Source: Planctomycetota bacterium
Lineage (GTDB): Bacteria; Planctomycetota; PLA2; JAEUHO01
Assembly: GCA_029259775.1 (NCBI GenBank)
Contig: JAJDEN010000015.1
Span: 248,001-312,000 of the forward strand
DNA length: 64,000 nucleotides
Direction: 5' to 3'
Shown here: positions 1 through 64,000 of the stretch, piece by piece
Numbering within the stretch: position 1 is the first letter of the stretch
Layout: each line of letters opens with the position of its first letter
Notes under the pieces: generated by a model
What the model was told of the DNA's origin: nothing
What the model saw: only the letters and a program-made list of their open reading frames with translations
Database searches by the model: none
Position numbers and translations under genes: made by a program

Positions 1-335
1 ACGGCGCCGGAGACCGCCGTGTGGAAGAAGGTCCACGCGACGAGCCCCGTGAAGACGAACACCGGGTACGCGAAGCCGCCGACGTCGATGCGCAGGAACG
101 TGTGGAAGACCAGCGTCGTCACGAGGGTCAGTGCCGCAGGTTGGAGCAGGGCCCACGCAAAGCCCAGCGCCGCCTGCCGATAGCGCACCTGCAGCTCGCG
201 CAGGGTGAAGCTCCAGAGCAGACCGCGGTGCCGCCAGAGCGCACGCAGGCGATGGGCGTCGCGGCGGCCCCCCTCGACCACGTAGCCCGACGCGCTGTCG
301 GGCGAGGCACGGTAGCCTGCTGCGCTCGCGCTCAT
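1..335 (-). CDS. Polysaccharide ABC-2 export permease, N-terminal part
   Basis: Partial gene cut by the left edge; 111 codons can be read from ATG at 335. The N-terminal segment has the layout of Wzm/TagG-type ABC-2 permeases that export undecaprenyl-linked polysaccharides: a soluble leader, a short amphipathic stretch with the family-like pattern LRELQVRYRQAALGFAWALL, then QPAALTLVTTLVFHTFL as the first membrane helix, followed by a second hydrophobic stretch. A GGGAGG ribosome site lies upstream of the ATG. It is divergent from a WecA/MraY-like transferase, which fits a glycan assembly and export locus continuing to the left. The ATPase partner is not in view. The family is recognised from the N-terminus only. 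Confidence 0.82.
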   Translation of the reverse strand, partial: MSASAAGYRASPDSASGYVVEGGRRDAHRLRALWRHRGLLWSFTLRELQVRYRQAALGFAWALLQPAALTLVTTLVFHTFLRIDVGGFAYPVFVFTGLVAWTFFHTAVSGA

Positions 336-403
336 CGCCGTGCTGTGCCTCCCGGCTCGTTTCCTAGGTGCCCGGGGGAAGAATACGGGCCCGGGGCGCT
401 TCC

Positions 404-1468
404 ATGCTTCGGATCCGTGCCTCGGAAAGGGCCGCTCTCGACGTGAACCTGCTCCTCGACCTCGCTCCGGCCCTGCTGATCGCCTGGCTTGCGGTGCCTC
501 CCCTGGCCCGGACGGCCGGGCGCCTGGGGCTGATCGACGTACCGAAGGATCGTTCGACCCACGCGACGCCGGTCCCGCGGATCGGCGGCATCGCCATCGC
601 CTTGGGGCTGGTGGGGGCGATCGGGATCTTGGCCCTGCGAGGTCATGCGGCCTTGGACGCCGGCGGCACGTGGGTGCCCTACCTCGTTCCTGCGGTGCTG
701 TACTTCGCGATCGGCTTGGCGGACGACCGGCGCGGGTTGGCCCCGGGCATGAAGTTCATCCTGCAGGGCTCGGCCGCTGCCTGCGCCGTGGCGCTCGGCT
801 TGCGCTGGGACGGCTCGCCGGTGGGGCCGTTCGTCGCCATCGAGTTCGGCGGCCTCACCCCCGTGCTCACCTGGCTGTGGTTCGTCGCCGTCGTGGTGCT
901 CGTGAACTTCGTCGACGGCATCGATCTCATCACGGCCTCTGTCGCGGTCATCGTCCTGGGTGCTGCCGCCGGCGGCGGCGCCGGCCCCGGCGACGGGATG
1001 CTCTACCTCCTCGCCGCGGCCGCGGTGGTCGGGTTCGGCTACTGGAACCTCAGGCCGGCGCGCGCGTTCCCCGGGGACGCGGCCACGCATCTGCTCGGTT
1101 TCCTGATCGCCACGGCAGCCATGAGGCTGCCCGGGGAGACGACGGCGCTGCCGTGGGCCGTCGCGTCCGCGCCGCTGCTGCCCGGCGTCATCGACGTGGC
1201 CTTGGGCCTCGCCGCCAAGCTGCGCCACGGTGTTCCCCTCTGGCGCGCGCACAGCCAGCACCTCTACCAGAGGCTGACCCGCGTCGGCTGGAGCCATGCC
1301 GGCGTCGCGCTGCGCTACGGCGTGCTCGCCGCGGCGGCGCTGCTCATGGTGACCGTGATCGGTCCGCGCTGGGGCCTGTGGGCCTGCTTGGGCCTCTCAG
1401 CGCCGATCCTCCTCTGGCATGTGGGGCTTGGCCTCTGGCGCACGCGCACGATTCCCTATCGCTTCTAG
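404..1468 (+). CDS. WecA/MraY-like undecaprenyl-phosphate sugar-1-phosphate transferase
   Basis: Integral membrane enzyme expected to move a sugar-1-phosphate from a UDP-sugar to undecaprenyl phosphate, the first step of lipid-linked glycan synthesis. With ATG at 404 the protein has 354 residues and about ten hydrophobic helices. Family landmarks are present: PKDRSTHATPVPRIGG (residues 47-62), LADDRRG (105-111) as the Asp-Asp metal site, NFVDGIDLIT (168-177), FPGDAATHLLGF (222-233, usually F-M-G-D) and HSQHLYQRL (283-291) as the cytoplasmic His motif. A GTG at 368 would add 12 residues; ATG 404 puts the first helix at the usual place. Substitutions around the DGxD and GD motifs suggest a WecA/TagO-like branch rather than MraY. 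The divergent export permease supports a surface-polysaccharide role. Confidence 0.85.
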   Translation: MLRIRASERAALDVNLLLDLAPALLIAWLAVPPLARTAGRLGLIDVPKDRSTHATPVPRIGGIAIALGLVGAIGILALRGHAALDAGGTWVPYLVPAVLYFAIGLADDRRGLAPGMKFILQGSAAACAVALGLRWDGSPVGPFVAIEFGGLTPVLTWLWFVAVVVLVNFVDGIDLITASVAVIVLGAAAGGGAGPGDGMLYLLAAAAVVGFGYWNLRPARAFPGDAATHLLGFLIATAAMRLPGETTALPWAVASAPLLPGVIDVALGLAAKLRHGVPLWRAHSQHLYQRLTRVGWSHAGVALRYGVLAAAALLMVTVIGPRWGLWACLGLSAPILLWHVGLGLWRTRTIPYRF

Positions 1469-1471
1469 ACT
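1466..1471 (+). promoter_or_regulatory. -10-like TAGACT, leaderless geometry
   Basis: TAGACT ends six bases before the ATG at 1478, so transcription would begin at the start codon. The first three bases are also the stop codon of the upstream gene. The same spacing recurs at four other genes in the window. No clear -35 box. Confidence 0.5.
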
Positions 1472-1477
1472 GGGCTC

Positions 1478-3256
1478 ATGCGTACGCACCACTGGATCGG
1501 CATCCTGGTTCTCTTGGCCGCGGCGGCCTGGTTCGCCTTCGGGCAGGAGGAGCCCTCGCCGGGCGACGTCCGCGACGGAGTTCCGGAGCCGGAGGCCGCC
1601 CCGGCGCTGGAGGCGCGCGGCGCGGTCTTGCCGAAGAAGGCGCCCAAGAAGGCTCCCCCGGCCGCGGTCGACCCGAAGGAACTCGTGGCGCGGATGCTCA
1701 GCGAGGACGCGCGTGTTCAGGCGCAGGCCTTCGCCGAGGCCCAGCGTCTCGAAAAGCTGCCGTTCGACAAGGCACTGGTGCGACGGCTCGTCGGCTGGCT
1801 GCAGGAGGAGAACCGCGTGCTCACATGGCGCGCGATGTCCGGCCTGCGCAAGGTCGGTCCGCCTGCGGCGGCGCTGCTCGCTCCGCTGCTCGCGCACGAG
1901 GATGGACGTGTGCGGCAACGCACCCTGGGCGTCCACCGCATGTGGGTGCGCGACGGCGCAAGCCACGACGTGCTCCCGCCGCTGAGGCCGTTTCTCGATG
2001 ACGATCACCCCGGCGTCCGAGAGGCCGCCATGTACATCATCGCCAACGGGATCGAGTATGACGAGGCGATCGCTGCCTGGCTGCTCGACGAGGTGCGGCC
2101 GGCCGACAACCTGCTCTACTACACCTTCGAGTCGGCGCTTGCGGGCATGGGAGGGCGCGGCATGGCGCACCTCATCGCGATGCTGGACGATCCGAAGATG
2201 ATCTACAACGGCCTGGGGGGCATCCGCACCGCGAAGCCGGCCGCGCTGAAGGCGATCTTGCCGCGTCTCGCGCCCCTGATTGCGGACGAGCGCGATGAGA
2301 ACTTGCAGGTCGCCACGCTCAAGGTGCTCCTGTTCACGCTGGAGGGAGACGTCGAGGCACTGCTGCCGGCTCTGCGGACGGCACTGCGCGGCGAGTCCTA
2401 CCCTGTTCGCACGCACGCACTGATGGTGCTGGAGCAAATGGGCGAGCGCGCGGCGCCCGCCGTACCTGAGCTCGTCCAGTTGCTGACGTCTGGCGATGCA
2501 CGCATTGTGAGCCGGGCGGCGGGGGTCTTGGGCGACGTGAAGGCCAGCCCCGACGTCGTGCTGCCAGGCCTGCGCGCTGCGCTCGGCACGGACGGGGGCC
2601 TCGCCGCGGGACGTGCCCTGGGCGCCTACGGCGCAGCCGCACTCCCGTACTTGCGCGACGCGTTCGACGAGGGCGACGACGACGAGCGCTACTTCGCGCT
2701 GGAGGGCGTCAAGCTCCTTGGGCGGGCCGCCGCGCCGCTCGCGCCGCGTGTGATCGCCTTGATCGACGATACCGATAGCGAACTGGCCGTGCAGGCGGCC
2801 CTGACCGCACCACGCCTGGGGCCCGCCGCCGATCCCGGGATTCCGGCTCTCCTCCGCCGCTTGCACGACGACACCCTCTCGCCTGCCCGCGCGGCCCAGA
2901 TCCTCATGGCCTTGGGAGCCCCGGCCGAGAAGGCACTCCTGCAGCAGTTGCGTGGGGGACACGCAGGACGCCGCGAGCGCATCCTGGCCTTGCTCGCCCA
3001 CGCGCCTGGCCGCTCCGGCTTCGCGCTCGACGACGTGGCGAAGCACATGCAGCACGACGACGCGCAGGTGCGTTTCGACGCCGTGCGTGCGGTGATCGTC
3101 TCGCTCTGGGCGGATCCGTCGAACACGGGCATCAGCGATCGTACGGATCCCAAGCTGCGGCGCCGCGTGCGGACGATCCTCGTGAAGCACGGCGAGGACA
3201 GCGATCGTGAGATCCGGCAGTGGATCGAGCGCGCGCTGTCCGTGCTCAACCGCTGA
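1478..3256 (+). CDS. Secreted HEAT-repeat protein
   Basis: 592 residues. A signal peptide (MRTHHWIGILVLLAAAAWFA) is followed by a proline/alanine-rich linker and then, from about residue 90 to the end, consecutive alpha-helical repeats of HEAT/PBS-lyase type with recurrent pieces such as VRTHALMVLEQMGERAAPAV and ARIVSRAAGVLGDVKASPDVV. Such repeats form solenoids that bind other proteins; no catalytic motif is visible. It probably acts in the periplasm. No ribosome site is seen, but a -10-like hexamer directly upstream predicts a leaderless mRNA. The 3' end overlaps the convergent transporter gene by 11 bases. The specific role is unknown. Confidence 0.85.
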   Translation: MRTHHWIGILVLLAAAAWFAFGQEEPSPGDVRDGVPEPEAAPALEARGAVLPKKAPKKAPPAAVDPKELVARMLSEDARVQAQAFAEAQRLEKLPFDKALVRRLVGWLQEENRVLTWRAMSGLRKVGPPAAALLAPLLAHEDGRVRQRTLGVHRMWVRDGASHDVLPPLRPFLDDDHPGVREAAMYIIANGIEYDEAIAAWLLDEVRPADNLLYYTFESALAGMGGRGMAHLIAMLDDPKMIYNGLGGIRTAKPAALKAILPRLAPLIADERDENLQVATLKVLLFTLEGDVEALLPALRTALRGESYPVRTHALMVLEQMGERAAPAVPELVQLLTSGDARIVSRAAGVLGDVKASPDVVLPGLRAALGTDGGLAAGRALGAYGAAALPYLRDAFDEGDDDERYFALEGVKLLGRAAAPLAPRVIALIDDTDSELAVQAALTAPRLGPAADPGIPALLRRLHDDTLSPARAAQILMALGAPAEKALLQQLRGGHAGRRERILALLAHAPGRSGFALDDVAKHMQHDDAQVRFDAVRAVIVSLWADPSNTGISDRTDPKLRRRVRTILVKHGEDSDREIRQWIERALSVLNR

Positions 3257-5072
3257 ACGGGTAGACGATTGGCAGCAGGAACGTCGCGACGATCCAGAGC
3301 ATGATCGCGAGCGGCGTGCCGACGCGCAGGTAGTCGCGCAACTTGTAGCCACCCGGGCCGTAGACGAGCAGGTTGGTCTGGTAGCCGACCGGCGTGAGGA
3401 ACGAGCACGACGCAGCCAAGGCCACAGCGAAGACGAACGGGCGGTGCGAGACGTCCGCCTTCTCCGCGGTCTCGAGCGCGATCGGCACCATGATCGCCGC
3501 GGTCCCGGCATTCGTCACGACCTCGGTGAGGATGGCCGTCGTGAGGTAGATCATCGCGAGTACGCCGTAGTGCTCCCACGACGGTCCCGCGAAGCTTTCG
3601 AGCCGGTGGCCGACGTCGAGCAAGTAGCCCGCAACGCGCGAGGCGAGGCCCGTCTCCTTGGCCGCCATGCCGACGCCCAGCATGCAGCCCAGCACGACGA
3701 GGATGCGAAGGTCGATGGACCGGTACGCGCGATTGCTCGTGAGACAGCCACCGGCGACGAGCACGATGGAGGCCACCAGGACCGCGATGAGCAGCGGGAT
3801 CACGCCGAAGGCGGAGAGTCCGAGGGCCACGGCCACGACGCCGATCGCGAACGGCGCCTTCTTCTTGCGACGGACCGGCGGGGGCGTGCCGCCCAGGAGC
3901 ACCAGGTCACGCTCGTTGCGCGCGAGACGCTCGATGTCCGGCGGCTCGCCCTGCACGAGCAGGATGTCGCCCACACGCAGCCGCAGCGAGCCCAGCTGCT
4001 CACGCACGTGCTCGCCACTGCGCATCACGGCGAGTACGACGACGCTGAAGCGATCGCGGATGCGCGCCTCGGTCACGGTCTGATGATCCAGGCGCGACTT
4101 GGGCGCCACCATCACCTCGGCCAGCGCGAGGTCGACCGCTTGCACGCGGCCGCCATCATCCGTCTCTTGCGGTCCGTGCAGCCCCGGCTGGCGCAGCAAC
4201 TTGACGATCTCCTCGGGCGAGCCCTTCACGAGGAGAATGTCGTCGACCTGCAGCGTCTCCTTGTGGAACGGCGGCCAGCGCGTTTCCTCAGCGCGCACGA
4301 GCTGAAGGAAGCGCATCTTGCGCGAGAGCTGCGGCATGTCGACGAGGCGCTTGCCGATGAGCTTTGAGTTCTCGGTCAGCACGATCTCGGTCATGTACTG
4401 CCGCGTGGTCTCGGCGCTCAGCGGCATGACGAGGCCCGTGCGGTTGGGCAGCAGCTTGTAGCCGACGAACGTGAGGTAGGCGAGACCGAGCGCGCAGAAC
4501 ACGATGCCCATCGGCAAGATCTCGAGGAACGAGAAGCCATCGTAGAAGGCGCCGCTTTGTCCGGGCACGCGCGTCTGTCGGACGATGCCATCGACCAGGA
4601 GCGTGGTCGTGGTGCCAACCAGCGTCAGGGTGCCGCCGAGGATCGAGGCGTAGGAGAGCGGCAGCAGGAGCCGCGACGGGCTGATCTTCGCGTCCTGACC
4701 TGCGGCAATGAGCAGTGGCAGCAGAAGGACGACCACACCGGTGTTGTTCATGATGCCGCTGAGGAGCATCACGACCGGCAGCAGCGCCAGCATCAGGACA
4801 CGGGGTCCCTTGGCCGCGGCGTTCTCCACGAGGGTGCCGATGCCCTGAGCGGCGCCGGTCCGCTGCATGGCCTCCGCGAGAACGAACATGCCTCCGACGA
4901 TGAGGACCGTGGTGCTCCCGAAGCCATCTACGGCCTGTTCGGGGCTGAGGACGCCGCCAAGGACCAGGATGGCGACGGCGAGGACGGCTACGACGTCCAG
5001 GGAGAGGGCCGGGAGGATCGCGCCGGCCAGCACGATCAGGATGGCGCAGAGGGTGAGGAGCTCGCCGTTCAC
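3246..5072 (-). CDS. SLC13/DASS-family transporter with two RCK_C domains
   Basis: 608-residue membrane protein of the divalent anion:sodium symporter type (dicarboxylate, citrate or sulfate uptake). Two hydrophobic blocks (about 1-200 and 415-608) flank a soluble middle with two RCK_C/TrkA_C-like domains, each ending in a short VDDILLVKGSPEE-type strand (about residues 285 and 390). The first block has GFGSTTVLIVGGMFVLAEAM and LSGIMNNTGVVVLLLP; the second repeats this as TEVVTNAGTAAIMVPIAL, the inverted-repeat architecture with an N-T hairpin expected for the family. The substrate cannot be told from sequence. Start is GTG at 5072, with a TAGCTT hexamer six bases upstream, so the mRNA may be leaderless. 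Convergent with the HEAT gene. Confidence 0.88.
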   Translation of the reverse strand: MNGELLTLCAILIVLAGAILPALSLDVVAVLAVAILVLGGVLSPEQAVDGFGSTTVLIVGGMFVLAEAMQRTGAAQGIGTLVENAAAKGPRVLMLALLPVVMLLSGIMNNTGVVVLLLPLLIAAGQDAKISPSRLLLPLSYASILGGTLTLVGTTTTLLVDGIVRQTRVPGQSGAFYDGFSFLEILPMGIVFCALGLAYLTFVGYKLLPNRTGLVMPLSAETTRQYMTEIVLTENSKLIGKRLVDMPQLSRKMRFLQLVRAEETRWPPFHKETLQVDDILLVKGSPEEIVKLLRQPGLHGPQETDDGGRVQAVDLALAEVMVAPKSRLDHQTVTEARIRDRFSVVVLAVMRSGEHVREQLGSLRLRVGDILLVQGEPPDIERLARNERDLVLLGGTPPPVRRKKKAPFAIGVVAVALGLSAFGVIPLLIAVLVASIVLVAGGCLTSNRAYRSIDLRILVVLGCMLGVGMAAKETGLASRVAGYLLDVGHRLESFAGPSWEHYGVLAMIYLTTAILTEVVTNAGTAAIMVPIALETAEKADVSHRPFVFAVALAASCSFLTPVGYQTNLLVYGPGGYKLRDYLRVGTPLAIMLWIVATFLLPIVYPFSG

Positions 5073-5078
5073 GCCCGC

Positions 5079-5084
5079 AAGCTA
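5079..5084 (-). promoter_or_regulatory. -10-like TAGCTT, leaderless geometry
   Basis: On the minus strand TAGCTT is followed by six bases and then the GTG start of the SLC13-type gene at 5072, the same spacing as at 1478, 10603, 22921 and 27873. Confidence 0.45.
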
Positions 5085-5171
5085 CGCAGGCGAGGCCCAT
5101 GCTGCAACGGATGCGGTTTCTCGGCTTCCCCGTAGGATCATGCGGCGCCCCAGGGGCGCACGGGAGAGAGT

Positions 5172-5612
5172 ATGCTCGTCAACTTCAGCTGGGTCCGCCC
5201 GGGCCATGTCGCCGGGATGGGCCTGCCCTACGAGAGCAGCTGGACCGCGCTTCGCGAGGAGGGCGTCGGCGCCGTCTTGACCCTCACCGAGCAGCCGCCT
5301 CCCGGAGACCCCTCGAGGGAGGGCCTTCAGGCCCTGCATGTGCCCATGATCGACTTCGGCACGCCGTCGCTGGAGGAGCTCGAGCGCTGCGTCGCGTTCA
5401 TCCGTGCGCAGAACGAGGCGGGCCACGCGGTGGCCGTCCACTGCTTCGCGGGCGTGGGCCGGACCGGCACGGTCATCGCAGCGTGGCTCACCACCACCGG
5501 CATGGAAGCCGAGGACGCGATCCTCGAGCTCCGTCGCCTGCGTCCGGGGTCCGTCGAGACCGGCGGCCAGGTGGATGCCGTGAAGGCCTACGCCGAACGG
5601 AGCCGTGCATGA
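5172..5612 (+). CDS. Dual-specificity protein phosphatase-like protein
   Basis: 146 residues, single domain of the cysteine phosphatase superfamily. The P-loop HCFAGVGRT carries the nucleophile Cys91 and Arg97; an upstream TLTEQPPP segment matches the loop where these enzymes carry substrate-recognition or general-acid residues. It resembles the small prokaryotic dual-specificity phosphatases that dephosphorylate proteins or small phosphoesters. A GGGAGAG site lies just before ATG 5172 and a TAGGAT -10-like hexamer about 25 bases upstream. The stop overlaps the dapB start as ATGA, so the two are translationally coupled. Whether that reflects shared function or only operon packing is unclear. 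Confidence 0.85.
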   Translation: MLVNFSWVRPGHVAGMGLPYESSWTALREEGVGAVLTLTEQPPPGDPSREGLQALHVPMIDFGTPSLEELERCVAFIRAQNEAGHAVAVHCFAGVGRTGTVIAAWLTTTGMEAEDAILELRRLRPGSVETGGQVDAVKAYAERSRA

Positions 5613-6340
5613 ACGACATTCGCGTTCTCTTCTCCGGGGCCAAGGGCCGCATGGGGCAAGCGCTCCTCCCTGGCCTACGCGCGGCCGAGGGCATCGACGT
5701 CGTGGCCGAGACCGACGTGGACGACGATCTGGCTGCTGCCATCCGCGACAGCCGAGCCGACGTGGTCGTGGACTTCACGGCCCCGGCAGCCGCCATGCCG
5801 AATGCGCGCGCGATCCTCGCCGCCGGCGCCGCGGGCGTCATCGGGACGACGGGCTTCAGCGCGGCGGACCTCGACGCCCTCGAGGCCCAGGCGACCGCGG
5901 CCGGCCGCGGGCTGCTCATCGCGCCGAACTTCTCGCTGGGTATGATCCTGCTCCAGCGCTTCGCCGAAGAAGCCGTCAAGCACTTCCCGCGCGTCGAGAT
6001 CGTCGAGACCCACCACGAGGGCAAGCTCGACGCACCGTCGGGTACCGCCGTGCGTACGGCCGAGCGCCTCGCGGCCGCCGGCGCCGCGACGGGGCCCGCG
6101 TCGAGCGACGTCGCGCGCGGCAGCGATGTCGACGGCGTACGTGTGCACAGCCGTCGTCTGCCTGGGATCCAGGCCCAGCAGGACGTCGTCTTCGCTGCCG
6201 ATGCCGAGACGCTCACGCTCTCGCATCACGCCCTGGCCCGCGATTGCTATCTTGCCGGCGTCATCGCCGCCGTTCGCGGGATGCCCGGTCGCGTCGGGCT
6301 CCTGCGGGGGCTGGAACCGATCCTGTTCGAGTCCGCGTGA
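5609..6340 (+). CDS. dapB: 4-hydroxy-tetrahydrodipicolinate reductase
   Basis: 243 residues, normal length for DapB, the NAD(P)H-dependent second step of the diaminopimelate/lysine pathway in the cytoplasm. Dinucleotide-binding GAKGRMG (10-16) opens a Rossmann fold; GTTGF (79-83) and APNFS (105-109) are family motifs; the catalytic ETHHEGKLDAPSGTA block (133-147) has His135, His136 and Lys139. The ATG at 5609 overlaps the stop of the upstream phosphatase by four bases. A frame open further upstream is an artefact of GC content. Eight bases separate it from the next gene, so co-transcription is likely. Confidence 0.95.
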   Translation: MNDIRVLFSGAKGRMGQALLPGLRAAEGIDVVAETDVDDDLAAAIRDSRADVVVDFTAPAAAMPNARAILAAGAAGVIGTTGFSAADLDALEAQATAAGRGLLIAPNFSLGMILLQRFAEEAVKHFPRVEIVETHHEGKLDAPSGTAVRTAERLAAAGAATGPASSDVARGSDVDGVRVHSRRLPGIQAQQDVVFAADAETLTLSHHALARDCYLAGVIAAVRGMPGRVGLLRGLEPILFESA

Positions 6341-6347
6341 GATAAGC

Positions 6348-6971
6348 ATGAGCCAGCCCGATCGCCATCTCCCCGACGCTCTGCGCCTCGTCTACATCGT
6401 GGACCGGGAAGCAGCGCGCGATTGGCAGCGACTGGACGCCGTCCTCGACGCGGGTGCGTCGTGCGTATGGTTGCGGTCGCCCACGTCCACGGGGGCGGAG
6501 CTCTACCGCTCCGCGCGTGACCTGGTCTGGCGTGCGCACGAGCGCGGCGCCTCCGTGGTCATCGGAGACCGGGCCGACGTCGCTCTCGCCGCCGGTGCGG
6601 ACGGCGTGCAACTGGGCTTCCGCTCACCGCCCGCCCGCAAGGTCCGTCCGTGGTTCTCGGGCTGGCTGGGCGTGAGTTGCCACTCCGAGGCGGAACTGGT
6701 GAAGGCCGCGCGTGCCGAGGCGGATTACGTCGTGCTCTCGCCCCTGTTCGGTGTGCCCGCCAAGGGGGGACCGATCGGAACTGCGCTGTTCGAGCGCCTG
6801 GCGGCCACGGTGGACCTGCCTGTGGTGGCGCTGGGCGGGATCGATGCCACGAACGCGGCCCAGGCCCTCGAGGCCGGGGCCTGTGGCGTGGCCGTGATCC
6901 GGGCGCTCCGGGACACCGCGGAGCCTGCCGCTGCAGCTCGCATGCTCTGCGGCTCCGTGACGCCGAGGTGA
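6348..6971 (+). CDS. Thiamine-phosphate synthase/TenI-superfamily protein
   Basis: 207-residue TIM-barrel protein of the ThiE/TenI superfamily. Recognisable segments: GDRADVALAAGADGVQLG followed by FRS (73-93), GVSCHS (108-113), SPLFGVPAKGG (131-141) and the phosphate-binding ALGGID (161-166). Two things depart from ThiE: the substrate-binding QLREK strand reads WLRSP (41-45), and GVQLGFRS is closer to the GVQLGYRS pattern of TenI thiazole tautomerase. TenI's catalytic His position before the F of the next loop is not conserved either (LSPLF). ThiL is encoded nearby, supporting a thiamine link, but the exact reaction is uncertain. ATG 6348 lies eight bases after dapB. Confidence 0.78.
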   Translation: MSQPDRHLPDALRLVYIVDREAARDWQRLDAVLDAGASCVWLRSPTSTGAELYRSARDLVWRAHERGASVVIGDRADVALAAGADGVQLGFRSPPARKVRPWFSGWLGVSCHSEAELVKAARAEADYVVLSPLFGVPAKGGPIGTALFERLAATVDLPVVALGGIDATNAAQALEAGACGVAVIRALRDTAEPAAAARMLCGSVTPR

Positions 6972-6980
6972 ACGCCGCGT

Positions 6981-7015
6981 GAGACCCTGAGAGGGTCTCG
7001 GATCGCTGATCCGAG
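6981..7015 (+). terminator. Two overlapping hairpins after the ThiE/TenI-like gene
   Basis: GAGACCCT/AGGGTCTC (6981-6999, 3-base loop) and CTCGGATC/GATCCGAG (6997-7015, 3-base loop) are perfect 8-bp stems that share three bases, so only one can form completely. There is no T-run, so this could be a Rho-independent-like pause, an RNA stability element or an attenuator in the gap before the HEAT lipoprotein gene. Confidence 0.4.
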
Positions 7016-7029
7016 GCCGTTCTTGGGCG

Positions 7030-9594
7030 ATGGTGCCCCGGAGTCCCCTGGCCGTGTCGCGCGTCATCCCGAGCACTCGCCGCAGGATCGCCCTGGGCCG
7101 CAGTCCGTTCCGGGCCGTGTGCGCAGCGATCGGTCTGCTGTGGGCCTGTCTCCTGGCGGGTTGCCAGGTGGGTGTGCTCGCGGCCGAGAGCCTTCCCGCC
7201 ATGGCAGCCGGCGCCGACGCGGAGGCCGGGCTCTATGCCGGCGACCCACGCTGGGCTGCGCTTACGGCCGCGTGGCCCCAGCGGGCCGGCGCAGCGTTCG
7301 AGCGCCTCGAGGTCGTGACCGGGCTGACCTTCGAGGACGGCATGGCTCCGCGCCTGCTGTTGCGTCCGTTTGGTGATGAGCGCGTGCCGTTCGAGGTCCG
7401 CATGGAGATCGTCGACGGCCGTCGTCGTGCGGTCATCCACGTGAACGCCGAGCCGCAGCTCGCCGGCGTTCGGGACATCGATCGTGTGCTGTTGCGCGCC
7501 CTCTGCACCGCCGCCTTCCAGGATGCCGCCCGGCGCCACGGGGCCGTCACGCCGTGGATGGAGCGCATGGCTGCGACGGCCGCCGCCGGCGATCTCGACG
7601 AGCGCCTGACGGCGCTGCACCGGCGGTTGGTGAACGGCGCGACCGATGCGGCGACCGTAGCCGCCGACAAGCCTGGTGCGGCCGAAGCCACCGGCGTGGC
7701 CGCCCTCGTGCTGCTCGCGGAGCGCGGTCAGCCCGACGACATCCGGCGCATGCTCGGCTTCGTCGCGGACGGCGACGCGCCTGGCACCGTTCTCGGACGG
7801 CTGGTGGGGGAGCCCGACGGGCGCTGGGAGCGGCCGGCGCAGAAGGCTCTGCAGATCCGGCTCGGAAGCTACGACCCCGAGCCCTGGCGCTTGCTCGAGC
7901 AGGCGGACGAGGCGGCGCACGAGACAGGACGCCTCGGCTTGGAGACCCTGTTCGCCGACGCCGTGCCGCGTGAGATCGCCGAGGAGGTCAGCGTGCTCCG
8001 CGCACGGGCCGTCGCGGACGAGGGCGACTACGCCCAGGCGCGCACGCTCCTCGCCGGGATGGCCGACGATGCGCCGTCGCGGCTTCGTGATCCGGCCGCT
8101 GCGCTTGCGCTGCGCATCCGCGTCGAGCTGCACGCCGGCGGCAATGCGGATCTCGCACGGCGTCTCGCGCGCGAACTCGAGCGGGACTTCCCGCGGAGCA
8201 GCGCGCGCCGCGACCTCGCCAAGCAGCACCCGCTGCTCGGCATGGAGGAAGACCCGCAAGCGTGGATCGCCACACTCAGGCTCCGTATCGAGCAGGATGG
8301 CGCCGGGGACCTCGACCTGAAGACCATCAGCCGGTACGCGCGCATGTTGCTGCTGGATCACCGCGCTGGTGCCGCCGAGCAGTTCCTCTCGACCTTGGGC
8401 CCGCGGGGCGAGGCGCCAGAGCTCGAGCGCTTGCGGGAGGCGGTGCGGGACGCGCAGGCGGATCCCAGCGAGGCGGCGCTCTCGCGCAACGCCCAGCGCG
8501 TCGATGCGTGGAACGCGAAGCCGGGCAAGGCCACGGCCGAGGCCGTGCGGGACGGCGGCGAAGCCTCCCGCGGGGCGCTGCTGAGCTTCATCGCCCGCGG
8601 CGACGCGGCGCGGCGCGGCGGCGCGGTGCACCTGCTGGTCGACGCGGTGGGGGAGGCGGCCGCTGTCGCAGGCGTGCGCCGTCTATGGAGTCTCGATACA
8701 CGGCGCATCGACGACGACCTGCGGGCCCTTGCTGCCGCGGTCCCCTACGAGCCGCTGCGCGCGGCGCGCACGCCCGACGCCATGGACCCGGAGACCATCG
8801 CGGCCGTCGACGCTGCCTGGGGCCGTCTCACCCTCGGCCTCTCCCCTGACTGGCTCGAGGGACACCCGGGCTACCTGCAAGCGTTGCGGCACGACGACTA
8901 CGCCGTGCGCCGGGACGCACTCACCCAGATCTCGACGGAAGACGTCAAGGGGGTCACCCCCGCGCTCGTGGCCCACGGCCTGCGGGACCGCGCCGCCCTC
9001 ATGCGCCGCGAGGCCGTGAGCCTGGCAGGCGCGGCGGACTTCCGCGCGCTGGCACGGCGTGGCCTGGAGGACCGGGCGTGGATGGTCCGCCAGGAAGCGG
9101 TGCGTGTCGTGGCGCGGCTGGAAGGACGCGGCGCGGTCGACACCCTGCGGCGCCTGTTGCGCACGGACGCCTCGCGCGAGGTGCGGGCGGCGGCGGCGCA
9201 CGGCCTCGTGAGCACGGCGCCGACGGACGACCGGGTGCTCGAGGCCTTGCTCCTGACCCAGGTCGGTGAGGAGGCGCGCCTCCGGGATGCCATCGCGGCC
9301 CGTCTGTCGGAGCAGGAACCCAAGCCCGTCGTGCGGGCGGTCGCGCGCGGGTGGCGGCGCGCGCTCGAGCGTGACACGCCCCACCGCGGCTACCTCTTCC
9401 GCACCGCGTTGCTCTACCACCGCCTCACGAAGGAGGACCTGGGCTTCTACCCGGGCGCCACGAAGGACGACTTGCGCAAGATGCTGGGCCGCATGGAGGC
9501 GTGGATCGCACGGACGCCCGACGCCGTGGCGCTCGCTCCGGAGCGCGCCGTGGGAGGAGGCGCGCCACGCCGTCCGACGGGACGCGAGCGATGA
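7030..9594 (+). CDS. Large lipoprotein with degenerate peptidase-like N-terminus and HEAT repeats
   Basis: 854 residues. A long basic leader and hydrophobic helix end in the lipobox LLAGC (Cys about 45), predicting lipidation and membrane anchoring. The first 180 residues resemble the gluzincin-like lipoproteins of this phylum (a beta-rich start, then LLRALCTAAF and TPWMERMAA) but the HExxH zinc motif is absent, so any peptidase ancestry is inferred and the domain would be inactive. A helical TPR-like middle (about 190-470) follows, and HEAT repeats with VRRDALTQIS and VRQEAVRVVARLEGRGAV occupy about 610-760. The gene sits inside the thiamine/dapB run and overlaps thiL by ATGA. Function unknown. 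Confidence 0.8.
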   Translation: MVPRSPLAVSRVIPSTRRRIALGRSPFRAVCAAIGLLWACLLAGCQVGVLAAESLPAMAAGADAEAGLYAGDPRWAALTAAWPQRAGAAFERLEVVTGLTFEDGMAPRLLLRPFGDERVPFEVRMEIVDGRRRAVIHVNAEPQLAGVRDIDRVLLRALCTAAFQDAARRHGAVTPWMERMAATAAAGDLDERLTALHRRLVNGATDAATVAADKPGAAEATGVAALVLLAERGQPDDIRRMLGFVADGDAPGTVLGRLVGEPDGRWERPAQKALQIRLGSYDPEPWRLLEQADEAAHETGRLGLETLFADAVPREIAEEVSVLRARAVADEGDYAQARTLLAGMADDAPSRLRDPAAALALRIRVELHAGGNADLARRLARELERDFPRSSARRDLAKQHPLLGMEEDPQAWIATLRLRIEQDGAGDLDLKTISRYARMLLLDHRAGAAEQFLSTLGPRGEAPELERLREAVRDAQADPSEAALSRNAQRVDAWNAKPGKATAEAVRDGGEASRGALLSFIARGDAARRGGAVHLLVDAVGEAAAVAGVRRLWSLDTRRIDDDLRALAAAVPYEPLRAARTPDAMDPETIAAVDAAWGRLTLGLSPDWLEGHPGYLQALRHDDYAVRRDALTQISTEDVKGVTPALVAHGLRDRAALMRREAVSLAGAADFRALARRGLEDRAWMVRQEAVRVVARLEGRGAVDTLRRLLRTDASREVRAAAAHGLVSTAPTDDRVLEALLLTQVGEEARLRDAIAARLSEQEPKPVVRAVARGWRRALERDTPHRGYLFRTALLYHRLTKEDLGFYPGATKDDLRKMLGRMEAWIARTPDAVALAPERAVGGGAPRRPTGRER

Positions 9595-10538
9595 GCGACG
9601 AACGTACGGAGGAGGGGGGACTCGTCGGCGAAGACGCCTGGCTCGGCCGGGCGCTGCGCGCGTTTCCCGTCGGACCGGAGACCGTGCTGGGTCTGGGGCA
9701 CGACGCGGCGGCCGTGCGCGCGGGCGACGACGGCGTGCTGGTCGTTGCCAAGGACGTACTCGTCGACGGCGTGCACTTTCGACTCGAGGACTGCGGCCCG
9801 TCCCTCGCCGCGCGCAAGGCGCTGGCCGTCAACCTCTCCGACCTCGCCGCGGCCGCGGCCATGCCCGTCGGCTTCCTCGTCGGGGCGGTGCTGCCCCGGC
9901 CGGCGGAGCGCCAGCTCTTCGACGACCTGATGGAAGGCTTCGCCGACGCGGCCGCGGAGTTCGGTTGCACCTGCGTCGGCGGTGACACCAACAGCGCCGA
10001 GGGACCGCTCGTGCTCTCCGTGACGGTGTTGGGTCGACCCGGCCCTGCCGGCGTCCTTTCCCGCTCCGGGGGCAGTGTCGGTGACCTTCTGAGCGTCACG
10101 GGACCGCTCGGCGGCTCGGGGCGTGGACGGCACCTCACGTTCACGCCGCGCATCGCGGAGGCGCAGGTGTTGGCGCGGCTCGGGATCCCTCACGCGATGA
10201 TGGACCTCAGCGACGGCCTGAGTCGGGATCTTCCGCGGCTCTGTCGCGCCTCCGGTGTCGGCGCCCTCCTGGCGGCCGAGAGACTGCCCCTGCATGAGGA
10301 CACGCAGGCCGCCTCGACACGCACGCCGCGCGACCGCGCGCTGCACGACGGCGAGGACTTCGAGCTTCTGGTGGCGCACGCCGCGCTCGACGACGCGCAG
10401 CGCGAGGCTCTGGCGGCTGCTGGTGTCACGCTGTACCCGATCGGGCGGGTGGTGGCTCCCGAGAGCGGCGTCCGCATCCGCATCGACGGGGAGGCGCTTC
10501 CGCTGGAGGTCGGTGGATTCGATCACCTCGAGGGCTGA
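9591..10538 (+). CDS. thiL: Thiamine-monophosphate kinase
   Basis: 315 residues, standard length for ThiL, which phosphorylates thiamine monophosphate to the coenzyme thiamine diphosphate. Family motifs in order: GHDAA (36-40, normally GDDAA; here the first Asp is His), KDVLVDGVHF (54-63), RKALAVNLSDLAA (75-87), GGDTN (130-134), DLSDG (205-209) and HDGEDFELL (252-260). The Asp-to-His change touches the Mg-ATP site but the neighbouring Asp remains. ATG 9591 overlaps the HEAT lipoprotein stop by four bases, so the kinase is co-translated with a protein of no obvious metabolic role. An 18-bp tandem duplication covers its stop codon. Confidence 0.93.
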   Translation: MSDERTEEGGLVGEDAWLGRALRAFPVGPETVLGLGHDAAAVRAGDDGVLVVAKDVLVDGVHFRLEDCGPSLAARKALAVNLSDLAAAAAMPVGFLVGAVLPRPAERQLFDDLMEGFADAAAEFGCTCVGGDTNSAEGPLVLSVTVLGRPGPAGVLSRSGGSVGDLLSVTGPLGGSGRGRHLTFTPRIAEAQVLARLGIPHAMMDLSDGLSRDLPRLCRASGVGALLAAERLPLHEDTQAASTRTPRDRALHDGEDFELLVAHAALDDAQREALAAAGVTLYPIGRVVAPESGVRIRIDGEALPLEVGGFDHLEG

Positions 10539-10555
10539 GAGCATCTCGAGGGCTG
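10527..10555 (+). repeat. 18-bp tandem duplication across the thiL stop codon
   Basis: CTCGAGGGCTG occurs at 10527-10537 and 10545-10555, period 18. The first copy contains the thiL TGA at 10536-10538. Confidence 0.65.
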
Positions 10556-10590
10556 CGGGGCCCGGAGGGCGGAGGGCCGCCGGTCGCGGC

Positions 10591-10596
10591 TAGAAT
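10591..10596 (+). promoter_or_regulatory. -10-like TAGAAT, leaderless geometry
   Basis: TAGAAT is a near-consensus -10 box ending six bases before the GTG start of tsaE at 10603. No ribosome site fits in between, which supports a leaderless mRNA. Confidence 0.55.
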
Positions 10597-10602
10597 GCGC
10601 AC

Positions 10603-11187
10603 GTGACGAAGCTTGGCCTGACGATCGCGGACACCGACGCCATGCTCGCCCTGGGCGGGCGTGTCGCGGACGTGCTGCGTGCCGCCCGCTGCGAAGAACT
10701 CGTGATCGAGCTGCGCGGCGACCTCGGCGCGGGCAAGACCGTGTTCGTCCGAGGGCTGGCCCGACGTCTGGGCGTGCCCACCACGATGCCGGTCGTGAGC
10801 CCGACGTTCACCATCGCCCGCAGCTATGCCGCCGACTGCGGCGCGCTGCGCGAACTGCACCACGTCGACGCGTACCGCCTACGCGGCGTCGAGGATCTCG
10901 ATGCGGCAGGATTCGAGGAGATGTGCGGGACCGGGCGCCTGACGTGCGTCGAATGGGGGGAGAACGTCACCGAGGCCCTCCCGGAGGACCGCGTGCGCAT
11001 CAGCCTGACCCCTGTCCTGCCCACGGAGCTCGTGCCGGGGGAAGCACCGGAGTGTCCGCGTGACGTGCGGTTCGAAGCGCTGGGGCCGCGGGCGGCGGAG
11101 CTCCTGGACGCGCTCGCACGGAACGAGCGCACCACGGGACAGGGCACCACGGGACAGGGCACCACGAGCGAAGGCGCCACGGCATGA
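10603..11187 (+). CDS. tsaE: tRNA threonylcarbamoyladenosine ATPase subunit TsaE
   Basis: 194 residues. TsaE is the ATPase that works with TsaB and TsaD to make t6A37 in ANN-decoding tRNAs. The Walker A motif GDLGAGKT (39-46), VVSPTFTIARSY, the HHVDAYRL strand and the EWGENV box appear in the family order. Start is GTG 10603, preceded at six bases by a -10-like hexamer. The protein ends in a low-complexity tail TTGQGTTGQGTTSEGATA created by a 15-bp tandem repeat, so the C-terminus is longer than usual (family about 150-160 residues). The stop overlaps the next start by ATGA. Confidence 0.93.
   Translation: MTKLGLTIADTDAMLALGGRVADVLRAARCEELVIELRGDLGAGKTVFVRGLARRLGVPTTMPVVSPTFTIARSYAADCGALRELHHVDAYRLRGVEDLDAAGFEEMCGTGRLTCVEWGENVTEALPEDRVRISLTPVLPTELVPGEAPECPRDVRFEALGPRAAELLDALARNERTTGQGTTGQGTTSEGATA
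11131..11175 (+). repeat. 15-bp tandem repeat encoding the TsaE tail
   Basis: Two exact copies of ACCACGGGACAGGGC (11131-11145, 11146-11160) and a third degenerate copy (11161-11175) encode TTGQG-TTGQG-TTSEG immediately before the stop codon. Confidence 0.85.
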
Positions 11188-14100
11188 GGCGCGCCGGTGT
11201 CGCGAAGATCCGGGCTGCCGCTTGCGGGGCCGTCGCATGCCTGATCGCCGTTCTCTGTTGCGTGCCTGCGGCGGAGGCCGAGGCGCCGGAGGCGCGCCGC
11301 ATCCAGGTGTTCGGGCCGGATGGACGTCCTCTGGAAGGAGCGCGGCTGCTCCCGGTCGCGAAACGCAGGGAGGGTCGGGCGATCTTCGACCCGTTGTTCG
11401 ATGCCATCACGACATCGGATGCCAAGGGGCGCATCGCGGACTGGGACCCGGCACGGGCCGGCACGCTCGGACTCGTCGTGTGGATGCCGGGTACCGCGGC
11501 AGTTCTCGTGCCGGCGCGCGGCACGGGCATCTCGTTGCGCCTGATGCCCGCGAAGCCGACGCGGGGCCTGCTGCGCCGCGGCCCGTCCACGCCTGCCGCC
11601 GGGGTGACCTTGCTCGCCATCCCCCGGACAGCGACGGCCGATCTGCTCCACCGCACGAAAACCGGGACGGCAGGTGAGTACACGCTGCCGGGGCTGCACG
11701 CAGGAAGCTGGGACGTGTTCTTGGAGCACAAGGGCGGACGTCTACAGCGCATCGCTCGCGTCGACGCCGGTGCACGGGCGACGGATGCCGAGCTGCAGTC
11801 CGCGACCTCGGTTCGCGGCCGCTTGCTTGACGTGGATGGCGGCCGCCGCTCGGCCGTTGTGGGCGTGCGGCTGCGCTTTCGCCGCGCCGATCGAACCGCG
11901 CCGGGGTTCGACGCGCTTCAGCGTGCCGAGATGCTCCAAGCCGTCGAGACGGACGAGGACGGCGTGTTCGTCGCGGCAGGTCTCGCGGCCGGTGTCTACG
12001 ACGTCGAGCTGCTCGACCCGGCCTGGGCCTTCGAGGGCCGCGCCCCGCGCGTCCAGGTCGAGTTTCGTCGCGCTCGGCAGATCGAGACGTGGTTCGCGCG
12101 CAAGCGCCAGCTCGTGTCCGGCTCCGTCGTCGATATCGATGACCGTCCCCTGTCCGGCATGGATGTGCGCCTTCTCGTGGACCCGACCGAGCCCTGGCCG
12201 GACGGCGCGACCGCCGCCGTGACGGTCTCGGTCCGGACTGACGCGTCGGGGCGCTTCCGGATCCCGCAGGTCGCGCCGGGGAGCGGCTACCGCCTGATCG
12301 TGACGGGCAGCGGGTACTCGCCGTGGGTCTCGAATCCGTTCGACGTCGACCGGGGCCGCGAGACGAAGCTCGACCCCGTCGTGCTCAAGCAGGGCTGGCG
12401 CGTGCTCCTGCGGGTGCGTGACGTGGATGGCGACCCGGTGGCGGGCGCTCGGGTGACGGCCGTGTCGGCGCGGCGCCCGACCACCGCCAAGGACAAGGTC
12501 TGGGCGCACCTCGGGCGCAGCGGCAGCACGGACGCCACGGGCCGCCTCGAGTTGATCGACCTACCTGGCGACGACGTGCTCGTGGAGGTGGTGGCTGCGG
12601 GTTTCGAGGGTGGGCACACGATCGTGGACTACCCACGTGTCTCGGACATGCGCAAGGCGGATGTGACGCTGCATCCCGCCGCGCGTCTCGAGGGCAAGGT
12701 CGTTCCCGCGGATGGGGGCCCGAAGGGGCCCTTCGTGGTCCGCGCGCGGCGGCGCGACGGCGAGGCCGTCGTGGAGACGTCCACGAACGAGCGCGGTGCG
12801 TTCGTCTTCACCCATCTGGCGGACACCGCGACCGACATCACGGTCCGTCTCGCGTCGGACCCGAAGGGACACCCGCTGACCACGGTCGAGAACGTGGTGC
12901 CGGGCGTCGAAGAACACCTCGAGATCCTGCTGCCGGTGCTGCGCGCCGTGCGCGGGACGGTCGATGCCATGGATGTGGACGGCACGCCGGGCGAGGTCGT
13001 GGTCGAGACCAAGCTCTACGACCCGGCGACCGAGCGCTACGTCTGGCGCGCGGCGGCTCGGGCCGCGATCGAGCAAGAGGGCACGCAGGGCCGGTTCAGC
13101 ATCACGGGCCTGCCCCCCGGCCTCTATGTCGTGCGGGCCGTGCAGGGAGCTCTGGATTCGGGGACCACCTCCGTCTTGCTCGACGAGCAGGACGTGGGCG
13201 GCGTAACCCTGCGCATCCCCTCGGGCGCGCGCATCGTCGGCACCGTCCTCGACGCGGAGAGCAAGCCCGTCCTGGGCGCACGCATCACGTTGACGCGCTG
13301 GCACGGCGACGACCCTTCCGAAGTCCGTGCGCGGGACGCACTACGCTTCGTTTCCGATGAGCGAGGGGACTTCCTGTTCGACGACATCGCACCGGGCGTG
13401 TGGCGTGTCGAGGCGCATGATGAGGACCGGGCGCCGGCGGTCGAGTTCGTGCGCGTGCGGGACGGCGAGGTCCGTGTGACGCGCGATCTGCAGCTCACGG
13501 CCGGCGGCGTGCTGAGCGGCACCGTCGAGGACGCGGACGGCCGACCGCTGGACGCGGTGACGGTCCGTGTGCGCCGCTTCGATGGCGACGAGGCCGAGCG
13601 AACCGTGCGTACCGACGCCAAGGGCATCTTCCGCGCGCGCAACCTCCGCCCCGGCACCTACCACCTGCGCGTGGTGGCCGCGACCGTCTCCGGCGGGCCC
13701 TGGATCGAGGCCGTCGCGGAGGTCGAGGCCGGCAGCACGACGACCGTGCGCTTCACCGCGTCGGAAGACGGCGCGATCGAGGGCACCCTGCGTCGCCGCG
13801 GCCGCGGCGTGGCCGGGGCCGTCGTGGACCTGGTGCACGTACCGGAAGGTGGGGGCGCCGTGCGGCGCTACCGCACCAGCACGGGCGCGGACGGCTCCTT
13901 CCTCGTGGAGCAACTGGAGGCGGGGCCCTACACGATCCAGATCCAGAGCGGCGCGTGGCGCTCGGCCCAGGAAGTGATCCTCGAGGCCGGAGATCACATC
14001 GTGCTCGACCTGGAGGCGTACGAAGCGCGCTTGCGCGGCACCGTCGTGACGCGGGCGGGGGACCCCGTGCCAGGCGCGTTCGTGCGGGCGCGTCCGATCA

Positions 14101-14867
14101 CCGAGGGCGACGTCGAGGACGCGGGCTTCTTCGCCGAAGGTCGTACCGATCCCCGCGGCGCCTTCGTCTTGCGCGGCCTGCCGGTGGGGGTGTACACGCT
14201 CACCGTGTCCGCGCCGGGCCACCCGCCGGGACTGCTCGCGCGCGCCGAGGCCGACCTGCCCGGGGCGGACTTCGACGTCGCGGTCGTGCTGGGCCGTGGT
14301 GGGGACATCAACCTGCGCGTCGTGGACGAGAACGACCGTGGCGTCACCGGCGCGCTGGTCTGGCTCGAGGACGCTCAGGGCGCCGCGCTGAACCGGGAGG
14401 CCTACGTGACGGGCGCCGCCGGGCGCCTGCGCATCGAGGGCGTGCCGCCGGGCGACATCCGCGTGCGCGTGCGCGCACGAGGCCTCGGCCGCCCGGCGTT
14501 GACGAAGGTGCGCGTGCACGAGGGCCGGCCGGTGGACGTGCGCGTCGAGGTCGAACCGGCTGGGGCCATCCAGCTGATCGTCACCGGCGAGGGCAGCGAT
14601 CCCCTGGCGAGGACGCGCATCGACATCGTGCGTGAGTCCTCCGGGGACGTGATCGCGAGCCGGCGGCCCCTGAGTCCGATCCGGTTGCCGGCACCGTGGG
14701 GCTACGTGCCCCGGACGGGCGTCGTGACGATCCCCGAGCTTTCGACCGGCGACTACACGGCCGTCATCAGCGCCGGTCGGAGCTATGCCGTCGCCAAGAT
14801 CCCGATCCGCGTGGAGAAGGGCGAGACGACCATCGTCCGCGTCACGCTGGCGCCCGCCGGGCGCTGA
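11184..14867 (+). CDS. Secreted giant protein of carboxypeptidase-regulatory-like beta-sandwich repeats
   Basis: 1227 residues. A signal peptide (about 1-33, ending AAEAEA) precedes roughly ten tandem Ig-like modules of the carboxypeptidase D regulatory-like type. Each has a G-x-V-x-D-x-x-G-x-P-(V/L) opening (for example GTVLDAESKPVLGARITL, GTVEDADGRPLDAVTVRV) and a GxFxxxxLxPGxYxVxV close (FSITGLPPGLYVVRA, FVLRGLPVGVYTLTV). These are usually adhesion, stalk or scaffold modules at the cell surface; no enzyme domain or LPXTG anchor is visible. It overlaps tsaE by four bases and is followed by an ECF sigma factor, which could regulate it or be regulated with it. Molecular function is unknown. 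Confidence 0.85.
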   Translation: MRRAGVAKIRAAACGAVACLIAVLCCVPAAEAEAPEARRIQVFGPDGRPLEGARLLPVAKRREGRAIFDPLFDAITTSDAKGRIADWDPARAGTLGLVVWMPGTAAVLVPARGTGISLRLMPAKPTRGLLRRGPSTPAAGVTLLAIPRTATADLLHRTKTGTAGEYTLPGLHAGSWDVFLEHKGGRLQRIARVDAGARATDAELQSATSVRGRLLDVDGGRRSAVVGVRLRFRRADRTAPGFDALQRAEMLQAVETDEDGVFVAAGLAAGVYDVELLDPAWAFEGRAPRVQVEFRRARQIETWFARKRQLVSGSVVDIDDRPLSGMDVRLLVDPTEPWPDGATAAVTVSVRTDASGRFRIPQVAPGSGYRLIVTGSGYSPWVSNPFDVDRGRETKLDPVVLKQGWRVLLRVRDVDGDPVAGARVTAVSARRPTTAKDKVWAHLGRSGSTDATGRLELIDLPGDDVLVEVVAAGFEGGHTIVDYPRVSDMRKADVTLHPAARLEGKVVPADGGPKGPFVVRARRRDGEAVVETSTNERGAFVFTHLADTATDITVRLASDPKGHPLTTVENVVPGVEEHLEILLPVLRAVRGTVDAMDVDGTPGEVVVETKLYDPATERYVWRAAARAAIEQEGTQGRFSITGLPPGLYVVRAVQGALDSGTTSVLLDEQDVGGVTLRIPSGARIVGTVLDAESKPVLGARITLTRWHGDDPSEVRARDALRFVSDERGDFLFDDIAPGVWRVEAHDEDRAPAVEFVRVRDGEVRVTRDLQLTAGGVLSGTVEDADGRPLDAVTVRVRRFDGDEAERTVRTDAKGIFRARNLRPGTYHLRVVAATVSGGPWIEAVAEVEAGSTTTVRFTASEDGAIEGTLRRRGRGVAGAVVDLVHVPEGGGAVRRYRTSTGADGSFLVEQLEAGPYTIQIQSGAWRSAQEVILEAGDHIVLDLEAYEARLRGTVVTRAGDPVPGAFVRARPITEGDVEDAGFFAEGRTDPRGAFVLRGLPVGVYTLTVSAPGHPPGLLARAEADLPGADFDVAVVLGRGGDINLRVVDENDRGVTGALVWLEDAQGAALNREAYVTGAAGRLRIEGVPPGDIRVRVRARGLGRPALTKVRVHEGRPVDVRVEVEPAGAIQLIVTGEGSDPLARTRIDIVRESSGDVIASRRPLSPIRLPAPWGYVPRTGVVTIPELSTGDYTAVISAGRSYAVAKIPIRVEKGETTIVRVTLAPAGR

Positions 14868-14918
14868 GCCGCCTGGGGCCTTCTGCGGGCCCCGATCTCC
14901 GGACCCGGACAACGGGCG

Positions 14919-14924
14919 TATCCT
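14919..14924 (+). promoter_or_regulatory. -10-like TATCCT upstream of the ECF sigma gene
   Basis: TATCCT matches the TANNNT hexamer found before many genes here and would give a leader of about 60 bases before the GTG at 14992. No -35 element is obvious. Confidence 0.3.
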
Positions 14925-14991
14925 TGTCCTGGACCCGCCGCTCCGGTTTTCCCGTTCGACCCCGCGCCCTGCCCCGCGTACAAGGCGGCAC

Positions 14992-15573
14992 GTGGCCGAT
15001 CGAGACACCGAACTCATGCTGCGCGTTGCAGCGGGCGACGAAGGGGCCTTCGAGCCGCTCGTCCGCAGCGTGCTTCCGCGCCTCATCGGCTATTTTCGCC
15101 GTCTGGGGGCCGACGCCAGCATGGCGGAGGACTGCGCCCAGGACGCGCTCCTGAAGGTCTATCGGGCCCGGGCCAAGTACACGGCGCGCGCGCGCTTCAC
15201 CACGTACCTCTTCCACATCGCCCGCAACCACTGGATCGATGTGTACCGGCACCGCCGGGCCGGGCCGGGGATGGTGTCGGCCGACGCCTTCGGCGGGGAC
15301 GAGGACGGCCGCAAGCCCGAGTTCGAGGGGCCCCCGGCGGAACCCTCGGCCGACGCGGACCATGCCGAGCTGCTGGCCGCCCTGGAGCGGGCCGTGGGCA
15401 CGCTGAACACCGAACATCACGAGGTCTTCGTCCTGGCTCGCGTGGAGAACCTGCGCTACCAGGAGATCGGCGAGATCCTGGCCATCCCGGTCGGGACGGT
15501 CAAGTCCCGGATGCATGCGGCCTGGCGCCACATTCGAGCCGCACTTTCCCGGGAAGGCATCGAACCGCCGTAG
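14992..15573 (+). CDS. ECF-type RNA polymerase sigma factor
   Basis: 193 residues from GTG 14992, the usual ECF length. Region 2 (about 15-90) has the core-binding and -10-reading pattern DCAQDALLKVYRA and TYLFHIARNHWIDVYRHRR; after an acidic proline-rich linker (91-125), region 4 (about 128-185) has LNTEHHEVFVLARVENLRY and the helix-turn-helix QEIGEILAIPVGTVKSRMH. It should direct RNA polymerase to a specialised promoter set. The next gene, 82 bases downstream, encodes a membrane protein with an anti-sigma-like N-terminus, the standard arrangement for a sigma factor held inactive at the membrane. The frame continues open upstream, but translation there is not family-like. Confidence 0.92.
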   Translation: MADRDTELMLRVAAGDEGAFEPLVRSVLPRLIGYFRRLGADASMAEDCAQDALLKVYRARAKYTARARFTTYLFHIARNHWIDVYRHRRAGPGMVSADAFGGDEDGRKPEFEGPPAEPSADADHAELLAALERAVGTLNTEHHEVFVLARVENLRYQEIGEILAIPVGTVKSRMHAAWRHIRAALSREGIEPP

Positions 15574-15655
15574 CCGCTCCCCGTTGCAGTCCTCAGGCCC
15601 CCATTGCTTGGGCCCGACCCACCTACCAGCCGCCTACCTTGGAAGTCCAACGCCC

Positions 15656-17134
15656 GTGACCCGCCGACCCGACCATCCCGACGAGCTCCTGCTGGACAGC
15701 CTGCAGGGCGAGCTGGACGCCGACGCCCAGGCTGCCCTCGAGGCGCGTCTGGCCGTGGAGCCGGAGCTGGCCGCGGAGCGCGATGCGCTGGCGCGCCTGC
15801 TGGCCTTCGAGCGCGAGGTGTTCGAGCCCGCCGCCCAGACCGCGTCCGCCGAGGCGGACGCAGGGCGCATGGCCGCCTGGGTCCGCAGCACCGTGCAAGC
15901 CGACGAGACGGCGGAGACCCGCGTCCGCTTCGCGCCGGCCAAGCAGCGCAGCTGGGCGCGCATCCTCGCGTGGTCCGTCGGTCTGCATGTGGTCCTCCTG
16001 GGTGTGCTCGCCTTCGTGAGCGGCGGCGACGACGCAGGCCGCACCAACGGGCTGGAGGCACGCATCGTCCTGGACGCGGAGGACGAGGGCCTCGACTTCG
16101 GTGACATCGTGGACTACCGAGGCGCCGCGCTGGCCATGCAGTGGGAGCGTGCCGTCACCTCGGGGGCCATCGACGACATGGCCGACAAGTTCGTGCTCGA
16201 GGAGCAGGAGACCGACGACCTGGCCGACAGCCTGGCCGGCCTCGAGGACGACCAGCCTGCCGCATGGCATGGCTTGAGCCACCCGGTGGGCGTCGTCGTT
16301 TCGATGACGCGTCGCAAGCGTCCGGAGCTGCGCCGACGCAGGCTGGACCTGCTCGGATTCAATGCGCAAGGCACCCTGAAGGCCGTCGACAAGGGCCTGG
16401 GCTTCCTCGCGCGGCTGCAGGCAGCCGACGGCTCCTACCGCCGTGAAGGGGCCGCAACGGCTTCGATTCGCGAGACCTCCGTGGTGCTGCTGGCCTTCCT
16501 CGGCAACGGTCACACGTCACGCGGCCGCAAGGACCGCGACGGCGTCGTCCGCAAGGGTGTGGACTGGCTGCGAGGCCAGCTCTTCGAGAAGGAAGCCCGC
16601 AAGGGCCGTTCGCTTCTCAAGGCCGGCCTGGGGGCCGATACCGACCTCGGACCGGCCACCGTGGCCCTCTGCGAGGACTACATGCTGAGCTACGGCGAGC
16701 TGCCGCCCCAGGCCGCTGCGCGTCGGGCCAACGAGATCGCCGCCCTCGCCGCGGCATCCCGCGAGCAGGTCATGGCCGCCGCCGGCGAAGACCGCACGTG
16801 GCGCGTGTGGGCGCTGGACGCCGCATCCCGTGCCGGCATCGTGACCTCGAGCAGCATGGACGACCGCGTCTTCCGTTCGTGGGTCCAGACGGCGGCCGCC
16901 ACCTCGCTCGAGCCCGGTGGGACCGCATCGAGCATGGCCGCGCTGAGCGCCGGCACGGCGCTGCTGTTCGCCGAGCGGGGTGCGGCGAAGCCGCGCTTCC
17001 TCGACTGGAGCAAGGCGAACGCGACCAGCCTGGTCGGGCGCCTCACGAAGATCGGCCGCGCCAAGACGGGTGATGCCGTCAGCGAGACGGCCATGATCCT
17101 GCTCGCACTTCAGGTCGCCTACAGGACGTACTGA
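15656..17134 (+). CDS. Membrane anti-sigma-like protein fused to a squalene-cyclase-like toroid
   Basis: 492 residues from GTG 15656. Residues 8-55 (DELLLDSLQGELDADAQAAL and following) resemble the cytoplasmic sigma-binding helices of anti-sigma factors, without the Zn-binding HxxxCxxC. One membrane helix (about 103-122, ILAWSVGLHVVLLGVLAF) separates this from an extracytoplasmic part: an acidic spacer, then from about 240 a prenyltransferase/squalene-oxidase-type repeat region with LGFLARLQAADGSY and TSVVLLAFLGNGHT, the pattern of alpha/alpha toroids. No DxDD cyclase acid motif is visible, so binding rather than catalysis is likely. Gene order predicts that it controls the adjacent ECF sigma factor. 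A TACCTT -10-like hexamer lies at 15635. Confidence 0.8.
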   Translation: MTRRPDHPDELLLDSLQGELDADAQAALEARLAVEPELAAERDALARLLAFEREVFEPAAQTASAEADAGRMAAWVRSTVQADETAETRVRFAPAKQRSWARILAWSVGLHVVLLGVLAFVSGGDDAGRTNGLEARIVLDAEDEGLDFGDIVDYRGAALAMQWERAVTSGAIDDMADKFVLEEQETDDLADSLAGLEDDQPAAWHGLSHPVGVVVSMTRRKRPELRRRRLDLLGFNAQGTLKAVDKGLGFLARLQAADGSYRREGAATASIRETSVVLLAFLGNGHTSRGRKDRDGVVRKGVDWLRGQLFEKEARKGRSLLKAGLGADTDLGPATVALCEDYMLSYGELPPQAAARRANEIAALAAASREQVMAAAGEDRTWRVWALDAASRAGIVTSSSMDDRVFRSWVQTAAATSLEPGGTASSMAALSAGTALLFAERGAAKPRFLDWSKANATSLVGRLTKIGRAKTGDAVSETAMILLALQVAYRTY

Positions 17135-17543
17135 GCTGCGGGCGGTCGGCGGCCCACGATGTCACCGCGAGAGGTCGCGTCGTTACCGAACCGGGACCGA
17201 ACTGCAAACCGCTGCCGGGAGTGCAGTTGCCGATCGGAGCAGCCGATGTCTCTGATTGGGGACGTGAAGCGCACACTTCGCGCGACTTCGTTGCTGATCT
17301 GCCGCGAATGCTGCGTTCTCAAGATGTGATGAATCCAGACTTTGGCGTCTGTTTCTCGCGCCTGATCTGGTCGATACGTCCCTGCGACGTCTACGGCCGA
17401 TCTACGGCATGAGGCTTGCAGATAGATGCCGAGTCGATCGAGCGGGAACGCCACGCGTTCCTGCCAACGGCTGCGGTCGCCCTTCGGCGTCGCCATCTGG
17501 CGACGTCCCCCGGCGACCGGGTCGAGAATCCGAGGAGCGAGAT
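17135..17543 (+). other. 409-base structured leader/intergenic region
   Basis: No convincing gene. The first 280 bases look less GC-rich than the surrounding genes. Two perfect hairpins lie near the 3' end: GGAACGC/GCGTTCC (17445-17461, 3-base loop) and CGTCGCCA/TGGCGACG (17488-17505). They sit just upstream of the ribosome site of the 71-residue protein at 17544, so this may be a long regulated 5' leader or contain a small RNA. No known riboswitch fold was recognised. Confidence 0.4.
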
Positions 17544-17759
17544 ATGGACATCCTCTTCAAGTGCCTCCAGGGCGGCGCGCGCTACTACAGCGTCCGTCTC
17601 CACGGTCAGGAACTTTTCGTCGGGTCGCCGGAGGAGTGCGAGCGCTACATCAGCCTCCACAACGCCAAGGTGATGCAGCAGAAGGCCGACGAGAGTCGCC
17701 CGCAGCGCAGCAAGCCGGTGTCGATCCGCACCTACCGCCAGATCCGCACGACGGCGTAG
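17544..17759 (+). CDS. Small uncharacterised protein
   Basis: 71 residues, not assignable to a family from sequence alone. ATG 17544 has an AGGAG site 8 bases upstream. The first 45 residues look like a compact beta-rich domain (MDILFKCLQGGARYYSV, then LFVGSPEECERYISLHNAKV), the rest is a basic tail (QRSKPVSIRTYRQIRTTA). No signal peptide or membrane segment, so cytoplasmic. Codon choice is consistent with a real gene. The last bases, including the stop codon, are tandemly duplicated. The long structured upstream region suggests post-transcriptional control. Confidence 0.65.
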   Translation: MDILFKCLQGGARYYSVRLHGQELFVGSPEECERYISLHNAKVMQQKADESRPQRSKPVSIRTYRQIRTTA

Positions 17760-17774
17760 TCACGACGGCGTAGT
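17747..17774 (+). repeat. 14-bp tandem duplication across a stop codon
   Basis: CACGACGGCGTAGT occurs twice without a gap (17747-17760, 17761-17774); the first copy holds the TAG stop of the 71-residue gene. Confidence 0.85.
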
Positions 17775-17780
17775 CACCGT

Positions 17781-17816
17781 CTGCCTGTTCGGGGTCTGCC
17801 TGTTCGGGGTCTGCCT
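17781..17816 (+). repeat. 15-bp tandem repeat CTGCCTGTTCGGGGT
   Basis: Two exact copies (17781-17795 and 17796-17810) plus six bases of a third, immediately upstream of a hairpin. It directly follows the 14-bp stop-codon duplication, giving two different tandem repeats in 70 bases. Confidence 0.8.
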
Positions 17817-17831
17817 TCCCCAAGGCAGGCC
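17808..17831 (+). terminator. Hairpin after the 71-residue gene
   Basis: GGTCTGCCTT pairs with AAGGCAGGCC (one G-T pair) around a CCCC loop, a 10-bp stem. No T-run follows, so termination would be of the hairpin-only type often seen in high-GC genomes. Confidence 0.45.
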
Positions 17832-17849
17832 TGCGCGTATGGCGGCTTC

Positions 17850-19103
17850 ATGACGCGTCGCCTGCACCCTGGGTACGTGGTACGCCTCCCGTTCCCTGCC
17901 TGCACGCACCTCGTGGTGCTGTTCTGCTGCGCATCCAGCGCGGGGGCTGCCGGGCTCGACGCCACCACCGCCCTGGAAGCAGGCCCGTTCTCACGAGCCG
18001 ACGCCGTCGTCGCCGTGCAGGTGCTCGACGTGACAGACATCCGCGCACCCGGCGGGGCCCTCGGGCGGCAGATCGTCCGGGCGCGCGTCCTGCGCGCGAT
18101 GAAGGGCACCGCCGCCGCCCGCAGCGAGATCACCGTCCAGGTGCGAGGGCAGCGCCCGACGCTCGACCCCGCGCGACCGTCCGTTCCCTACTTCCGCAAG
18201 GGGCTGCACAACCGCTACGTGCTCTTCCTCACGCGGACCACCGGACGCTTCGTCTACCAACTGCAGACGCTCTACGACGCCCAGGACCGTACGGGTGCCG
18301 AAAAGATCAAGGCGGTCGACGCGGTGGCCCTCTGGGCACGGGAGACCGACCCCAAGGTGAAGGCGGCCAAGACCCTCAAGGGGCTGCTCACGATGATCAA
18401 GTCGCGGGGCCGGTGGGCACCCGGTCACGCGGCGCGCGAGCTGGCCTACCTCGCGCAGCTGCATCCGGAGATCTTCGACCGGCGCACGCTCGGCCAGCTC
18501 ACCCGGCTGGGCGCGCTGGGCGGCACGTCGGACATGCGGTTCTGGATCCGGCGCGTGGCGCAGCTCGTCAGCCAAAGCGCTTCGCCGTCGGGCAAGGGCA
18601 GCGGCAAGGGCAAGGCGGACGGCGATCCCTGGCGCGTCGCCTTCACGGGCGCGCCCGGGCCGGAGGACCGCAAGTTGCTTCTCAGCCGTCTCCTGCGGAC
18701 GGGTGGCGAGACCTTCGACAAGCAGGCCTGGTGGGCGTGGAACCGGATCGAGCCGAGCCTCCGAGGCTGGTTCGTCGAGGCTCTCGTCCTCGCCAAGGCG
18801 CGCAAGCGTCTCCCGCGTCTGCGGGGCCTCTACGGCGGCGAGGAGGACGGAGAGGTCCGAGCTGCCATCGTGCGCGCCGTGGGCCTGCTGGGGTCCAAGG
18901 ACGACGTGGCGTGGCTCACCGAGCGCTTGGCAGGTGCGACCGTCCGCCGGCAGGCGCTGATCGCCCTCGCGCGCATCCGTACCACCCAAGCACTGGCCAG
19001 CTTGCGCGCCGCGCGGCAGGACCGACCGGCTGACGAGGTGCGCTGGATCGACCATCTCCTGAGCAAGGTCTTCGTCGAGAGCGAGCGCCGCGCAGGTCGC
19101 TAG
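17850..19103 (+). CDS. Secreted HEAT-like repeat protein
   Basis: 417 residues. A signal peptide (about 1-35) leads into a beta-rich domain (about 45-140: ADAVVAVQVLDVTDIRAPGG, then VLRAMKGTA and YVLFLTRTTGRFVYQL) that looks like a small OB- or NTR-like fold, although this is only an impression. A helical region follows and ends with HEAT repeats (about 325-410: VRAAIVRAVGLLGSKDDVAWL, VRRQALIALARIRTTQAL). No catalytic residues recognised; probably a periplasmic binding protein. A TATGGC hexamer ends six bases before the ATG, similar to the leaderless pattern but weaker. Confidence 0.72.
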   Translation: MTRRLHPGYVVRLPFPACTHLVVLFCCASSAGAAGLDATTALEAGPFSRADAVVAVQVLDVTDIRAPGGALGRQIVRARVLRAMKGTAAARSEITVQVRGQRPTLDPARPSVPYFRKGLHNRYVLFLTRTTGRFVYQLQTLYDAQDRTGAEKIKAVDAVALWARETDPKVKAAKTLKGLLTMIKSRGRWAPGHAARELAYLAQLHPEIFDRRTLGQLTRLGALGGTSDMRFWIRRVAQLVSQSASPSGKGSGKGKADGDPWRVAFTGAPGPEDRKLLLSRLLRTGGETFDKQAWWAWNRIEPSLRGWFVEALVLAKARKRLPRLRGLYGGEEDGEVRAAIVRAVGLLGSKDDVAWLTERLAGATVRRQALIALARIRTTQALASLRAARQDRPADEVRWIDHLLSKVFVESERRAGR

Positions 19104-19172
19104 CCACGCGTGATCCCTCTGCGGATCCCCGGGGGCCACGGCTAGGATGTGCGCCCACCGGAGGCACAACGC

Positions 19173-20789
19173 GTGACGCCGCGAGTCCTGTTCGCTCTCA
19201 GTCTGACGGCCCTGCTGCTCGTGCCGGCGCTCCTTCTCGACCCGGCGCCCGCGGCCGGTGAGGACGAACTGCCGCCGCTAGGTGCGGCACCGGCTCCGGA
19301 GGGTCCGGCGCACCCCGTCCAGCAGGCGCCCCTCCGGAAGATGCACGTCCTGAAGCTCAGCCTCCGCAAGGCGGTCCAGATGGGCGTACGCGGCAACCTC
19401 AGCCTGCTCGAGAGCTCCTACAACACGCCGATCGCGTGGCAAGGACGCGTCGCCGCCGACGCGTCGTTCGATCGCCTGCTCACAGCCGGCTTCACGGTCG
19501 CCCACAACGAGACGCCCTCGACGAACATGTTCCTCGGCAGCGGCGTGACGGTGGACAACAACATCAACGCGCAGGTCGGCCTGACGCGCAGGCTGCGCAC
19601 GGGCGGCTCGATCTCCTTGCTCTACCGCGCCGACCGCGTCAGCACGAACAACCCGTTCGCGACCGTCAACCCGGGCTACACCGGCAGCCTCAGCGGCGAA
19701 ATCTCCTATCCGCTGCTGCGCGGGGCGGGTGACACCGCCCTGGCCGACATCCGCCGCGCCCAGAACAACGTCGCCGCCGCGCGCGCCACGCACCGCGGTG
19801 AGGTCGAGGCCGTCCTCTTGCAGATCGCCGAGGCCTACTGGGAGCTGGTCTACGCCGACGCCAACCTCGCCGCGCGCCGCAAGGCCGAGGAGGTCGCGCG
19901 CGAGTTGCTCGACGACGCCACCGCGCGCATGGACGCCGAGGTGGGCACGCCGCTCGACGTGGCAGAGGCCCAAGCCGGCGTGGAGCGCCGCGTCAGCGAG
20001 GTGCTGGGCGCCGAGAACCTGCGCGAGACGCTCGAAGATCGTCTGCTCAGCCTGATCGTTCCGTTCGGCCCGAGCGTCCGCCATGCCATCCGGATCGAGC
20101 CTACCGACAGCACGAGCGCTGCGCCGGACACCCTGCCGAAACGCAGCGAAGAGCAGCGCTACGTGAAGCTCGCGCTCCAGGGCCGACCCGAGCTGCAAGC
20201 CAGCAAGGCGGCGATCGCGGTGCTGGGCATCGACACGCTCGTTGCGCGCGATGCAATCAAGCCACAGCTCGACGTCATCGGACGCGTGGGCACGGACGGT
20301 CTGGACGCCGGCTTGGGCGGCTCCATCGAGGACGTGATCACGGGGCGTGCGGCTTCCGCCGCTGTCGGCCTCGAGTTTTCGATGTTCATCGGCCGCAGGG
20401 CGGCACGTGCGCAGTGGCTCACCGCCGCGTGGCGCCGCCGGCAGGCCCTGCTCAAGTACAGGGAACTCCAGAACCAGATCGTCGTCCAGGTCCGCGCTGC
20501 GTTGCGCGACCTCAGCACCGCACGGGGTCAGCTGACCGCCGGCCGCGCGGAGGTGGCCGCCGCCGACGAGGGCCTCCAGGGCGAACGCCTGAAGCTCGAC
20601 CAGGGCAAGTCCACCCCGTTCCGCGTCCTCCAGAAGGAGGACGATCGCACGGCGGCGCGCACGCGCGCGGCGCGCGCCTCCGCGGATCTCAGCATCGCCG
20701 AGGCGCGCCTTGCCCGGGCCGTAGGGACCATGGCCGCCAGCATGGGTGTCGATGCGAGCCACTGGAAGCCGTGTCCGGATTGTCGCTGA
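19173..20789 (+). CDS. TolC-family outer-membrane channel protein
   Basis: 538 residues. GTG 19173 is chosen because GGAGG lies 8 bases upstream; an earlier in-frame GTG at 19149 would touch the TAGGAT -10-like hexamer. A signal peptide (about 1-30) is followed by the duplicated OEP domain: LSLRKAVQMGVRGNLSLLES near the start, long heptad-rich helices (RGEVEAVLLQIAEAYWELVY, ANLAARRKAEEVARELLDDA) and the second repeat (YRELQNQIVVQVRAALRDLS, then LKLDQGKSTPFRVLQKEDD). TolC homologues form the outer-membrane duct of efflux pumps or type I secretion. No inner-membrane partner is adjacent, so its pump is encoded elsewhere. It ends CPDC, an unusual Cys pair. Confidence 0.87.
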   Translation: MTPRVLFALSLTALLLVPALLLDPAPAAGEDELPPLGAAPAPEGPAHPVQQAPLRKMHVLKLSLRKAVQMGVRGNLSLLESSYNTPIAWQGRVAADASFDRLLTAGFTVAHNETPSTNMFLGSGVTVDNNINAQVGLTRRLRTGGSISLLYRADRVSTNNPFATVNPGYTGSLSGEISYPLLRGAGDTALADIRRAQNNVAAARATHRGEVEAVLLQIAEAYWELVYADANLAARRKAEEVARELLDDATARMDAEVGTPLDVAEAQAGVERRVSEVLGAENLRETLEDRLLSLIVPFGPSVRHAIRIEPTDSTSAAPDTLPKRSEEQRYVKLALQGRPELQASKAAIAVLGIDTLVARDAIKPQLDVIGRVGTDGLDAGLGGSIEDVITGRAASAAVGLEFSMFIGRRAARAQWLTAAWRRRQALLKYRELQNQIVVQVRAALRDLSTARGQLTAGRAEVAAADEGLQGERLKLDQGKSTPFRVLQKEDDRTAARTRAARASADLSIAEARLARAVGTMAASMGVDASHWKPCPDCR

Positions 20790-20913
20790 GGGCTCGCGCG
20801 TTCCTCCCCCGGGCGCGTCGAGATCGACACGGTGGCGGGGGCGAGATCCTCAGAGGGACCCTATCCTCAGAGCGGCCCTGCCGCCTGGCGCCGGGTCGTC
20901 CCGCAGGAGTTTC

Positions 20914-22875
20914 GTGAAGCGCATCGCCTGGATCCCCTCTGGCCTCCTTGTCTTCTTCGCAGCCGCGCTGCTGACGGCCTGTGGCGATGAACCGCCGCCG
21001 CGCATGGAGATCGAGCTACCGCCCCCGGACGTTGAACCGGTGCCGCAGGCCGACCGCGTGGCCTACGCCTTGGAGCGACTGGAGCGCGGGCCCCGTCCGC
21101 TCGGGGGCCTGCGCGTCACCGATATCCACCGTCGCAACCTCGAGCTCGCCGAAGACGACCTGATCGCCCTCGAGTCCGAAGCGCAGCGTCAGCTCGCCGA
21201 TCCGGTGCGCATCGGACGCATCACGACGATGGCGCGCCGCAACGCCGACCCGTGGCACAACGTGCTGCGCGTGCTCCTCGGGATGGAGACGCGTCCGATC
21301 GAGCTGGTCCTCGCCTGGACGACGCCGGTGCTGGACGCGCCCGACGGGCTGCTGACGCTGCGGCTGGAGGCCGCGCGGCTGCTGTCGGCAGTCCCCGATG
21401 CACGCGCCGCGCCGCTCCTGCTCGAGCTCTTCCGTCGTCAGCCGGAGACACGTGAGCTCTCGGCCGTCGCCTTCTCCGCCTTGATGCACCACGGAGGCGA
21501 GACGCGCCTCGAGGCCTTGGAGATCGCACTGCGCGAGGGCAGCCCCGATCTTTGGGCCGACGCCTGGCAACGCCTCGCCGGGGTCGTTCCGGCGGGGGAG
21601 GCCGATCGCGAGGTCGCCGACATGCTGGCCTGGTGGTGCGGCATGATCGTCGGCAGCGGTCCGCGCATGCCCGTCAGCCTGCCTCACGTGAAGAGCTACC
21701 CCTGGGTGCAGGCACGCCTGGCCGCGGACGCATCCTCGCCGCGCGCTGCCGACGGACGTCGGAGCTCGCTCATCTACGGCCCGGTCTCGTCCAGCGTGGC
21801 GCACGGCAGTGGGTGGTACGCGACGGACCTCTCGACGCAGTTCGTCCAGCCGCAATACGCCCTCGTCTTCACCGGCAAGCTGCCGGCGGCCGAGGGTCGC
21901 TGTGTCCTCGGCCGCTGGGGCTTCGCTCCCTACATCGCTGCCGTGAACGCCGACCTCGCACAGCGCGACGACGACGAGGGCCTCTACTACGCGGCCAAGC
22001 ACTGCATGCTCTCGACGACCGCGCTGGACGACGAGGCCGTGAAGGCCGAGCTCGATGCCGAGCTCAGCTCCGCGTTGCCCTGGAACGCGGACCGCGTGCG
22101 CCGCGTGCAGCGCTTGATGGGGTCGTTCTCCACGTGCGACGACGCTTCCATCTGGACGCTGCTCGAGCGTGCGCTCTTCGGCATGCATCCGCTGGATGTC
22201 TGCCGGCCCGCGATCGAGCAGGCCTACGACGCCATGCGATCGAGGCTGCATGATCTGGTCCCGCTCGTCGTTGCCAGGTTCGAGGGACAGGACCCGAAGC
22301 AGGCGGGCGTCGCCATGCACCTCATCCGGCGCTCGCGCGAGCCCATCTATCTCGAGGCGCTCGAGCGCAAGCTCGATGCGGCGGGTGAGGACGAGGCGGC
22401 GTCGCTACGGCGCACACTCACCTTCATCTACTCCCGCGGCTACGGCATCGAGCCCAAGCGCTTCGCGGCGTTCGTGAAGCGGTACGAATCGTGGTTGGCC
22501 GATGCGGCCGAGCGGGAGTTCGTGAGCCTTGCCACGGGGTTGCTCGACTTCGAGGCGGCCGGCCAGTCCGCGTTCGTGCGCGGCCTCGGGGGGAAGCGGC
22601 GTGATCTCTATCTCGCGGCTTGGCCTCGGGACCGCCGCATCGTGGCGCCGGAGGTCGCGGCCGCCGCAGCGCGGCCCATGGGGGCCGAGACACATCCGGC
22701 CACCGTGCTGCGCCTGCTGGGGCAGGCCTACCACAGCTTCCCGGCGGAGTCGGTGGGGGAGCTGAAGGCGCTGCAGCGGCGGCTGCTGCCGCAGCTCCAG
22801 CCGCTCGTCGATCCCGTCATGGAGCGGGTGAGCCACCGCGCTCCGTTTCGGCGCAACGTGATGGGCGGCGGGTAG
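20914..22875 (+). CDS. Helical-repeat lipoprotein of unknown function
   Basis: 653 residues from GTG 20914, with CAGGAG a few bases upstream and a TATCCT hexamer about 45 bases before the start. The N-terminus is a lipoprotein signal ending LLTAC, then a proline-rich spacer (PPPRMEIELPPPDVEPVPQ). Residues 80-250 have HEAT-like helices (LRLEAARLLSAVPDARAAPLL). The centre (about 260-330) contains SSVAHGSGWYATDLS and YALVFTGKLPAAEGRCVLG and is not recognised; the C-terminal half is helical. No enzyme motif seen. It is likely membrane-anchored in the periplasm. Confidence 0.75.
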   Translation: MKRIAWIPSGLLVFFAAALLTACGDEPPPRMEIELPPPDVEPVPQADRVAYALERLERGPRPLGGLRVTDIHRRNLELAEDDLIALESEAQRQLADPVRIGRITTMARRNADPWHNVLRVLLGMETRPIELVLAWTTPVLDAPDGLLTLRLEAARLLSAVPDARAAPLLLELFRRQPETRELSAVAFSALMHHGGETRLEALEIALREGSPDLWADAWQRLAGVVPAGEADREVADMLAWWCGMIVGSGPRMPVSLPHVKSYPWVQARLAADASSPRAADGRRSSLIYGPVSSSVAHGSGWYATDLSTQFVQPQYALVFTGKLPAAEGRCVLGRWGFAPYIAAVNADLAQRDDDEGLYYAAKHCMLSTTALDDEAVKAELDAELSSALPWNADRVRRVQRLMGSFSTCDDASIWTLLERALFGMHPLDVCRPAIEQAYDAMRSRLHDLVPLVVARFEGQDPKQAGVAMHLIRRSREPIYLEALERKLDAAGEDEAASLRRTLTFIYSRGYGIEPKRFAAFVKRYESWLADAAEREFVSLATGLLDFEAAGQSAFVRGLGGKRRDLYLAAWPRDRRIVAPEVAAAAARPMGAETHPATVLRLLGQAYHSFPAESVGELKALQRRLLPQLQPLVDPVMERVSHRAPFRRNVMGGG

Positions 22876-22908
22876 ATCCCTCGACATTGCTGCGGCGGGA
22901 TCGTGGGC

Positions 22909-22914
22909 TATCCT
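22909..22914 (+). promoter_or_regulatory. -10-like TATCCT, leaderless geometry
   Basis: TATCCT ends six bases before the GTG at 22921 of the DUF5658 gene. No ribosome site precedes that GTG. Confidence 0.5.
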
Positions 22915-22920
22915 CACCGC

Positions 22921-23403
22921 GTGACCGACGAAGAGACCATCGACCCTGCCGGGTCGGACGAGCGCCGAGACCGGGGCGAGCGCCGCGACCGGGTGGAGCG
23001 CCGTCAGCGGCCGACGCCGATGTTCTCGCGCTACGTGTTTCGCGGACGCCGCAAAGGATCACGCCGCGGCGGTGAGGACGAGTTCACCTACGTGGACCGT
23101 CCCGGCGGATGGATCGTCACGGCGTTTGCCTGTGTGGTGGGGCTCTCGCTGCTCGACGCCTGGTACACGCTGGACCTGCTCAAGCGGGGCGCGACGGAAG
23201 CCAACCCGGTCATGCACGCCGCGCTGGAGATCAGCGATCAGGCGTTCATCCTGATCAAGACGGTGATCACGATCGTGGGGGCGGGCTTCCTGTGCTTGCA
23301 CAAGAACTGGCCGCTTGGGCGCGTCTGTCTGATCGTGGCGTTGCTCGGCTACAGCGCGTTGCTCTTCTATCACCTCTACGCGCAGCAGATGATCACCGCC
23401 TGA
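22921..23403 (+). CDS. DUF5658-like small membrane protein
   Basis: 160 residues. A charged, Arg-rich N-terminal third (ERRDRGERRDRVERRQR) is cytoplasmic-like; then three hydrophobic helices with LSLLDAWYTLDLLKRGATEA and NPVM, the signature of the DUF5658 family (a Leu-Asp plus E-x-NP pattern in a 3-helix membrane unit). The function of the family is unknown. GTG 22921 is preferred because it has the leaderless hexamer spacing; GTG 22903 would place the start inside that region. Confidence 0.72.
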   Translation: MTDEETIDPAGSDERRDRGERRDRVERRQRPTPMFSRYVFRGRRKGSRRGGEDEFTYVDRPGGWIVTAFACVVGLSLLDAWYTLDLLKRGATEANPVMHAALEISDQAFILIKTVITIVGAGFLCLHKNWPLGRVCLIVALLGYSALLFYHLYAQQMITA

Positions 23404-23436
23404 CGTACGCGGGTCGCTGGTTCATGAACCGGAAGT

Positions 23437-23641
23437 GAACCACAGAGGCACAGAGGACACAGAGGGCGCTCCGTAGCAGGTCGCCCTCCTGTTCGTCGTG
23501 AAGAGGGATGAACCGCAGAGGCGCAGAGATGAGCATGTAGGGGCGGATCATGTATCCGCCCACGAGCCTCCGGTTGACGTGCGCCCCGCCAAGCCAGGTG
23601 TGGCGGGTCGAACGACCCCAGGGCTGGCGCCTCTGTGGTTC
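23437..23641. repeat. Hairpin-rich element bounded by 12-bp inverted repeats
   Basis: GAACCACAGAGG (23437-23448) and its exact complement CCTCTGTGGTTC (23630-23641) bound about 205 bases between the DUF5658 gene and lgt. Inside are degenerate CACAGAGG/GCGCAGAG repeats and perfect hairpins: GAGGGCG/CGCCCTC (23462-23488), GGGCGGAT/ATCCGCCC (23541-23561) and CCCGCCA/TGGCGGG (23585-23607). No ORF is convincing. This looks like a non-coding REP/MITE-like element rather than ordinary spacer. Confidence 0.6.
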
Positions 23642-23662
23642 GCTTCTCTTCTTCTTCGAAGA

Positions 23663-24460
23663 TCAGGCTTCGCCGGGATCCATCTCGCGAGCGCCGCGGG
23701 AGAGGAAGATCGCCACGCCGATGAAGAACACCGGGATCGACAGGAACTGGCTCGTCGAAACCCAGCCGTCGATCACCATGCCGCGGGCCGCATCGTCACC
23801 GCGCCAGATCTCGATGACCGCCCGGCCCACGCTGTAGAGCATGAGGAAGAGGCCGGTGAGCCGGCCCGAGACCGGCTTGCGCTTGAGGAACCAGAGCAGC
23901 AGCCCGAACAGGATCAGGCCGTGCAGGCTGTGATAGATCTGCGTCGGATGCAGCTCGACGCCGAAGACGGCCTGCGATGCCGGGTGCGGCGGGAAGGTCA
24001 CGGCCCAGGGCAAGCCGGCCGCCTCCGTGCCGTAGTTCTCGCCCGACAGGAAGGACGCCCAGCGCCCGACGAAGATCGCGAGGCAGGCGCCCAGCGCGAG
24101 CACGTCGGCGAAGTGCCAGCCGCGCAGCTTGGCGTGGCGCGGGAGGTACCAGGCCAGCCAGGCGAGGCAGAAGAACAGGCCGCCGTACCAGACGAGGCCG
24201 CCCTGCCAGACCTTGAAGAGCTTCATCTTGTCGGTGCTGAACTCGCTGTAGTTGATGATCGCGTACAGCAGGCGGGCGCCGGCAAGGCCGATGAAGAGCA
24301 GGATGAAGCAGACGTTGAAGCTCTCCGCCCGGTCGACGGCGAACTCACGGGCGGCGCGGCGCCGGACGTAGAACGAGGCGACCAGGAAGGCCAGCACGAT
24401 GAACGTGCCGAAGGAGTAGATCTTCACCTTCTCGCTGATGTCGATCAGGACCGGATACAC
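23663..24460 (-). CDS. lgt: Prolipoprotein diacylglyceryl transferase
   Basis: 265 residues, seven hydrophobic helices, the inner-membrane enzyme that puts diacylglycerol on the lipobox Cys of prolipoproteins. Family segments: the YSFGTFIVLAF start, WQGGLVWYGGL (85-95), the signature GRWASFLSGENYG (132-144; usually GRxxNFxNxExYG) and HPTQIYHSL (about 172). The WQGGLVWYGGL box has Tyr where E. coli Lgt has the important His103. It starts at GTG 24460 with GAGGGAGA upstream and lies 36 bases after gcvH on the same strand. The many lipoproteins in this window are its expected substrates. Confidence 0.93.
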   Translation of the reverse strand: MYPVLIDISEKVKIYSFGTFIVLAFLVASFYVRRRAAREFAVDRAESFNVCFILLFIGLAGARLLYAIINYSEFSTDKMKLFKVWQGGLVWYGGLFFCLAWLAWYLPRHAKLRGWHFADVLALGACLAIFVGRWASFLSGENYGTEAAGLPWAVTFPPHPASQAVFGVELHPTQIYHSLHGLILFGLLLWFLKRKPVSGRLTGLFLMLYSVGRAVIEIWRGDDAARGMVIDGWVSTSQFLSIPVFFIGVAIFLSRGAREMDPGEA

Positions 24461-24496
24461 GGCTGTTCTCCCTCGGGCATGGGCGGGGCGGAGTGG

Positions 24497-24892
24497 TTAG
24501 GAGGGCTCGCCTTCGTTGGCTAGCTGCTCCTCGTACGTGGCTAGGTCCATGAGGCCGTCCGCGGTGTCACCGCTGACCTTGACCTTGAAGAGCCAGCCCG
24601 CACCGAACGGATCGGAGGCGAGCGAACTCTGGTCGTCGGAGAGGTCCTCATTGACCTCGATCACCTCGCCGGTCACCGAGCTGTAGACCTCGCCGACGGC
24701 CTTCACGCTCTCGACCTCGGCCACGGAGTCGCCAGCTTTGACGTCGAGACCGACGTCAGGCAAGTCAACGAAGACCAGGTCGCCGAGATGCTCCACGGCG
24801 AAGTCGGTGACGCCGATGGTCGCGACGTCGTCGTCGATGCGCAGCCACTCGTGCGTCTTGGTGTACCGGATGTCGTTCGGGCGGTCGGCCAT
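24497..24892 (-). CDS. gcvH: Glycine cleavage system H protein
   Basis: 131 residues, the lipoyl carrier that shuttles the aminomethyl group between the P, T and L proteins during glycine oxidation. The motif VAEVESVKAVGEVYSSVTGE holds the lipoylated Lys64; FAVEHLGDLVFVDLP and the C-terminal SDDQSSLASDPFGAGWLFKV are family-typical. It is co-directional with gcvT, 62 bases upstream, with a low-complexity repeat in between. The gcvP genes are not in this window. Confidence 0.96.
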   Translation of the reverse strand: MADRPNDIRYTKTHEWLRIDDDVATIGVTDFAVEHLGDLVFVDLPDVGLDVKAGDSVAEVESVKAVGEVYSSVTGEVIEVNEDLSDDQSSLASDPFGAGWLFKVKVSGDTADGLMDLATYEEQLANEGEPS

Positions 24893-24906
24893 GGCGTGGC
24901 TCCGAT

Positions 24907-24950
24907 GCGGGCGTGATTGCGGGTGTGGTTGCGGTTGTGGGCGTGGTTGC
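24907..24950 (-). repeat. Degenerate GT/GC-rich tandem repeat in the gcvT-gcvH gap
   Basis: About four degenerate copies of a 10-12-bp unit like GCGGGTGTGGTT occupy most of the short gap between gcvT and gcvH. It lies just upstream of gcvH where its ribosome site would be expected, so copy number could affect translation. Confidence 0.5.
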
Positions 24951-24954
24951 GGGA

Positions 24955-26052
24955 TCAGCGCGCGCGCTTGTAGAAGGGATGGGCGACAACCTCCATCGGA
25001 TGGTTGCGCCCGCGGATCTCGATGTGGACCGTCGCGCCCAGCGGGGCGCTGCCCGCCTTGACGATGGCGCGGGCAATGTTCTTGCCGACGGTCGGGCTCA
25101 CACCACCGCTGGTCACCTCGCCGACGACCTCTTCGCCGGCGACGACGGGGCAGCCCGTGCGCGGCACCCGGCCGCCCTGCTGGGCGAGGGACACGGCTTC
25201 GCGGGTCGAGCCCGCCTCCTTGCGTGCCCGCAGGGCGGGAATGCCGACCGTGTCATCCTTGGTGAAGTCGACGCCGAAGCCGAGACCGGCCTCCAGCGGA
25301 TCGATGCCGAGATTGATCTCCTGGCCGTAGAGCGGCATGCCCGCCTCGAGGCGCAGCAGGTCGCGTGCGCCCAGGCCGATCGGCTTGACCTCGAGCGAGC
25401 GACCGGAGTCCACAAGCGCAGCCCACACCTCGGGGGCGTGGGCCTTGTCGAAGAAGAGCTCGAAGCCGTCCTCGCCGGTGTAGCCCGTGCGCGCCATGAA
25501 CGTCGCGTGGCCGCAGACCGGGGCGTGCATGTGGCCGTAGTAGCGCAGCGCGGACAGGTCGCCGCCGCACAGAGGCTGGAGGACGTGCTCGGAGGCCGGT
25601 CCCTGCAGCGCGATCATCGCCTGGTCATCGGAGACGTTGGCCACGTTGCAGTCGAACCCGCGCGCGGTCTGACGATCGTGGACCCACGCGGTGTCCGCTT
25701 CGCGCCCGGTGGCGTTGATCACGATGTGGACCATCTCCGGCTCGCGGTAGACGAGCACGTCGTCGATGGGGAAGCCTTCGTCGTTGAGCAGGAAGCCGTA
25801 CTTCGCGCGGCCGTGCTTCAACGTGGCGAAGTTACCGCTGAACACGTGCTCGACCAGCGCTTCACGGTCGGGGCCGGTGAGGACGAGCCGGCCCATGTGG
25901 CACAGGTCGAAGAGACCGCCGTGGGCGCGCACGCGCCGGGTCTCGTCGAGGATGCCCTCGTACTGGACCGGCATGTCCCAGCCATGGAAGTCGACCATGC
26001 GGGCGCCGTGCTCGGCGTGGGCTGCGTGCAGCGGGGTCGTGCGGATGGCCAA
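24955..26052 (-). CDS. gcvT: Glycine cleavage system T protein (aminomethyltransferase)
   Basis: 365 residues from TTG 26052, matching the family length of about 364. It transfers the methylene group from the H-protein to tetrahydrofolate. Recognised segments: TTPLHAAHAEHGARMVDFHG, the substrate region FDLCHMGRLVLTGPD, ARTGYTGEDGFELFF, GLGARDLLRLEAGMPLYGQE and the C-terminal GEVTSGGVSPTVGKNIA. An ATG-type start 30 codons upstream (26142) is open but adds a non-family leader and lies beyond a TAGCTT -10-like hexamer at 26091-26096; the TTG has GGGAG eight bases upstream. First of the gcvT-gcvH-lgt series. Confidence 0.94.
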   Translation of the reverse strand: MAIRTTPLHAAHAEHGARMVDFHGWDMPVQYEGILDETRRVRAHGGLFDLCHMGRLVLTGPDREALVEHVFSGNFATLKHGRAKYGFLLNDEGFPIDDVLVYREPEMVHIVINATGREADTAWVHDRQTARGFDCNVANVSDDQAMIALQGPASEHVLQPLCGGDLSALRYYGHMHAPVCGHATFMARTGYTGEDGFELFFDKAHAPEVWAALVDSGRSLEVKPIGLGARDLLRLEAGMPLYGQEINLGIDPLEAGLGFGVDFTKDDTVGIPALRARKEAGSTREAVSLAQQGGRVPRTGCPVVAGEEVVGEVTSGGVSPTVGKNIARAIVKAGSAPLGATVHIEIRGRNHPMEVVAHPFYKRAR

Positions 26053-26090
26053 GGGCCGTCTCCCGGGGGTAGGGGGCGTCTGGACCGGGG

Positions 26091-26096
26091 AAGCTA
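26091..26096 (-). promoter_or_regulatory. -10-like TAGCTT upstream of gcvT
   Basis: TAGCTT on the minus strand would start transcription near 26083 and leave a leader of about 30 bases carrying GGGAG before the TTG at 26052. This supports the TTG start over the more upstream one. Confidence 0.4.
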
Positions 26097-26149
26097 CCAA
26101 AGCTGGCGTGGGGAGGAAGCGTATTGGCTCCGAGAACCCCATTCTTTCG

Positions 26150-26193
26150 GCTACCCGCCTCCCAGCTACCCGTCCTCCCCGCTATTCGTCCCC
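26150..26193. repeat. 15/16-bp triplication at a stop codon
   Basis: GCTACCCGCCTCCCA (26150-26164), GCTACCCGTCCTCCCC (26165-26180) and GCTATTCGTCCCC (26181-26193) are degenerate tandem copies. The last contains the stop codon of the HEAT+VWA gene (26182-26184, minus strand). Confidence 0.6.
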
Positions 26194-27873
26194 TGCGTTG
26201 CGGTAGCGGCCACCCGTCGCTTCCGCGAAGGCACGCATGAACTTGGCGTCCGCGCCCTTGGTGCCCACGAGGACCGTGTTGACGGCCATCCGCCGGAACC
26301 GGTTCGCCGGGGGGAACTCCTTCAGGAGGCGGAAGTCACGGTCGTAGATCCCGCGGCTCGGGCGTCCGTCCGAGAGCAGGACGACCGTGTCCACGTCGTC
26401 GGCGAGGAGGCTCTCGAGCGGTTCGTAGAAGGCGCCCCAGCCCTTGGCGTTCTGCTTGCCCAGCCAGGCCAGGGCCTTGCGGACGTTCGCCTTGGTGCAC
26501 GGCATCATCTTGCCCAGCGCTCGCGTCAGCTTGGTCTTGGGCGGGTACTCGCTCCAGTAGCGGTAGACGTAGAGGTCGAACACCGTGTCCTTCGGCAGGC
26601 CCGCGAGGGTCTTCTCCATCTCCTTGCGCAGGAGGTCCAGCTTGGTCGGCCCCTCCGTGGCGCCCTTCTTGGCCGGGTTGCCCATGCTGCCCGACAGGTC
26701 GAAGACGAACGCCAGGCGTTTGGACTGGAGCGGCAGATCGAAGAAGGCGACCGTGCCCGAGCCCTCCCCCTTCGCCACGTCGGAGGCTTCTCGGAAGGCG
26801 ACGTTGCCCGCCCGGTCCGGCGTGGGTCGTTCCCCGGGGTCGAAGTCGGGGCCCCGCGTGCGCCACCATGCCGTCCAGAGTTCGGGGTCGGTGCCCTGCG
26901 TGGTCTGGCCCGTGATGGTCTCGAGCGCGCGACGTACGTCGTCTTGGATGCGGCCTTGCTCGGGCTTCAGTCGCGCGATGAGCATCGGCACCACCTGCTT
27001 GTCCCAGAGGCGCAGCGCGCCTTGGACGGCCGCTGCGCGCACGCGCCAGGAGCGGTGTTGGAGCAGGTGTTCGAGGATGGGCTTGCCGCGTTCGGGCCAG
27101 GGGACCGCGGTCGTTCGCAACGCGAGCGATTCGGCGAGCGCCATCGCCGGCTCGTCGTGCTTGCCGCCGACGATGTCTTCGATGGCGATCGGGGGCAGCG
27201 CGTCGATCAACTGCAGTCCGTACACGCCGCCCGCTCGCGCAAGGCCCGAGCGATGCTTGAGCAGCAGCTTCAAGGACGCGGCCGCCTCCTTGCCGTCGAT
27301 CTGGGCCGCGGCCAAGGCGAGATGCAGCGCGGCGCGCCCGTCCTTGTGGTTCATGCGCGCCAGCATCACGCCCCGGAGGTCGGGCTTGCCGCGCAGCCGC
27401 GCGGCGGCATCCGCGAGGGCGGCGAGGACGGTCGGATCCTTCTCCTTGGCGAGCGCGGCGCGCAGCGGGTCGCTGATCTCGTCTCCGCTGGTGAGCCCGA
27501 GGGCGACGGCCGCGCCGCGTCGGACGGCGGGGTTGCGGTCGCCCAGCGCACGGTTGGTCAGGAAGGTCTGGCTCTCGGCGCCCTGCTTGCCCTTCACCAT
27601 GGCGATCCACGCGCTCACGGCGTGATCATGGAGGTGGATGAAGGGGTCCTTGAAGATCGGGATCAGGGCCCTCGCCGCGTCCACGCCGCCGATCTTGCCG
27701 AGCTTGCGCATGGCGCTCTCGCGCCCCTTTTGCTCGAAGGGATCCCGGGCGCCCTTCTCAAGGGCCTTGATCAGGTCCTTGACCTCGCGGTCGATCGCCT
27801 CGGCTGGGCCGCCGCAGGCCAGAAACAGGACCACGAGCGAGATCAGGCAGAGGGGGGCGCGGCGGCTGGCCAT
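26182..27873 (-). CDS. Secreted HEAT-repeat plus von Willebrand A domain protein
   Basis: 563 residues. A signal peptide (about 1-26, LVVLFLACGGPAEA; the single Cys is not a clean lipobox) is followed by HEAT repeats to about residue 320 (NPAVRRGAAVALGLTSGDEI, VRAAAVQGALRLWDKQVV). After a proline-rich linker comes a VWA domain (about 385-560) with the metal-site motif FVFDLSGSMG (Asp392, Ser394, Ser396) and VVLLSDGRPSRG. VWA domains bind protein partners through the metal; with the solenoid this suggests an extracytoplasmic scaffold. ATG 27873 follows a TAGGAT hexamer by six bases, the leaderless pattern. It is upstream of gcvT but the gap has its own promoter-like site. Confidence 0.86.
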   Translation of the reverse strand: MASRRAPLCLISLVVLFLACGGPAEAIDREVKDLIKALEKGARDPFEQKGRESAMRKLGKIGGVDAARALIPIFKDPFIHLHDHAVSAWIAMVKGKQGAESQTFLTNRALGDRNPAVRRGAAVALGLTSGDEISDPLRAALAKEKDPTVLAALADAAARLRGKPDLRGVMLARMNHKDGRAALHLALAAAQIDGKEAAASLKLLLKHRSGLARAGGVYGLQLIDALPPIAIEDIVGGKHDEPAMALAESLALRTTAVPWPERGKPILEHLLQHRSWRVRAAAVQGALRLWDKQVVPMLIARLKPEQGRIQDDVRRALETITGQTTQGTDPELWTAWWRTRGPDFDPGERPTPDRAGNVAFREASDVAKGEGSGTVAFFDLPLQSKRLAFVFDLSGSMGNPAKKGATEGPTKLDLLRKEMEKTLAGLPKDTVFDLYVYRYWSEYPPKTKLTRALGKMMPCTKANVRKALAWLGKQNAKGWGAFYEPLESLLADDVDTVVLLSDGRPSRGIYDRDFRLLKEFPPANRFRRMAVNTVLVGTKGADAKFMRAFAEATGGRYRNAGDE

Positions 27874-27879
27874 GGGGGC

Positions 27880-27885
27880 ATCCTA
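27880..27885 (-). promoter_or_regulatory. -10-like TAGGAT, leaderless geometry
   Basis: On the minus strand TAGGAT, six bases, then the ATG at 27873. Confidence 0.5.
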
Positions 27886-27990
27886 CTCATCGCGCGGGCC
27901 GCGCGCTGGTTTCAGGTGGGGGGCAGACGGGGGCTCGCGGTTTCGCCTATCCTGGGCGCCGAAGCAAGGCCCGTTGTCGGGAGAAGAGCC

Positions 27991-28464
27991 ATGGACATGC
28001 GTCGCTGGGTGTTGATCGTCGGAGTCGCAGGACTCCTCCTCGCAAGTACAGGCTGCATGGCGGACCAGATCGTCTACGTCGATGAGCAGGGCAACGAGCT
28101 CGCCGTGGATGATGCCGGCCAGCCGATCCTCCCCGGGGGCGCCCCGGGAGCAGGGCCCTTCAGCGAGACGGAGGAGCCCCCCGTCCTCGCCGTGGACGAC
28201 GTGACGAACGGTCCTGCGCCGGTCGCGGCGCCCGCACCCGTGCGTGCACCGCGACCCGTCGCGGTCTCGAAGCCTCTCGCGAAGCGGACCGTAGCGAATC
28301 GGCCCACGTCGGACCTGCCGAGCATCGATCCTAGCTGGGACCTGCCGCCGGCCGGCGGCTCGGATCGTCAGCCCAGCAGCGCGAAGTCCTACACGAGGAC
28401 GGCGCCCGCGGCCAAGAAGGTCAGCTCCTCGGCGGGCCTCGACCTGCCGCCTGCCGGCTCCTGA
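27991..28464 (+). CDS. Small proline-rich lipoprotein
   Basis: 157 residues from ATG 27991 (GGGAGAAGAG just upstream; TATCCT hexamer at 27948-27953). A lipoprotein signal (VGVAGLLLASTGC) is followed by an acidic then Pro/Ala-rich low-complexity chain. The motif DLPPAG occurs twice in the C-terminal third (PSWDLPPAGGSD and LDLPPAGS at the very end). No domain recognised; probably an unstructured envelope-anchored linker. It is divergent from the HEAT+VWA gene and upstream of the M64 peptidase gene. Confidence 0.7.
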   Translation: MDMRRWVLIVGVAGLLLASTGCMADQIVYVDEQGNELAVDDAGQPILPGGAPGAGPFSETEEPPVLAVDDVTNGPAPVAAPAPVRAPRPVAVSKPLAKRTVANRPTSDLPSIDPSWDLPPAGGSDRQPSSAKSYTRTAPAAKKVSSSAGLDLPPAGS

Positions 28465-28537
28465 TCCGAAGGTCCTGCCTTCCTGGCCGCCCCGCGGTGG
28501 TCCCGAGGGCGGCCTTGTTCTCGCCCCGCGTCCGACG

Positions 28538-30217
28538 ATGATGGAGGTGGTGCGTACGTCGACCGCCCTCCTCCCGCTCCGCTGGGTCTTCTTGGGATGC
28601 CTCGTCTGGTGCGGCGGCGCCTCGTTCGAGCCGGCGCGCAGTGAGGCGAAGGACGAGCCCAAGGTCGCGCGTCCGTTCGAGCGCGCACCGGACCCCGCGA
28701 AACGCCCGGGCCCCGACGCCGACCTCTTCGTCGAAGGGCTCGAGTTGCAGAAGAAGCGCAAGTGGATGTCGGCACGCAAGCGCTTCTGGAAGCTGATCGA
28801 CAAGTACCCCGACTCGCCCTACGCCGCCGAGGCCGAGGACCGCTCCGGTCCGAACGCCTTCCTGGGCTTTCGGGCCATGGGGGACATCGGGCCGTCCGAG
28901 CGACGCATCGACGTGGCGCTCATGGGCGACGGCTACCGGATCCAGAAGCAGGACCGCAACGACAAGCACTGCGAAGGTCAGCTGAAGGTCCTGCTGGGGG
29001 AGTCGCTGTACGCGACCTACCGACCGTACTTCAACTTCTGGCAGTTCAGCCTGGCCAGCGAAGACAAGGGTGTCGATGAACCCGAGGCGCCCGAGCCGGA
29101 CGAGGAACTGCGCGAACGCCAGCGGCGCCGTGGGCGGAAGAAGAAGGGGCCCAAGCAGTACAACACCGCGCTCGACTGCAAGGCGGCCGGTCCGCAGGGC
29201 CAGGTATGGGCGAATCCCCGGCGTGTGTGGCACTACCTGCAATACCTCGACGTGCACGACAGCCTCGCCATCGTCTTCGCGCAGATGGGTCGGCTTGGCA
29301 TGGGCGGCATGGGCATTGCGACCACCGGACCACGCGGCGTGGTGGTGCATGAGTTCGGGCACGCGTTCCTCGGTCTGCTCGACGAGTACGCCAACAACCC
29401 CGGCAAGCCGAGCGGCTTCGTCAACGCGCCGAACGCCACCACGAGCCCCGACAACCCTCCGTGGAAGCACTTCCTCGACGCCAAGGTCCCGGGCATCGGT
29501 GTCTACGAGGGCGGCGCGACGTTCAAGAAGGGCGTGTGGCGGCCGGCGCCGGGCTGTGCCATGAACAGCGGGGGCGGGTCGCCGTACTGCGCCGTGTGCC
29601 GCGAGGCCGGCCTGCTGCGCATCTACGAGCGGGTCTCGCCAATCGATCAGGCGTGGCCGCCCGAGGCGACCGTGCAGGTGGAAGCCGGCGCGCCCCTTCC
29701 CGCGTTCCGCGTGCTGCCGATGCAGCCGAGCGGTCATCGCCTGAAGGTGCGCTGGATCCTCGGCGCGGCGGCTCAGTTGACCGAGAGCGCCACCGACGAC
29801 GACGAGGTGGAGGGCCAGGGCGACGAGGACCTCGATCCGTTCGAGAAGCGGATGCGTCGCCTGCGACGGCTGCGCGGCGCCAAGGGCACGAAGGGCAAGG
29901 CCGGACGGGGCCTGCCGACGCCGATCGGTTTCCGTCCGGGCATCCAGCGCCGGGCGCGCGGCACCGCCGGGACGCCGCTCCCCAAGGGCACGACGCTCAA
30001 GAGCCGCGCCAAGCGCGTGAAGGGTGTCGGTCGCGTCGACATCCCGAAGCTGCCCTCGGACCTCCCCGTCGGCCGCCATGTGCTCACCGCCATCGTGTGG
30101 GACCCGGCGAAGCCCAAGGGTGCCAAGCGTCCGTGGGTGCTCAAGGACGATCGCGGTCTGCTGGAGGATCGGCGCGCCTGGATCATCGAGATCGTCGCGT
30201 CGTCCGAAGGACGCTAG
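28538..30217 (+). CDS. Secreted M64-type (IgA peptidase) metalloprotease
   Basis: 559 residues. A signal peptide (about 1-36) is followed by a short TPR-like helical unit (FVEGLELQKKRKWMSARKRF), then the peptidase domain: RRIDVALMGDGYRIQKQ opens it and the zinc site VVVHEFGHAFLGLLDEY supplies His271, Glu272 and His275 plus the downstream Asp-Glu typical of M64. A Cys-rich stretch (CAMNSGGGSPYCAVC) follows, as in the family. Charged Arg/Lys-rich inserts (about 190-205 and 430-500) and a C-terminal beta domain are extra. M64 enzymes are secreted endopeptidases; targets here are unknown. No clear ribosome site. Confidence 0.86.
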   Translation: MMEVVRTSTALLPLRWVFLGCLVWCGGASFEPARSEAKDEPKVARPFERAPDPAKRPGPDADLFVEGLELQKKRKWMSARKRFWKLIDKYPDSPYAAEAEDRSGPNAFLGFRAMGDIGPSERRIDVALMGDGYRIQKQDRNDKHCEGQLKVLLGESLYATYRPYFNFWQFSLASEDKGVDEPEAPEPDEELRERQRRRGRKKKGPKQYNTALDCKAAGPQGQVWANPRRVWHYLQYLDVHDSLAIVFAQMGRLGMGGMGIATTGPRGVVVHEFGHAFLGLLDEYANNPGKPSGFVNAPNATTSPDNPPWKHFLDAKVPGIGVYEGGATFKKGVWRPAPGCAMNSGGGSPYCAVCREAGLLRIYERVSPIDQAWPPEATVQVEAGAPLPAFRVLPMQPSGHRLKVRWILGAAAQLTESATDDDEVEGQGDEDLDPFEKRMRRLRRLRGAKGTKGKAGRGLPTPIGFRPGIQRRARGTAGTPLPKGTTLKSRAKRVKGVGRVDIPKLPSDLPVGRHVLTAIVWDPAKPKGAKRPWVLKDDRGLLEDRRAWIIEIVASSEGR

Positions 30218-30324
30218 TCGCAATCCCCAGTAGCTGGGCTATCGGCGCGTCGATGCCATTCGGGCGAAACCAAGGCCCGGGTAGGACCGTCCTATCTCCT
30301 GTACGCAACCCACGGAGCTCCGCG

Positions 30325-30978
30325 ATGCGACCCACACGACTGTTCCTGGCGGCCCTGGCCCTGACGGCCACCGCGCTCCTGACGATCGACGCCGCAACCG
30401 CGGACGACGTGCTCAAGGAGCGGAAGTACTACTTCGGCACCCATGAGGCCCGCACGAACATCACGTTCGTCAGCGAGGCCGACCTGGAGACGATCCATGG
30501 CGTGACCAACAAGATCTGGGGCGAGATCACGATCGACAAGACGGGCAAGAAGGCCAGCGGATCGATCCGCGCCGGGGTCGCTGCGCTCAAGACGGGCATC
30601 GACTTGCGTGATGAGCACCTGCGCTCGAGCGACTGGCTGGATGCGAAGAAATACCCGTGGATCCGCCTCACCCTGGTCACCGCCACCGAGAACAAGGATG
30701 GCAAGACGTGGGACATCGCCGCGGACCTCACGATCAAGAAGACGACGAAGCGCGTAACGGTGAAGGCCAAGGTGCGGGTGATCCCGGACAAGATCGGCAA
30801 GGCCCTCGGCGACGGCTCGTGGATGCGCGTGCAGACCTCGTTCGACGTCAAGCTCTCCGACTATGACATCACGATCCCGGAGAAGATCGGCTCGAAGGTC
30901 AGCGAGACGTGGAAGATCGGCATCGACCTCTACGGCACGACCGTGAACCCGCACGCCAAGAAGAAGTCCGGCTCCTAA
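30325..30978 (+). CDS. YceI-like lipocalin-fold protein
   Basis: 217 residues from ATG 30325 with GGAG eight bases upstream. A signal peptide ends near ATADD. The rest has the YceI pattern: an opening beta strand with ITFVSEADLETIHGVT, GEITIDKTGKKASGSI, a DLRDEHLRSSDWLDAKKYPW box (D-x-R-x-x-H-L-x-S-x-x-F-L in the family) and WDIAADLTIKKTTKRVTVKA. YceI-type proteins form a beta-barrel that binds a long polyisoprenoid. It is periplasmic. It may share a transcript with the small membrane protein 28 bases downstream. Confidence 0.86.
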   Translation: MRPTRLFLAALALTATALLTIDAATADDVLKERKYYFGTHEARTNITFVSEADLETIHGVTNKIWGEITIDKTGKKASGSIRAGVAALKTGIDLRDEHLRSSDWLDAKKYPWIRLTLVTATENKDGKTWDIAADLTIKKTTKRVTVKAKVRVIPDKIGKALGDGSWMRVQTSFDVKLSDYDITIPEKIGSKVSETWKIGIDLYGTTVNPHAKKKSGS

Positions 30979-31006
30979 CCGGGCCGGCGCACGGGAGTAG
31001 ACCGAG

Positions 31007-31483
31007 ATGACGACCGAGACACACGCTGCGCGGACAGGCTCCAAGGCCAGCTGGCTGCTTGGCATCGGAACGATCCTCGCGGTCGCACTGTCCGTCTTGG
31101 TTTGGCCCGCGTCGTGGGTGCTCGCGGGGCAAGCGCAGAGCCTCCAGCTGATTGCACCGTTCGATGATGCCACGGTGGGTGTGAACCGCTTCAGCTACGA
31201 AGACGAGCCGACGGGCAAGGATGCGGACATCATCGCCATCTACGGCACGCGGTTCGGCGAGCCGGAGCAGGTGCTCTTCGTGGATGAGGACAAGGTGATC
31301 CGTCCGGTCGAGAAGCCTGAGCTGGCTCTCTTGAAGAAGGGTGCGGACGAGAACCCGCTGCAGCTTCAGACGGTGCGCTTCTTCACGCGGGCGACGTCGA
31401 TCGGCGCCGCGATCGGGGCCATTCTCTTGTTCGGCCTACGCGCATTCCTGCGTCGGCGGCGCAAGGTCACGACCACGGCCTAG
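31007..31483 (+). CDS. Small two-helix membrane protein, unknown
   Basis: 158 residues. Two membrane helices (about 13-40 and 126-145) enclose an extracytoplasmic segment of about 85 residues (FDDATVGVNRFSYEDEPTGK, VLFVDEDKVIRPVEKPELAL), and the protein ends in a basic cytoplasmic tail RAFLRRRRKVTTTA. No family recognised. GGGAG lies 8-12 bases before ATG 31007. Its position suggests coupling to the YceI-like gene. Confidence 0.68.
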   Translation: MTTETHAARTGSKASWLLGIGTILAVALSVLVWPASWVLAGQAQSLQLIAPFDDATVGVNRFSYEDEPTGKDADIIAIYGTRFGEPEQVLFVDEDKVIRPVEKPELALLKKGADENPLQLQTVRFFTRATSIGAAIGAILLFGLRAFLRRRRKVTTTA

Positions 31484-31542
31484 CTGTCCATGCTTGGGGG
31501 GCGGCAGGCTCGCGAGGCACTGCCTCTTGGGGCGCGCGCCTT

Positions 31543-31872
31543 CTAGCGGCCGGCGGGCGGCTGGCCGTAGTCGGCCACCGGAGCACCGGCGTCGCCTTCG
31601 GCTACCGGGGCCTCCTCGGCGGCGGGGGCGGCCTCGATGACCGGCGGGGCCTCTTCGACGACGGGCGCGGGGTCGCAAGGCGTGATCTCGACGGCGCACG
31701 GGTCGATGTCACACTGGCCGCGCTTGCCCTCGATGAGATCGCACTTCTTGTAGAGCTCCCAGCCGCAGCAGCGGGCCTCGAAGCTACCGCATTTGTCGCC
31801 GCCACACGCGCCGGCACAGCCGACGAGCGTTGCGGTAACGAGGATCAGGACGATCAGGCTGAGCTTGTACAT
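31543..31872 (-). CDS. Small Cys-rich lipoprotein
   Basis: 109 residues from ATG 31872 (GGAGAG a few bases upstream). MYKLSLIVLILVTATLVGC is a textbook lipoprotein signal. The mature part has nine Cys in its first half (CAGACGGDKCGSFEARCC and later single Cys), then an acidic Pro/Ala/Glu-rich tail. It may be a disulfide-rich or metal-binding envelope protein; no domain is recognised. An earlier in-frame ATG at 31911 lies within the -10 box of a good promoter and is rejected. Confidence 0.72.
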   Translation of the reverse strand: MYKLSLIVLILVTATLVGCAGACGGDKCGSFEARCCGWELYKKCDLIEGKRGQCDIDPCAVEITPCDPAPVVEEAPPVIEAAPAAEEAPVAEGDAGAPVADYGQPPAGR

Positions 31873-31910
31873 GCGTCTCTCCGGCGCTGGGCGACGTCCA
31901 GCGTGCTTCA

Positions 31911-31939
31911 CCTATGCATTCGGCCTGGGCCGATGTCAA
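31911..31939 (-). promoter_or_regulatory. Sigma-70-like promoter of the Cys-rich lipoprotein
   Basis: Minus strand: perfect -35 TTGACA (31934-31939), 17-base spacer, -10 CATAGG (31911-31916). Predicted start near 31904 gives a leader of about 30 bases with a ribosome site. It is one of the few clear -35 boxes in the window. Confidence 0.55.
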
Positions 31940-31991
31940 CTTGCGATGCGTGTTAGCGCAAATGATTTGCCAATGTTTGGGCCGGCGCGGC

Positions 31992-32012
31992 GGCCCGGGC
32001 TGGGCCCGGGGC
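31992..32012 (-). terminator. GC-rich hairpin after clpS
   Basis: GGCCCGGG and CCCGGGGCC (one bulged G) form a stem directly after the clpS stop on the minus strand. No T-run directly follows it. Confidence 0.35.
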
Positions 32013-32315
32013 CTAGGCCTGCTCGATCTCGGCGGTCAGCGGAAAGCCCCGTGGACGGGCGAGGGAGTGGACCTGCTCCACATAGAGCTCGGCCCGCTCG
32101 AGGTTGGCGATCGCCACCAGGGCCGAGCCGGTCTCGTGGATCTCCAAGGCCAGATCCTCCGCCTCGGGCTTCGCCTTGCGAAAGAGGCTCATCAGCAGCC
32201 AGATGACGAAGTCGAACGTCGTGACCTCGTCGTTGAGCAGCAGCACCTTCCACTGCGGCGCCAGGTCGACACGGTCTTCGACATCCGGTTCGACCGTGGT
32301 CGTCTCGGTGCCCAT
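32013..32315 (-). CDS. clpS: ATP-dependent Clp protease adaptor ClpS
   Basis: 100 residues, the family length. ClpS binds N-degron substrates and delivers them to ClpA/ClpC with ClpP. The core WKVLLLNDEVTTFDFVIWLL carries the Asn-Asp pair of the N-end-rule pocket; LALEIHETGSALVAI carries the pocket His; it ends ARPRGFPLTAEIEQA like other ClpS proteins. The N-terminal tail needed to engage the AAA+ pore is about 20 residues. No clp protease gene is adjacent. Confidence 0.93.
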   Translation of the reverse strand: MGTETTTVEPDVEDRVDLAPQWKVLLLNDEVTTFDFVIWLLMSLFRKAKPEAEDLALEIHETGSALVAIANLERAELYVEQVHSLARPRGFPLTAEIEQA

Positions 32316-32382
32316 CGCCTCACTCTAACGAATCGGCGCTCGCGGAACCTCTCCCGGATCAGCAGGGCTTCACGGCGTTACG

Positions 32383-35300
32383 CTACTGTTTGAGTCCGCG
32401 CAGGAGCTCCGAGGCCTGCTTCTGGACGCCGTCGAAGCGGTCTTCCCAGGTCGTCTTGATGACGTGTTCCAGCGTGGTGCGGGCTTCGTCGGCGTCCCCT
32501 GCGCGCAGGAGCGCACGTGCGAGAGAGAGCCAGCCCGTCGGATCCAGGCGTTCCGTGCGGATCACCTGCCTCCACTGGACGACGGCTTCCTGCCAGCGCT
32601 TCTGCGTCTCGCGCGCCGCCGCAAGCGCGCGGTGGCCGGCGGCTTGATGCGGCGTCGTCTCGGCGAGCGTGGTGAGGGCGCGTTCCGCGTTGTCCGATTG
32701 CCCCGCTGCACGGTAGCGACCTGCCAGCGCGCTGTAGGCCTCGAGGGCATGCGGCGCGAGACGGATGGAACCGAAGAGCGCATCGATCGCGGCGGGAGCG
32801 TCACCGAGCTGGTCGTACGCAGCCACCAGCAGCCTGTGGATCTCGCCGTCCTCCGGTTGCAACTCGCGAGCCGCGAGCAACTGACGCACGGCGGCTGTCG
32901 TGTTCTTGCGCCTCGTGTACGCCTTCGCGAGAGCCTTGCGCAGCACGGGCGCGTCGAGCCCGGTCTTGGCGACCTCCGCCTCGTAGGTCTCGACATAGGC
33001 GTCGAGTTCCTTGGCGGCGGCGAGGGCATCATCCAGCGCCGCGATGGCCTCGGAGAACTCCCGCCGGTTGCGGACGTTGGCCGACAGGATGCTGGTCGAG
33101 GCTGCTTGCACGGCCTCCACGGTCTTGCCCAGGCGCGTACGGGCCTTGGCCAGCGCGCGGTAGTAGCGCGAGAGTGTCGAGTCGCGGCCGCCCTGGTAGC
33201 CCGTGGCCTCCTGCCGGAGCCGGATCGCCTCTTCCATCCACGTCTCGGCGCGCGCCGGCATCCCGTAGGACGCGGCGGTCTCGCCGAGGCGGGCGGCGAC
33301 GCCTTCGCCCCAGCGCTTGTCGGCCTTCCAGCGGGCCTCTGTGCCTTCCAGCGTCGTGCGCACGTCATCGGCGCGCTTCAATCCGTAGAAGACCTCCGCG
33401 AGCTTCAAGCGGTAGCCGAGGTTCTGCGCTTGTTCCTTCACGAGGCCTTCCGCCAGCGGCAGGGCCTTCGTGAAGAGCCGCGCCTGCGTGAGCCAGTAGG
33501 CAAGCGTCCAGCGCGTGCTGAGGTCGAGAATGCCGCGAGCGTGGGCGGACTCGAGGATGCCGATCGCACTCAGGCGCCGACGCAGGCTGTGATACTGGTG
33601 GTTGGCGCAGCGCACGTTGATGGCGAGCGAGCGCTCATGCAGCTCGGCGACGCGCGACGCCGTAGCGGCGAACACGTCGGTCTTGGCCTGCCAGCCCCAC
33701 TTTGACCCCATGTTCCAGAAGTAGCTGCCTTGGCTGCCGCCGGCGATCAGGTTGGATTCCAACTGCTGGACGACGAGCTTCTCGAGGCGCGGCTCCAGCG
33801 CTCCGATCGAGCCGGCCTCGTGGCGCCAGCGAGCGAGGTTGTAGATGGAGCGGTTCCAGACGTCGTAGCCGATGCGATCGAGCCAGCGGGGCTCCACGTC
33901 ATGACGATCGAGGAGGAAGGCGATGCCGTTCTTCGGGCCCTGCAGGCGTCGAATCATGCCGGCCACGGTCGTGAAGAGGTTGGTCCCATCGATCGGCACA
34001 CGCGCCACGATCGCCGGCAGGCGCTCGCGACCGAAGGCCTCGAACAGGCGTCCGGCCGCGGCCGGTGTCTTGCGCTCCTGGGCGCGGCGATGCAGCTCGC
34101 CGTACGTGCCCAGGAGCTCTGACGCGTAGGCCGGTTCGGCGCTCATGGATTGCTCCATCAGCCGCGCGGCTCCGCGGAACAGGGCCGTGCCCCGACCCAG
34201 GCTGACGCTCCCGCCCGTGCGCAGGGCTTCCACGTACTGGTGGTAGAGCACACGCCGCAGGCCGCGGCGACGCATCGGAAGCTCCCAGCGCTCCATCTCA
34301 TCCAGGATGTAGCGCTCGGCCGCGGCGTGGCGGCCACGGGACGACAGCCACCCGACGTAGCGATCGAAGACGCGGACGTCATCCATCGGCACCTGGCCGT
34401 CGTTGGCCTGGCGCCGCGCGGCGAGCGCGTCCCCCAGTACCGCCAGGGCACGCTCGGGATCGCCGTACGCCCAGTGCGTCTGGGCGAGCGCGTCGCTGAT
34501 GTAGAGCTGCTCCCGGGAGCCGGAGGGCACAGCCTTGCGGAGCTCGACCAGCTGGCGCATCTGCTCGCGTCCCACGGCGGCATCCTGCACCTTGCCCAGG
34601 CTCCGAAGGAAGCCGGCCATCAGCAAACGTTCGCCGTCCTGCCAGTCCTCCTGGAAGGCGCGCCGCAGTCCGGCGAGCGCGCGCTCGCCATGGGCCTTGT
34701 CGGCCTCGGGCACCTGGCTGGCACGGCCTTCGACGAGCGCCATCGCCAGGCGCAGGGCGCGCCTGTCCAGAGGACGGCGTGCCGTGTCGATCATCCCGAG
34801 CAGGTGCTTGCGGAGTTCGTCGAGCGTGGCTTCCTCGTGGACGTCGCTCATAAGCTGCGTGATGTGTCCGAGGTAGCCGTAGATGCCTTCCTTCGTGTGG
34901 CCTGTGAGCGCCTCGCTCACGCTGGCGAGCACGCGGAACTCCTTCGTCGCCTTGTAGAGGTTGCGCTGCCGCCACCAGTGGTTGCCCGGGTGCCGCGACT
35001 TGCGGAAGAGCGCGTTCATGACGCGCAGGCTCTCCGGATCGAAGTCGCCCGGCACGCCGCCGCGCCGGCTCTGCATGCGGCTCGTCTGCTGGTAGAGCAG
35101 GTTCGAGAGCTGGTACTCGTGCATGTGGTCGTAGCGTGCATCCAGGGCCTTGCTACGGCGCTCGTCCTGGTTCAGGACCAGGTACCAGTCCGCAAGGATG
35201 GCGTAGTCGCCGGCCTGCAGCTCGTCGAGCTTCTGGACCTCTTCGAACTGCCCGGTGGCGTCCGCGAGCCGGCCGGTCTCAGCGAAGAGGTAGCCGCGCG

Positions 35301-38300
35301 CGATCCGCCAGCGGCTCTCGACCTTGGCCGGAACGATCCACGCGTCGAGCGAGCGCTCGAGGCCCGCGACGTCGTCCCGCGCCGTGAGCAGGCGGTAGGT
35401 GTGGTAGCGCCAGTCGAGCAGCGTCTCGGTTTCGGGGTCCTCGTCGAGCGCCGCCTTGTCGGCGGCTGCGCCCCGGGCGAAGACGGAGAGCACCTCGTCG
35501 ACCCGCTCGGCGGGAGCCGTTCGGCGCGTGGCCGCGTAGGCCAGCGTCGCGGCGAGGCGCTCGCGGTAGAGGCGGTCGAGCGGCAGCGCTTCGCGCTGGG
35601 TGCTTTCGCCAAGGCGGCGGGCCGCTTCCTCGACCGCTGCCGTCAGTTCGGTGCCGTGCTCGACGGTGTAGGCGAGACGCTCGACGGCGAACCAGCGCTT
35701 GGTGACATCGATCGCCGAGGCCTCCGCCGCGCGCAGACGGGTGACCATCGTGCCGCGCACGGTCTGGCGTACGTCCTTGCGCAGCTGGGCGCGCGCGGCG
35801 CGCGTGAGCTTGGCACGCTCGGCCGGTGTGCCGAGGCCCGCCTCGAAGCGCCAGCGATAGACGCGCTCGGCCAACTGCCGGATGCTGCGCGCCATCTCGG
35901 CCTCACGCTGCTCCGCGGTGTCGGTCTTCAGGAGGCGCAGACGGAGCAGGCCGAAGCACTCGTCCTCGCGCTCCGCTGTGGCGTGCTCGTTGCGGTCGGG
36001 TGTGCTCAGCAGGCGCGTGAAGAGGTCCCGCGCGCGCGTGGGCCGGTCGTCGGCCTTCAGCTTGATGGCATGCGTGAGCCGCATCCTGGCGAAGACGATG
36101 GCGTCTTCGCGGAGGCCGCGGGCGTCCAGCAGCCGAAGGACGTGGGCGCCGATCGCCGTGTGCGTCGCCTCGTCCTCGGCGGAGGTCCAGCGTGCCTTGA
36201 GCCGCGCGAGGACCGACGTCCAGAGTTCGTCCGTGGCGGCGCCGCGCTGCCAGCCGAGCCAGCCGATGTAGCGCGCGAGGCGCTCCAGCGTCATCGTCTC
36301 GACGGCGCCCTCGGCGGCGAGGTGGCCGTACATGGCCTGGGTGACCTCGCGGTAGGCATCGATCCGACGGAAGCGCCAGTTGGCGTAGATCGTGTGAGCG
36401 CTGCCGTTCGCGACGTCACGATCCAGCATGATCAGGTGCAGGCAGAGCGCCTTGAGGCCGGGCACCCAGCGCGGCTCGAGCTGCTGGAGGTTGAAGTTCC
36501 AGCCGGAGCCAAGCGACAGGGTTACGGCGGCGGCCTGACGCGCCCAGGCAGACGGCGCGTCGTCCGGACCGAGGCGCAAGGCCAGGGCCTCGTGAACCGC
36601 CGCGTCACCACCCTCCGCGTCGCCCAGGAAGTAGAAGCTGGAGTACCAGCGCTGCCAGGCGAAGGACTGCTCGGGCGCGCGCTGGAGCCAGCGCTCCAGG
36701 GTGGCGTGCAGACGCTTCAACTCGCGGCGCTCCCAGAGGCGATCGGTGAGGCGCTGGTAGATCGAGTTGCGCTCCGTGGCCAGCCACGGCTCAGCATCCG
36801 AGAGCAGCTTCTCGAGGTAGGTGAGCGCCGCGTCGAAGCGACCCGTCTGCCAGAGGTCGTTCTCGTAGGCCAGCTGCACGCGCGGCAGGTACGGCCAGCG
36901 CGTGGCGAGATCCGCGCGCAGGGCGCGGGCTTCCTTGCTCTTGCCGACCGAGTCCAGGTTCTCGATGCGATGCAAGTCGAGCAGCAACCCGCGGAACGTG
37001 GCCAAGGGGCCGCCGGCGTTGACCCACGGCGAGGCGACCTTCTCGAGCAACGCCATGCGCTCGGACGCGCCGAGGATCTGCGTGCCGCGTGTGTAGAGCC
37101 ACTGGGCCAGGAACGAGCCTGCGGCGCCCTCCGTGGACGCGACGCTGGGCGTCAGGCCGTGGAGCCACACCTTGTAGGCCTCGCCCTGACGGGCGCGACC
37201 CGCAAACTCCGTGCGGATCCAGCGGGTGCCTGGCTTGCCGGCCGCCAGGCCCTCGGCCGCGGTCCAGGCGTCGAGGCTCAGGTCCCAGCGCTGCTGGTGC
37301 CCCAGGCTCAGCGCGAGCACGAGGTGGTCGAAGAACGCGGCGCGCTTCTCGTGCCGTGCCTGCTTGGCCTCGGGGACCTTGGGCAGGGCACCGTGGACCG
37401 TGAGGACGTCGCCCATGCGCGTCTGCGCGACATAGGCAAGCCGCTTGAGGCGGCCTGCAGGCAGGACGTCGACCGTCACCTCGCGACGCGCGATGCGATG
37501 ACCCAAGCGATTGAAGCGATCGATCGTCCGCGCCCACCAGCGGCCGCCGGCCTGCACGAAGGAGGAGCGCTCGACACGCCCCTCGGGCTTGCCGTGCGCG
37601 TCCACCCACGTCACCTTCGTGATGACGCGCTTGGCGGAGTCGATGAGCAGGTGGATGGCTGTCCGGTCCGGGGCCGGACGCGTCAGATGGACGACGGCCT
37701 GATCGCCCTTCTTCGAGGCGATGGCCGCACGCCAGCCGGCGCGGCGCCAGAGCTTGATCACGTCGCGCGCGCGCATGTCCCAGAGCGGGAGCCACCAGGC
37801 ATTGCTATCCGTAGCTTCTGCCTTGCGCGATCGCGCGAGGCGGCGGGCGCCCGCGAGGGCACCGCGAATGCCGTCGTGGACCCACTGGGCGCGGGGCTCG
37901 CCGAAGTTCGCGTCCGACGCTCGCACGCGCCACCCGGCCCGGCCAATCCAGGCTTCGAGGCGCGTGCTGGATGTCTCCATGCCGCGTGTTGCATGCAGAT
38001 CGCTGCTGGCGATCACGAAGTGCAGCGCGCCCTTCAGGCCGCGCACGTCGTCCCGGCGGGGGAGGGAGCGAAGCAAGCTGAGGACCTCGTCGTTCCAGGG
38101 CGTCCCGGCGTCGCCTTCGTCCTCGCTGGGGGCCTTGGGGATCCACGGGAAGCCCAGGGACTGCAACGTGAAGTCCATGGTGGGCCGGGGGCGCCGGGTC
38201 CGCTTGCCGAGGGAGTAGAGCCTTGCGCCGCCACCACCTCCGCCAGCGAAGAAGCCGTCGGCCGGACGTGAGGCACGGCCACGGCCCGAGGATTCCATCT

Positions 38301-41136
38301 CGAGCAGCTCCTCCATGTCGTCGACGTCCATGTCTTCGAGCGAGCTCTCGGCGTTGTCCGGCTGCTCGAACTTCTTGTCCTTGCTGGCGCGCCGCATGCT
38401 CTTCCTGGGTGCCGGCGCCTTCGCGGCCGGCGGGCTGCCCATCGGCGCCGAGCCACCCTTGGCGCGCCCACCGCTGCGGGCGCGCCCGGCGAGGCTGCGC
38501 ATCTCTTCCATGGGAGCCGCGGCTGAAGCGGCCGGGGCTAGGCCCGACGAGTCGCCGCCGTCGAAGGCGGCATCGGACGGTCCCCATGCGTCGTCGCCTT
38601 CGGTGTCGAAGTCACTCGTGTAGCGGCTGTCCCGCAGCTTCCCCTCGAGCGCGAGACCACGCTCCCCGCCGCTGACGCCGGCGATCGTCCGCATGCTGGC
38701 CTTCTTGATGGGCACGCCCTCGCTGTACATGAACTGCAGGGCGTCGCGCCCTTGGACCTCGAGAAGAGGGCCGGTGGGCTCGCTCACCTGGATGGGCAGG
38801 TCACGGCCCAGGCGTGCGATCTCGAGCAGCATGGTGCGGCGCATGCCCGTGCGCCAGCGTCCCGCGGCTCGCATGAGGTCGCGCTTCTTCTCGAGCGCGG
38901 CCTGGTCCTTGGCGTCGGCGAAGAAGCGCTCGCCGTCGCGCATGCGCACGCGCCGCGCGACGCCGTAGCGCTCGCGATCGGCGTCGTCCTCGAGTACGAG
39001 GAAGGAGGTGTGCGGCGTCATGATGCCGAAGCGCTCGCTGAACGCCACGATCTCTTCCTTGATGCGCGGGGAGCCGCCCTCGGCCAGCAGCGCGTCGATG
39101 TGGCGACGGCCCCAGAGCCTCGGGAGGAAGCTGTTGCCCTCGTCGGCCGCGCCGACGGTGAGCGCGGCGGTGTAGCTGACGGGCTTGCCTTGGAGCATGC
39201 CGGTCACGATGACCTTGCCCTGCTGGGCCTCCTCGGTGGGCAGGAAGCGACCCAGCACCACCTGCTGGGAACCGAGCGGCAGGTTCGGCAGCTCGGCCGG
39301 GTAGACGCGAGCGGTGCGCAGGCCCTCGATGCGGACCTTGAGGTCGCGGATGGCGGGACGCGCCGCCTCGCTGAGCAACGCCGCCGCGTCACGCGCGGGC
39401 GCGCTGCCGATGGTGCGCACGGAGCCGCCGCCGATCGTGCTCATGGCTTGGAGGACGGCGCTCTCGTAGCTGGAGGACGCGCCGACGGCATGAACGGTCA
39501 CGCCGGCACCGGCGGCCATCGCACGCAGGCGCTCGGCCTGGGCGACCGGATCCGCGTCGCCGGTCGTGGGGACGCCGTCGCCGACGTAGACGACCAAGGC
39601 GCCCTTGGGTGCGCCTTCCATGACCGTGCGCATCGCGAGGTCGAGATCGGTCCAGCCGAGCGACCTGCGCGCGGCCAGCGCTTCGAGCGCGGTGCCGGGG
39701 GCCTCCGGGGAGGTCGGCTCCGCGGTCAGCCAATCGGCCGTGGCGTCCACCGCGAGCAGGCGGAAACGGTCCTTCGGGCCGAGCAGGTCCAGCAGGGAGG
39801 CGATGAAGTCTGCCTGGTTCGTGCGCGCGGCTTCGTCCATCGAGGCCGACGTGTCGGCAACGAGTACGAGGTGGAGGGGATCGCTCTCCGGGACGAGGTC
39901 GCGCTTCCATGCGCCGGCGGCGCCGTCCGGTGGCGCCAGCATGATCATGAAGTAGCCATCGTCACCGCGCCGGTGGGGGATGGCCGTCACGTCTTGAGAA
40001 CGGTCGACCTTCACGGCGAGTTCGAAGTCGTCCTTGGGGCTGTACTCCGAGGCACGGAACTCGGCCGTCGCTTCGGTGCCGGTGTTGTGCAGGACGATCT
40101 CGTGCGTGGCCGAGCCGACCTCTTGCATGGGCTGCGTGGAGACGATGCTCACCTGGATCGCCAGCTCACGCAGCGGCTTGCTGCGCAGGAGTTCGCTGCG
40201 GAGCGCGTAGCGGTAGCGGTAGGTATCGCCTTCGAGAGGCAAGACCTGGGTGTAGCGGATGCGGATGCGCTTCTCGGAGTGCGCCTCGATCGGGAAGACG
40301 CGCGCCTTGAAGATGTTGCCGCCTTCCCACTCGAGCAGGCCGGGGTCTTTCTTGCGGCGGAGGATGTCCTCGTAGATCTGGCGTGCGCGCTGGCGTTCCA
40401 CGATGTCGGCTTCGACGAGCTCGCCGCCGATCCACATGCCGAAGCCACTGATGGACGCGTCAGCGGGCAGCGGGAAGTAGAAGACGCCTTCCATGCGATG
40501 CTTCGTCGAGTTGATGAAGCTCTGCTCGACGGTCGTGCGCGCGATCTGGTCGCGGATCTCGACGTTCACCTTGTGGTAGCCGACGGCAAGCGGGACATCG
40601 CGGCCGTCGACCTTGGCGAGCAGGGAGCCCATCCACTCGTCCGACGCACTGGCGCGGTAGCTCTCGACCCAGCGCGGAGCCTTCTCCAGCATCTGGGTCG
40701 TCTTGCCCTCGCCTCGGAGCCAGGCCTCGCCCTGCACCTTGTGGATGGGGGAGCCGGGGCCCTGGACGGCGGCGATGCGGCCCTCGTTGGCCTTCACCGC
40801 GAGCTCACCGCGCAGGAGCCGCTGGTGGGCCTTGCCGACCTGGACCTCGGTGCCGGGGCCGATGAGGAAGGTGCCCGTGGTCGTGCGCCACTCCAGGGCG
40901 TGGGCGCCCCGTGCGCTCGTGCGGACGAGGTCGCCCGGGTAGAGCACGGACTTCGTGCCCAACGGTGTCCACCGCTCGCGCCCCGCGGGCCGGACGAGGG
41001 CCGTGCCCTGGGCCTCGAGCACCACGCCGGCGCGGCCGTCCTCGGCCAGCTTGCCCGCCTCGCTGGGCGGCTGGGGCAGCAGCAGGAAGGCTGCGAGGAG
41101 GGCGAGGGGGAGGGGCCAGAGGCGGAATCGGGGCAT
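32383..41136 (-). CDS. Giant secreted FecR-like/VIT/VWA/TPR protein
   Basis: 2917 residues from ATG 41136 (GGAG eight bases upstream; an earlier start at 41241 would add a non-signal leader). After a signal peptide (about 1-28): a FecR-like beta domain (about 34-120, VLYPGDLVRTSARGAHALEW); a VIT domain (about 180-300, VNVEIRDQIARTTVEQSFIN and ARQIYEDILRRKKDPGLLEW); a VWA domain (about 420-590) with VADTSASMD (Asp428, Ser430, Ser432); a basic/acidic linker ending in FFAGGGGGGARL (near 980); then over 1600 residues of TPR-like helical repeats. VIT+VWA pairs are known in inter-alpha-trypsin inhibitors and planctomycete proteins. A TPR array of this length on such a protein suggests a large extracytoplasmic scaffold. 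Function unknown. Confidence 0.87.
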   Translation of the reverse strand: MPRFRLWPLPLALLAAFLLLPQPPSEAGKLAEDGRAGVVLEAQGTALVRPAGRERWTPLGTKSVLYPGDLVRTSARGAHALEWRTTTGTFLIGPGTEVQVGKAHQRLLRGELAVKANEGRIAAVQGPGSPIHKVQGEAWLRGEGKTTQMLEKAPRWVESYRASASDEWMGSLLAKVDGRDVPLAVGYHKVNVEIRDQIARTTVEQSFINSTKHRMEGVFYFPLPADASISGFGMWIGGELVEADIVERQRARQIYEDILRRKKDPGLLEWEGGNIFKARVFPIEAHSEKRIRIRYTQVLPLEGDTYRYRYALRSELLRSKPLRELAIQVSIVSTQPMQEVGSATHEIVLHNTGTEATAEFRASEYSPKDDFELAVKVDRSQDVTAIPHRRGDDGYFMIMLAPPDGAAGAWKRDLVPESDPLHLVLVADTSASMDEAARTNQADFIASLLDLLGPKDRFRLLAVDATADWLTAEPTSPEAPGTALEALAARRSLGWTDLDLAMRTVMEGAPKGALVVYVGDGVPTTGDADPVAQAERLRAMAAGAGVTVHAVGASSSYESAVLQAMSTIGGGSVRTIGSAPARDAAALLSEAARPAIRDLKVRIEGLRTARVYPAELPNLPLGSQQVVLGRFLPTEEAQQGKVIVTGMLQGKPVSYTAALTVGAADEGNSFLPRLWGRRHIDALLAEGGSPRIKEEIVAFSERFGIMTPHTSFLVLEDDADRERYGVARRVRMRDGERFFADAKDQAALEKKRDLMRAAGRWRTGMRRTMLLEIARLGRDLPIQVSEPTGPLLEVQGRDALQFMYSEGVPIKKASMRTIAGVSGGERGLALEGKLRDSRYTSDFDTEGDDAWGPSDAAFDGGDSSGLAPAASAAAPMEEMRSLAGRARSGGRAKGGSAPMGSPPAAKAPAPRKSMRRASKDKKFEQPDNAESSLEDMDVDDMEELLEMESSGRGRASRPADGFFAGGGGGGARLYSLGKRTRRPRPTMDFTLQSLGFPWIPKAPSEDEGDAGTPWNDEVLSLLRSLPRRDDVRGLKGALHFVIASSDLHATRGMETSSTRLEAWIGRAGWRVRASDANFGEPRAQWVHDGIRGALAGARRLARSRKAEATDSNAWWLPLWDMRARDVIKLWRRAGWRAAIASKKGDQAVVHLTRPAPDRTAIHLLIDSAKRVITKVTWVDAHGKPEGRVERSSFVQAGGRWWARTIDRFNRLGHRIARREVTVDVLPAGRLKRLAYVAQTRMGDVLTVHGALPKVPEAKQARHEKRAAFFDHLVLALSLGHQQRWDLSLDAWTAAEGLAAGKPGTRWIRTEFAGRARQGEAYKVWLHGLTPSVASTEGAAGSFLAQWLYTRGTQILGASERMALLEKVASPWVNAGGPLATFRGLLLDLHRIENLDSVGKSKEARALRADLATRWPYLPRVQLAYENDLWQTGRFDAALTYLEKLLSDAEPWLATERNSIYQRLTDRLWERRELKRLHATLERWLQRAPEQSFAWQRWYSSFYFLGDAEGGDAAVHEALALRLGPDDAPSAWARQAAAVTLSLGSGWNFNLQQLEPRWVPGLKALCLHLIMLDRDVANGSAHTIYANWRFRRIDAYREVTQAMYGHLAAEGAVETMTLERLARYIGWLGWQRGAATDELWTSVLARLKARWTSAEDEATHTAIGAHVLRLLDARGLREDAIVFARMRLTHAIKLKADDRPTRARDLFTRLLSTPDRNEHATAEREDECFGLLRLRLLKTDTAEQREAEMARSIRQLAERVYRWRFEAGLGTPAERAKLTRAARAQLRKDVRQTVRGTMVTRLRAAEASAIDVTKRWFAVERLAYTVEHGTELTAAVEEAARRLGESTQREALPLDRLYRERLAATLAYAATRRTAPAERVDEVLSVFARGAAADKAALDEDPETETLLDWRYHTYRLLTARDDVAGLERSLDAWIVPAKVESRWRIARGYLFAETGRLADATGQFEEVQKLDELQAGDYAILADWYLVLNQDERRSKALDARYDHMHEYQLSNLLYQQTSRMQSRRGGVPGDFDPESLRVMNALFRKSRHPGNHWWRQRNLYKATKEFRVLASVSEALTGHTKEGIYGYLGHITQLMSDVHEEATLDELRKHLLGMIDTARRPLDRRALRLAMALVEGRASQVPEADKAHGERALAGLRRAFQEDWQDGERLLMAGFLRSLGKVQDAAVGREQMRQLVELRKAVPSGSREQLYISDALAQTHWAYGDPERALAVLGDALAARRQANDGQVPMDDVRVFDRYVGWLSSRGRHAAAERYILDEMERWELPMRRRGLRRVLYHQYVEALRTGGSVSLGRGTALFRGAARLMEQSMSAEPAYASELLGTYGELHRRAQERKTPAAAGRLFEAFGRERLPAIVARVPIDGTNLFTTVAGMIRRLQGPKNGIAFLLDRHDVEPRWLDRIGYDVWNRSIYNLARWRHEAGSIGALEPRLEKLVVQQLESNLIAGGSQGSYFWNMGSKWGWQAKTDVFAATASRVAELHERSLAINVRCANHQYHSLRRRLSAIGILESAHARGILDLSTRWTLAYWLTQARLFTKALPLAEGLVKEQAQNLGYRLKLAEVFYGLKRADDVRTTLEGTEARWKADKRWGEGVAARLGETAASYGMPARAETWMEEAIRLRQEATGYQGGRDSTLSRYYRALAKARTRLGKTVEAVQAASTSILSANVRNRREFSEAIAALDDALAAAKELDAYVETYEAEVAKTGLDAPVLRKALAKAYTRRKNTTAAVRQLLAARELQPEDGEIHRLLVAAYDQLGDAPAAIDALFGSIRLAPHALEAYSALAGRYRAAGQSDNAERALTTLAETTPHQAAGHRALAAARETQKRWQEAVVQWRQVIRTERLDPTGWLSLARALLRAGDADEARTTLEHVIKTTWEDRFDGVQKQASELLRGLKQ

Positions 41137-41241
41137 GAGGGGGTCTCCGGGGCCCGGGCGGACCGGTGCTGTAGGCGATTGGACCACAAGGAGGACCGTA
41201 GGTTCCCGACGACCCCGCGCTGATTTCCGGCCCATGCCCAC

Positions 41242-41247
41242 TAGACT
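41242..41247 (+). promoter_or_regulatory. -10-like TAGACT upstream of acnA
   Basis: TAGACT would start transcription near 41254, leaving a 20-base leader with GGAGG before ATG 41274. It lies in the divergent gap with the giant gene. Confidence 0.4.
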
Positions 41248-41273
41248 CGCCTCCCCGTTGCGTGGAGGTCTGC

Positions 41274-43982
<2,709 letters not shown>

Positions 43983-44022
43983 AGGCATCTGTCTAGAGGC
44001 ACGCTGGGCCCAGAAGCGCGGC

Positions 44023-45306
44023 CTACGGCTTCGGCTTGTTGGGCAGCCAGGGCGTCGGGATGCCGATGCCCCAGGCGCGTCCGTCCAGCCGCGCCGCGGT
44101 CGTGCGGATGACGCTATCGGTGCTCGAGCTGCCGTCGGCGCCCTCGTTGACCTGGACCGCTTCGGGACCGACGCCGAACAGCGGCGCCAACAAGCCGGCG
44201 TCGCTCGAGTCCTTGACGTCGTAGACGACCGCATCGATCAGGCGCAGGTCTGTGATGGGGGTGTCGTTCGGGAACGCCGCGCTGGAGCCCTGGTAGAGCG
44301 CGACCGCGTCGGCGCCGTTCTGAAGGGAGCTGGCGCCCCACGAGTTGCCGAGCTTGGGCGCGGGTACGAGCGTCGCATTGCCCACGATGAACAATCCGTC
44401 GGGGTTCGTGTGGTCGTTGTCTGTCGTGCCGAGGTCGTAGGCGGCGTAGGACTGGTCGTCGCTCCCGTTGAAGAGGACGAGCACGTAGCCCTCGAGCTGC
44501 AGACCGGGCACGCCCGTCGAGATCTCGACGAACTCGCCGGTGTCGCTCCCCGCTTGATCGCAGTCGAACTCGTTGAGCAGCATGTGGATGACGCGCACGG
44601 GCAGGGGGGCGAAGGTGCGCCCGTCCGAGACCACGAGCAGGTCCTGCATGTCCGTTGGCACGGCGTCGGGGATCAAGGTGACGTCGAACTGATCCGGCTG
44701 GACCCCGGCGACGCCGAGTTGCGTGCCCGCCATGGCCGCCGACACGTTCGCGAAGCCGCCCGTGAGACCCATCTGCATCAGACGCGGCGCCGCGCCATGC
44801 GCGAGGATGGGCGGGTGGATCGCCAGCGCGATGACCTCGACCTGGATGGGGACGCTCGTTCCCTGCGGCGTGGTGACCGTGAGCGGCTGGGCCCCGACGG
44901 GCGTGCCGCCGGCCAACCGATCGACCCGGACGGACGTGTCGCTGAGGACCGTGATGGCGCTCTGGTCCACGCCTCCGATCGAGACCGCCGATGCGCCGGT
45001 GAGGTCGGCGCCCTGGATCTCGAAGTGACTGCGGATCGGGAGGACGTCCGCGTCCACCGAGGTGACCGAGGGCAGCGCGGGACGGCCTACGTCGCCATCT
45101 CCCCTGTTGGCATAAGGGCCACTGCTGCCGCAGGCTCCGAGCCCGAGGGGCAATGTCATGAGGGCCACGATCACACGGGCCACGATCACACGGGCCACGA
45201 TCCCACGGGACACGATCCCACGGGACACGATCACACGGGACACGATCACGCGGGCGACGAAGGATGCCAGGCCCTGCCGCCGGACCGTACTTGCTGCTGT
45301 GTTCAT
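44023..45306 (-). CDS. IPT/TIG plus lamin-tail-like lipoprotein with repeat-built leader
   Basis: 427 residues from ATG 45306. The leader is peculiar: six 15-bp repeats encode alternating VARVIVSRVIVSRGIVSRGI, followed by MTLPLGLGACG, a lipobox. Mature part: an IPT/TIG-like beta domain (about 65-145: PSVTSVDADVLPIRSHFEIQ, then IGGVDQSAITVLSDTSVRVD) and, from about 240, a lamin-tail-like domain (LLNEFDCDQAGSDTGEFVEI, GLQLEGYVLVLFNGSDD). Such domains occur in secreted bacterial proteins. ATG 45160 inside the leader would give MTLPLGLGAC, which lacks a basic n-region, so the upstream start is preferred but not certain. Convergent with acnA. Confidence 0.72.
   Translation of the reverse strand: MNTAASTVRRQGLASFVARVIVSRVIVSRGIVSRGIVARVIVARVIVALMTLPLGLGACGSSGPYANRGDGDVGRPALPSVTSVDADVLPIRSHFEIQGADLTGASAVSIGGVDQSAITVLSDTSVRVDRLAGGTPVGAQPLTVTTPQGTSVPIQVEVIALAIHPPILAHGAAPRLMQMGLTGGFANVSAAMAGTQLGVAGVQPDQFDVTLIPDAVPTDMQDLLVVSDGRTFAPLPVRVIHMLLNEFDCDQAGSDTGEFVEISTGVPGLQLEGYVLVLFNGSDDQSYAAYDLGTTDNDHTNPDGLFIVGNATLVPAPKLGNSWGASSLQNGADAVALYQGSSAAFPNDTPITDLRLIDAVVYDVKDSSDAGLLAPLFGVGPEAVQVNEGADGSSSTDSVIRTTAARLDGRAWGIGIPTPWLPNKPKP
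45166..45255 (-). repeat. Six 15-bp tandem repeats in a lipoprotein leader
   Basis: Six copies of CACGATCACACGGGC or close variants (third and fourth read CACGATCCCACGGGA), all in frame with the minus-strand lipoprotein, encode repeated RVIVS/RGIVS pentapeptides. Confidence 0.85.
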
Positions 45307-45365
45307 GCCTTCTATCGGGCCTGGGGCTATGGCGGTCACATGCGAGGCGCCCGTCGGCTCCCGCG

Positions 45366-45371
45366 TATGCT
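45366..45371 (+). promoter_or_regulatory. -10-like TATGCT upstream of the S9 peptidase
   Basis: TATGCT would start transcription near 45378, leaving a short leader with GAGGAG before ATG 45395. Confidence 0.35.
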
Positions 45372-45394
45372 TGCGCCCCTCGAGGAGATGCCTG

Positions 45395-47422
45395 ATGCGT
45401 CGTCGACCTACCCTGCTGCTGTTCGCCCTGGTGCTGCTGCTCTCGTTCGCGAGCCCGCCGGCCCTAGCCAAGGAGCCGGAGCTCATCTCGCGCAGCGTGC
45501 TGCTGGGCAATCCGGACCGCGCCGGCGTGCAGTTGAGTCCCGACGGTTCGGTGCTGTCGTTCCTGGCCCCGCGCGACGGGGTCATGAACGTCTGGGTCGC
45601 ACCCGTGGCGACGCCGTCCAAGGCCCGGGCTGTGACCGAAGACAAGGGGCGTGGCATCCGCCGCTACCGGTGGTGCCACGACAATCGGCATCTGCTCTAT
45701 CTCCAGGACGAGGGCGGCAACGAGAACTGGCGTCTCTTCTCGCTCGATCTGGTGACGGGCGGTGTGAAGGCCCTCTCACCGGAGAAGGGCGTGACGGCCC
45801 GCATCCAGCAACTGAGCCCGAAGCACCCGCGGGAGGCCTTGATCGCATTGAACGATCGCGATCCGCGCTTCCACGACCTGCACCGCGTCGACGTGGCGAC
45901 CGGCAAGCGCTCGCTGGTGCAGAAGAACGACGGTTTCCTGGGCTTCCAGACCGACGAGGACTTCCGCGTGCGCTTCGCTTCACGCCCAACACCCGCGGGC
46001 GGATCGGCTTCATTCATCAAGGCCGATGACGGCAGCTGGAAGCCGTTCGCGGAGACCGGCCCGGAGGATGTCATGTCCACCGGCCCGATGGGCTTCGACA
46101 AGACGGGCAACCTCATGTACCTGCGGGACTCGCGGGGCCGCGACACCTCGGCGCTACGCGTCCTGGACCTTCGTACGAAGGAATCGAGGGTCATCTTCGA
46201 GAGCGACAAGGCCGACATCGCGGGCATCAGCCTTCATCCGACGGAGAAGACGATCCAGGCTGTGAGCATCAACTACGACCGAGCGGAATGGACCATCTTC
46301 GATCCGGCCATGAAGGCCGATTTCGCCACGCTGGCCAAGGTCGACGACGGCGATCCACGGCTCACGAGCCGCAGCCTTGACGATCGCCAGTGGCTGATCT
46401 CGTTCCTCCGCGATGACGGGCCCGTGCGCTACTACCACTTCGATCGCGACAGCGGGAAGGCGCGCTTCCTGTTCACGAACCGCACGTCGCTCGAGGGCCT
46501 GCCGCTGGTGCGCATGCAGCCGATTCATGTCAAGACACGCGACGGCCTCACCATGGTTTGCTACCTGAGCCTGCCGAAGGGCTTCGACGCGGAGTCCTCC
46601 GAGACCCGCAAGCCCCTGCCCATGGTGCTCCTGGTGCACGGCGGCCCGTGGGCGCGTGATCGGTGGGGCTACGACCCGCTGCATCAACTGCTCGCCAACC
46701 GTGGCTATGCGGCCCTGTCCGTGAACTTCCGCGGTTCGACGGGCTTCGGGAAGAAGTTCCTCAATGCCTCGAACCACGAGTGGGGCCGCAAGATGCACGA
46801 CGACCTCCTCGACGCCGCGGCGTGGGCCGTGGAAGGCGGGTACGCCGACACCGACAAGATTGCGATCATGGGCGGCTCGTACGGTGGGTACGCCACGCTG
46901 ATCGGCTTGACGATGACGCCGGATCGCTTCGCGTGCGGCGTGGACATCGTGGGGCCGTCGAACCTGAACACCCTGCTCTCGACCATCCCGCCGTACTGGG
47001 CCCCGATGCGCAAGATGTTCGCGACACGCGTTGGAGATCCCGACACGGAGGAGGGCCGCAAGCTGCTCGAGGAGCGCTCGCCCCTCACGCATGTGGCGAA
47101 GATCAAGAAGCCGCTGTTGATCGGCCAGGGCAAGAACGATCCGCGCGTGAAGGAAGCCGAGGCGGAGCAGATCGTGAAGGCGATGCAAGAGCGCGGCATC
47201 CCCGTCACCTACGCGCTCTACCCCGACGAGGGCCACGGCTTCCGGCGCCCGGCGAACAGGAAGTCGTTCTTCGCCATCGTCGAGGCGTTCCTCGCAGGCG
47301 TGCTCGGCGGGCGCGCTGAACCCATCGGTGACGATCTCAAGGGATCCTCGGTCCAGGTTCCGACGGGCCGCGAAGGTGTGGCTGGTCTCAAGGAGGCCCT
47401 CGAAGCGCGCACGGGCAAGTGA
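45395..47422 (+). CDS. Secreted S9-family prolyl oligopeptidase
   Basis: 675 residues from ATG 45395 (GAGGAG 7 bases upstream). The signal peptide ends PPALA. A seven-bladed beta-propeller (about 30-385) has blades with DGSVLSFLAPRDGVMNVWV and RWCHDNRHLLYLQDEGGNENW. The C-terminal alpha/beta-hydrolase carries the triad Ser495 (GGSYGGY), Asp582 (GKNDPRV) and His614 (EGHGF), with oxyanion-loop LVHGGPWARD. It cleaves short peptides, often from the N-terminus or after Pro, outside the cytoplasm. The last four bases overlap the DUF72 gene. Confidence 0.93.
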   Translation: MRRRPTLLLFALVLLLSFASPPALAKEPELISRSVLLGNPDRAGVQLSPDGSVLSFLAPRDGVMNVWVAPVATPSKARAVTEDKGRGIRRYRWCHDNRHLLYLQDEGGNENWRLFSLDLVTGGVKALSPEKGVTARIQQLSPKHPREALIALNDRDPRFHDLHRVDVATGKRSLVQKNDGFLGFQTDEDFRVRFASRPTPAGGSASFIKADDGSWKPFAETGPEDVMSTGPMGFDKTGNLMYLRDSRGRDTSALRVLDLRTKESRVIFESDKADIAGISLHPTEKTIQAVSINYDRAEWTIFDPAMKADFATLAKVDDGDPRLTSRSLDDRQWLISFLRDDGPVRYYHFDRDSGKARFLFTNRTSLEGLPLVRMQPIHVKTRDGLTMVCYLSLPKGFDAESSETRKPLPMVLLVHGGPWARDRWGYDPLHQLLANRGYAALSVNFRGSTGFGKKFLNASNHEWGRKMHDDLLDAAAWAVEGGYADTDKIAIMGGSYGGYATLIGLTMTPDRFACGVDIVGPSNLNTLLSTIPPYWAPMRKMFATRVGDPDTEEGRKLLEERSPLTHVAKIKKPLLIGQGKNDPRVKEAEAEQIVKAMQERGIPVTYALYPDEGHGFRRPANRKSFFAIVEAFLAGVLGGRAEPIGDDLKGSSVQVPTGREGVAGLKEALEARTGK

Positions 47423-48306
47423 TCCTCTACGGGGTCGCAGGCTGGTCCTACGACGACTGGCACGGGCCCGTCTACCCACGTCGCAAGCCCCCGGCGTTCC
47501 ATCCGCTCCGCTACCTCGCGCAGTTCCTCGACCTGATGGAGATCAACAGCACGTTCTACGCGCTGCCGCGGCCCGACTACGCCGAGCGCTGGGTCAAGCT
47601 CGTCGACGACGTGCCGGACTTCCGGTTCACGGCCAAGCTCCATCAGTCCTTCACCCACGGCCCGCTCGAGGACGTGCGCGCGGACGCGGCCGAGGCCTTC
47701 CGTCTGGGCGTCTCACCGCTGGCGGAAGCCGGTCGCCTGCTGGGCCTTCTCGTGCAGTTCCCCGTGACGTTCCGGGAGAACGCCGCGGGCTGGGAGCGCG
47801 TGGAGCGGATCCGGGCGCTGTTTCCCTCGGAACACCTCGTGCTGGAGCTGCGCCACCGCGGGTGGTTCGAGCGCTCGGCGCAAGAGCGCTTGGCGACGCT
47901 GGGCTACGGGCTTGCGCACATCGACCTCCCCGCCGCGCGCGATCACCCGCCGGCGGACCACGGCTCCCTCCAGGGGCCCGCGTACCTCCGCCTGCACGGG
48001 CGCAATCGGTCGACGTGGTTCGATCGGAAGGCCGGACGGGATGCCCGCTACGACTACCGCTATGCCAAGGACGAGATCAGCGATCTGACGCGCAAGCTGC
48101 GGACGCTGGAGAAGCGCAGCGAGAAGGCCCTGCTCGTGACGAACAACCACTTCGGCGGTCAGGCCGTCGCCGCGGCACTCGAGATCAAGGCCGGCGTAGC
48201 GGCCGCGACCGGCGGCGAGCCTCCGCTCGCGCCCGGTCCTCTCGTCGAGGCGTTTCCCGATCTGCGCTCGCTCGTGCGCGTGCACGGGCAGCAGACGTTC
48301 TTCTAG
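47419..48306 (+). CDS. DUF72 family TIM-barrel protein
   Basis: 295 residues from GTG 47419, overlapping the peptidase stop (GTGA). DUF72 signature segments are present: YGVAGWSYDDWHGPVYPRRK at the N-terminus, LMEINSTFYALPRPDYAERW, FRFTAKLHQSFTH, and the C-terminal VTNNHFGGQAVAAALEIKAG. The family adopts a TIM-barrel fold and resembles nucleases or sugar-binding barrels, but the activity is not established. Cytoplasmic, no signal peptide. Confidence 0.92.
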   Translation: MILYGVAGWSYDDWHGPVYPRRKPPAFHPLRYLAQFLDLMEINSTFYALPRPDYAERWVKLVDDVPDFRFTAKLHQSFTHGPLEDVRADAAEAFRLGVSPLAEAGRLLGLLVQFPVTFRENAAGWERVERIRALFPSEHLVLELRHRGWFERSAQERLATLGYGLAHIDLPAARDHPPADHGSLQGPAYLRLHGRNRSTWFDRKAGRDARYDYRYAKDEISDLTRKLRTLEKRSEKALLVTNNHFGGQAVAAALEIKAGVAAATGGEPPLAPGPLVEAFPDLRSLVRVHGQQTFF

Positions 48307-48315
48307 GGTGCGCGT

Positions 48316-48996
48316 CTAGCCTGCGAGTTCGTCGCGCAGTCGCACCAGACCGACCTCGGTCTTCATGTCGCGGATGCGACCGTCGCGGCACATGCGGATC
48401 GCTTCGTGCAAGTCCACGAGGAGGACCTCGCCCGCCTCTTCCATGACCGAGCCGTCGCCGATCGGCGCCCCCCGCTCGTCCAGGTCCGTCGCGATCGAGC
48501 GGTAGTGCACGCGTTCGTCCGAGATGCCTGGGGTGGCGAACAGCGGTGCGCCCAGCGGCTTCATGGCGGCGGGCGGTACGTCGTAGCCGGCTTCTTCCAG
48601 GCACTCCAGCGCGGCACGTCGCTCGACGCCGCCCGGGCCCGCGTCGTCCGGTTCCAGCAGGCCGGCCACGAGCTCGATGAGCATCACGTCCTCGGTCAAC
48701 TCGGCGTGGGGGATCTTCTTGGCCGGACGGAAGTGCAGCGGAGGGCGAACCCCCGTGCGCAGGGCGACGCGTACGGTGCCGTCGTCCCTTCGCTCGTAGG
48801 GCACGACGGCGACGGCATCGATCTGCACGCGCGAGACGAGGTCGCACGGGTAGGGCTCCGAGAAGCTGCCGTCGTCGTAGCGGTTGCGCAGTGTGAGCCG
48901 GCGGAAGCGGAGGAAGCCCTCGTCCGGACCGAGGTCGGCCGTGCGGTCGGCTACTACCTCGATGTCGACGACGTTGCGCGTAGGCGGCTCGTTCAC
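48316..48996 (-). CDS. Nudix-like hydrolase
   Basis: 226 residues from GTG 48996 (GGGAG five bases upstream). A beta-rich start (VDIEVVADRTADLGPDEGFL) leads to the Nudix domain: VAVVPYERRDDGTVRVALRT, then the box AGLLEPDDAGPGGVERRAAL followed by ECLEEAGYDV. Compared with the G-x5-E-x7-REUxEExGU consensus the Arg of R-E is Leu and there is a short insertion, while the C-terminal E-C-L-E-E-A-G is kept, so metal binding may be altered. Layout is closest to ADP-ribose/UDP-sugar pyrophosphatases. It is last in a three-gene minus-strand operon, 10 bases after the radical SAM gene. Confidence 0.83.
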   Translation of the reverse strand: MNEPPTRNVVDIEVVADRTADLGPDEGFLRFRRLTLRNRYDDGSFSEPYPCDLVSRVQIDAVAVVPYERRDDGTVRVALRTGVRPPLHFRPAKKIPHAELTEDVMLIELVAGLLEPDDAGPGGVERRAALECLEEAGYDVPPAAMKPLGAPLFATPGISDERVHYRSIATDLDERGAPIGDGSVMEEAGEVLLVDLHEAIRMCRDGRIRDMKTEVGLVRLRDELAG

Positions 48997-49006
48997 GCCG
49001 GCTCCC

Positions 49007-50281
49007 TTAGAGGAAGTAGTCCTCGGCATCGGCGACCGGTCCGTCGGTCAGGCCACGCGGATCCTCGATCGCCTGCTCGATCCACCAGTTGGTGTCGTTG
49101 TAGAGGCACGTCACCTCGCGGCACTCCGAGGTCGCGTCGAAGCGGCCCAGGATGGCGGCGGTCGCGTCGGCGGCCTGGCGCGTGGCGTCCTCGCTACTGA
49201 AGGCGGTGGCCGCGTCGATGCGCGCCTTGGGCACGCCGCGGTGGGCCGGGCAGTTCCAGAGCCCCAGCGGCGAGAGCACCTGGCGCAGGGCCTGCATGTG
49301 GCAGGTGTGCGGTTGCTGCGTCCACTCCCGCCAGCGGCCTGACTCCAGGAGCTTGAGGTTGATGCTTTCGAGCACGGCGAAGTCGTCGCTCGCGAAGGCA
49401 CGCGCCTCGCCGATGCGCTCGTGGATGCGCGCGACGATCTCGGCGACCTCGGCCTTGGCGGCGTCCGGGTCCATCACCTCGGCGCCGTCGTCGGTCCGCG
49501 TGAGGAACGGCTTGTAGGAGATGTAGTCGAACAGATGGTCGCGCGCGAGCTGCGCGGCGCGCGGGATCTCGTCGAGGTTCTCGATGACCTCGGGTGCGCC
49601 CGCGCCACGTTCGCTGCCTTGCCACGTGATCACGAAGCTGAAGCCGATGCGCGGCTTGGGATTGACCGCCTTGATGGGGGGGATCCCCGCGCAGATCTCC
49701 TCGAGCGTGACGGGCTTCTTGGGCTTGTGCATCGCCTGGAACGTGGGGTCCGTCGCGGCATCGAGGCTCAGGCGGATCCAGTCGTTCTCATCGAGGCGAT
49801 CGATGACGTCGAGGATGCGGTCGTTGCGCCCGCCGTTGCTCACTACGGCGACCTGGAGTTCGAGGTCCTTGAGGAAGCGCACGAAGTCGGCGAACTTCGG
49901 GTAGACGGTCGGCTCGCCGCCCCCGATGAGAATCACGGACTTCATGCCGCGCTCGGCCATCGTCTCGATGGAGGTGCGCAGCTTGGTGTCGTCGTAGGAG
50001 ATCCCGCTGTTGAGGATGTCCCAGTCGATGCAGTGGTCGCACGCGTAGTTGCAGGCGGTCGTGAGGTCGAGGTTGATCGAGAGCGGTGCCCAGGCCGGCA
50101 TGGCGGGCTCGGTCGCGCCCGCGGCAGCGGCCGCACGGCGCGACTTCTGCCATGCGACGTAGTCGACCACCCGGCTGTGGAAGGCCGGCTGCCGCAGCTT
50201 GCGCACGAAGTCGTGGATGGGCGCGTGCACGAGCGGCTCGTCATGCTCGGTGGATGCGGGGGGGGGCGTGTCGGCGCTCAC
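49007..50281 (-). CDS. Radical SAM enzyme with extra C-terminal cysteines
   Basis: 424 residues from GTG 50281. The SAM [4Fe-4S] motif CNYACDHC gives Cys77, Cys81, Cys84; GGGEPTVYP is the SAM-binding GGE motif. An N-terminal helical extension precedes the barrel (DFVRKLRQPAFHSRVVDYVA). The C-terminal third has more Cys (CHMQALRQV, WNCPAHRGV, ECREVTCLYND), suggesting an auxiliary cluster as in SPASM/twitch enzymes, though the spacing is not the standard one. No precursor peptide gene is adjacent. It lies 2 bases after the oxidoreductase gene and 10 before the Nudix gene, so a joint pathway is likely. Substrate unknown. Confidence 0.88.
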   Translation of the reverse strand: MSADTPPPASTEHDEPLVHAPIHDFVRKLRQPAFHSRVVDYVAWQKSRRAAAAAGATEPAMPAWAPLSINLDLTTACNYACDHCIDWDILNSGISYDDTKLRTSIETMAERGMKSVILIGGGEPTVYPKFADFVRFLKDLELQVAVVSNGGRNDRILDVIDRLDENDWIRLSLDAATDPTFQAMHKPKKPVTLEEICAGIPPIKAVNPKPRIGFSFVITWQGSERGAGAPEVIENLDEIPRAAQLARDHLFDYISYKPFLTRTDDGAEVMDPDAAKAEVAEIVARIHERIGEARAFASDDFAVLESINLKLLESGRWREWTQQPHTCHMQALRQVLSPLGLWNCPAHRGVPKARIDAATAFSSEDATRQAADATAAILGRFDATSECREVTCLYNDTNWWIEQAIEDPRGLTDGPVADAEDYFL

Positions 50282-50283
50282 GG

Positions 50284-51237
50284 CTAGGTCCCATCCTCGG
50301 ATGTGCCGTGCGTTGTGCCCGGCACCGCCTCCATCAGGCGGACGAGATGCCGCATGCCGGGCAGGAGAGCGGGATCGAGCCCGCGTGGCCTGCCGGAGGC
50401 GACCTCGTCGAAGAACGAGCCTACGAGCAGGGGGGTGGGATCGGGCATCGGAACCCGGCGACCCTCGCGGGTGAGCTCCAGGGTGTAGGGCGACATGGAC
50501 GTCACGACGCGGGTCGCGATCGCGCCATCGAAGCCGTAGGCGGCCACACGCGGCGGTGCAGGCATCAGGCCCAGCTCGAGCTCGCAGTGGATCGTGTGCT
50601 TCCCCGAGCGGTAGCCGAAGGCGATCGAGCCGCCGTGGGCGTCGTAGTGGGCGCGACCCCCGGTGACCGCGGCCTCGGGGTCCGGCAGGACCGTCGCGAG
50701 GAGGCTCAGCGGGTGCGAGAGGCTGGCCAGGAACATGTCGGCGCCTGGTGTGGTCGGCGAGAGCCGCATGAAGAACCGCTCCGGCAGCGCCGGCGTCTCG
50801 GGTACCAGCTCGCGGTAGGTGGCAAGGGTGTAGGGCCACTGCGCGTTCACCCGCAGGACGAGGCCGGCGTCGAAGAAGGCGCGACCCATGCGCTCCGCGC
50901 GCAGGTCGGGATCGGCCCCGCCCCAGAGGAGCGGCTTCTCGCAGAGCACATGCAGCTGATGGTCCAGGGCCGCGGTCAGCCAGGCTTCGTGGGTGTCGCG
51001 CGGACTCGCGATGACGAGCGCGTCGAGGTCCGGTACGGCGAACAACGCCTCGGCTGTCGATGTAGCTACGGGCGCTCCACCCAGGACCGGTGCGAGGCTC
51101 GTCGCCGCCGCGGAGGCGGTCTCCGGGGTCGTCCCGTAGACCGCGGCGACGGTGGCCCCGGCCTGATGGCAGAACGTCGCGAGATGTTCTCCGATGCCCT
51201 GCTGGGCTCGGCGGGCTCCGATGACGGCGACGCGCAT
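50284..51237 (-). CDS. Gfo/Idh/MocA-family NAD(P)-dependent oxidoreductase
   Basis: 317 residues from ATG 51237. The Rossmann start MRVAVIGARRAQQGIGEHLA and the family motif HVLCEKPLLW (Glu-Lys-Pro) identify it. Members oxidise or reduce sugars, inositols and related alcohols with NAD(P). The C-terminal beta-sheet domain (about 125-300) is shorter than average, and the usual DxxxH is not obvious near SLSHPLSLL, so the substrate cannot be assigned. First of the operon; TACCTT eight bases before the start may be its -10. Divergent from the ABM-like gene. Confidence 0.87.
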   Translation of the reverse strand: MRVAVIGARRAQQGIGEHLATFCHQAGATVAAVYGTTPETASAAATSLAPVLGGAPVATSTAEALFAVPDLDALVIASPRDTHEAWLTAALDHQLHVLCEKPLLWGGADPDLRAERMGRAFFDAGLVLRVNAQWPYTLATYRELVPETPALPERFFMRLSPTTPGADMFLASLSHPLSLLATVLPDPEAAVTGGRAHYDAHGGSIAFGYRSGKHTIHCELELGLMPAPPRVAAYGFDGAIATRVVTSMSPYTLELTREGRRVPMPDPTPLLVGSFFDEVASGRPRGLDPALLPGMRHLVRLMEAVPGTTHGTSEDGT

Positions 51238-51295
51238 GCCGGGACAAGGTACAAAGGCGGGCCGCGAATCCAGACCGTCATCGACAGGAGCTGCC

Positions 51296-51616
51296 ATGGG
51301 AACCGAGATCTGTCAGGCCGTGTATCGCCCGAAGCCGGGCAAGGACGATGAGCTGGCGGCCTTGATCGCGGGCCACGTACCGATGCTGCAGGCCGAGGGC
51401 CTCGCCACGGACCGTGCCCCGATCGTGATGCGGTCCGGCAAGGACGGCACCTTCATCGAGGTCTTCGAGTGGGCGACCGAGGGCGCGGCCAGCCAGGCGC
51501 ACACCAACCCCGAGGTCCAGAAGATCTGGGGCGCGATGGGGGAGGTGGCCGACTTCCTGACCCTCGCCGACGTCCCCGAGGCCACGGACCGCTTCGCGCA
51601 TTTCGGGCCCGCCTAG
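51296..51616 (+). CDS. Antibiotic biosynthesis monooxygenase (ABM)-like dimeric ferredoxin-fold protein
   Basis: 106 residues, one ferredoxin-like alpha+beta barrel unit: QAVYRPKPGKDDELAALIAG, then DGTFIEVFEWATEGAASQAH and VQKIWGAMGEVADFLTLADV. This is the pattern of ABM/EthD-type dimers, which range from monooxygenases to heme or quinone binders; no specific residues allow more. AGGAG is six bases before ATG 51296. Divergent from the radical SAM operon, so possibly co-regulated. Confidence 0.72.
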   Translation: MGTEICQAVYRPKPGKDDELAALIAGHVPMLQAEGLATDRAPIVMRSGKDGTFIEVFEWATEGAASQAHTNPEVQKIWGAMGEVADFLTLADVPEATDRFAHFGPA

Positions 51617-52041
51617 CGCACGCAGCCAGAGCGCGTCCCCTTGGTTGGGCACGGCGCCAGATGATGTCCGCTGCTCTGGCGCGGCATCCGGCGTCTCAGG
51701 CCACCCTCAAGGGCGTAGGTTTCTGCGCTCACGATGCGGAACCGGGGAGGCGAAAGGGAGGGAGCCACGGCGGGGGCGGCCTTGGGCTCTCCTAGCCTGG
51801 AATCCTGGCGGCTTCGTCGCCGCTCCGCTGTGGCCAGGCGAGAAGCCTGCGGAGCGCCGAGCCAGCCGTGGTGACCTGCCTCCTTCCCCCCTGCGGGGTA
51901 GAGGCTGGCTCGGTGCTACCGACGCCTGCCCCACGTAGGGAACCCGAACGTCGATCGTGACGTGGCAGGGCCAAGAGCAACTCGGCGGTCCGCGCGGTAG
52001 CGCGGCACAGAGCGGAGTCCCCCCGTGACGAGGGAACAGAG
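51617..52041. other. 425-base intergenic region with large stem-loops
   Basis: No convincing gene between the ABM-like gene and ssrA. It contains an 8-bp stem CGCTCCGC/GCGGAGCG (51821-51856) with CAGGC/GCCTG inside, and an 11-bp perfect inverted repeat CCGAGCCAGCC/GGCTGGCTCGG (51857-51867, 51903-51913). The two structures abut. It may be a repeat element or a convergent terminator. The part next to ssrA (51940-52041) shows nothing clear. Confidence 0.5.
51821..51913. repeat. Pair of adjoining long inverted repeats
   Basis: CGCTCCGC...GCGGAGCG spans 51821-51856; CCGAGCCAGCC...GGCTGGCTCGG spans 51857-51913 with a CCCC/GGGG inner stem. Two complete stem-loops back to back in non-coding DNA. Confidence 0.55.
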
Positions 52042-52396
52042 TGGTGGAGGCGGGGGGAATCGAACCCCCGTCCCGAGACGGATCCGTACGAGCCTCTACG
52101 CGCGTAGTCCTTGTACTTGATTCTCATCTCGTAGGACGCCCGGGACAGGCTCCCTACAAGACCAGCGAGTAAGTTCTCACCGACAGCATCGACTCGCGGC
52201 GATGCGTCGGCCAGTTCACCTTATGGCGACCTGATTCCCTCGGTGAACAGGAGGGAGAGGTCGCGCAACTTAATTAAGCTGCGAGTGCGTAGTTGCTGTT
52301 GGCAACTGAGTTTTCCAGGCTTTGTTGACGAGGATGGCCTGGGTCCCCGGCGCGCCACCCGCACACACCTACGTCCGGTCGAATCCGTTCGCCCCC
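52042..52396 (-). ncRNA. ssrA: Transfer-messenger RNA
   Basis: 355-base tmRNA on the minus strand. The 5' end GGGGGCG (52396-52390) pairs with the 3' CGCCTCC before the encoded ACCA (one G-T pair), forming the tRNA-like acceptor; the 5' part continues with the conserved AACGGATTCGAC. The T-arm GGGGG-TTCGATT-CCCCC is intact near the 3' end. The tag frame (52274-52303) reads A-N-S-N-Y-A-L-A-A then TAA, a short degradation tag with the usual YALAA end. tmRNA and SmpB rescue stalled ribosomes; smpB lies 2.4 kb away. A TACAAT box at 52525-52530 could be a distal promoter, but the leader would be long. Confidence 0.95.
52274..52303 (-). other. ssrA: tmRNA tag-peptide reading frame
   Basis: GCC AAC AGC AAC TAC GCA CTC GCA GCT TAA: tag ANSNYALAA, nine residues counting the resume Ala. 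The resume codon is preceded by AACTCAGTT. The LAA terminus is the ClpXP/ClpAP recognition end. Confidence 0.85.
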
Positions 52397-52630
52397 GCGC
52401 ACATGCCGTGCGCAGGATGACCCGACGGAGAAGCCCCGAGGGCGCCTGCGGCGAAGTCGATGTCGGATGACAGTGGACGCGGTCCAGCGGTGGACCGGTC
52501 CATTCCTGCGAAAGAGCAAGGCGCATTGTAGGGCGCGCGGGAGGCGCTGACGCTTGGATGCCGAGCGGGTCTCACGGAACAGGGCATCACGGAAGAGGGT
52601 CTGGTGGCTCGATAACCGGGCCCACATCGG

Positions 52631-52636
52631 TAGACT
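52631..52636 (+). promoter_or_regulatory. -10-like TAGACT upstream of the PLD-like lipoprotein
   Basis: TAGACT gives a predicted start near 52643 and a 10-base leader with GGAGG before ATG 52653. Confidence 0.4.
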
Positions 52637-52652
52637 CCCCGGCGGAGGCCCG

Positions 52653-54308
52653 ATGAACCACGCTGCCCGCATCCCCGCAACCATCGTCCTGCTGCTGATT
52701 CCGTTCGCCGCCGGCTGCTGTTGCGGTCCCGCTGCGACCACAGCCAGCACCCCTGGTACGCCCACGACCACGGTCGTCGTCAGCCAGGTCGAGCGTGACG
52801 CCGAGCGACTTGCGCTGCTCTACCAGCGGGCCAAGAGCGGCAAGGCGACGGCGGCTGAGGGCATCGGCTTGCTGAAGGAACTGCACCTGGGCAAGCGCCT
52901 CAAGCCCGCACTCACGCGCTTGCTGCGCGACTTCGCTGGGAGCTCCGAGGCCGTGCAAGGCCTGCTGAAGCAAAGGGAGTACTTCGGCGAGCTGATCCAA
53001 GCAGAACTCTGCATCCGTGGCGTCGTCCCGGCGTGTTCCAAGATCACCTACGAGCCGTGGAGCCAGATTGGCGCGCGTCACGATGCGTTGATGGCCAACG
53101 TCAAGCCCGGTGCTCTCACCGCCGACCCGACGCTCGCCGAGATCGCTCGTCTGGGGGGCTCGTCCTGGACTGGCGGCAACGCCGTGGAGACGCTCATCGA
53201 CGGATCCGCGTCGTGGGCCAAGCGGCGCGAGATGCTCGCGGGGGCCAAGCGCAGCATCGATGTGCTGACCTGGGCGTTCTACGACGACCACACGGGCTGG
53301 ACCGCGGCGCGGGCGCTGGCGCAGAAGGCCAAGGAGGGCGTGCACGTGCGCGTCATGCTGGACCGACGCGTCGCGACCCACGCTCCGTACCAGGCCGTGG
53401 CCGACTGGCTTCGCAAGCAGGCCTTCGCTCCGACGTCGGACGGCAGCGGCAAGGGCTCGCTCCAGCTCATCGGGTGGCAGGACCCGGAGCGCCCGTTCGA
53501 CGGCCAGCACCGCAAGATCTTCATCGTGGATGGCCGGCACCTCGTTGCCGGCGGCATGAACTACGGTGACTGGTACAGCCACCAGAACCCGAAGGAAGCG
53601 AACCGTTGGCGCGACACGGACGTCTACGTCCGGGGGTACGCCGCCATGGACGCATCGCGGTTGTTCCACTCGCTCTGGAACGAACAGATCCGGAAGCGCG
53701 GCCTGAAAGTCCAAGCCTCGCCGTTCGTTGCCAGGCAGCCGCTCCCGACGACCCAAGGGGGCGAGGCCGTGGCCGTGGTGTCGCACCAGGCCGGCCGGGA
53801 CGAACACATCCTGCTGTCGTTGCTGCGCGCCATCGAGGCCACGACGACCAGCATCGACATCGAGATGGCCTACTTCATCCGCATCCCGTCGATGGCTTCG
53901 GCCCTGCGTCGTGCCATCGCGCGAGGCGTGAGGGTGCGCCTGCTCACCAACAGTGCGGAGAGCGTGGATGAGACCCTGATCTCGAGCGCGATCCTCACCA
54001 CGGCGAAGGAACTGTCGGACGCCGGCGCGGAGGTCTACCTACGCCGGGGCTCGACGTTGCATAGCAAGTTCATGATCCTCGATCGGACGTTCACGTCGAT
54101 CGGCAGCTACAACCTCCATCCGCGCTCCTACCGCATGGAGGGGGAGGTCATGTTCCACATCGTCGGCACCACGACGGCGGCATCGCTCACGGCGGCGTTC
54201 GAGAAGGACATCCAAGCCGCGGACAGGATCGACCCGACCAAGCCGCTTGCCATCCCGACCAATCCACTCACCGTGTTGGCGTTGCGCTTCTTCCCCGACC
54301 AGCTCTGA
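52653..54308 (+). CDS. Phospholipase D-like lipoprotein
   Basis: 551 residues from ATG 52653 (GGAGG four bases upstream). The lipoprotein signal ends PFAAGC followed by two more Cys. Residues 45-190 are helical and unassigned. Two PLD/HKD units follow: HRKIFIVD (His286, Lys288, Asp293) with AGGMNYGDWY, and HSKFMILD (His470, Lys472, Asp477) with SIGSYNLHPRS. This is the bipartite active site of cardiolipin-synthase-like and phosphodiesterase PLDs. The lipid anchor instead of membrane helices suggests a periplasmic phospholipase or nuclease rather than a cardiolipin synthase. Divergent from ssrA. Confidence 0.88.
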   Translation: MNHAARIPATIVLLLIPFAAGCCCGPAATTASTPGTPTTTVVVSQVERDAERLALLYQRAKSGKATAAEGIGLLKELHLGKRLKPALTRLLRDFAGSSEAVQGLLKQREYFGELIQAELCIRGVVPACSKITYEPWSQIGARHDALMANVKPGALTADPTLAEIARLGGSSWTGGNAVETLIDGSASWAKRREMLAGAKRSIDVLTWAFYDDHTGWTAARALAQKAKEGVHVRVMLDRRVATHAPYQAVADWLRKQAFAPTSDGSGKGSLQLIGWQDPERPFDGQHRKIFIVDGRHLVAGGMNYGDWYSHQNPKEANRWRDTDVYVRGYAAMDASRLFHSLWNEQIRKRGLKVQASPFVARQPLPTTQGGEAVAVVSHQAGRDEHILLSLLRAIEATTTSIDIEMAYFIRIPSMASALRRAIARGVRVRLLTNSAESVDETLISSAILTTAKELSDAGAEVYLRRGSTLHSKFMILDRTFTSIGSYNLHPRSYRMEGEVMFHIVGTTTAASLTAAFEKDIQAADRIDPTKPLAIPTNPLTVLALRFFPDQL

Positions 54309-54347
54309 TCTCATTCGAGGGCTTGGAAGGCGCAGCCGTTCCAGGCG

Positions 54348-54725
54348 CTACTTGTCGAGCTCGGCCTTGAACTCATCGTGGGCGGCCTTGAAGGCATCAC
54401 GTGCCTTGACCCAGTTCTCGCCGGTGGCGTCCTTGGTCCTGGCGTAGGCCGCTTCGACCTTCTTCCACTTCGCGTCGAGGGCCACCTTGGCATCAGCGCT
54501 CCAGTCGGCGCTCTTCTCCTTGGCCTTGGCCCACTGGCCTTCGAGGTCCTTCATCTTGTCGCCGAAGAGGGCCAGGGCCTGGTCCTTCTTCTCGGCCCCG
54601 TACTCGGCGACGGCCTTCCAGGTGCCAGCGGCCTTGTCGCCGATGTTCTTCAACTTCTCGTTGTCTCCGCACCCGGCGGAGAGAAGGAGGGCGAGGGAGC
54701 AGACCAAGCTGATGATGCGTGACAT
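54348..54725 (-). CDS. Small helical lipoprotein
   Basis: 125 residues from ATG 54725, with AAGGAGA eight bases upstream and a TACCCT -10-like hexamer at 54746-54751. Lipobox LLSAGC. The mature chain is almost entirely charged amphipathic helix with repeated Trp and Lys/Ala/Glu (GTWKAVAEYGAEKKDQALAL, DLEGQWAKAKEKSADWSADA, DATGENWVKARDAFKAAHDE), a three-fold helical repeat likely to form a bundle. No family assigned; reminiscent of LEA-like or CsbD-like stress proteins only in composition. Just downstream of smpB on the same strand. Confidence 0.75.
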   Translation of the reverse strand: MSRIISLVCSLALLLSAGCGDNEKLKNIGDKAAGTWKAVAEYGAEKKDQALALFGDKMKDLEGQWAKAKEKSADWSADAKVALDAKWKKVEAAYARTKDATGENWVKARDAFKAAHDEFKAELDK

Positions 54726-54829
54726 GGGGAAGTCTCCTTGGTCAGAGGGTACGTCGGCGGCGAGCGAAGTGTCAGGCGGGCAGGACCGGGGGGATGCGCG
54801 GGTGGGCCGGGCCCGGCGGAGTTCCCGAG

Positions 54830-55321
54830 CTACGTGATCTCGCGGATGCGCTTGCGGTCCTGCTTCTCGCGTTCGTACGAGCGCTTGTCGCCCTTGCGAC
54901 GGCCGCGCCCCAGGCCGAGTTCGACCTTCACGCGCGGGCCCTTGAAGTACATCTGCAGCGGGACGAGCGTCTGCCCCTTGGCCTCGAGCTTGTGTACGAG
55001 CTTGAGCAGCTCGCGTTTGTGCAGGAGGCACTGTCTCGGCCGCGCGGGCTCGTGGTTCATGGTGGAGGCCTGCTGGATGGGCAGGATGTGGACGCCGTAG
55101 AGCCATAGCTCGTCGCCCTGGAAGCGTGCGTACCCCTCGGCGATGGTCGGTGTGCCGTTGCGGAGGGACTTCACCTCGGTGCCGAGAAGGATCAAGCCGG
55201 CCTCGATGGTGGACTCGATGACGTAGTTGCGGCGCGCCCGGCGGTTCGTGGCGAGCACGATCCGCCCCGTCCCCTCCTCGGGCTTGCGGTCCTTCGTCTG
55301 CTTCTTGCTCTTGCGGCTCAT
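54830..55321 (-). CDS. smpB: SsrA-binding protein SmpB
   Basis: 163 residues, family length 150-165. SmpB folds as an OB barrel that binds the tRNA-like part of tmRNA and its C-terminal tail enters the decoding centre. Family segments: ATNRRARRNYVIESTIEAGL, LLGTEVKSLRNGTPTIAEGY, DELWLYGVHILPIQQASTMN, and the basic KGDKRSYEREKQDRKRIREI tail. ATG 55321 is used; an upstream frame adds only low-similarity residues. With ssrA 2.4 kb away, the trans-translation pair is nearly adjacent. Confidence 0.95.
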   Translation of the reverse strand: MSRKSKKQTKDRKPEEGTGRIVLATNRRARRNYVIESTIEAGLILLGTEVKSLRNGTPTIAEGYARFQGDELWLYGVHILPIQQASTMNHEPARPRQCLLHKRELLKLVHKLEAKGQTLVPLQMYFKGPRVKVELGLGRGRRKGDKRSYEREKQDRKRIREIT

Positions 55322-55386
55322 GTCGTCGGGGCGTCGTCTTTCGGTGCGCGCTGGCTCCGGGCGCACGGTCCCGGGCGGGGGCCGCG

Positions 55387-55392
55387 TATCCT
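55387..55392 (+). promoter_or_regulatory. -10-like TATCCT upstream of gluzincin-like lipoprotein
   Basis: TATCCT ends eight bases before ATG 55401, a near-leaderless layout. Confidence 0.4.
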
Positions 55393-55400
55393 ACGCGCCC

Positions 55401-56498
55401 ATGTCGCGAGCCCGCCCCGTACGTCCCTCCCTTTCGCAGTCCGGCCTCTCGTGGGCCGGGGTCCTGCTGCTCACTCTCTTGGGGGCCTGCGAGAGTCTCG
55501 GCGACGAAGAGCCGCGCAGCACCGGGCCGGTGCGGATCGATCGGCCTCCGCTGCCGCGGACCGACGGCCCGCGCATGCCTGGGTTCAGCGGCGGCGACCC
55601 TCGTGCGCGCGGCTGGGTGCGCGTGGAGGACCTGCTGTGGATCGATGCCCGGGATGAGTCTGCCTACCGCCGGGGCTTCGTCTCCGACGGGGCGGGGTAC
55701 GTCAGCTTCGACGCGGTCCGTCAGAGCGGGGTCGATGCCCACGGCGGCCTGCGGATGCGGACCGATCACCTAGCCGTCCATACGAACGCGTCGTGGCGGC
55801 GCGCGCTCGAGGTCGCGCGCGAGGCCGAGACCCACGTCGGTCGGCTGATGGGGGCGTATGGCGACCTGCTGGACCTGCGGCTCCCGCGAGGGCCCATGAA
55901 GGTCGTCGTGACGGCAACGCGCGCTGAGTTCGAGCGCACGATGCGGGGCCTGGTGCATGACCCCGTGGGCTGGGGCGCGTTCTACGACGCGCGGTCGGGG
56001 ATCGTATATGTGAGCCTCGAGGCCGCCCGTGACGGCGCGCTGCCCTGGCGGGCTGACCTGCGTCACGAGATCACGCACCAGGTGCTCGATCTGTCGAGGC
56101 CGCTCTCGCGGCGGGGACGGGCCTTCCCGCGGCCGTGGTTCTGGCTCTGGGAGGGCTTCGCGATCTGGAGCGAGGGCTTTGGCGACGCGGCGGGCCGAGA
56201 CACCGGTGCCGAGCGCATCGCCCGCTTCCAGCGGCGCTACGCGTGGAACGACTGGACGCCGCTCGCCAGGCTCGTGGACCTCGGCCCGGCGGCGTTCGAA
56301 GGGCGTCACTACGACCAGACAGCTTCCTTCGTTCGCTACCTGCTGGATCCTCGTGTGCCCTTGCGCGCGGCGGCGGTGACCGATCTCGTGCGCCGCCTGC
56401 TGGCCGGCGAGCTCCTGCCGGGATCCCAGCTCGAGCGCGCCGCGGGGGTTGGGCTGCAGGAGCTCGAGCAACACTGGCGGGCGACGGTCGGACAGTGA
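55401..56498 (+). CDS. Gluzincin-like peptidase lipoprotein
   Basis: 365 residues. Lipoprotein signal with lipobox LLGAC; a proline-rich spacer; then a peptidase-MA/DUF1570-like domain. LRHEITHQVL is a HExxH zinc site and WFWLWEGFAIWSE about 25 residues later supplies the third zinc ligand Glu. An earlier beta strand TDHLAVHTNASWRRALEVAR starts the fold. It is probably a membrane-anchored periplasmic metallopeptidase of unknown target. TATCCT eight bases upstream suggests an mRNA with almost no leader. Confidence 0.82.
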   Translation: MSRARPVRPSLSQSGLSWAGVLLLTLLGACESLGDEEPRSTGPVRIDRPPLPRTDGPRMPGFSGGDPRARGWVRVEDLLWIDARDESAYRRGFVSDGAGYVSFDAVRQSGVDAHGGLRMRTDHLAVHTNASWRRALEVAREAETHVGRLMGAYGDLLDLRLPRGPMKVVVTATRAEFERTMRGLVHDPVGWGAFYDARSGIVYVSLEAARDGALPWRADLRHEITHQVLDLSRPLSRRGRAFPRPWFWLWEGFAIWSEGFGDAAGRDTGAERIARFQRRYAWNDWTPLARLVDLGPAAFEGRHYDQTASFVRYLLDPRVPLRAAAVTDLVRRLLAGELLPGSQLERAAGVGLQELEQHWRATVGQ

Positions 56499-56532
56499 GC
56501 GACGCACGCCCTAGGCGTGGCATGCTTTCGCC

Positions 56533-57741
56533 ATGCGCACTGTTACGCTCAAGCCTGGCCGCGCGAAGGCCGTCTGGATGGGTCATCCCTGGGTGTTCGC
56601 CGACAGCGTGAACACCGTGGAAGCCGGCGCCGTCGGCGGAGACTGGGTGCGTGTGCTGGATGCGGACGGACGTGCCGTCGGTCAGGGATTCTTCTCGCCG
56701 GGTTCCGTACTCACGGTGCGCCTGGTGACGCGCGAGGCGGAGGAGCAGTTTCCTGCCGCGGTGCTCACGTCGCGCATCGAGCGCGCCGTGGCCCTGCGGC
56801 AGCGACTCTTCCCGGACCCGGAGCGCACGAACGCCTACCGCCTCGTGCACAGCGACGGCGATGGGCTGCCGGGCTTGGTCGTGGATCGGCTCGGCGACGT
56901 GCTCGTCGCGCAGTTCGGCATCAAGGCGACGTACGCGCGCCGTGACGCAATCTCCGCGCAGTTGCTCGAGCTGACCGGTTGCACGGGTCTCGTGAGCCGC
57001 CTCGCGGGCTACGAGGCCATCGAGGGCATCCCGGAGGACGCGTCGCCGCTCGTCGTGGGTGCGGCCCCGGCCGAGCAGCTTGAGATTCGCGAAGGGGGCC
57101 TCGTCTTGGAGGCGGCACCGTTGGCTGGACAGAAGACCGGCCACTACGTGGACCAGCGCGAGAACCGCCGGTTGGTGGGGGAGCTGGCCGCGGGCCTCGA
57201 CGTCCTCGATCTCTACAGCGGCACGGGCGGGTTTGGCCTCCAATGTGCCGTGCATGGCGCCAAGCATGTGACCGCCGTGGACACTTCCGCGAGGAGCTTG
57301 GAAACAGCGCGGCGCAACGCGACACGCAATGGCGTGGCGTCGACCTTCGAAGCCCAGGATGGTGATGCGCGCGCCTGCCTGACGGCCCTGCGCGGGGCCA
57401 AGCGCAGCTTCGATCTCATCGTCGCGGATCCTCCGAACTTCTTCCCGCGTGGAAGTGGGGCCCGAGGCAAGAAGGGTCCGGAGCGTGCGGCCATGAAGGC
57501 GCATCGCGAGCTGAACGTGCGCGTGCTGAGCCGCGTCGCGCCGGGAGGCTTCCTGGCGACGTTCAGCTGCAGCGCTCGCCTGGAGCCCGTGGGCTTCCTC
57601 GAGATGCTCCGATCCGCGTCCCGGGAGTGCCGGCGCGACTTCCGCGTGCTGCGCGAACTCGGTGCCGGCGCGGACCATCCCGTGGCGCACGGTCTGCCCG
57701 AAGGACGCTATCTCACCGGATTCTTGCTGCAGGTCGACTGA
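56533..57741 (+). CDS. RlmI-type PUA/SAM-dependent 23S rRNA (cytosine) methyltransferase
   Basis: 402 residues. An N-terminal PUA domain (LKPGRAKAVWMGHPWVFADS, then VRVLDADGRAVGQGFFSPGS) precedes an EEHD-like linker (VVDRLGDVLVAQFG) and a Rossmann methyltransferase with AGQKTGHYVDQRENRRL, the SAM motif VLDLYSGTGGFGL, catalytic-region VADPPNFF and LATFSCSARL with its Cys. This is the RlmI/RlmK-like order; RlmI makes m5C1962 in 23S rRNA. A CATGCT hexamer six bases before the ATG resembles the leaderless pattern. Position specificity is inferred only. Confidence 0.92.
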   Translation: MRTVTLKPGRAKAVWMGHPWVFADSVNTVEAGAVGGDWVRVLDADGRAVGQGFFSPGSVLTVRLVTREAEEQFPAAVLTSRIERAVALRQRLFPDPERTNAYRLVHSDGDGLPGLVVDRLGDVLVAQFGIKATYARRDAISAQLLELTGCTGLVSRLAGYEAIEGIPEDASPLVVGAAPAEQLEIREGGLVLEAAPLAGQKTGHYVDQRENRRLVGELAAGLDVLDLYSGTGGFGLQCAVHGAKHVTAVDTSARSLETARRNATRNGVASTFEAQDGDARACLTALRGAKRSFDLIVADPPNFFPRGSGARGKKGPERAAMKAHRELNVRVLSRVAPGGFLATFSCSARLEPVGFLEMLRSASRECRRDFRVLRELGAGADHPVAHGLPEGRYLTGFLLQVD

Positions 57742-57932
57742 CGGCGTCTTCGCGCCGAAAGCCTGATTCGTAGGGATTTCGGGGTGCGACCGAACGGGCG
57801 CCATGCGAGCGGGCTGTCCGGAAGCGGCGCCCAGGCGCTACACCCACCTGTTCGAATCCTGGGCCGCTTGCGCGACCTGGGGCACCGCGTCGGGTTGCAG
57901 GTGTGGACGAGATCAGGGTTCCGAGACTCCTT

Positions 57933-57953
57933 CGAGCCCCCGGACGGGGCTCG
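57933..57953 (+). promoter_or_regulatory. Perfect hairpin in the leader of the 57971 gene
   Basis: CGAGCCCC-CGGAC-GGGGCTCG, an 8-bp stem with 5-base loop ending 17 bases before ATG 57971. It could be a terminator of the methyltransferase transcript or a translational control hairpin. Confidence 0.4.
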
Positions 57954-57970
57954 CTGAAGAAGAACCTCCC

Positions 57971-58435
57971 ATGCGCCTCCCCAGCTACGCATCCTCTGAC
58001 AGTCCCTCTCCGGAACCCTCTCCGGAACCCTCTCGTGAACCCTCTCGCGAGCGAACGCCTTCCGCCCGCCGGTACGACGGCATCGCCGTGCTACGCCTCC
58101 GAGGCCGAGGGCGCGTTGTCATCGACCTCAAGGGCAGCGGTCTGCTGACCCTGCGCCGCGGTCGCTTCGACGACGTGAGCTTCGAGGGGCAGGGTGTCCC
58201 GCGGTACCTGTCCGCGGACTGCGTCCACATCAGCGCGGCGCGAGGACGCCTCGTGCTGGAAGGCGAGGAACTCGAACTCGAGTTCCGCGGGGGCACGATC
58301 AACGCGTCCCTGACGGGGGAGTTCGAGGTCGAGGTGCACGGCCTGGCGTGGGGCCCGGCACGGCCGCGGGGCCGTCTCGATCAAGGGCTGAGGCTCGAGG
58401 GCATCGAACGAGCCCGGGGTGGACGTGCCGCGTAG
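57971..58435 (+). CDS. Uncharacterised beta-rich protein with PSPE repeats
   Basis: 154 residues from ATG 57971. An N-terminal tail contains four 4-residue repeats (PSPE PSPE PSRE PSRE) from 12-bp tandem repeats; the rest is strongly beta-strand-like and Arg/Glu-rich (VLRLRGRGRVVIDLKGSGLL, LRRGRFDDVSFEGQGVPRYL, VLEGEELELEFRGGTINASL). No signal peptide and no family recognised. The alternating strand-turn layout could be a small beta-helix or barrel. An 18-bp repeat follows the stop. Confidence 0.6.
   Translation: MRLPSYASSDSPSPEPSPEPSREPSRERTPSARRYDGIAVLRLRGRGRVVIDLKGSGLLTLRRGRFDDVSFEGQGVPRYLSADCVHISAARGRLVLEGEELELEFRGGTINASLTGEFEVEVHGLAWGPARPRGRLDQGLRLEGIERARGGRAA
58004..58051 (+). repeat. 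Four 12-bp tandem repeats, coding
   Basis: CCCTCTCCGGAA twice, then CCCTCTCGTGAA and CCCTCTCGCGAG (58004-58051), encoding PSPE/PSRE units. Confidence 0.8.
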
Positions 58436-58468
58436 CGGGGACGTGCCGCGTGGAGCGACCGTGCCGCG
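58421..58468 (+). repeat. 18-bp-spaced GTGCCGCG repeat at a stop codon
   Basis: GTGCCGCG at 58425-58432, 58443-58450 and 58461-58468, exact 18-base period, the first two within longer GGACGTGCCGCG copies. The TAG stop (58433-58435) directly follows the first copy. Confidence 0.7.
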
Positions 58469-58633
58469 CCGCATGCCAAGAGCAGGCACCATCGACGGAT
58501 GAACGGGCGCAAATGTTCCCTGCGACGCAGGAAATGGATCTCTGGGCCCTCGGACCCAAGTGCGATCGTTCGGACCGAACTCCGCTGCCCTCCGGACGGG
58601 TATAACCATGGACCCACCTCGGAGAATCCCCCC

Positions 58634-59515
58634 ATGACCCGATACGTTCTGCCGCTCTTCCTTGCGGCCGCCTTGGTCGTGCCCGCCTGGGCCGATGACG
58701 TACCCAGCCCGACACCCAAGCCCGCCGAGAAGCCCGCCGAGAAGCCGGCTGAGAAGCCGGACGCCACGCCACCGAAGGCTGAGCTCGACAAGAAGGCTCC
58801 CCCGATCGTGATGAGCGATACGGCGGGCCGCAGCTTCGAGCTGCATGACTGCCCGATCGTGCGCAAGGATGCCGAAGCCGTCGTCCTGACCACGGCCAAG
58901 AAGTTCGGCGCCGCCAAGGACGCGAAGCTCGACGTCAAGATCGCAGCCCTCACGGGCGTGAAGGACGAAGACGGCGACCTCGACGAGGCGAAGGTCAAGG
59001 ACCTCGCCGTTGCGTGCGGCGAGTCGTTCGGGCTCACCGCGACCGAGGAGTCCGCCGCATCGCTCAAGACGCTCAAGGACGTCGTGGACTGGATCGCGAA
59101 CGCCAACAAGGCGCCCATCCTGCTGATGACGTGGTCGCCGCGCTGTCCGACGAGCAAGAAGCTCAATGACAGGATCGTCGAACTCATCGCTGCGAAGAAC
59201 GTGCGCATCTACGCCGTGGCCTGCAACACGCGCGACACGGATGAGTCGTACGCCCAGTTCCAGGAGGCGTTCGACTTCGAGGTGCGCATCTTCCCTGACC
59301 GCGAGCAGAAGGTCACCGACATCCTCGGTGGCAAGACCACCCCGCACTTCTTCCTCTTCGACCCGAAGGGGACGCTGCGCTACAAGGGCGGCCTCGACAA
59401 CGACCCCATGGGCTACATGGAAGACGACGAGCGCAAGGACCACCTGAAGGACGCGATCGACGCGGTCTTCGCCGGCGGGGATGTCGCGGTCAAGGAGACC
59501 GTCCCGGCTGGGTGA
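58634..59515 (+). CDS. Secreted redoxin/thioredoxin-like protein
   Basis: 293 residues from ATG 58634 (GGAG upstream, TATAAC -10-like at 58601-58606). A signal peptide ends AWADD, followed by an AEKP tandem repeat. The C-terminal half is thioredoxin-like: APILLMTWSPRCPTSKKLND is the active-site strand and helix, VRIYAVACNTRDTDESYAQF follows, and TTPHFFLFDPKGTLRYKGGL gives the cis-Pro and the redoxin strand. The active site is C-P-T-S, so the resolving Cys of a CxxC pair is missing. An upstream segment (about 60-150) has no assignment. Likely periplasmic. Confidence 0.78.
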   Translation: MTRYVLPLFLAAALVVPAWADDVPSPTPKPAEKPAEKPAEKPDATPPKAELDKKAPPIVMSDTAGRSFELHDCPIVRKDAEAVVLTTAKKFGAAKDAKLDVKIAALTGVKDEDGDLDEAKVKDLAVACGESFGLTATEESAASLKTLKDVVDWIANANKAPILLMTWSPRCPTSKKLNDRIVELIAAKNVRIYAVACNTRDTDESYAQFQEAFDFEVRIFPDREQKVTDILGGKTTPHFFLFDPKGTLRYKGGLDNDPMGYMEDDERKDHLKDAIDAVFAGGDVAVKETVPAG

Positions 59516-59603
59516 AGTGTCAAGCGTGGCAAGCCCGGTTCGGGCAAGAAGAGCAAGCAGAAGCCTTCGATCCAATAGCGCAAGCAACACACACGAGACA
59601 CGA

Positions 59604-59631
59604 AAACGGGCGGCCATCGGGCCGCCCGTTT
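59604..59631. terminator. Bidirectional intrinsic terminator
   Basis: Perfect 12-bp stem AAACGGGCGGCC/GGCCGCCCGTTT with ATCG loop, flanked by A-rich sequence on the left and TTTGACGTTTT on the right. It sits between the convergent redoxin-like gene and the DUF3299-like gene and can act on both strands. Confidence 0.85.
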
Positions 59632-59677
59632 GACGTTTTGGGGAGGTGGCGGCCTGGGGAGGACGCGCCGCGTCCCG

Positions 59678-60283
59678 TCAGAAGTCCATGATGCGCACTT
59701 CCGCATCCTCGATGGAGTAGATCGCGTAGACGATCTCGGACTCCTTGACCTCCTTGACGCGCAGCGTGCCGATGACGCGCATCGGCTTGATGGTGTTGGG
59801 CAAGCCCTCTTCGCCCTTCTTGAGCGTGACCCGCACAGCGCCGTCCAGGCCCGGCGGAACGCCGTAGCAGCACGACCAGTGACTGGCCACGAGATGAAAG
59901 TCGCGGATGTCGTCGTACTCGAACACCGTCATCAAGAAGCCGATCATGACGACCTTCTTGCCGTCGAGCTTCGTGATGTCGGCGGGCATGCCCTCGAGTT
60001 TGGGTCGGTACTCGTAGGTCCGCAGCAGTTCCCACATCAGCGGCTCGACGCCCGGGATGTCCGGCGGCACCACGCCCATGAGGAGTCCGGTGGCCGGATC
60101 TACCTGGAGGCCCGCCGGGAGATCGAGGGAGGCGTCGCCTCCTTCGGCGCCGCCTGCGCCGAGGATGCCGCGCTTCGCTCCTTGAGGCGCCGCGTCAGGC
60201 CCGTCGGCAGCCGCCTTGTAGCCTTCGAACCAGAGCACGACAGCGGCCAGCGTCAGCGCGGCGATGAGCCACCGATCGAACAT
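59678..60283 (-). CDS. DUF3299-like membrane-anchored protein with CC motif (copy 1)
   Basis: 201 residues from ATG 60283 with GAGGAGG upstream. One N-terminal membrane helix or signal anchor (about 4-18), a Gly/Asp-rich spacer, then a beta domain: KLDGKKVVMIGFLMTVFEYD, FHLVASHWSCCYGVPPGLDG, IKPMRVIGTLRVKEVKESEI. This follows the DUF3299 plan of an L-x-G-K-x-V strand then a Cys-containing loop with PP, but carries two adjacent Cys. It is 27 bases after a paralogue and in the same transcript as an ABC permease with a His-rich loop, suggesting a metal-related extracytoplasmic partner. Confidence 0.72.
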   Translation of the reverse strand: MFDRWLIAALTLAAVVLWFEGYKAAADGPDAAPQGAKRGILGAGGAEGGDASLDLPAGLQVDPATGLLMGVVPPDIPGVEPLMWELLRTYEYRPKLEGMPADITKLDGKKVVMIGFLMTVFEYDDIRDFHLVASHWSCCYGVPPGLDGAVRVTLKKGEEGLPNTIKPMRVIGTLRVKEVKESEIVYAIYSIEDAEVRIMDF

Positions 60284-60310
60284 GAGCGACCTCCTCGCAT
60301 GGATAGCAGG

Positions 60311-60934
60311 TCAGCCATCGTACGGGACGGCCTCGGCCTCGACGATCTCGAAGAGCGCAATCAGCGGGCCCGTGCCGTCCTCGTACAGGTGCTGCGGCCG
60401 GATGCGGAAGGTGCCGCGGACGCGAACGGGCGCCGCGGTGGCGTCCATGCCGGGACCGCGGCGCTTGAGCACGACGGTCACCTGATCCCCGAAGCCGGGC
60501 GCCCGGCCGAAGCAGCACGTGTAGTGACTGCCCACCAGCAGGAACTCGCGCATGTCCCGCAGCCGGTAGAGGGCCATCTGGAAGCCTGCCATCACGACGG
60601 TCTTGCCCTCGAGGGCGCGGATCGCCGCGGGCACGTCCGCCCCCGACGTGGACTCGTTGCCTACCGCCAGGACGTCCCACATCAGGGGCGTATCGCCGTC
60701 GTCGGGCGCGAGGTCGATGCCCGTGAGCCACCCGGTCTCGGGGTCGACCGAGGCACCCGCGGGCAGGCCCGGGGGCTTCAGGGGATCGGTGTTCTCGTGC
60801 ACGCTCAGCGCGAGGTCGAAGCCCGTGCTCCGCGGCGAACCGCCGGCCGCGCCGCTCGCGCCGAACCAGACAGCCACCACGACGCACGCGCCGACGAGCA
60901 GGGTGACGAATGCGTCGAGGGGCGCGAGACGCAT
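60311..60934 (-). CDS. DUF3299-like membrane-anchored protein with CC motif (copy 2)
   Basis: 207 residues from ATG 60934, overlapping the permease stop by one base (a GTG at 60937 would overlap four). Paralogue of the next gene downstream: membrane anchor (about 8-28), DPETGWLTGI and DTPLMWDVL match copy 1's DPATGLLMGV and EPLMWELL, then ALEGKTVVMAGFQMALYRLR and LLVGSHYTCCFGRAPGFGDQ with the same Cys-Cys-aromatic-Gly loop, and APVRVRGTFRIRPQ. Two divergent copies in one operon suggest a hetero-dimer or two stages of one process. Confidence 0.72.
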   Translation of the reverse strand: MRLAPLDAFVTLLVGACVVVAVWFGASGAAGGSPRSTGFDLALSVHENTDPLKPPGLPAGASVDPETGWLTGIDLAPDDGDTPLMWDVLAVGNESTSGADVPAAIRALEGKTVVMAGFQMALYRLRDMREFLLVGSHYTCCFGRAPGFGDQVTVVLKRRGPGMDATAAPVRVRGTFRIRPQHLYEDGTGPLIALFEIVEAEAVPYDG

Positions 60935-62346
60935 CACTCGGTCGGATGCAGGTTGGAGGCCACGGGCGTGCGCAGGCCTTGCCAGGCGGGCAGCAGGCCG
61001 ATCAAGACACCCAGCACGACGAGTACGCCCAGGATCACCAGATCGATGGTGCCGAAGCCGCTGCCGATGAACACGCCGGCCTTCTCGAGCAGGAAGGGCG
61101 CAATGAGGATGATCGTGCCGTGCCCGAGCAGCATGCCGGCCACGCCGCCCAGGACGCAGAGCAGCAGCGCTTCGCTCACGATGATGGCGAAAACGTGGCG
61201 CGGTCGTGCGCCGACCGCGCGCAGGATGGCGATCTCGCGACGCCGTCCTTGAATGGTGTTGTAGAGGCTGACCATCGTGCCGACCCCGGCCACGATGATC
61301 ATGAGGGCGACGATCCAGGTCAGGAGCTTGCCGATCGGACTGATGATGTCGAACAGCTCACGGATCTTGTCCTGCGGCAGGACGGCTTGCACGGGACCTC
61401 GCGCATTGCGCACGTCCGCGACGTAGCGCAGGCGCAGCACAGGGCTCTTGAGGCGGACGCCGACAGCGCTCAAGCCCAGCTCTTCCTTCGTGCCGTGCTT
61501 GTGCCCTTCGTGGTCGTCGCCCTCTTCATGGGCATGGTCGTCATGCGCATGACCCTCGTGGTCGTCGCCGTCGTCGCCGTCGTCGTGGGCATGACCATGG
61601 CCGTCGTCCTTCTTCGCGGGGGCCTTCGCGGCGTCCGCCTTCTGCTTGGCGTCGTCGCGCTCCTTCTTGCGCTCGTCGCGGCGCTTGCCCACCTGCTCGC
61701 CGGCCTGCTTGTGGTCGCCGACCTCGTAGAACGTGTCGATCGCGATGTAGATGCCTCGGTCCGCGGGCGTGCCCGTCGGCTTCATGATCCCGACGATCTC
61801 CCACTGCTCGCCGTGCTCCACGACACCGACGCCGTGCGTGACGCGAAAGCGTGTGCCGATCCCCACGCCCGTGTTCGCGGCCGCCATGCTGCCGAAGACG
61901 GCCTCGAAGTGCTTGCCGTCCTTGAACGGGCGCCCGCGGATGTGGTCGAGCAGCTTCGTGCCGCCGCCGTCTTCCAGCGCGCGGAACATGTCCGTCGATG
62001 TGCCGATCACCTTGAAGCCTCGGAACATGTCTCCGACGGCGTAGGGCACGGCGTACTTGACCATCGGATCACGTTTCGCGGCCTCGTACTCCTCCCACGG
62101 GATCGTGCCGCCGATGTCGCCGACGTGGAACATCGTGTTGAGGACGATGTCGAGCGTGCTGCCGTGGGTCGGGCCCAGGATGCAGTCGTAGCCGCGCGCC
62201 GTCTGGCGGTAGGACGACTCGGCGCCGTCCCGCAGGGCGATGACGGCGATCGTCAGCGCGACACCGAGCGCGATCGACACCCCCGTCAGGATGCTCGCGA
62301 GCTTGCGCTGCTTCAGGCTGCGCCAGGCCAGACCGAGCACCGTCAT
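60934..62346 (-). CDS. MacB/LolCE-type ABC permease with histidine-rich loop
   Basis: 470 residues. Four membrane helices in the MacB/FtsX layout: one near residues 17-38 and three in the last 150 residues (LTWIVALMIIVAGVGTMVSL; the FtsX-like IQGRRREIAILRAVGARPRH; ILGVLVVLGVLIGLLPAWQG). The large periplasmic domain (40-325) holds, at 247-284, a run with 11 His and many Asp (DDGHGHAHDDGDDGDDHEGH and onward), which looks like a zinc/cobalt/copper-binding loop. ATG 62346 overlaps the ATPase stop as ATGA. The cluster resembles zinc-regulated ABC clusters with a DUF3299 member, as far as I recall; this link is tentative. Confidence 0.88.
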   Translation of the reverse strand: MTVLGLAWRSLKQRKLASILTGVSIALGVALTIAVIALRDGAESSYRQTARGYDCILGPTHGSTLDIVLNTMFHVGDIGGTIPWEEYEAAKRDPMVKYAVPYAVGDMFRGFKVIGTSTDMFRALEDGGGTKLLDHIRGRPFKDGKHFEAVFGSMAAANTGVGIGTRFRVTHGVGVVEHGEQWEIVGIMKPTGTPADRGIYIAIDTFYEVGDHKQAGEQVGKRRDERKKERDDAKQKADAAKAPAKKDDGHGHAHDDGDDGDDHEGHAHDDHAHEEGDDHEGHKHGTKEELGLSAVGVRLKSPVLRLRYVADVRNARGPVQAVLPQDKIRELFDIISPIGKLLTWIVALMIIVAGVGTMVSLYNTIQGRRREIAILRAVGARPRHVFAIIVSEALLLCVLGGVAGMLLGHGTIILIAPFLLEKAGVFIGSGFGTIDLVILGVLVVLGVLIGLLPAWQGLRTPVASNLHPTE

Positions 62347-63026
62347 GCGGGGCTCCCCTCAGGTGTGCGCAGGGTCTCGACGCGCTCGAAGCGCGCCACC
62401 TGCGTCTCGTCGTGCGTGACGACGAGCAACGCGGCTTGCGACTCGAGCGCGAACTCCATGAGCAGGTCCATGCACTGGATCGCGCGCGCCGCGTCCAGGT
62501 TCGACGTGGGTTCGTCGGCCAAGACGAGGGTGGGGTGTCCTGCCAGGGCACGCGCGATGGCCACGCGCTGCTGCTGGCCGACGGAGAGTTGCGCGGGCTT
62601 GTGCATGCGGCGGTCGCTGAGGCCCACACGATCGAGCGCCTCGCGGGCGGCCTTGCGCGGGGCCTCGCCCTTGCGCGGCCGGAAGCTCATGCCCAGTTGC
62701 ACGTTTTCGAGCGCGGTCAGGCCCGGCAACAGGTTGAAGGTCTGGAAGAGGTAGCCGATGTGCTGCGCGCGCACACGGTCGCGCGCGGTCTCGGACCGGC
62801 CGGTCATGCGCTCACCGGCCACCTCGATGACGCCGCCGTCGGCCGGCAGGATGCCGGCGATGATGTTGAGCAGCGTCGTCTTGCCGCTGCCGCTTTCGCC
62901 TCGGAGGGCCAGCGCTTCGCCGTGTGCCACGTCGAGCGTGGGGATGTCGAGGGCCAGGAAGGTCCCGCCTTCCGGCTCGCGGTAGGCCTTCGTGAGGTCG
63001 CGGATGTGGAGTGCGGGTTCAGACAT
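62343..63026 (-). CDS. LolD/MacB-type ABC transporter ATP-binding protein
   Basis: 227 residues from ATG 63026. Complete nucleotide-binding domain: Walker A GESGSGKTT, Q-loop YLFQTFNLLP, signature LSVGQQQRVAIARA, Walker B LVLADEPTSNLD, H-loop VVTHD. The L-S-V-G-Q signature and overall length put it with LolD/MacB ATPases of the mechanotransmission type, which pair with FtsX-like permeases. It overlaps sfsA by eight bases upstream and the permease by four downstream. Confidence 0.94.
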   Translation of the reverse strand: MSEPALHIRDLTKAYREPEGGTFLALDIPTLDVAHGEALALRGESGSGKTTLLNIIAGILPADGGVIEVAGERMTGRSETARDRVRAQHIGYLFQTFNLLPGLTALENVQLGMSFRPRKGEAPRKAAREALDRVGLSDRRMHKPAQLSVGQQQRVAIARALAGHPTLVLADEPTSNLDAARAIQCMDLLMEFALESQAALLVVTHDETQVARFERVETLRTPEGSPA

Positions 63027-63738
63027 GGCCCAGATGGTAGGGGAGGATCGGCCCCACGCCGACGCCGCGAGGCGTGATCCGGGCAAGAACGGGAATGACC
63101 TCGACCCCGGCGGCTGCGGCCCGATCCAGCGCGGCCGCATAGGCGGGATCGATGTCCCAGGCCGGACGGAAGGCGTCCACGTCCGCGCGGCTGACCAGGT
63201 AGAGCATGACGGCGCGATCGCCGGCCTCGACGAGGCGGCTGAGGGCCTCGAGATGCTTCAAACCACGCGCGGTCACCGCATCGGGAAAGCGCGCCTCCCG
63301 CCCCTCGCGCAGCGTGACGTTCTTCACCTCGACCCAGCAGCGCCGCGCGCCGTCCTCGAGCAGGACGTCAAAGCGACTCCGATCGCCGTCCGGTACCTCG
63401 GTCCGCACCCTCGTGTACCCATCCAAGCCGGCGATCGCCCCGCGGCGAAGCGCCGCCGCGACCACGTGGTTGGGCACGGCCGTGTTGACGAGGACCCACG
63501 CGCGCCCGGAGCGGATCTGTTCGAGGTTGTGCGAGAGCTTGCGCTTGGGGTTGCCGGCGTCGCGGATGCGTACCGCACTCCCCGGCTCGCTGCACGTACG
63601 CATGCTGCCAGGGTTGGCGCAGTGCACCGTCAGCGTGCGCCCGCCCCGGAGTTCCACGTCGGCGAGGAAGCGCTTGTAGCGACGGAGCAGGATGCCCTCT
63701 TCCAGGGGCCCGGGGTAGCGGTAGTCGAGGCGCGGCAC
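63019..63738 (-). CDS. sfsA: SfsA-family DNA/RNA-binding nuclease-like protein
   Basis: 239 residues from GTG 63738. SfsA segments in order: GILLRRYKRFLADVELRGGR, HCANPGSMRTCSEPGSAV, RKLSHNLEQIRSGRAWVLVN, the nuclease-like RFDVLLEDGARRCWVEVKNV TLREG region, FPDAVTARGLKHLEALSRLV and AFRPAWDIDPAYAAALDRA. The name comes from sugar fermentation stimulation in E. coli; the core has a PD-(D/E)xK-like fold and the biochemical role is unsettled. It sits at the head of the ABC cluster but is probably not part of its function. Confidence 0.93.
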   Translation of the reverse strand: MPRLDYRYPGPLEEGILLRRYKRFLADVELRGGRTLTVHCANPGSMRTCSEPGSAVRIRDAGNPKRKLSHNLEQIRSGRAWVLVNTAVPNHVVAAALRRGAIAGLDGYTRVRTEVPDGDRSRFDVLLEDGARRCWVEVKNVTLREGREARFPDAVTARGLKHLEALSRLVEAGDRAVMLYLVSRADVDAFRPAWDIDPAYAAALDRAAAAGVEVIPVLARITPRGVGVGPILPYHLGHV

Positions 63739-63742
63739 GAGC

Positions 63743-64000
63743 TCAGGAACGGATCTTGCGGCTGAAGCGGATGGCCTGCCCCACGAAGCTGACGATGAGC
63801 ATCAAGGCGGCGACGACGAAGACGAGCAGGAACACGCGCTCGATCAGACTGTCGAGCACTTCGGCCGACGCGCGCCCGAGCTTGCTACCGGCCGGCATGC
63901 TGACGAGCTTCCCGCGGGTCGCAGCGAGGACGAAGAAGGCGCTGCCCGCGAGACTTCCGAGCGCGCCGGCGGCGGCGGCCCAGGAACCTGCACCCCGCCC
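63743..64000 (-). CDS. Membrane protein, C-terminal part
   Basis: Partial gene running off the right edge; 85 codons before the stop at 63743. Two hydrophobic helices are visible (AAAAGALGSLAGSAFFVLAA and VFLLVFVVAALMLIVSFVGQ) separated by a soluble piece with KLGRASAEVLDSLIERV; it ends AIRFSRKIRS. Four bases precede the sfsA start. No family can be assigned from this fragment. Confidence 0.7.
   Translation of the reverse strand, partial: GRGAGSWAAAAGALGSLAGSAFFVLAATRGKLVSMPAGSKLGRASAEVLDSLIERVFLLVFVVAALMLIVSFVGQAIRFSRKIRS

Follow-up and report, generated by a model that had tools for sequence, protein, structure and literature searches.

A planctomycete ECF sigma factor and its predicted anti-sigma partner, a membrane protein with a TonB-type helix and a squalene-cyclase-type toroid

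The gene directly downstream of an ECF sigma factor in a Planctomycetota genome encodes a membrane protein which, judging from its sequence and its relatives, is an anti-sigma factor, and its most interesting feature is a membrane helix of the TonB type. We propose, with about an even chance of being right, that the two genes encode an ECF sigma factor and an anti-sigma factor built on a TonB-like toroid protein, the helix of which would be worked by a proton motor of the ExbB/ExbD type. The window, that is, the whole stretch of 64,000 nucleotides analysed, belongs to contig C7 of a Planctomycetota MAG (G000). Eight genes follow each other in the order ThiL, TsaE, 1227-residue protein, ECF sigma factor, toroid protein, 71-residue protein, HEAT-repeat protein and TolC-like protein. 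Residues of the toroid protein are numbered as in P0002, one lower than in the full protein. The features, in window coordinates, are:

9570-10538: ThiL.
10603-11187: TsaE.
11184-14867, plus strand: 1227-residue protein with 11 CarboxypepD_reg repeats (Pfam), upstream neighbour of the sigma gene, kept in most of the family.
14992-15573, plus strand: ECF sigma factor of 193 residues with sigma2 and sigma4 domains (Pfam and NCBIfam, PDB relatives, sigma tree).
15656-17134, plus strand: predicted membrane anti-sigma factor with toroid, 492 residues, GTG start (homologues 27-58% identical, conserved synteny).
15659-15922, plus strand: predicted class I anti-sigma domain, P0002 residues 1-88, zinc ligands lost (hhalign, PDB profile matches, helix pattern).
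15947-16021, plus strand: predicted single transmembrane helix, P0002 residues 97-121, N-in (hydropathy, charge asymmetry, helix 97-121 in the model).
15974-16021, plus strand: TonB/TolA SHLS motif, S106-VGL-H110-VVLLGV-L117-AFV-S121 (sequence, published motif definition, invariance, enrichment).
16052-16087, plus strand: possible D-box-like strand LEARIVLDAEDE after the helix, resembling LSFRISAEAEPD of the genome's own TonB.
16331-17131, plus strand: predicted squalene-cyclase-type alpha/alpha toroid, P0002 residues 225-491, without DxDD and with one QxxxGxY repeat.
17544-17759, plus strand: small conserved protein of 71 residues without a Pfam family, flanking the syntenic block.
17850-19103, plus strand: HEAT-repeat protein, syntenic flank.
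19149-20789: TolC-like outer membrane protein.

The 1227-residue gene belongs to the upstream gene string, its start overlapping TsaE by 4 bp. The toroid gene begins 83 bp after the sigma gene, and these two genes both have a GTG start codon. An earlier note, made from the letters alone, had given the coordinates of the sigma and toroid genes exactly, and the 1227-residue gene that it placed directly upstream is real, with its repeats recognised by Pfam. Downstream of the toroid gene, the long intergenic region 17135-17543 contains a block, CAGTTGCC-N12-CGATGTC, that is conserved in five family genomes and might act as promoter or operator for the genes of the 71-residue (MDILFKCLQGG...YRQIRTTA), HEAT-repeat and TolC-like proteins; the first of these is kept at the same place in family relatives. 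We rejected CAGTTRCC-N12-CGATGTC as a regulon motif, its occurrence in the 5.1 Mb genome being single.

The sigma factor, already called an ECF factor in the earlier note, matches Sigma70_r2 (E 2.7e-16) and Sigma70_r4_2 (E 5.5e-12) in Pfam; sigma2 and sigma4 are present and sigma3 is absent, the composition that places it among ECF factors, and its PDB relatives are SigH and SigW. As a query in its own genome it returned 27 matches at E <= 0.001, the next best merely 38% identical, and in 3 of 5 distant genomes, with 10-50 sigma matches each, the best match was a toroid-linked sigma. In a tree of 83 factors, 23 toroid-linked sigmas fall into one clade of 25 (SH-aLRT 94), the boundary of which is approximate because the background sigmas come mostly from six genomes. 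The two other members, L185 and L188, are paired with an anti-sigma factor that has no toroid, and toroid linkage reappears on an unrelated sigma in L057 and L068. The linkage label changes 3 times on this tree versus 21.7 times with shuffled labels, and, apart from one second origin, the toroid-linked sigmas essentially make up a single clade.

Taken alone, P0002 had no match in Pfam, a single-sequence search of the PDB returned nothing, and the sole NCBIfam match was to 'putative anti-sigmaE' (PRK13920, E 0.005). A profile of the N-terminal domains from the zinc-less family and the order aligned with the zinc anti-sigma domains of distant relatives (hhalign, Prob 95.6, E 1.3e-8), and the joint N-terminal profile, built from 18 family domains and compared with all PDB chains, found 3hug_B (2.9e-6), RsiW (6.4e-5) and ChrR (0.002). 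The first of these, a membrane protein of M. tuberculosis, we take to be the anti-sigma factor RslA. The HxxxCxxC zinc motif (Hx3Cx2C) is absent from P0002; several distant toroid relatives with an ECF gene directly 5' keep it at the aligned place, and zf-HC2 of Pfam scores above cut-off in L053, L057, L058, L127 and L140 and just below it in L050. The motif is optional in class I anti-sigma domains (ASDIs), about 56% of which carry it and nearly half of which do not, and in this class three helices lie on sigma4 and a fourth on sigma2 (PMC7406223). Four N-terminal helices are predicted in P0002 (9-16, 21-33, 35-55 and 58-88) by a model of low confidence (pLDDT 41), the pattern to be expected of a class I domain. 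Because of the profile matches to zinc-bearing relatives and to RslA, RsiW and ChrR, we regard this N-terminus as almost certainly a class I anti-sigma domain that lost its zinc site; its homology to known ASDIs and the adjacent cognate ECF gene both place it there, and the same matches bear out the anti-sigma-like N-terminus of the earlier note, as the missing HxxxCxxC does its lack of a zinc motif. The toroid protein would accordingly be the inhibitor of the sigma factor encoded beside it.

Ten family relatives have the same gene order, with synteny kept at 27-58% protein identity. The block TsaE, 1227-residue protein, sigma, toroid, small protein, HEAT and TolC-like is largely kept across the family, and the 1227-residue scaffold gene adjoins sigma in most of it, though not in G010 (L083) or G034 (L074), which makes it a weak candidate for the possible target that the earlier note saw in it. 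In G034, which belongs to another family, the order is ThiL, TsaE, sigma and a zinc anti-sigma factor with a toroid. Sigma-linked anti-sigma toroids also occur in three relatives from the order (G013, G014 and G015) and in about ten further sampled families of Planctomycetota. Because the two genes stay together with synteny at such identities, and given the phylum-wide pairing and the sigma tree, we reject a chance neighbourhood. The earlier note had proposed to look at domain order and sigma neighbour among homologues, and had held that homologues without the neighbour would count against it; both are kept. Several loci depart from the common arrangement. A gene for a tetratricopeptide-like protein of 1027 residues is inserted between sigma and toroid anti-sigma in L127 (2540-5620, plus strand), and in family f47 another periplasmic part replaces the toroid and SxxxH is gone (L185, 487-1440, and L188, 428-1612, both minus strand). 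A match in Afipia (L006) looks spurious, there being no matching long open frame.

The toroid protein has a single membrane helix. The positive-inside rule puts the N-terminus of the protein in the cytoplasm (charge asymmetry 5/2 ahead of the helix and 2/9 behind it), and the flanks of the helix, basic before and acidic after, agree with a TonB-like topology. The motif with which TonB and TolA dock onto proton-driven motors is defined as Ser-x3-His-x6-Leu-x3-Ser (PMC12215075), and the helix matches this SHLS pattern in full and with exact spacing (S106-H110-L117-S121). Both S106 and H110 are among 25 positions invariant in nine homologues (27-57% identity), and the later Leu and Ser vary among homologues, as in TonB itself. 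Eighteen of the 22 toroid anti-sigmas linked to a sigma gene have SxxxH, three others have Ala or Thr in place of Ser, and one lacks the His; among 33 membrane-helix ORFs that follow ECF sigmas without a toroid partner, the count is 0 (p 5e-11, Fisher p-values overstating the significance here because related proteins are not independent samples). The raw background among helices of other ORFs was 17/261, with toroid proteins making up 16 of the 17; once these are removed, it is about 1/245. The motif travels with the toroid and not with the sigma factor: L185 and L188, from the same sigma clade, lost both, and L057 and L068 have both on an unrelated sigma. Most membrane-anchored 'squalene cyclase repeat' proteins that we found carry this motor-docking motif. 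When helix and linker together were aligned with the genome's TonB, 5 of 2000 shuffles aligned as well; for the linker strand alone, the likeness to the TonB linker was not significant by shuffling. A TonB_C or TolA C-terminal domain gave no Pfam match in P0002, which has the toroid instead and is not filed as TonB. In two further toroid proteins, L112 (6003-8342, minus strand) and L115 (5779-8100, minus strand), several cytoplasmic 'F..AL..EF..RA....SLP' units precede a TxxxH helix.

The C-terminal region is, by profile homology, a toroid of the squalene-cyclase type. Residues 225-491 alone had no Pfam match. The toroid family profile aligned with distant toroids (Prob 99.8, E 5.6e-28), and the joint toroid profile found squalene-hopene cyclase in the PDB (E 7.5e-25), followed by other cyclases, thioester-containing proteins and alpha-2-macroglobulin. 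It is these profiles and not a structure model that identify the alpha/alpha toroid repeats: models built from three input sequences reached pLDDT 41 for the full length and 40 for the toroid alone, too poor for a pocket, and Foldseek had no significant match for the toroid model (best E 3.0). A search for the DxDD acid in the toroid found none, and we reject a catalytic squalene or terpene cyclase on this ground. The single helix and the prenyltransferase/squalene-oxidase-type toroid without DxDD of the earlier note both stand, the latter by the match to squalene-hopene cyclase; the SHLS motif had been overlooked. The earlier note's suggestion of lipid or isoprenoid sensing finds no support, with no DxDD, no nameable ligand, models too poor for a pocket, and the same toroid present in ExbB/ExbD operons and in signal-peptide proteins.

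Those operons suggest a link to a motor. Nine toroid loci adjoin exbB and exbD (L099, L109, L118, L125, L132, L143, L144, L149 and L150), with ExbB and ExbD confirmed by Pfam in the sampled loci, and in several of the nine the exbD stop almost abuts the toroid gene. The linked proteins have 1100-1700 residues and a last membrane helix with SxxxH or AxxxH, and the two that were scanned combine a PD40 propeller with the toroid. From their gene content, the exbB-exbD loci with a PD40-toroid protein look like an undescribed Ton/Tol-type system. In L015 (682-3222, minus strand), an ExbD-like region is fused to the toroid (local ExbD profile E 5e-16 by hmmsearch; Pfam ExbD 0.006). In the window genome we found a single ExbB gene, three ExbD-like genes and a single TonB (helix SIALH), whose gene adjoins what reads as a TonB-dependent receptor. 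Neither exbB/exbD (contig C64) nor tonB (C19) is adjacent to the sigma/toroid pair; on C64 (L073), ExbB and the three ExbD-like proteins stand beside secretin-like and TPR proteins, without TonB. ExbD was present in 19 of 19 genomes checked, a co-occurrence that the motor model requires but that does not tell the readings apart. At the position of Trp38, the residue of E. coli ExbB that touches the motif, the planctomycete ExbBs that we read have Leu or Ala, and the neighbouring Ser is kept. L062 has lost the His, and its genome still has ExbD; the idea that His loss tracks ExbD loss was tested with G111 and rejected. The distance of the motor genes from the pair, the replaced Trp, the linker strand that does not stand out as TonB-like and the missing His of L062 all speak against motor coupling.

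In the mechanism that we propose, a cytoplasmic anti-sigma domain would be joined to a TonB-like toroid protein made up of SHLS helix, periplasmic linker and toroid. At rest, the cytoplasmic domain would clamp the sigma factor, the toroid would contact an envelope partner or ligand, and the helix would dock on an ExbB/ExbD-type proton motor, coupling the anti-sigma factor to it. Motor engagement or tension, or its loss, would then change the helix and release sigma, either directly or because intramembrane proteases gain access to the anti-sigma factor. We infer the inhibition of sigma, the docking on ExbB/ExbD, the dependence on force or protons, the release route and the partner of the toroid. 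A broader form of the proposal, which we hold to be plausible at somewhat less than even chances, is that anti-sigma factors of this kind make up a class spread across the phylum and are themselves clients of ExbB/ExbD-type motors, transcription being gated by motor engagement or pmf through the TonB-type helix and the catalytically dead cyclase toroid serving as a periplasmic hook; the same toroid-helix module would then serve as client of the motor where it is encoded with exbB-exbD and as sensor where it is paired with a sigma factor.

It is also possible, if rather doubtful, that the protein is a conventional sensor, in which an envelope protein or a ligand (a lipid, an isoprenoid, a polymer or a peptide) binds to the toroid, and a conformational change or regulated intramembrane proteolysis then sets sigma free; SxxxH would be a helix-packing relic of TonB-like ancestors, with no motor involved. 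The PDB relatives of the toroid, among them cyclases, prenyltransferases, alpha-2-macroglobulin and complement thioester domains, have hydrophobic molecules or proteins as their partners. Known anti-sigma factors let go of their sigma through proteolysis, a change of conformation or partner switching (PMC7406223), and the distance of exbB/exbD from the window pair and the missing His of L062 fit as well. However, if a Ser-x3-His pair buried in a membrane helix served packing alone, some drift should be seen among homologues of 27-57% identity, and none of the nine aligned homologues departs from it; in addition, it vanishes where the toroid is replaced and is common to the toroids of exbB-exbD operons. 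We consider it unlikely that the protein is a mechanical, Tol-like envelope monitor, with or without a motor, whose toroid is tethered to an outer-envelope partner such as the upstream repeat scaffold and reports loss or strain. The sister toroid proteins linked to ExbBD do hold PD40 beta-propellers, as TolB does, and most of the family keeps both the 1227-residue repeat protein and, downstream, the TolC-like protein. In neither G010 nor G034, however, does the scaffold gene adjoin sigma, and the partner is hypothetical. That an ECF sigma gene merely lies beside an unrelated membrane toroid protein, with a chance likeness at the N-terminus, would agree with the missing Pfam match of P0002 alone and the missing zinc motif; it is very improbable in view of the profile matches to zinc anti-sigma domains and solved anti-sigma factors and of a pair kept across the phylum.

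The protein resembles the class I membrane anti-sigma factors RsiW, RseA, ChrR and RslA in its homologous N-terminal domain, the ECF gene directly upstream, the one membrane helix and an extracytoplasmic sensor part, and differs from them in that the sensor is a squalene-cyclase-type toroid and the helix has the SHLS motif. With TonB and TolA it shares the N-in/C-out topology, the SHLS helix with exact spacing, an acidic linker and possibly a D-box-like strand, whereas an anti-sigma domain replaces the short tail, the toroid replaces the TonB_C or TolA C-terminal domain, and the motor genes are non-adjacent. The planctomycete PD40-toroid proteins linked to ExbB-ExbD have a homologous toroid and an S/AxxxH membrane helix, but they are longer, with extra membrane helices, a PD40 propeller, no anti-sigma domain and linked motor genes. 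The homology of the repeats extends to squalene-hopene cyclase and terpene cyclases; unlike these enzymes, P0002 has a toroid of one domain only (about 265 residues) without the DxDD acid, anchored in the membrane and joined to an anti-sigma domain. FecR-type cell-surface signalling likewise uses an ECF/anti-sigma pair; it needs the Ton complex, in which TonB energises the outer-membrane receptor (PMC9249621). Here, in contrast, the TonB-type helix sits on the anti-sigma factor itself, and P0002 had no Pfam match to a FecR periplasmic domain. We found no paper that joins anti-sigma factors with squalene-cyclase toroids, which the two main ECF surveys (planctomycetes and ECF family) and their supplements may describe, and none that links planctomycete toroids with ExbD.

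If our proposal is true, it would unite in one system the ECF sigma switch and the Ton/Tol proton motor, which are otherwise known only as neighbours, with an anti-sigma factor as the client of the motor where FecR-type signalling has an outer-membrane receptor. It would also give a purpose to many uncharacterised 'squalene cyclase repeat' proteins of the phylum. Planctomycetes have many ECF factors, the signals of which are largely without assignment, and they would gain a route from the energy state of the envelope, or from envelope contact, to transcription.
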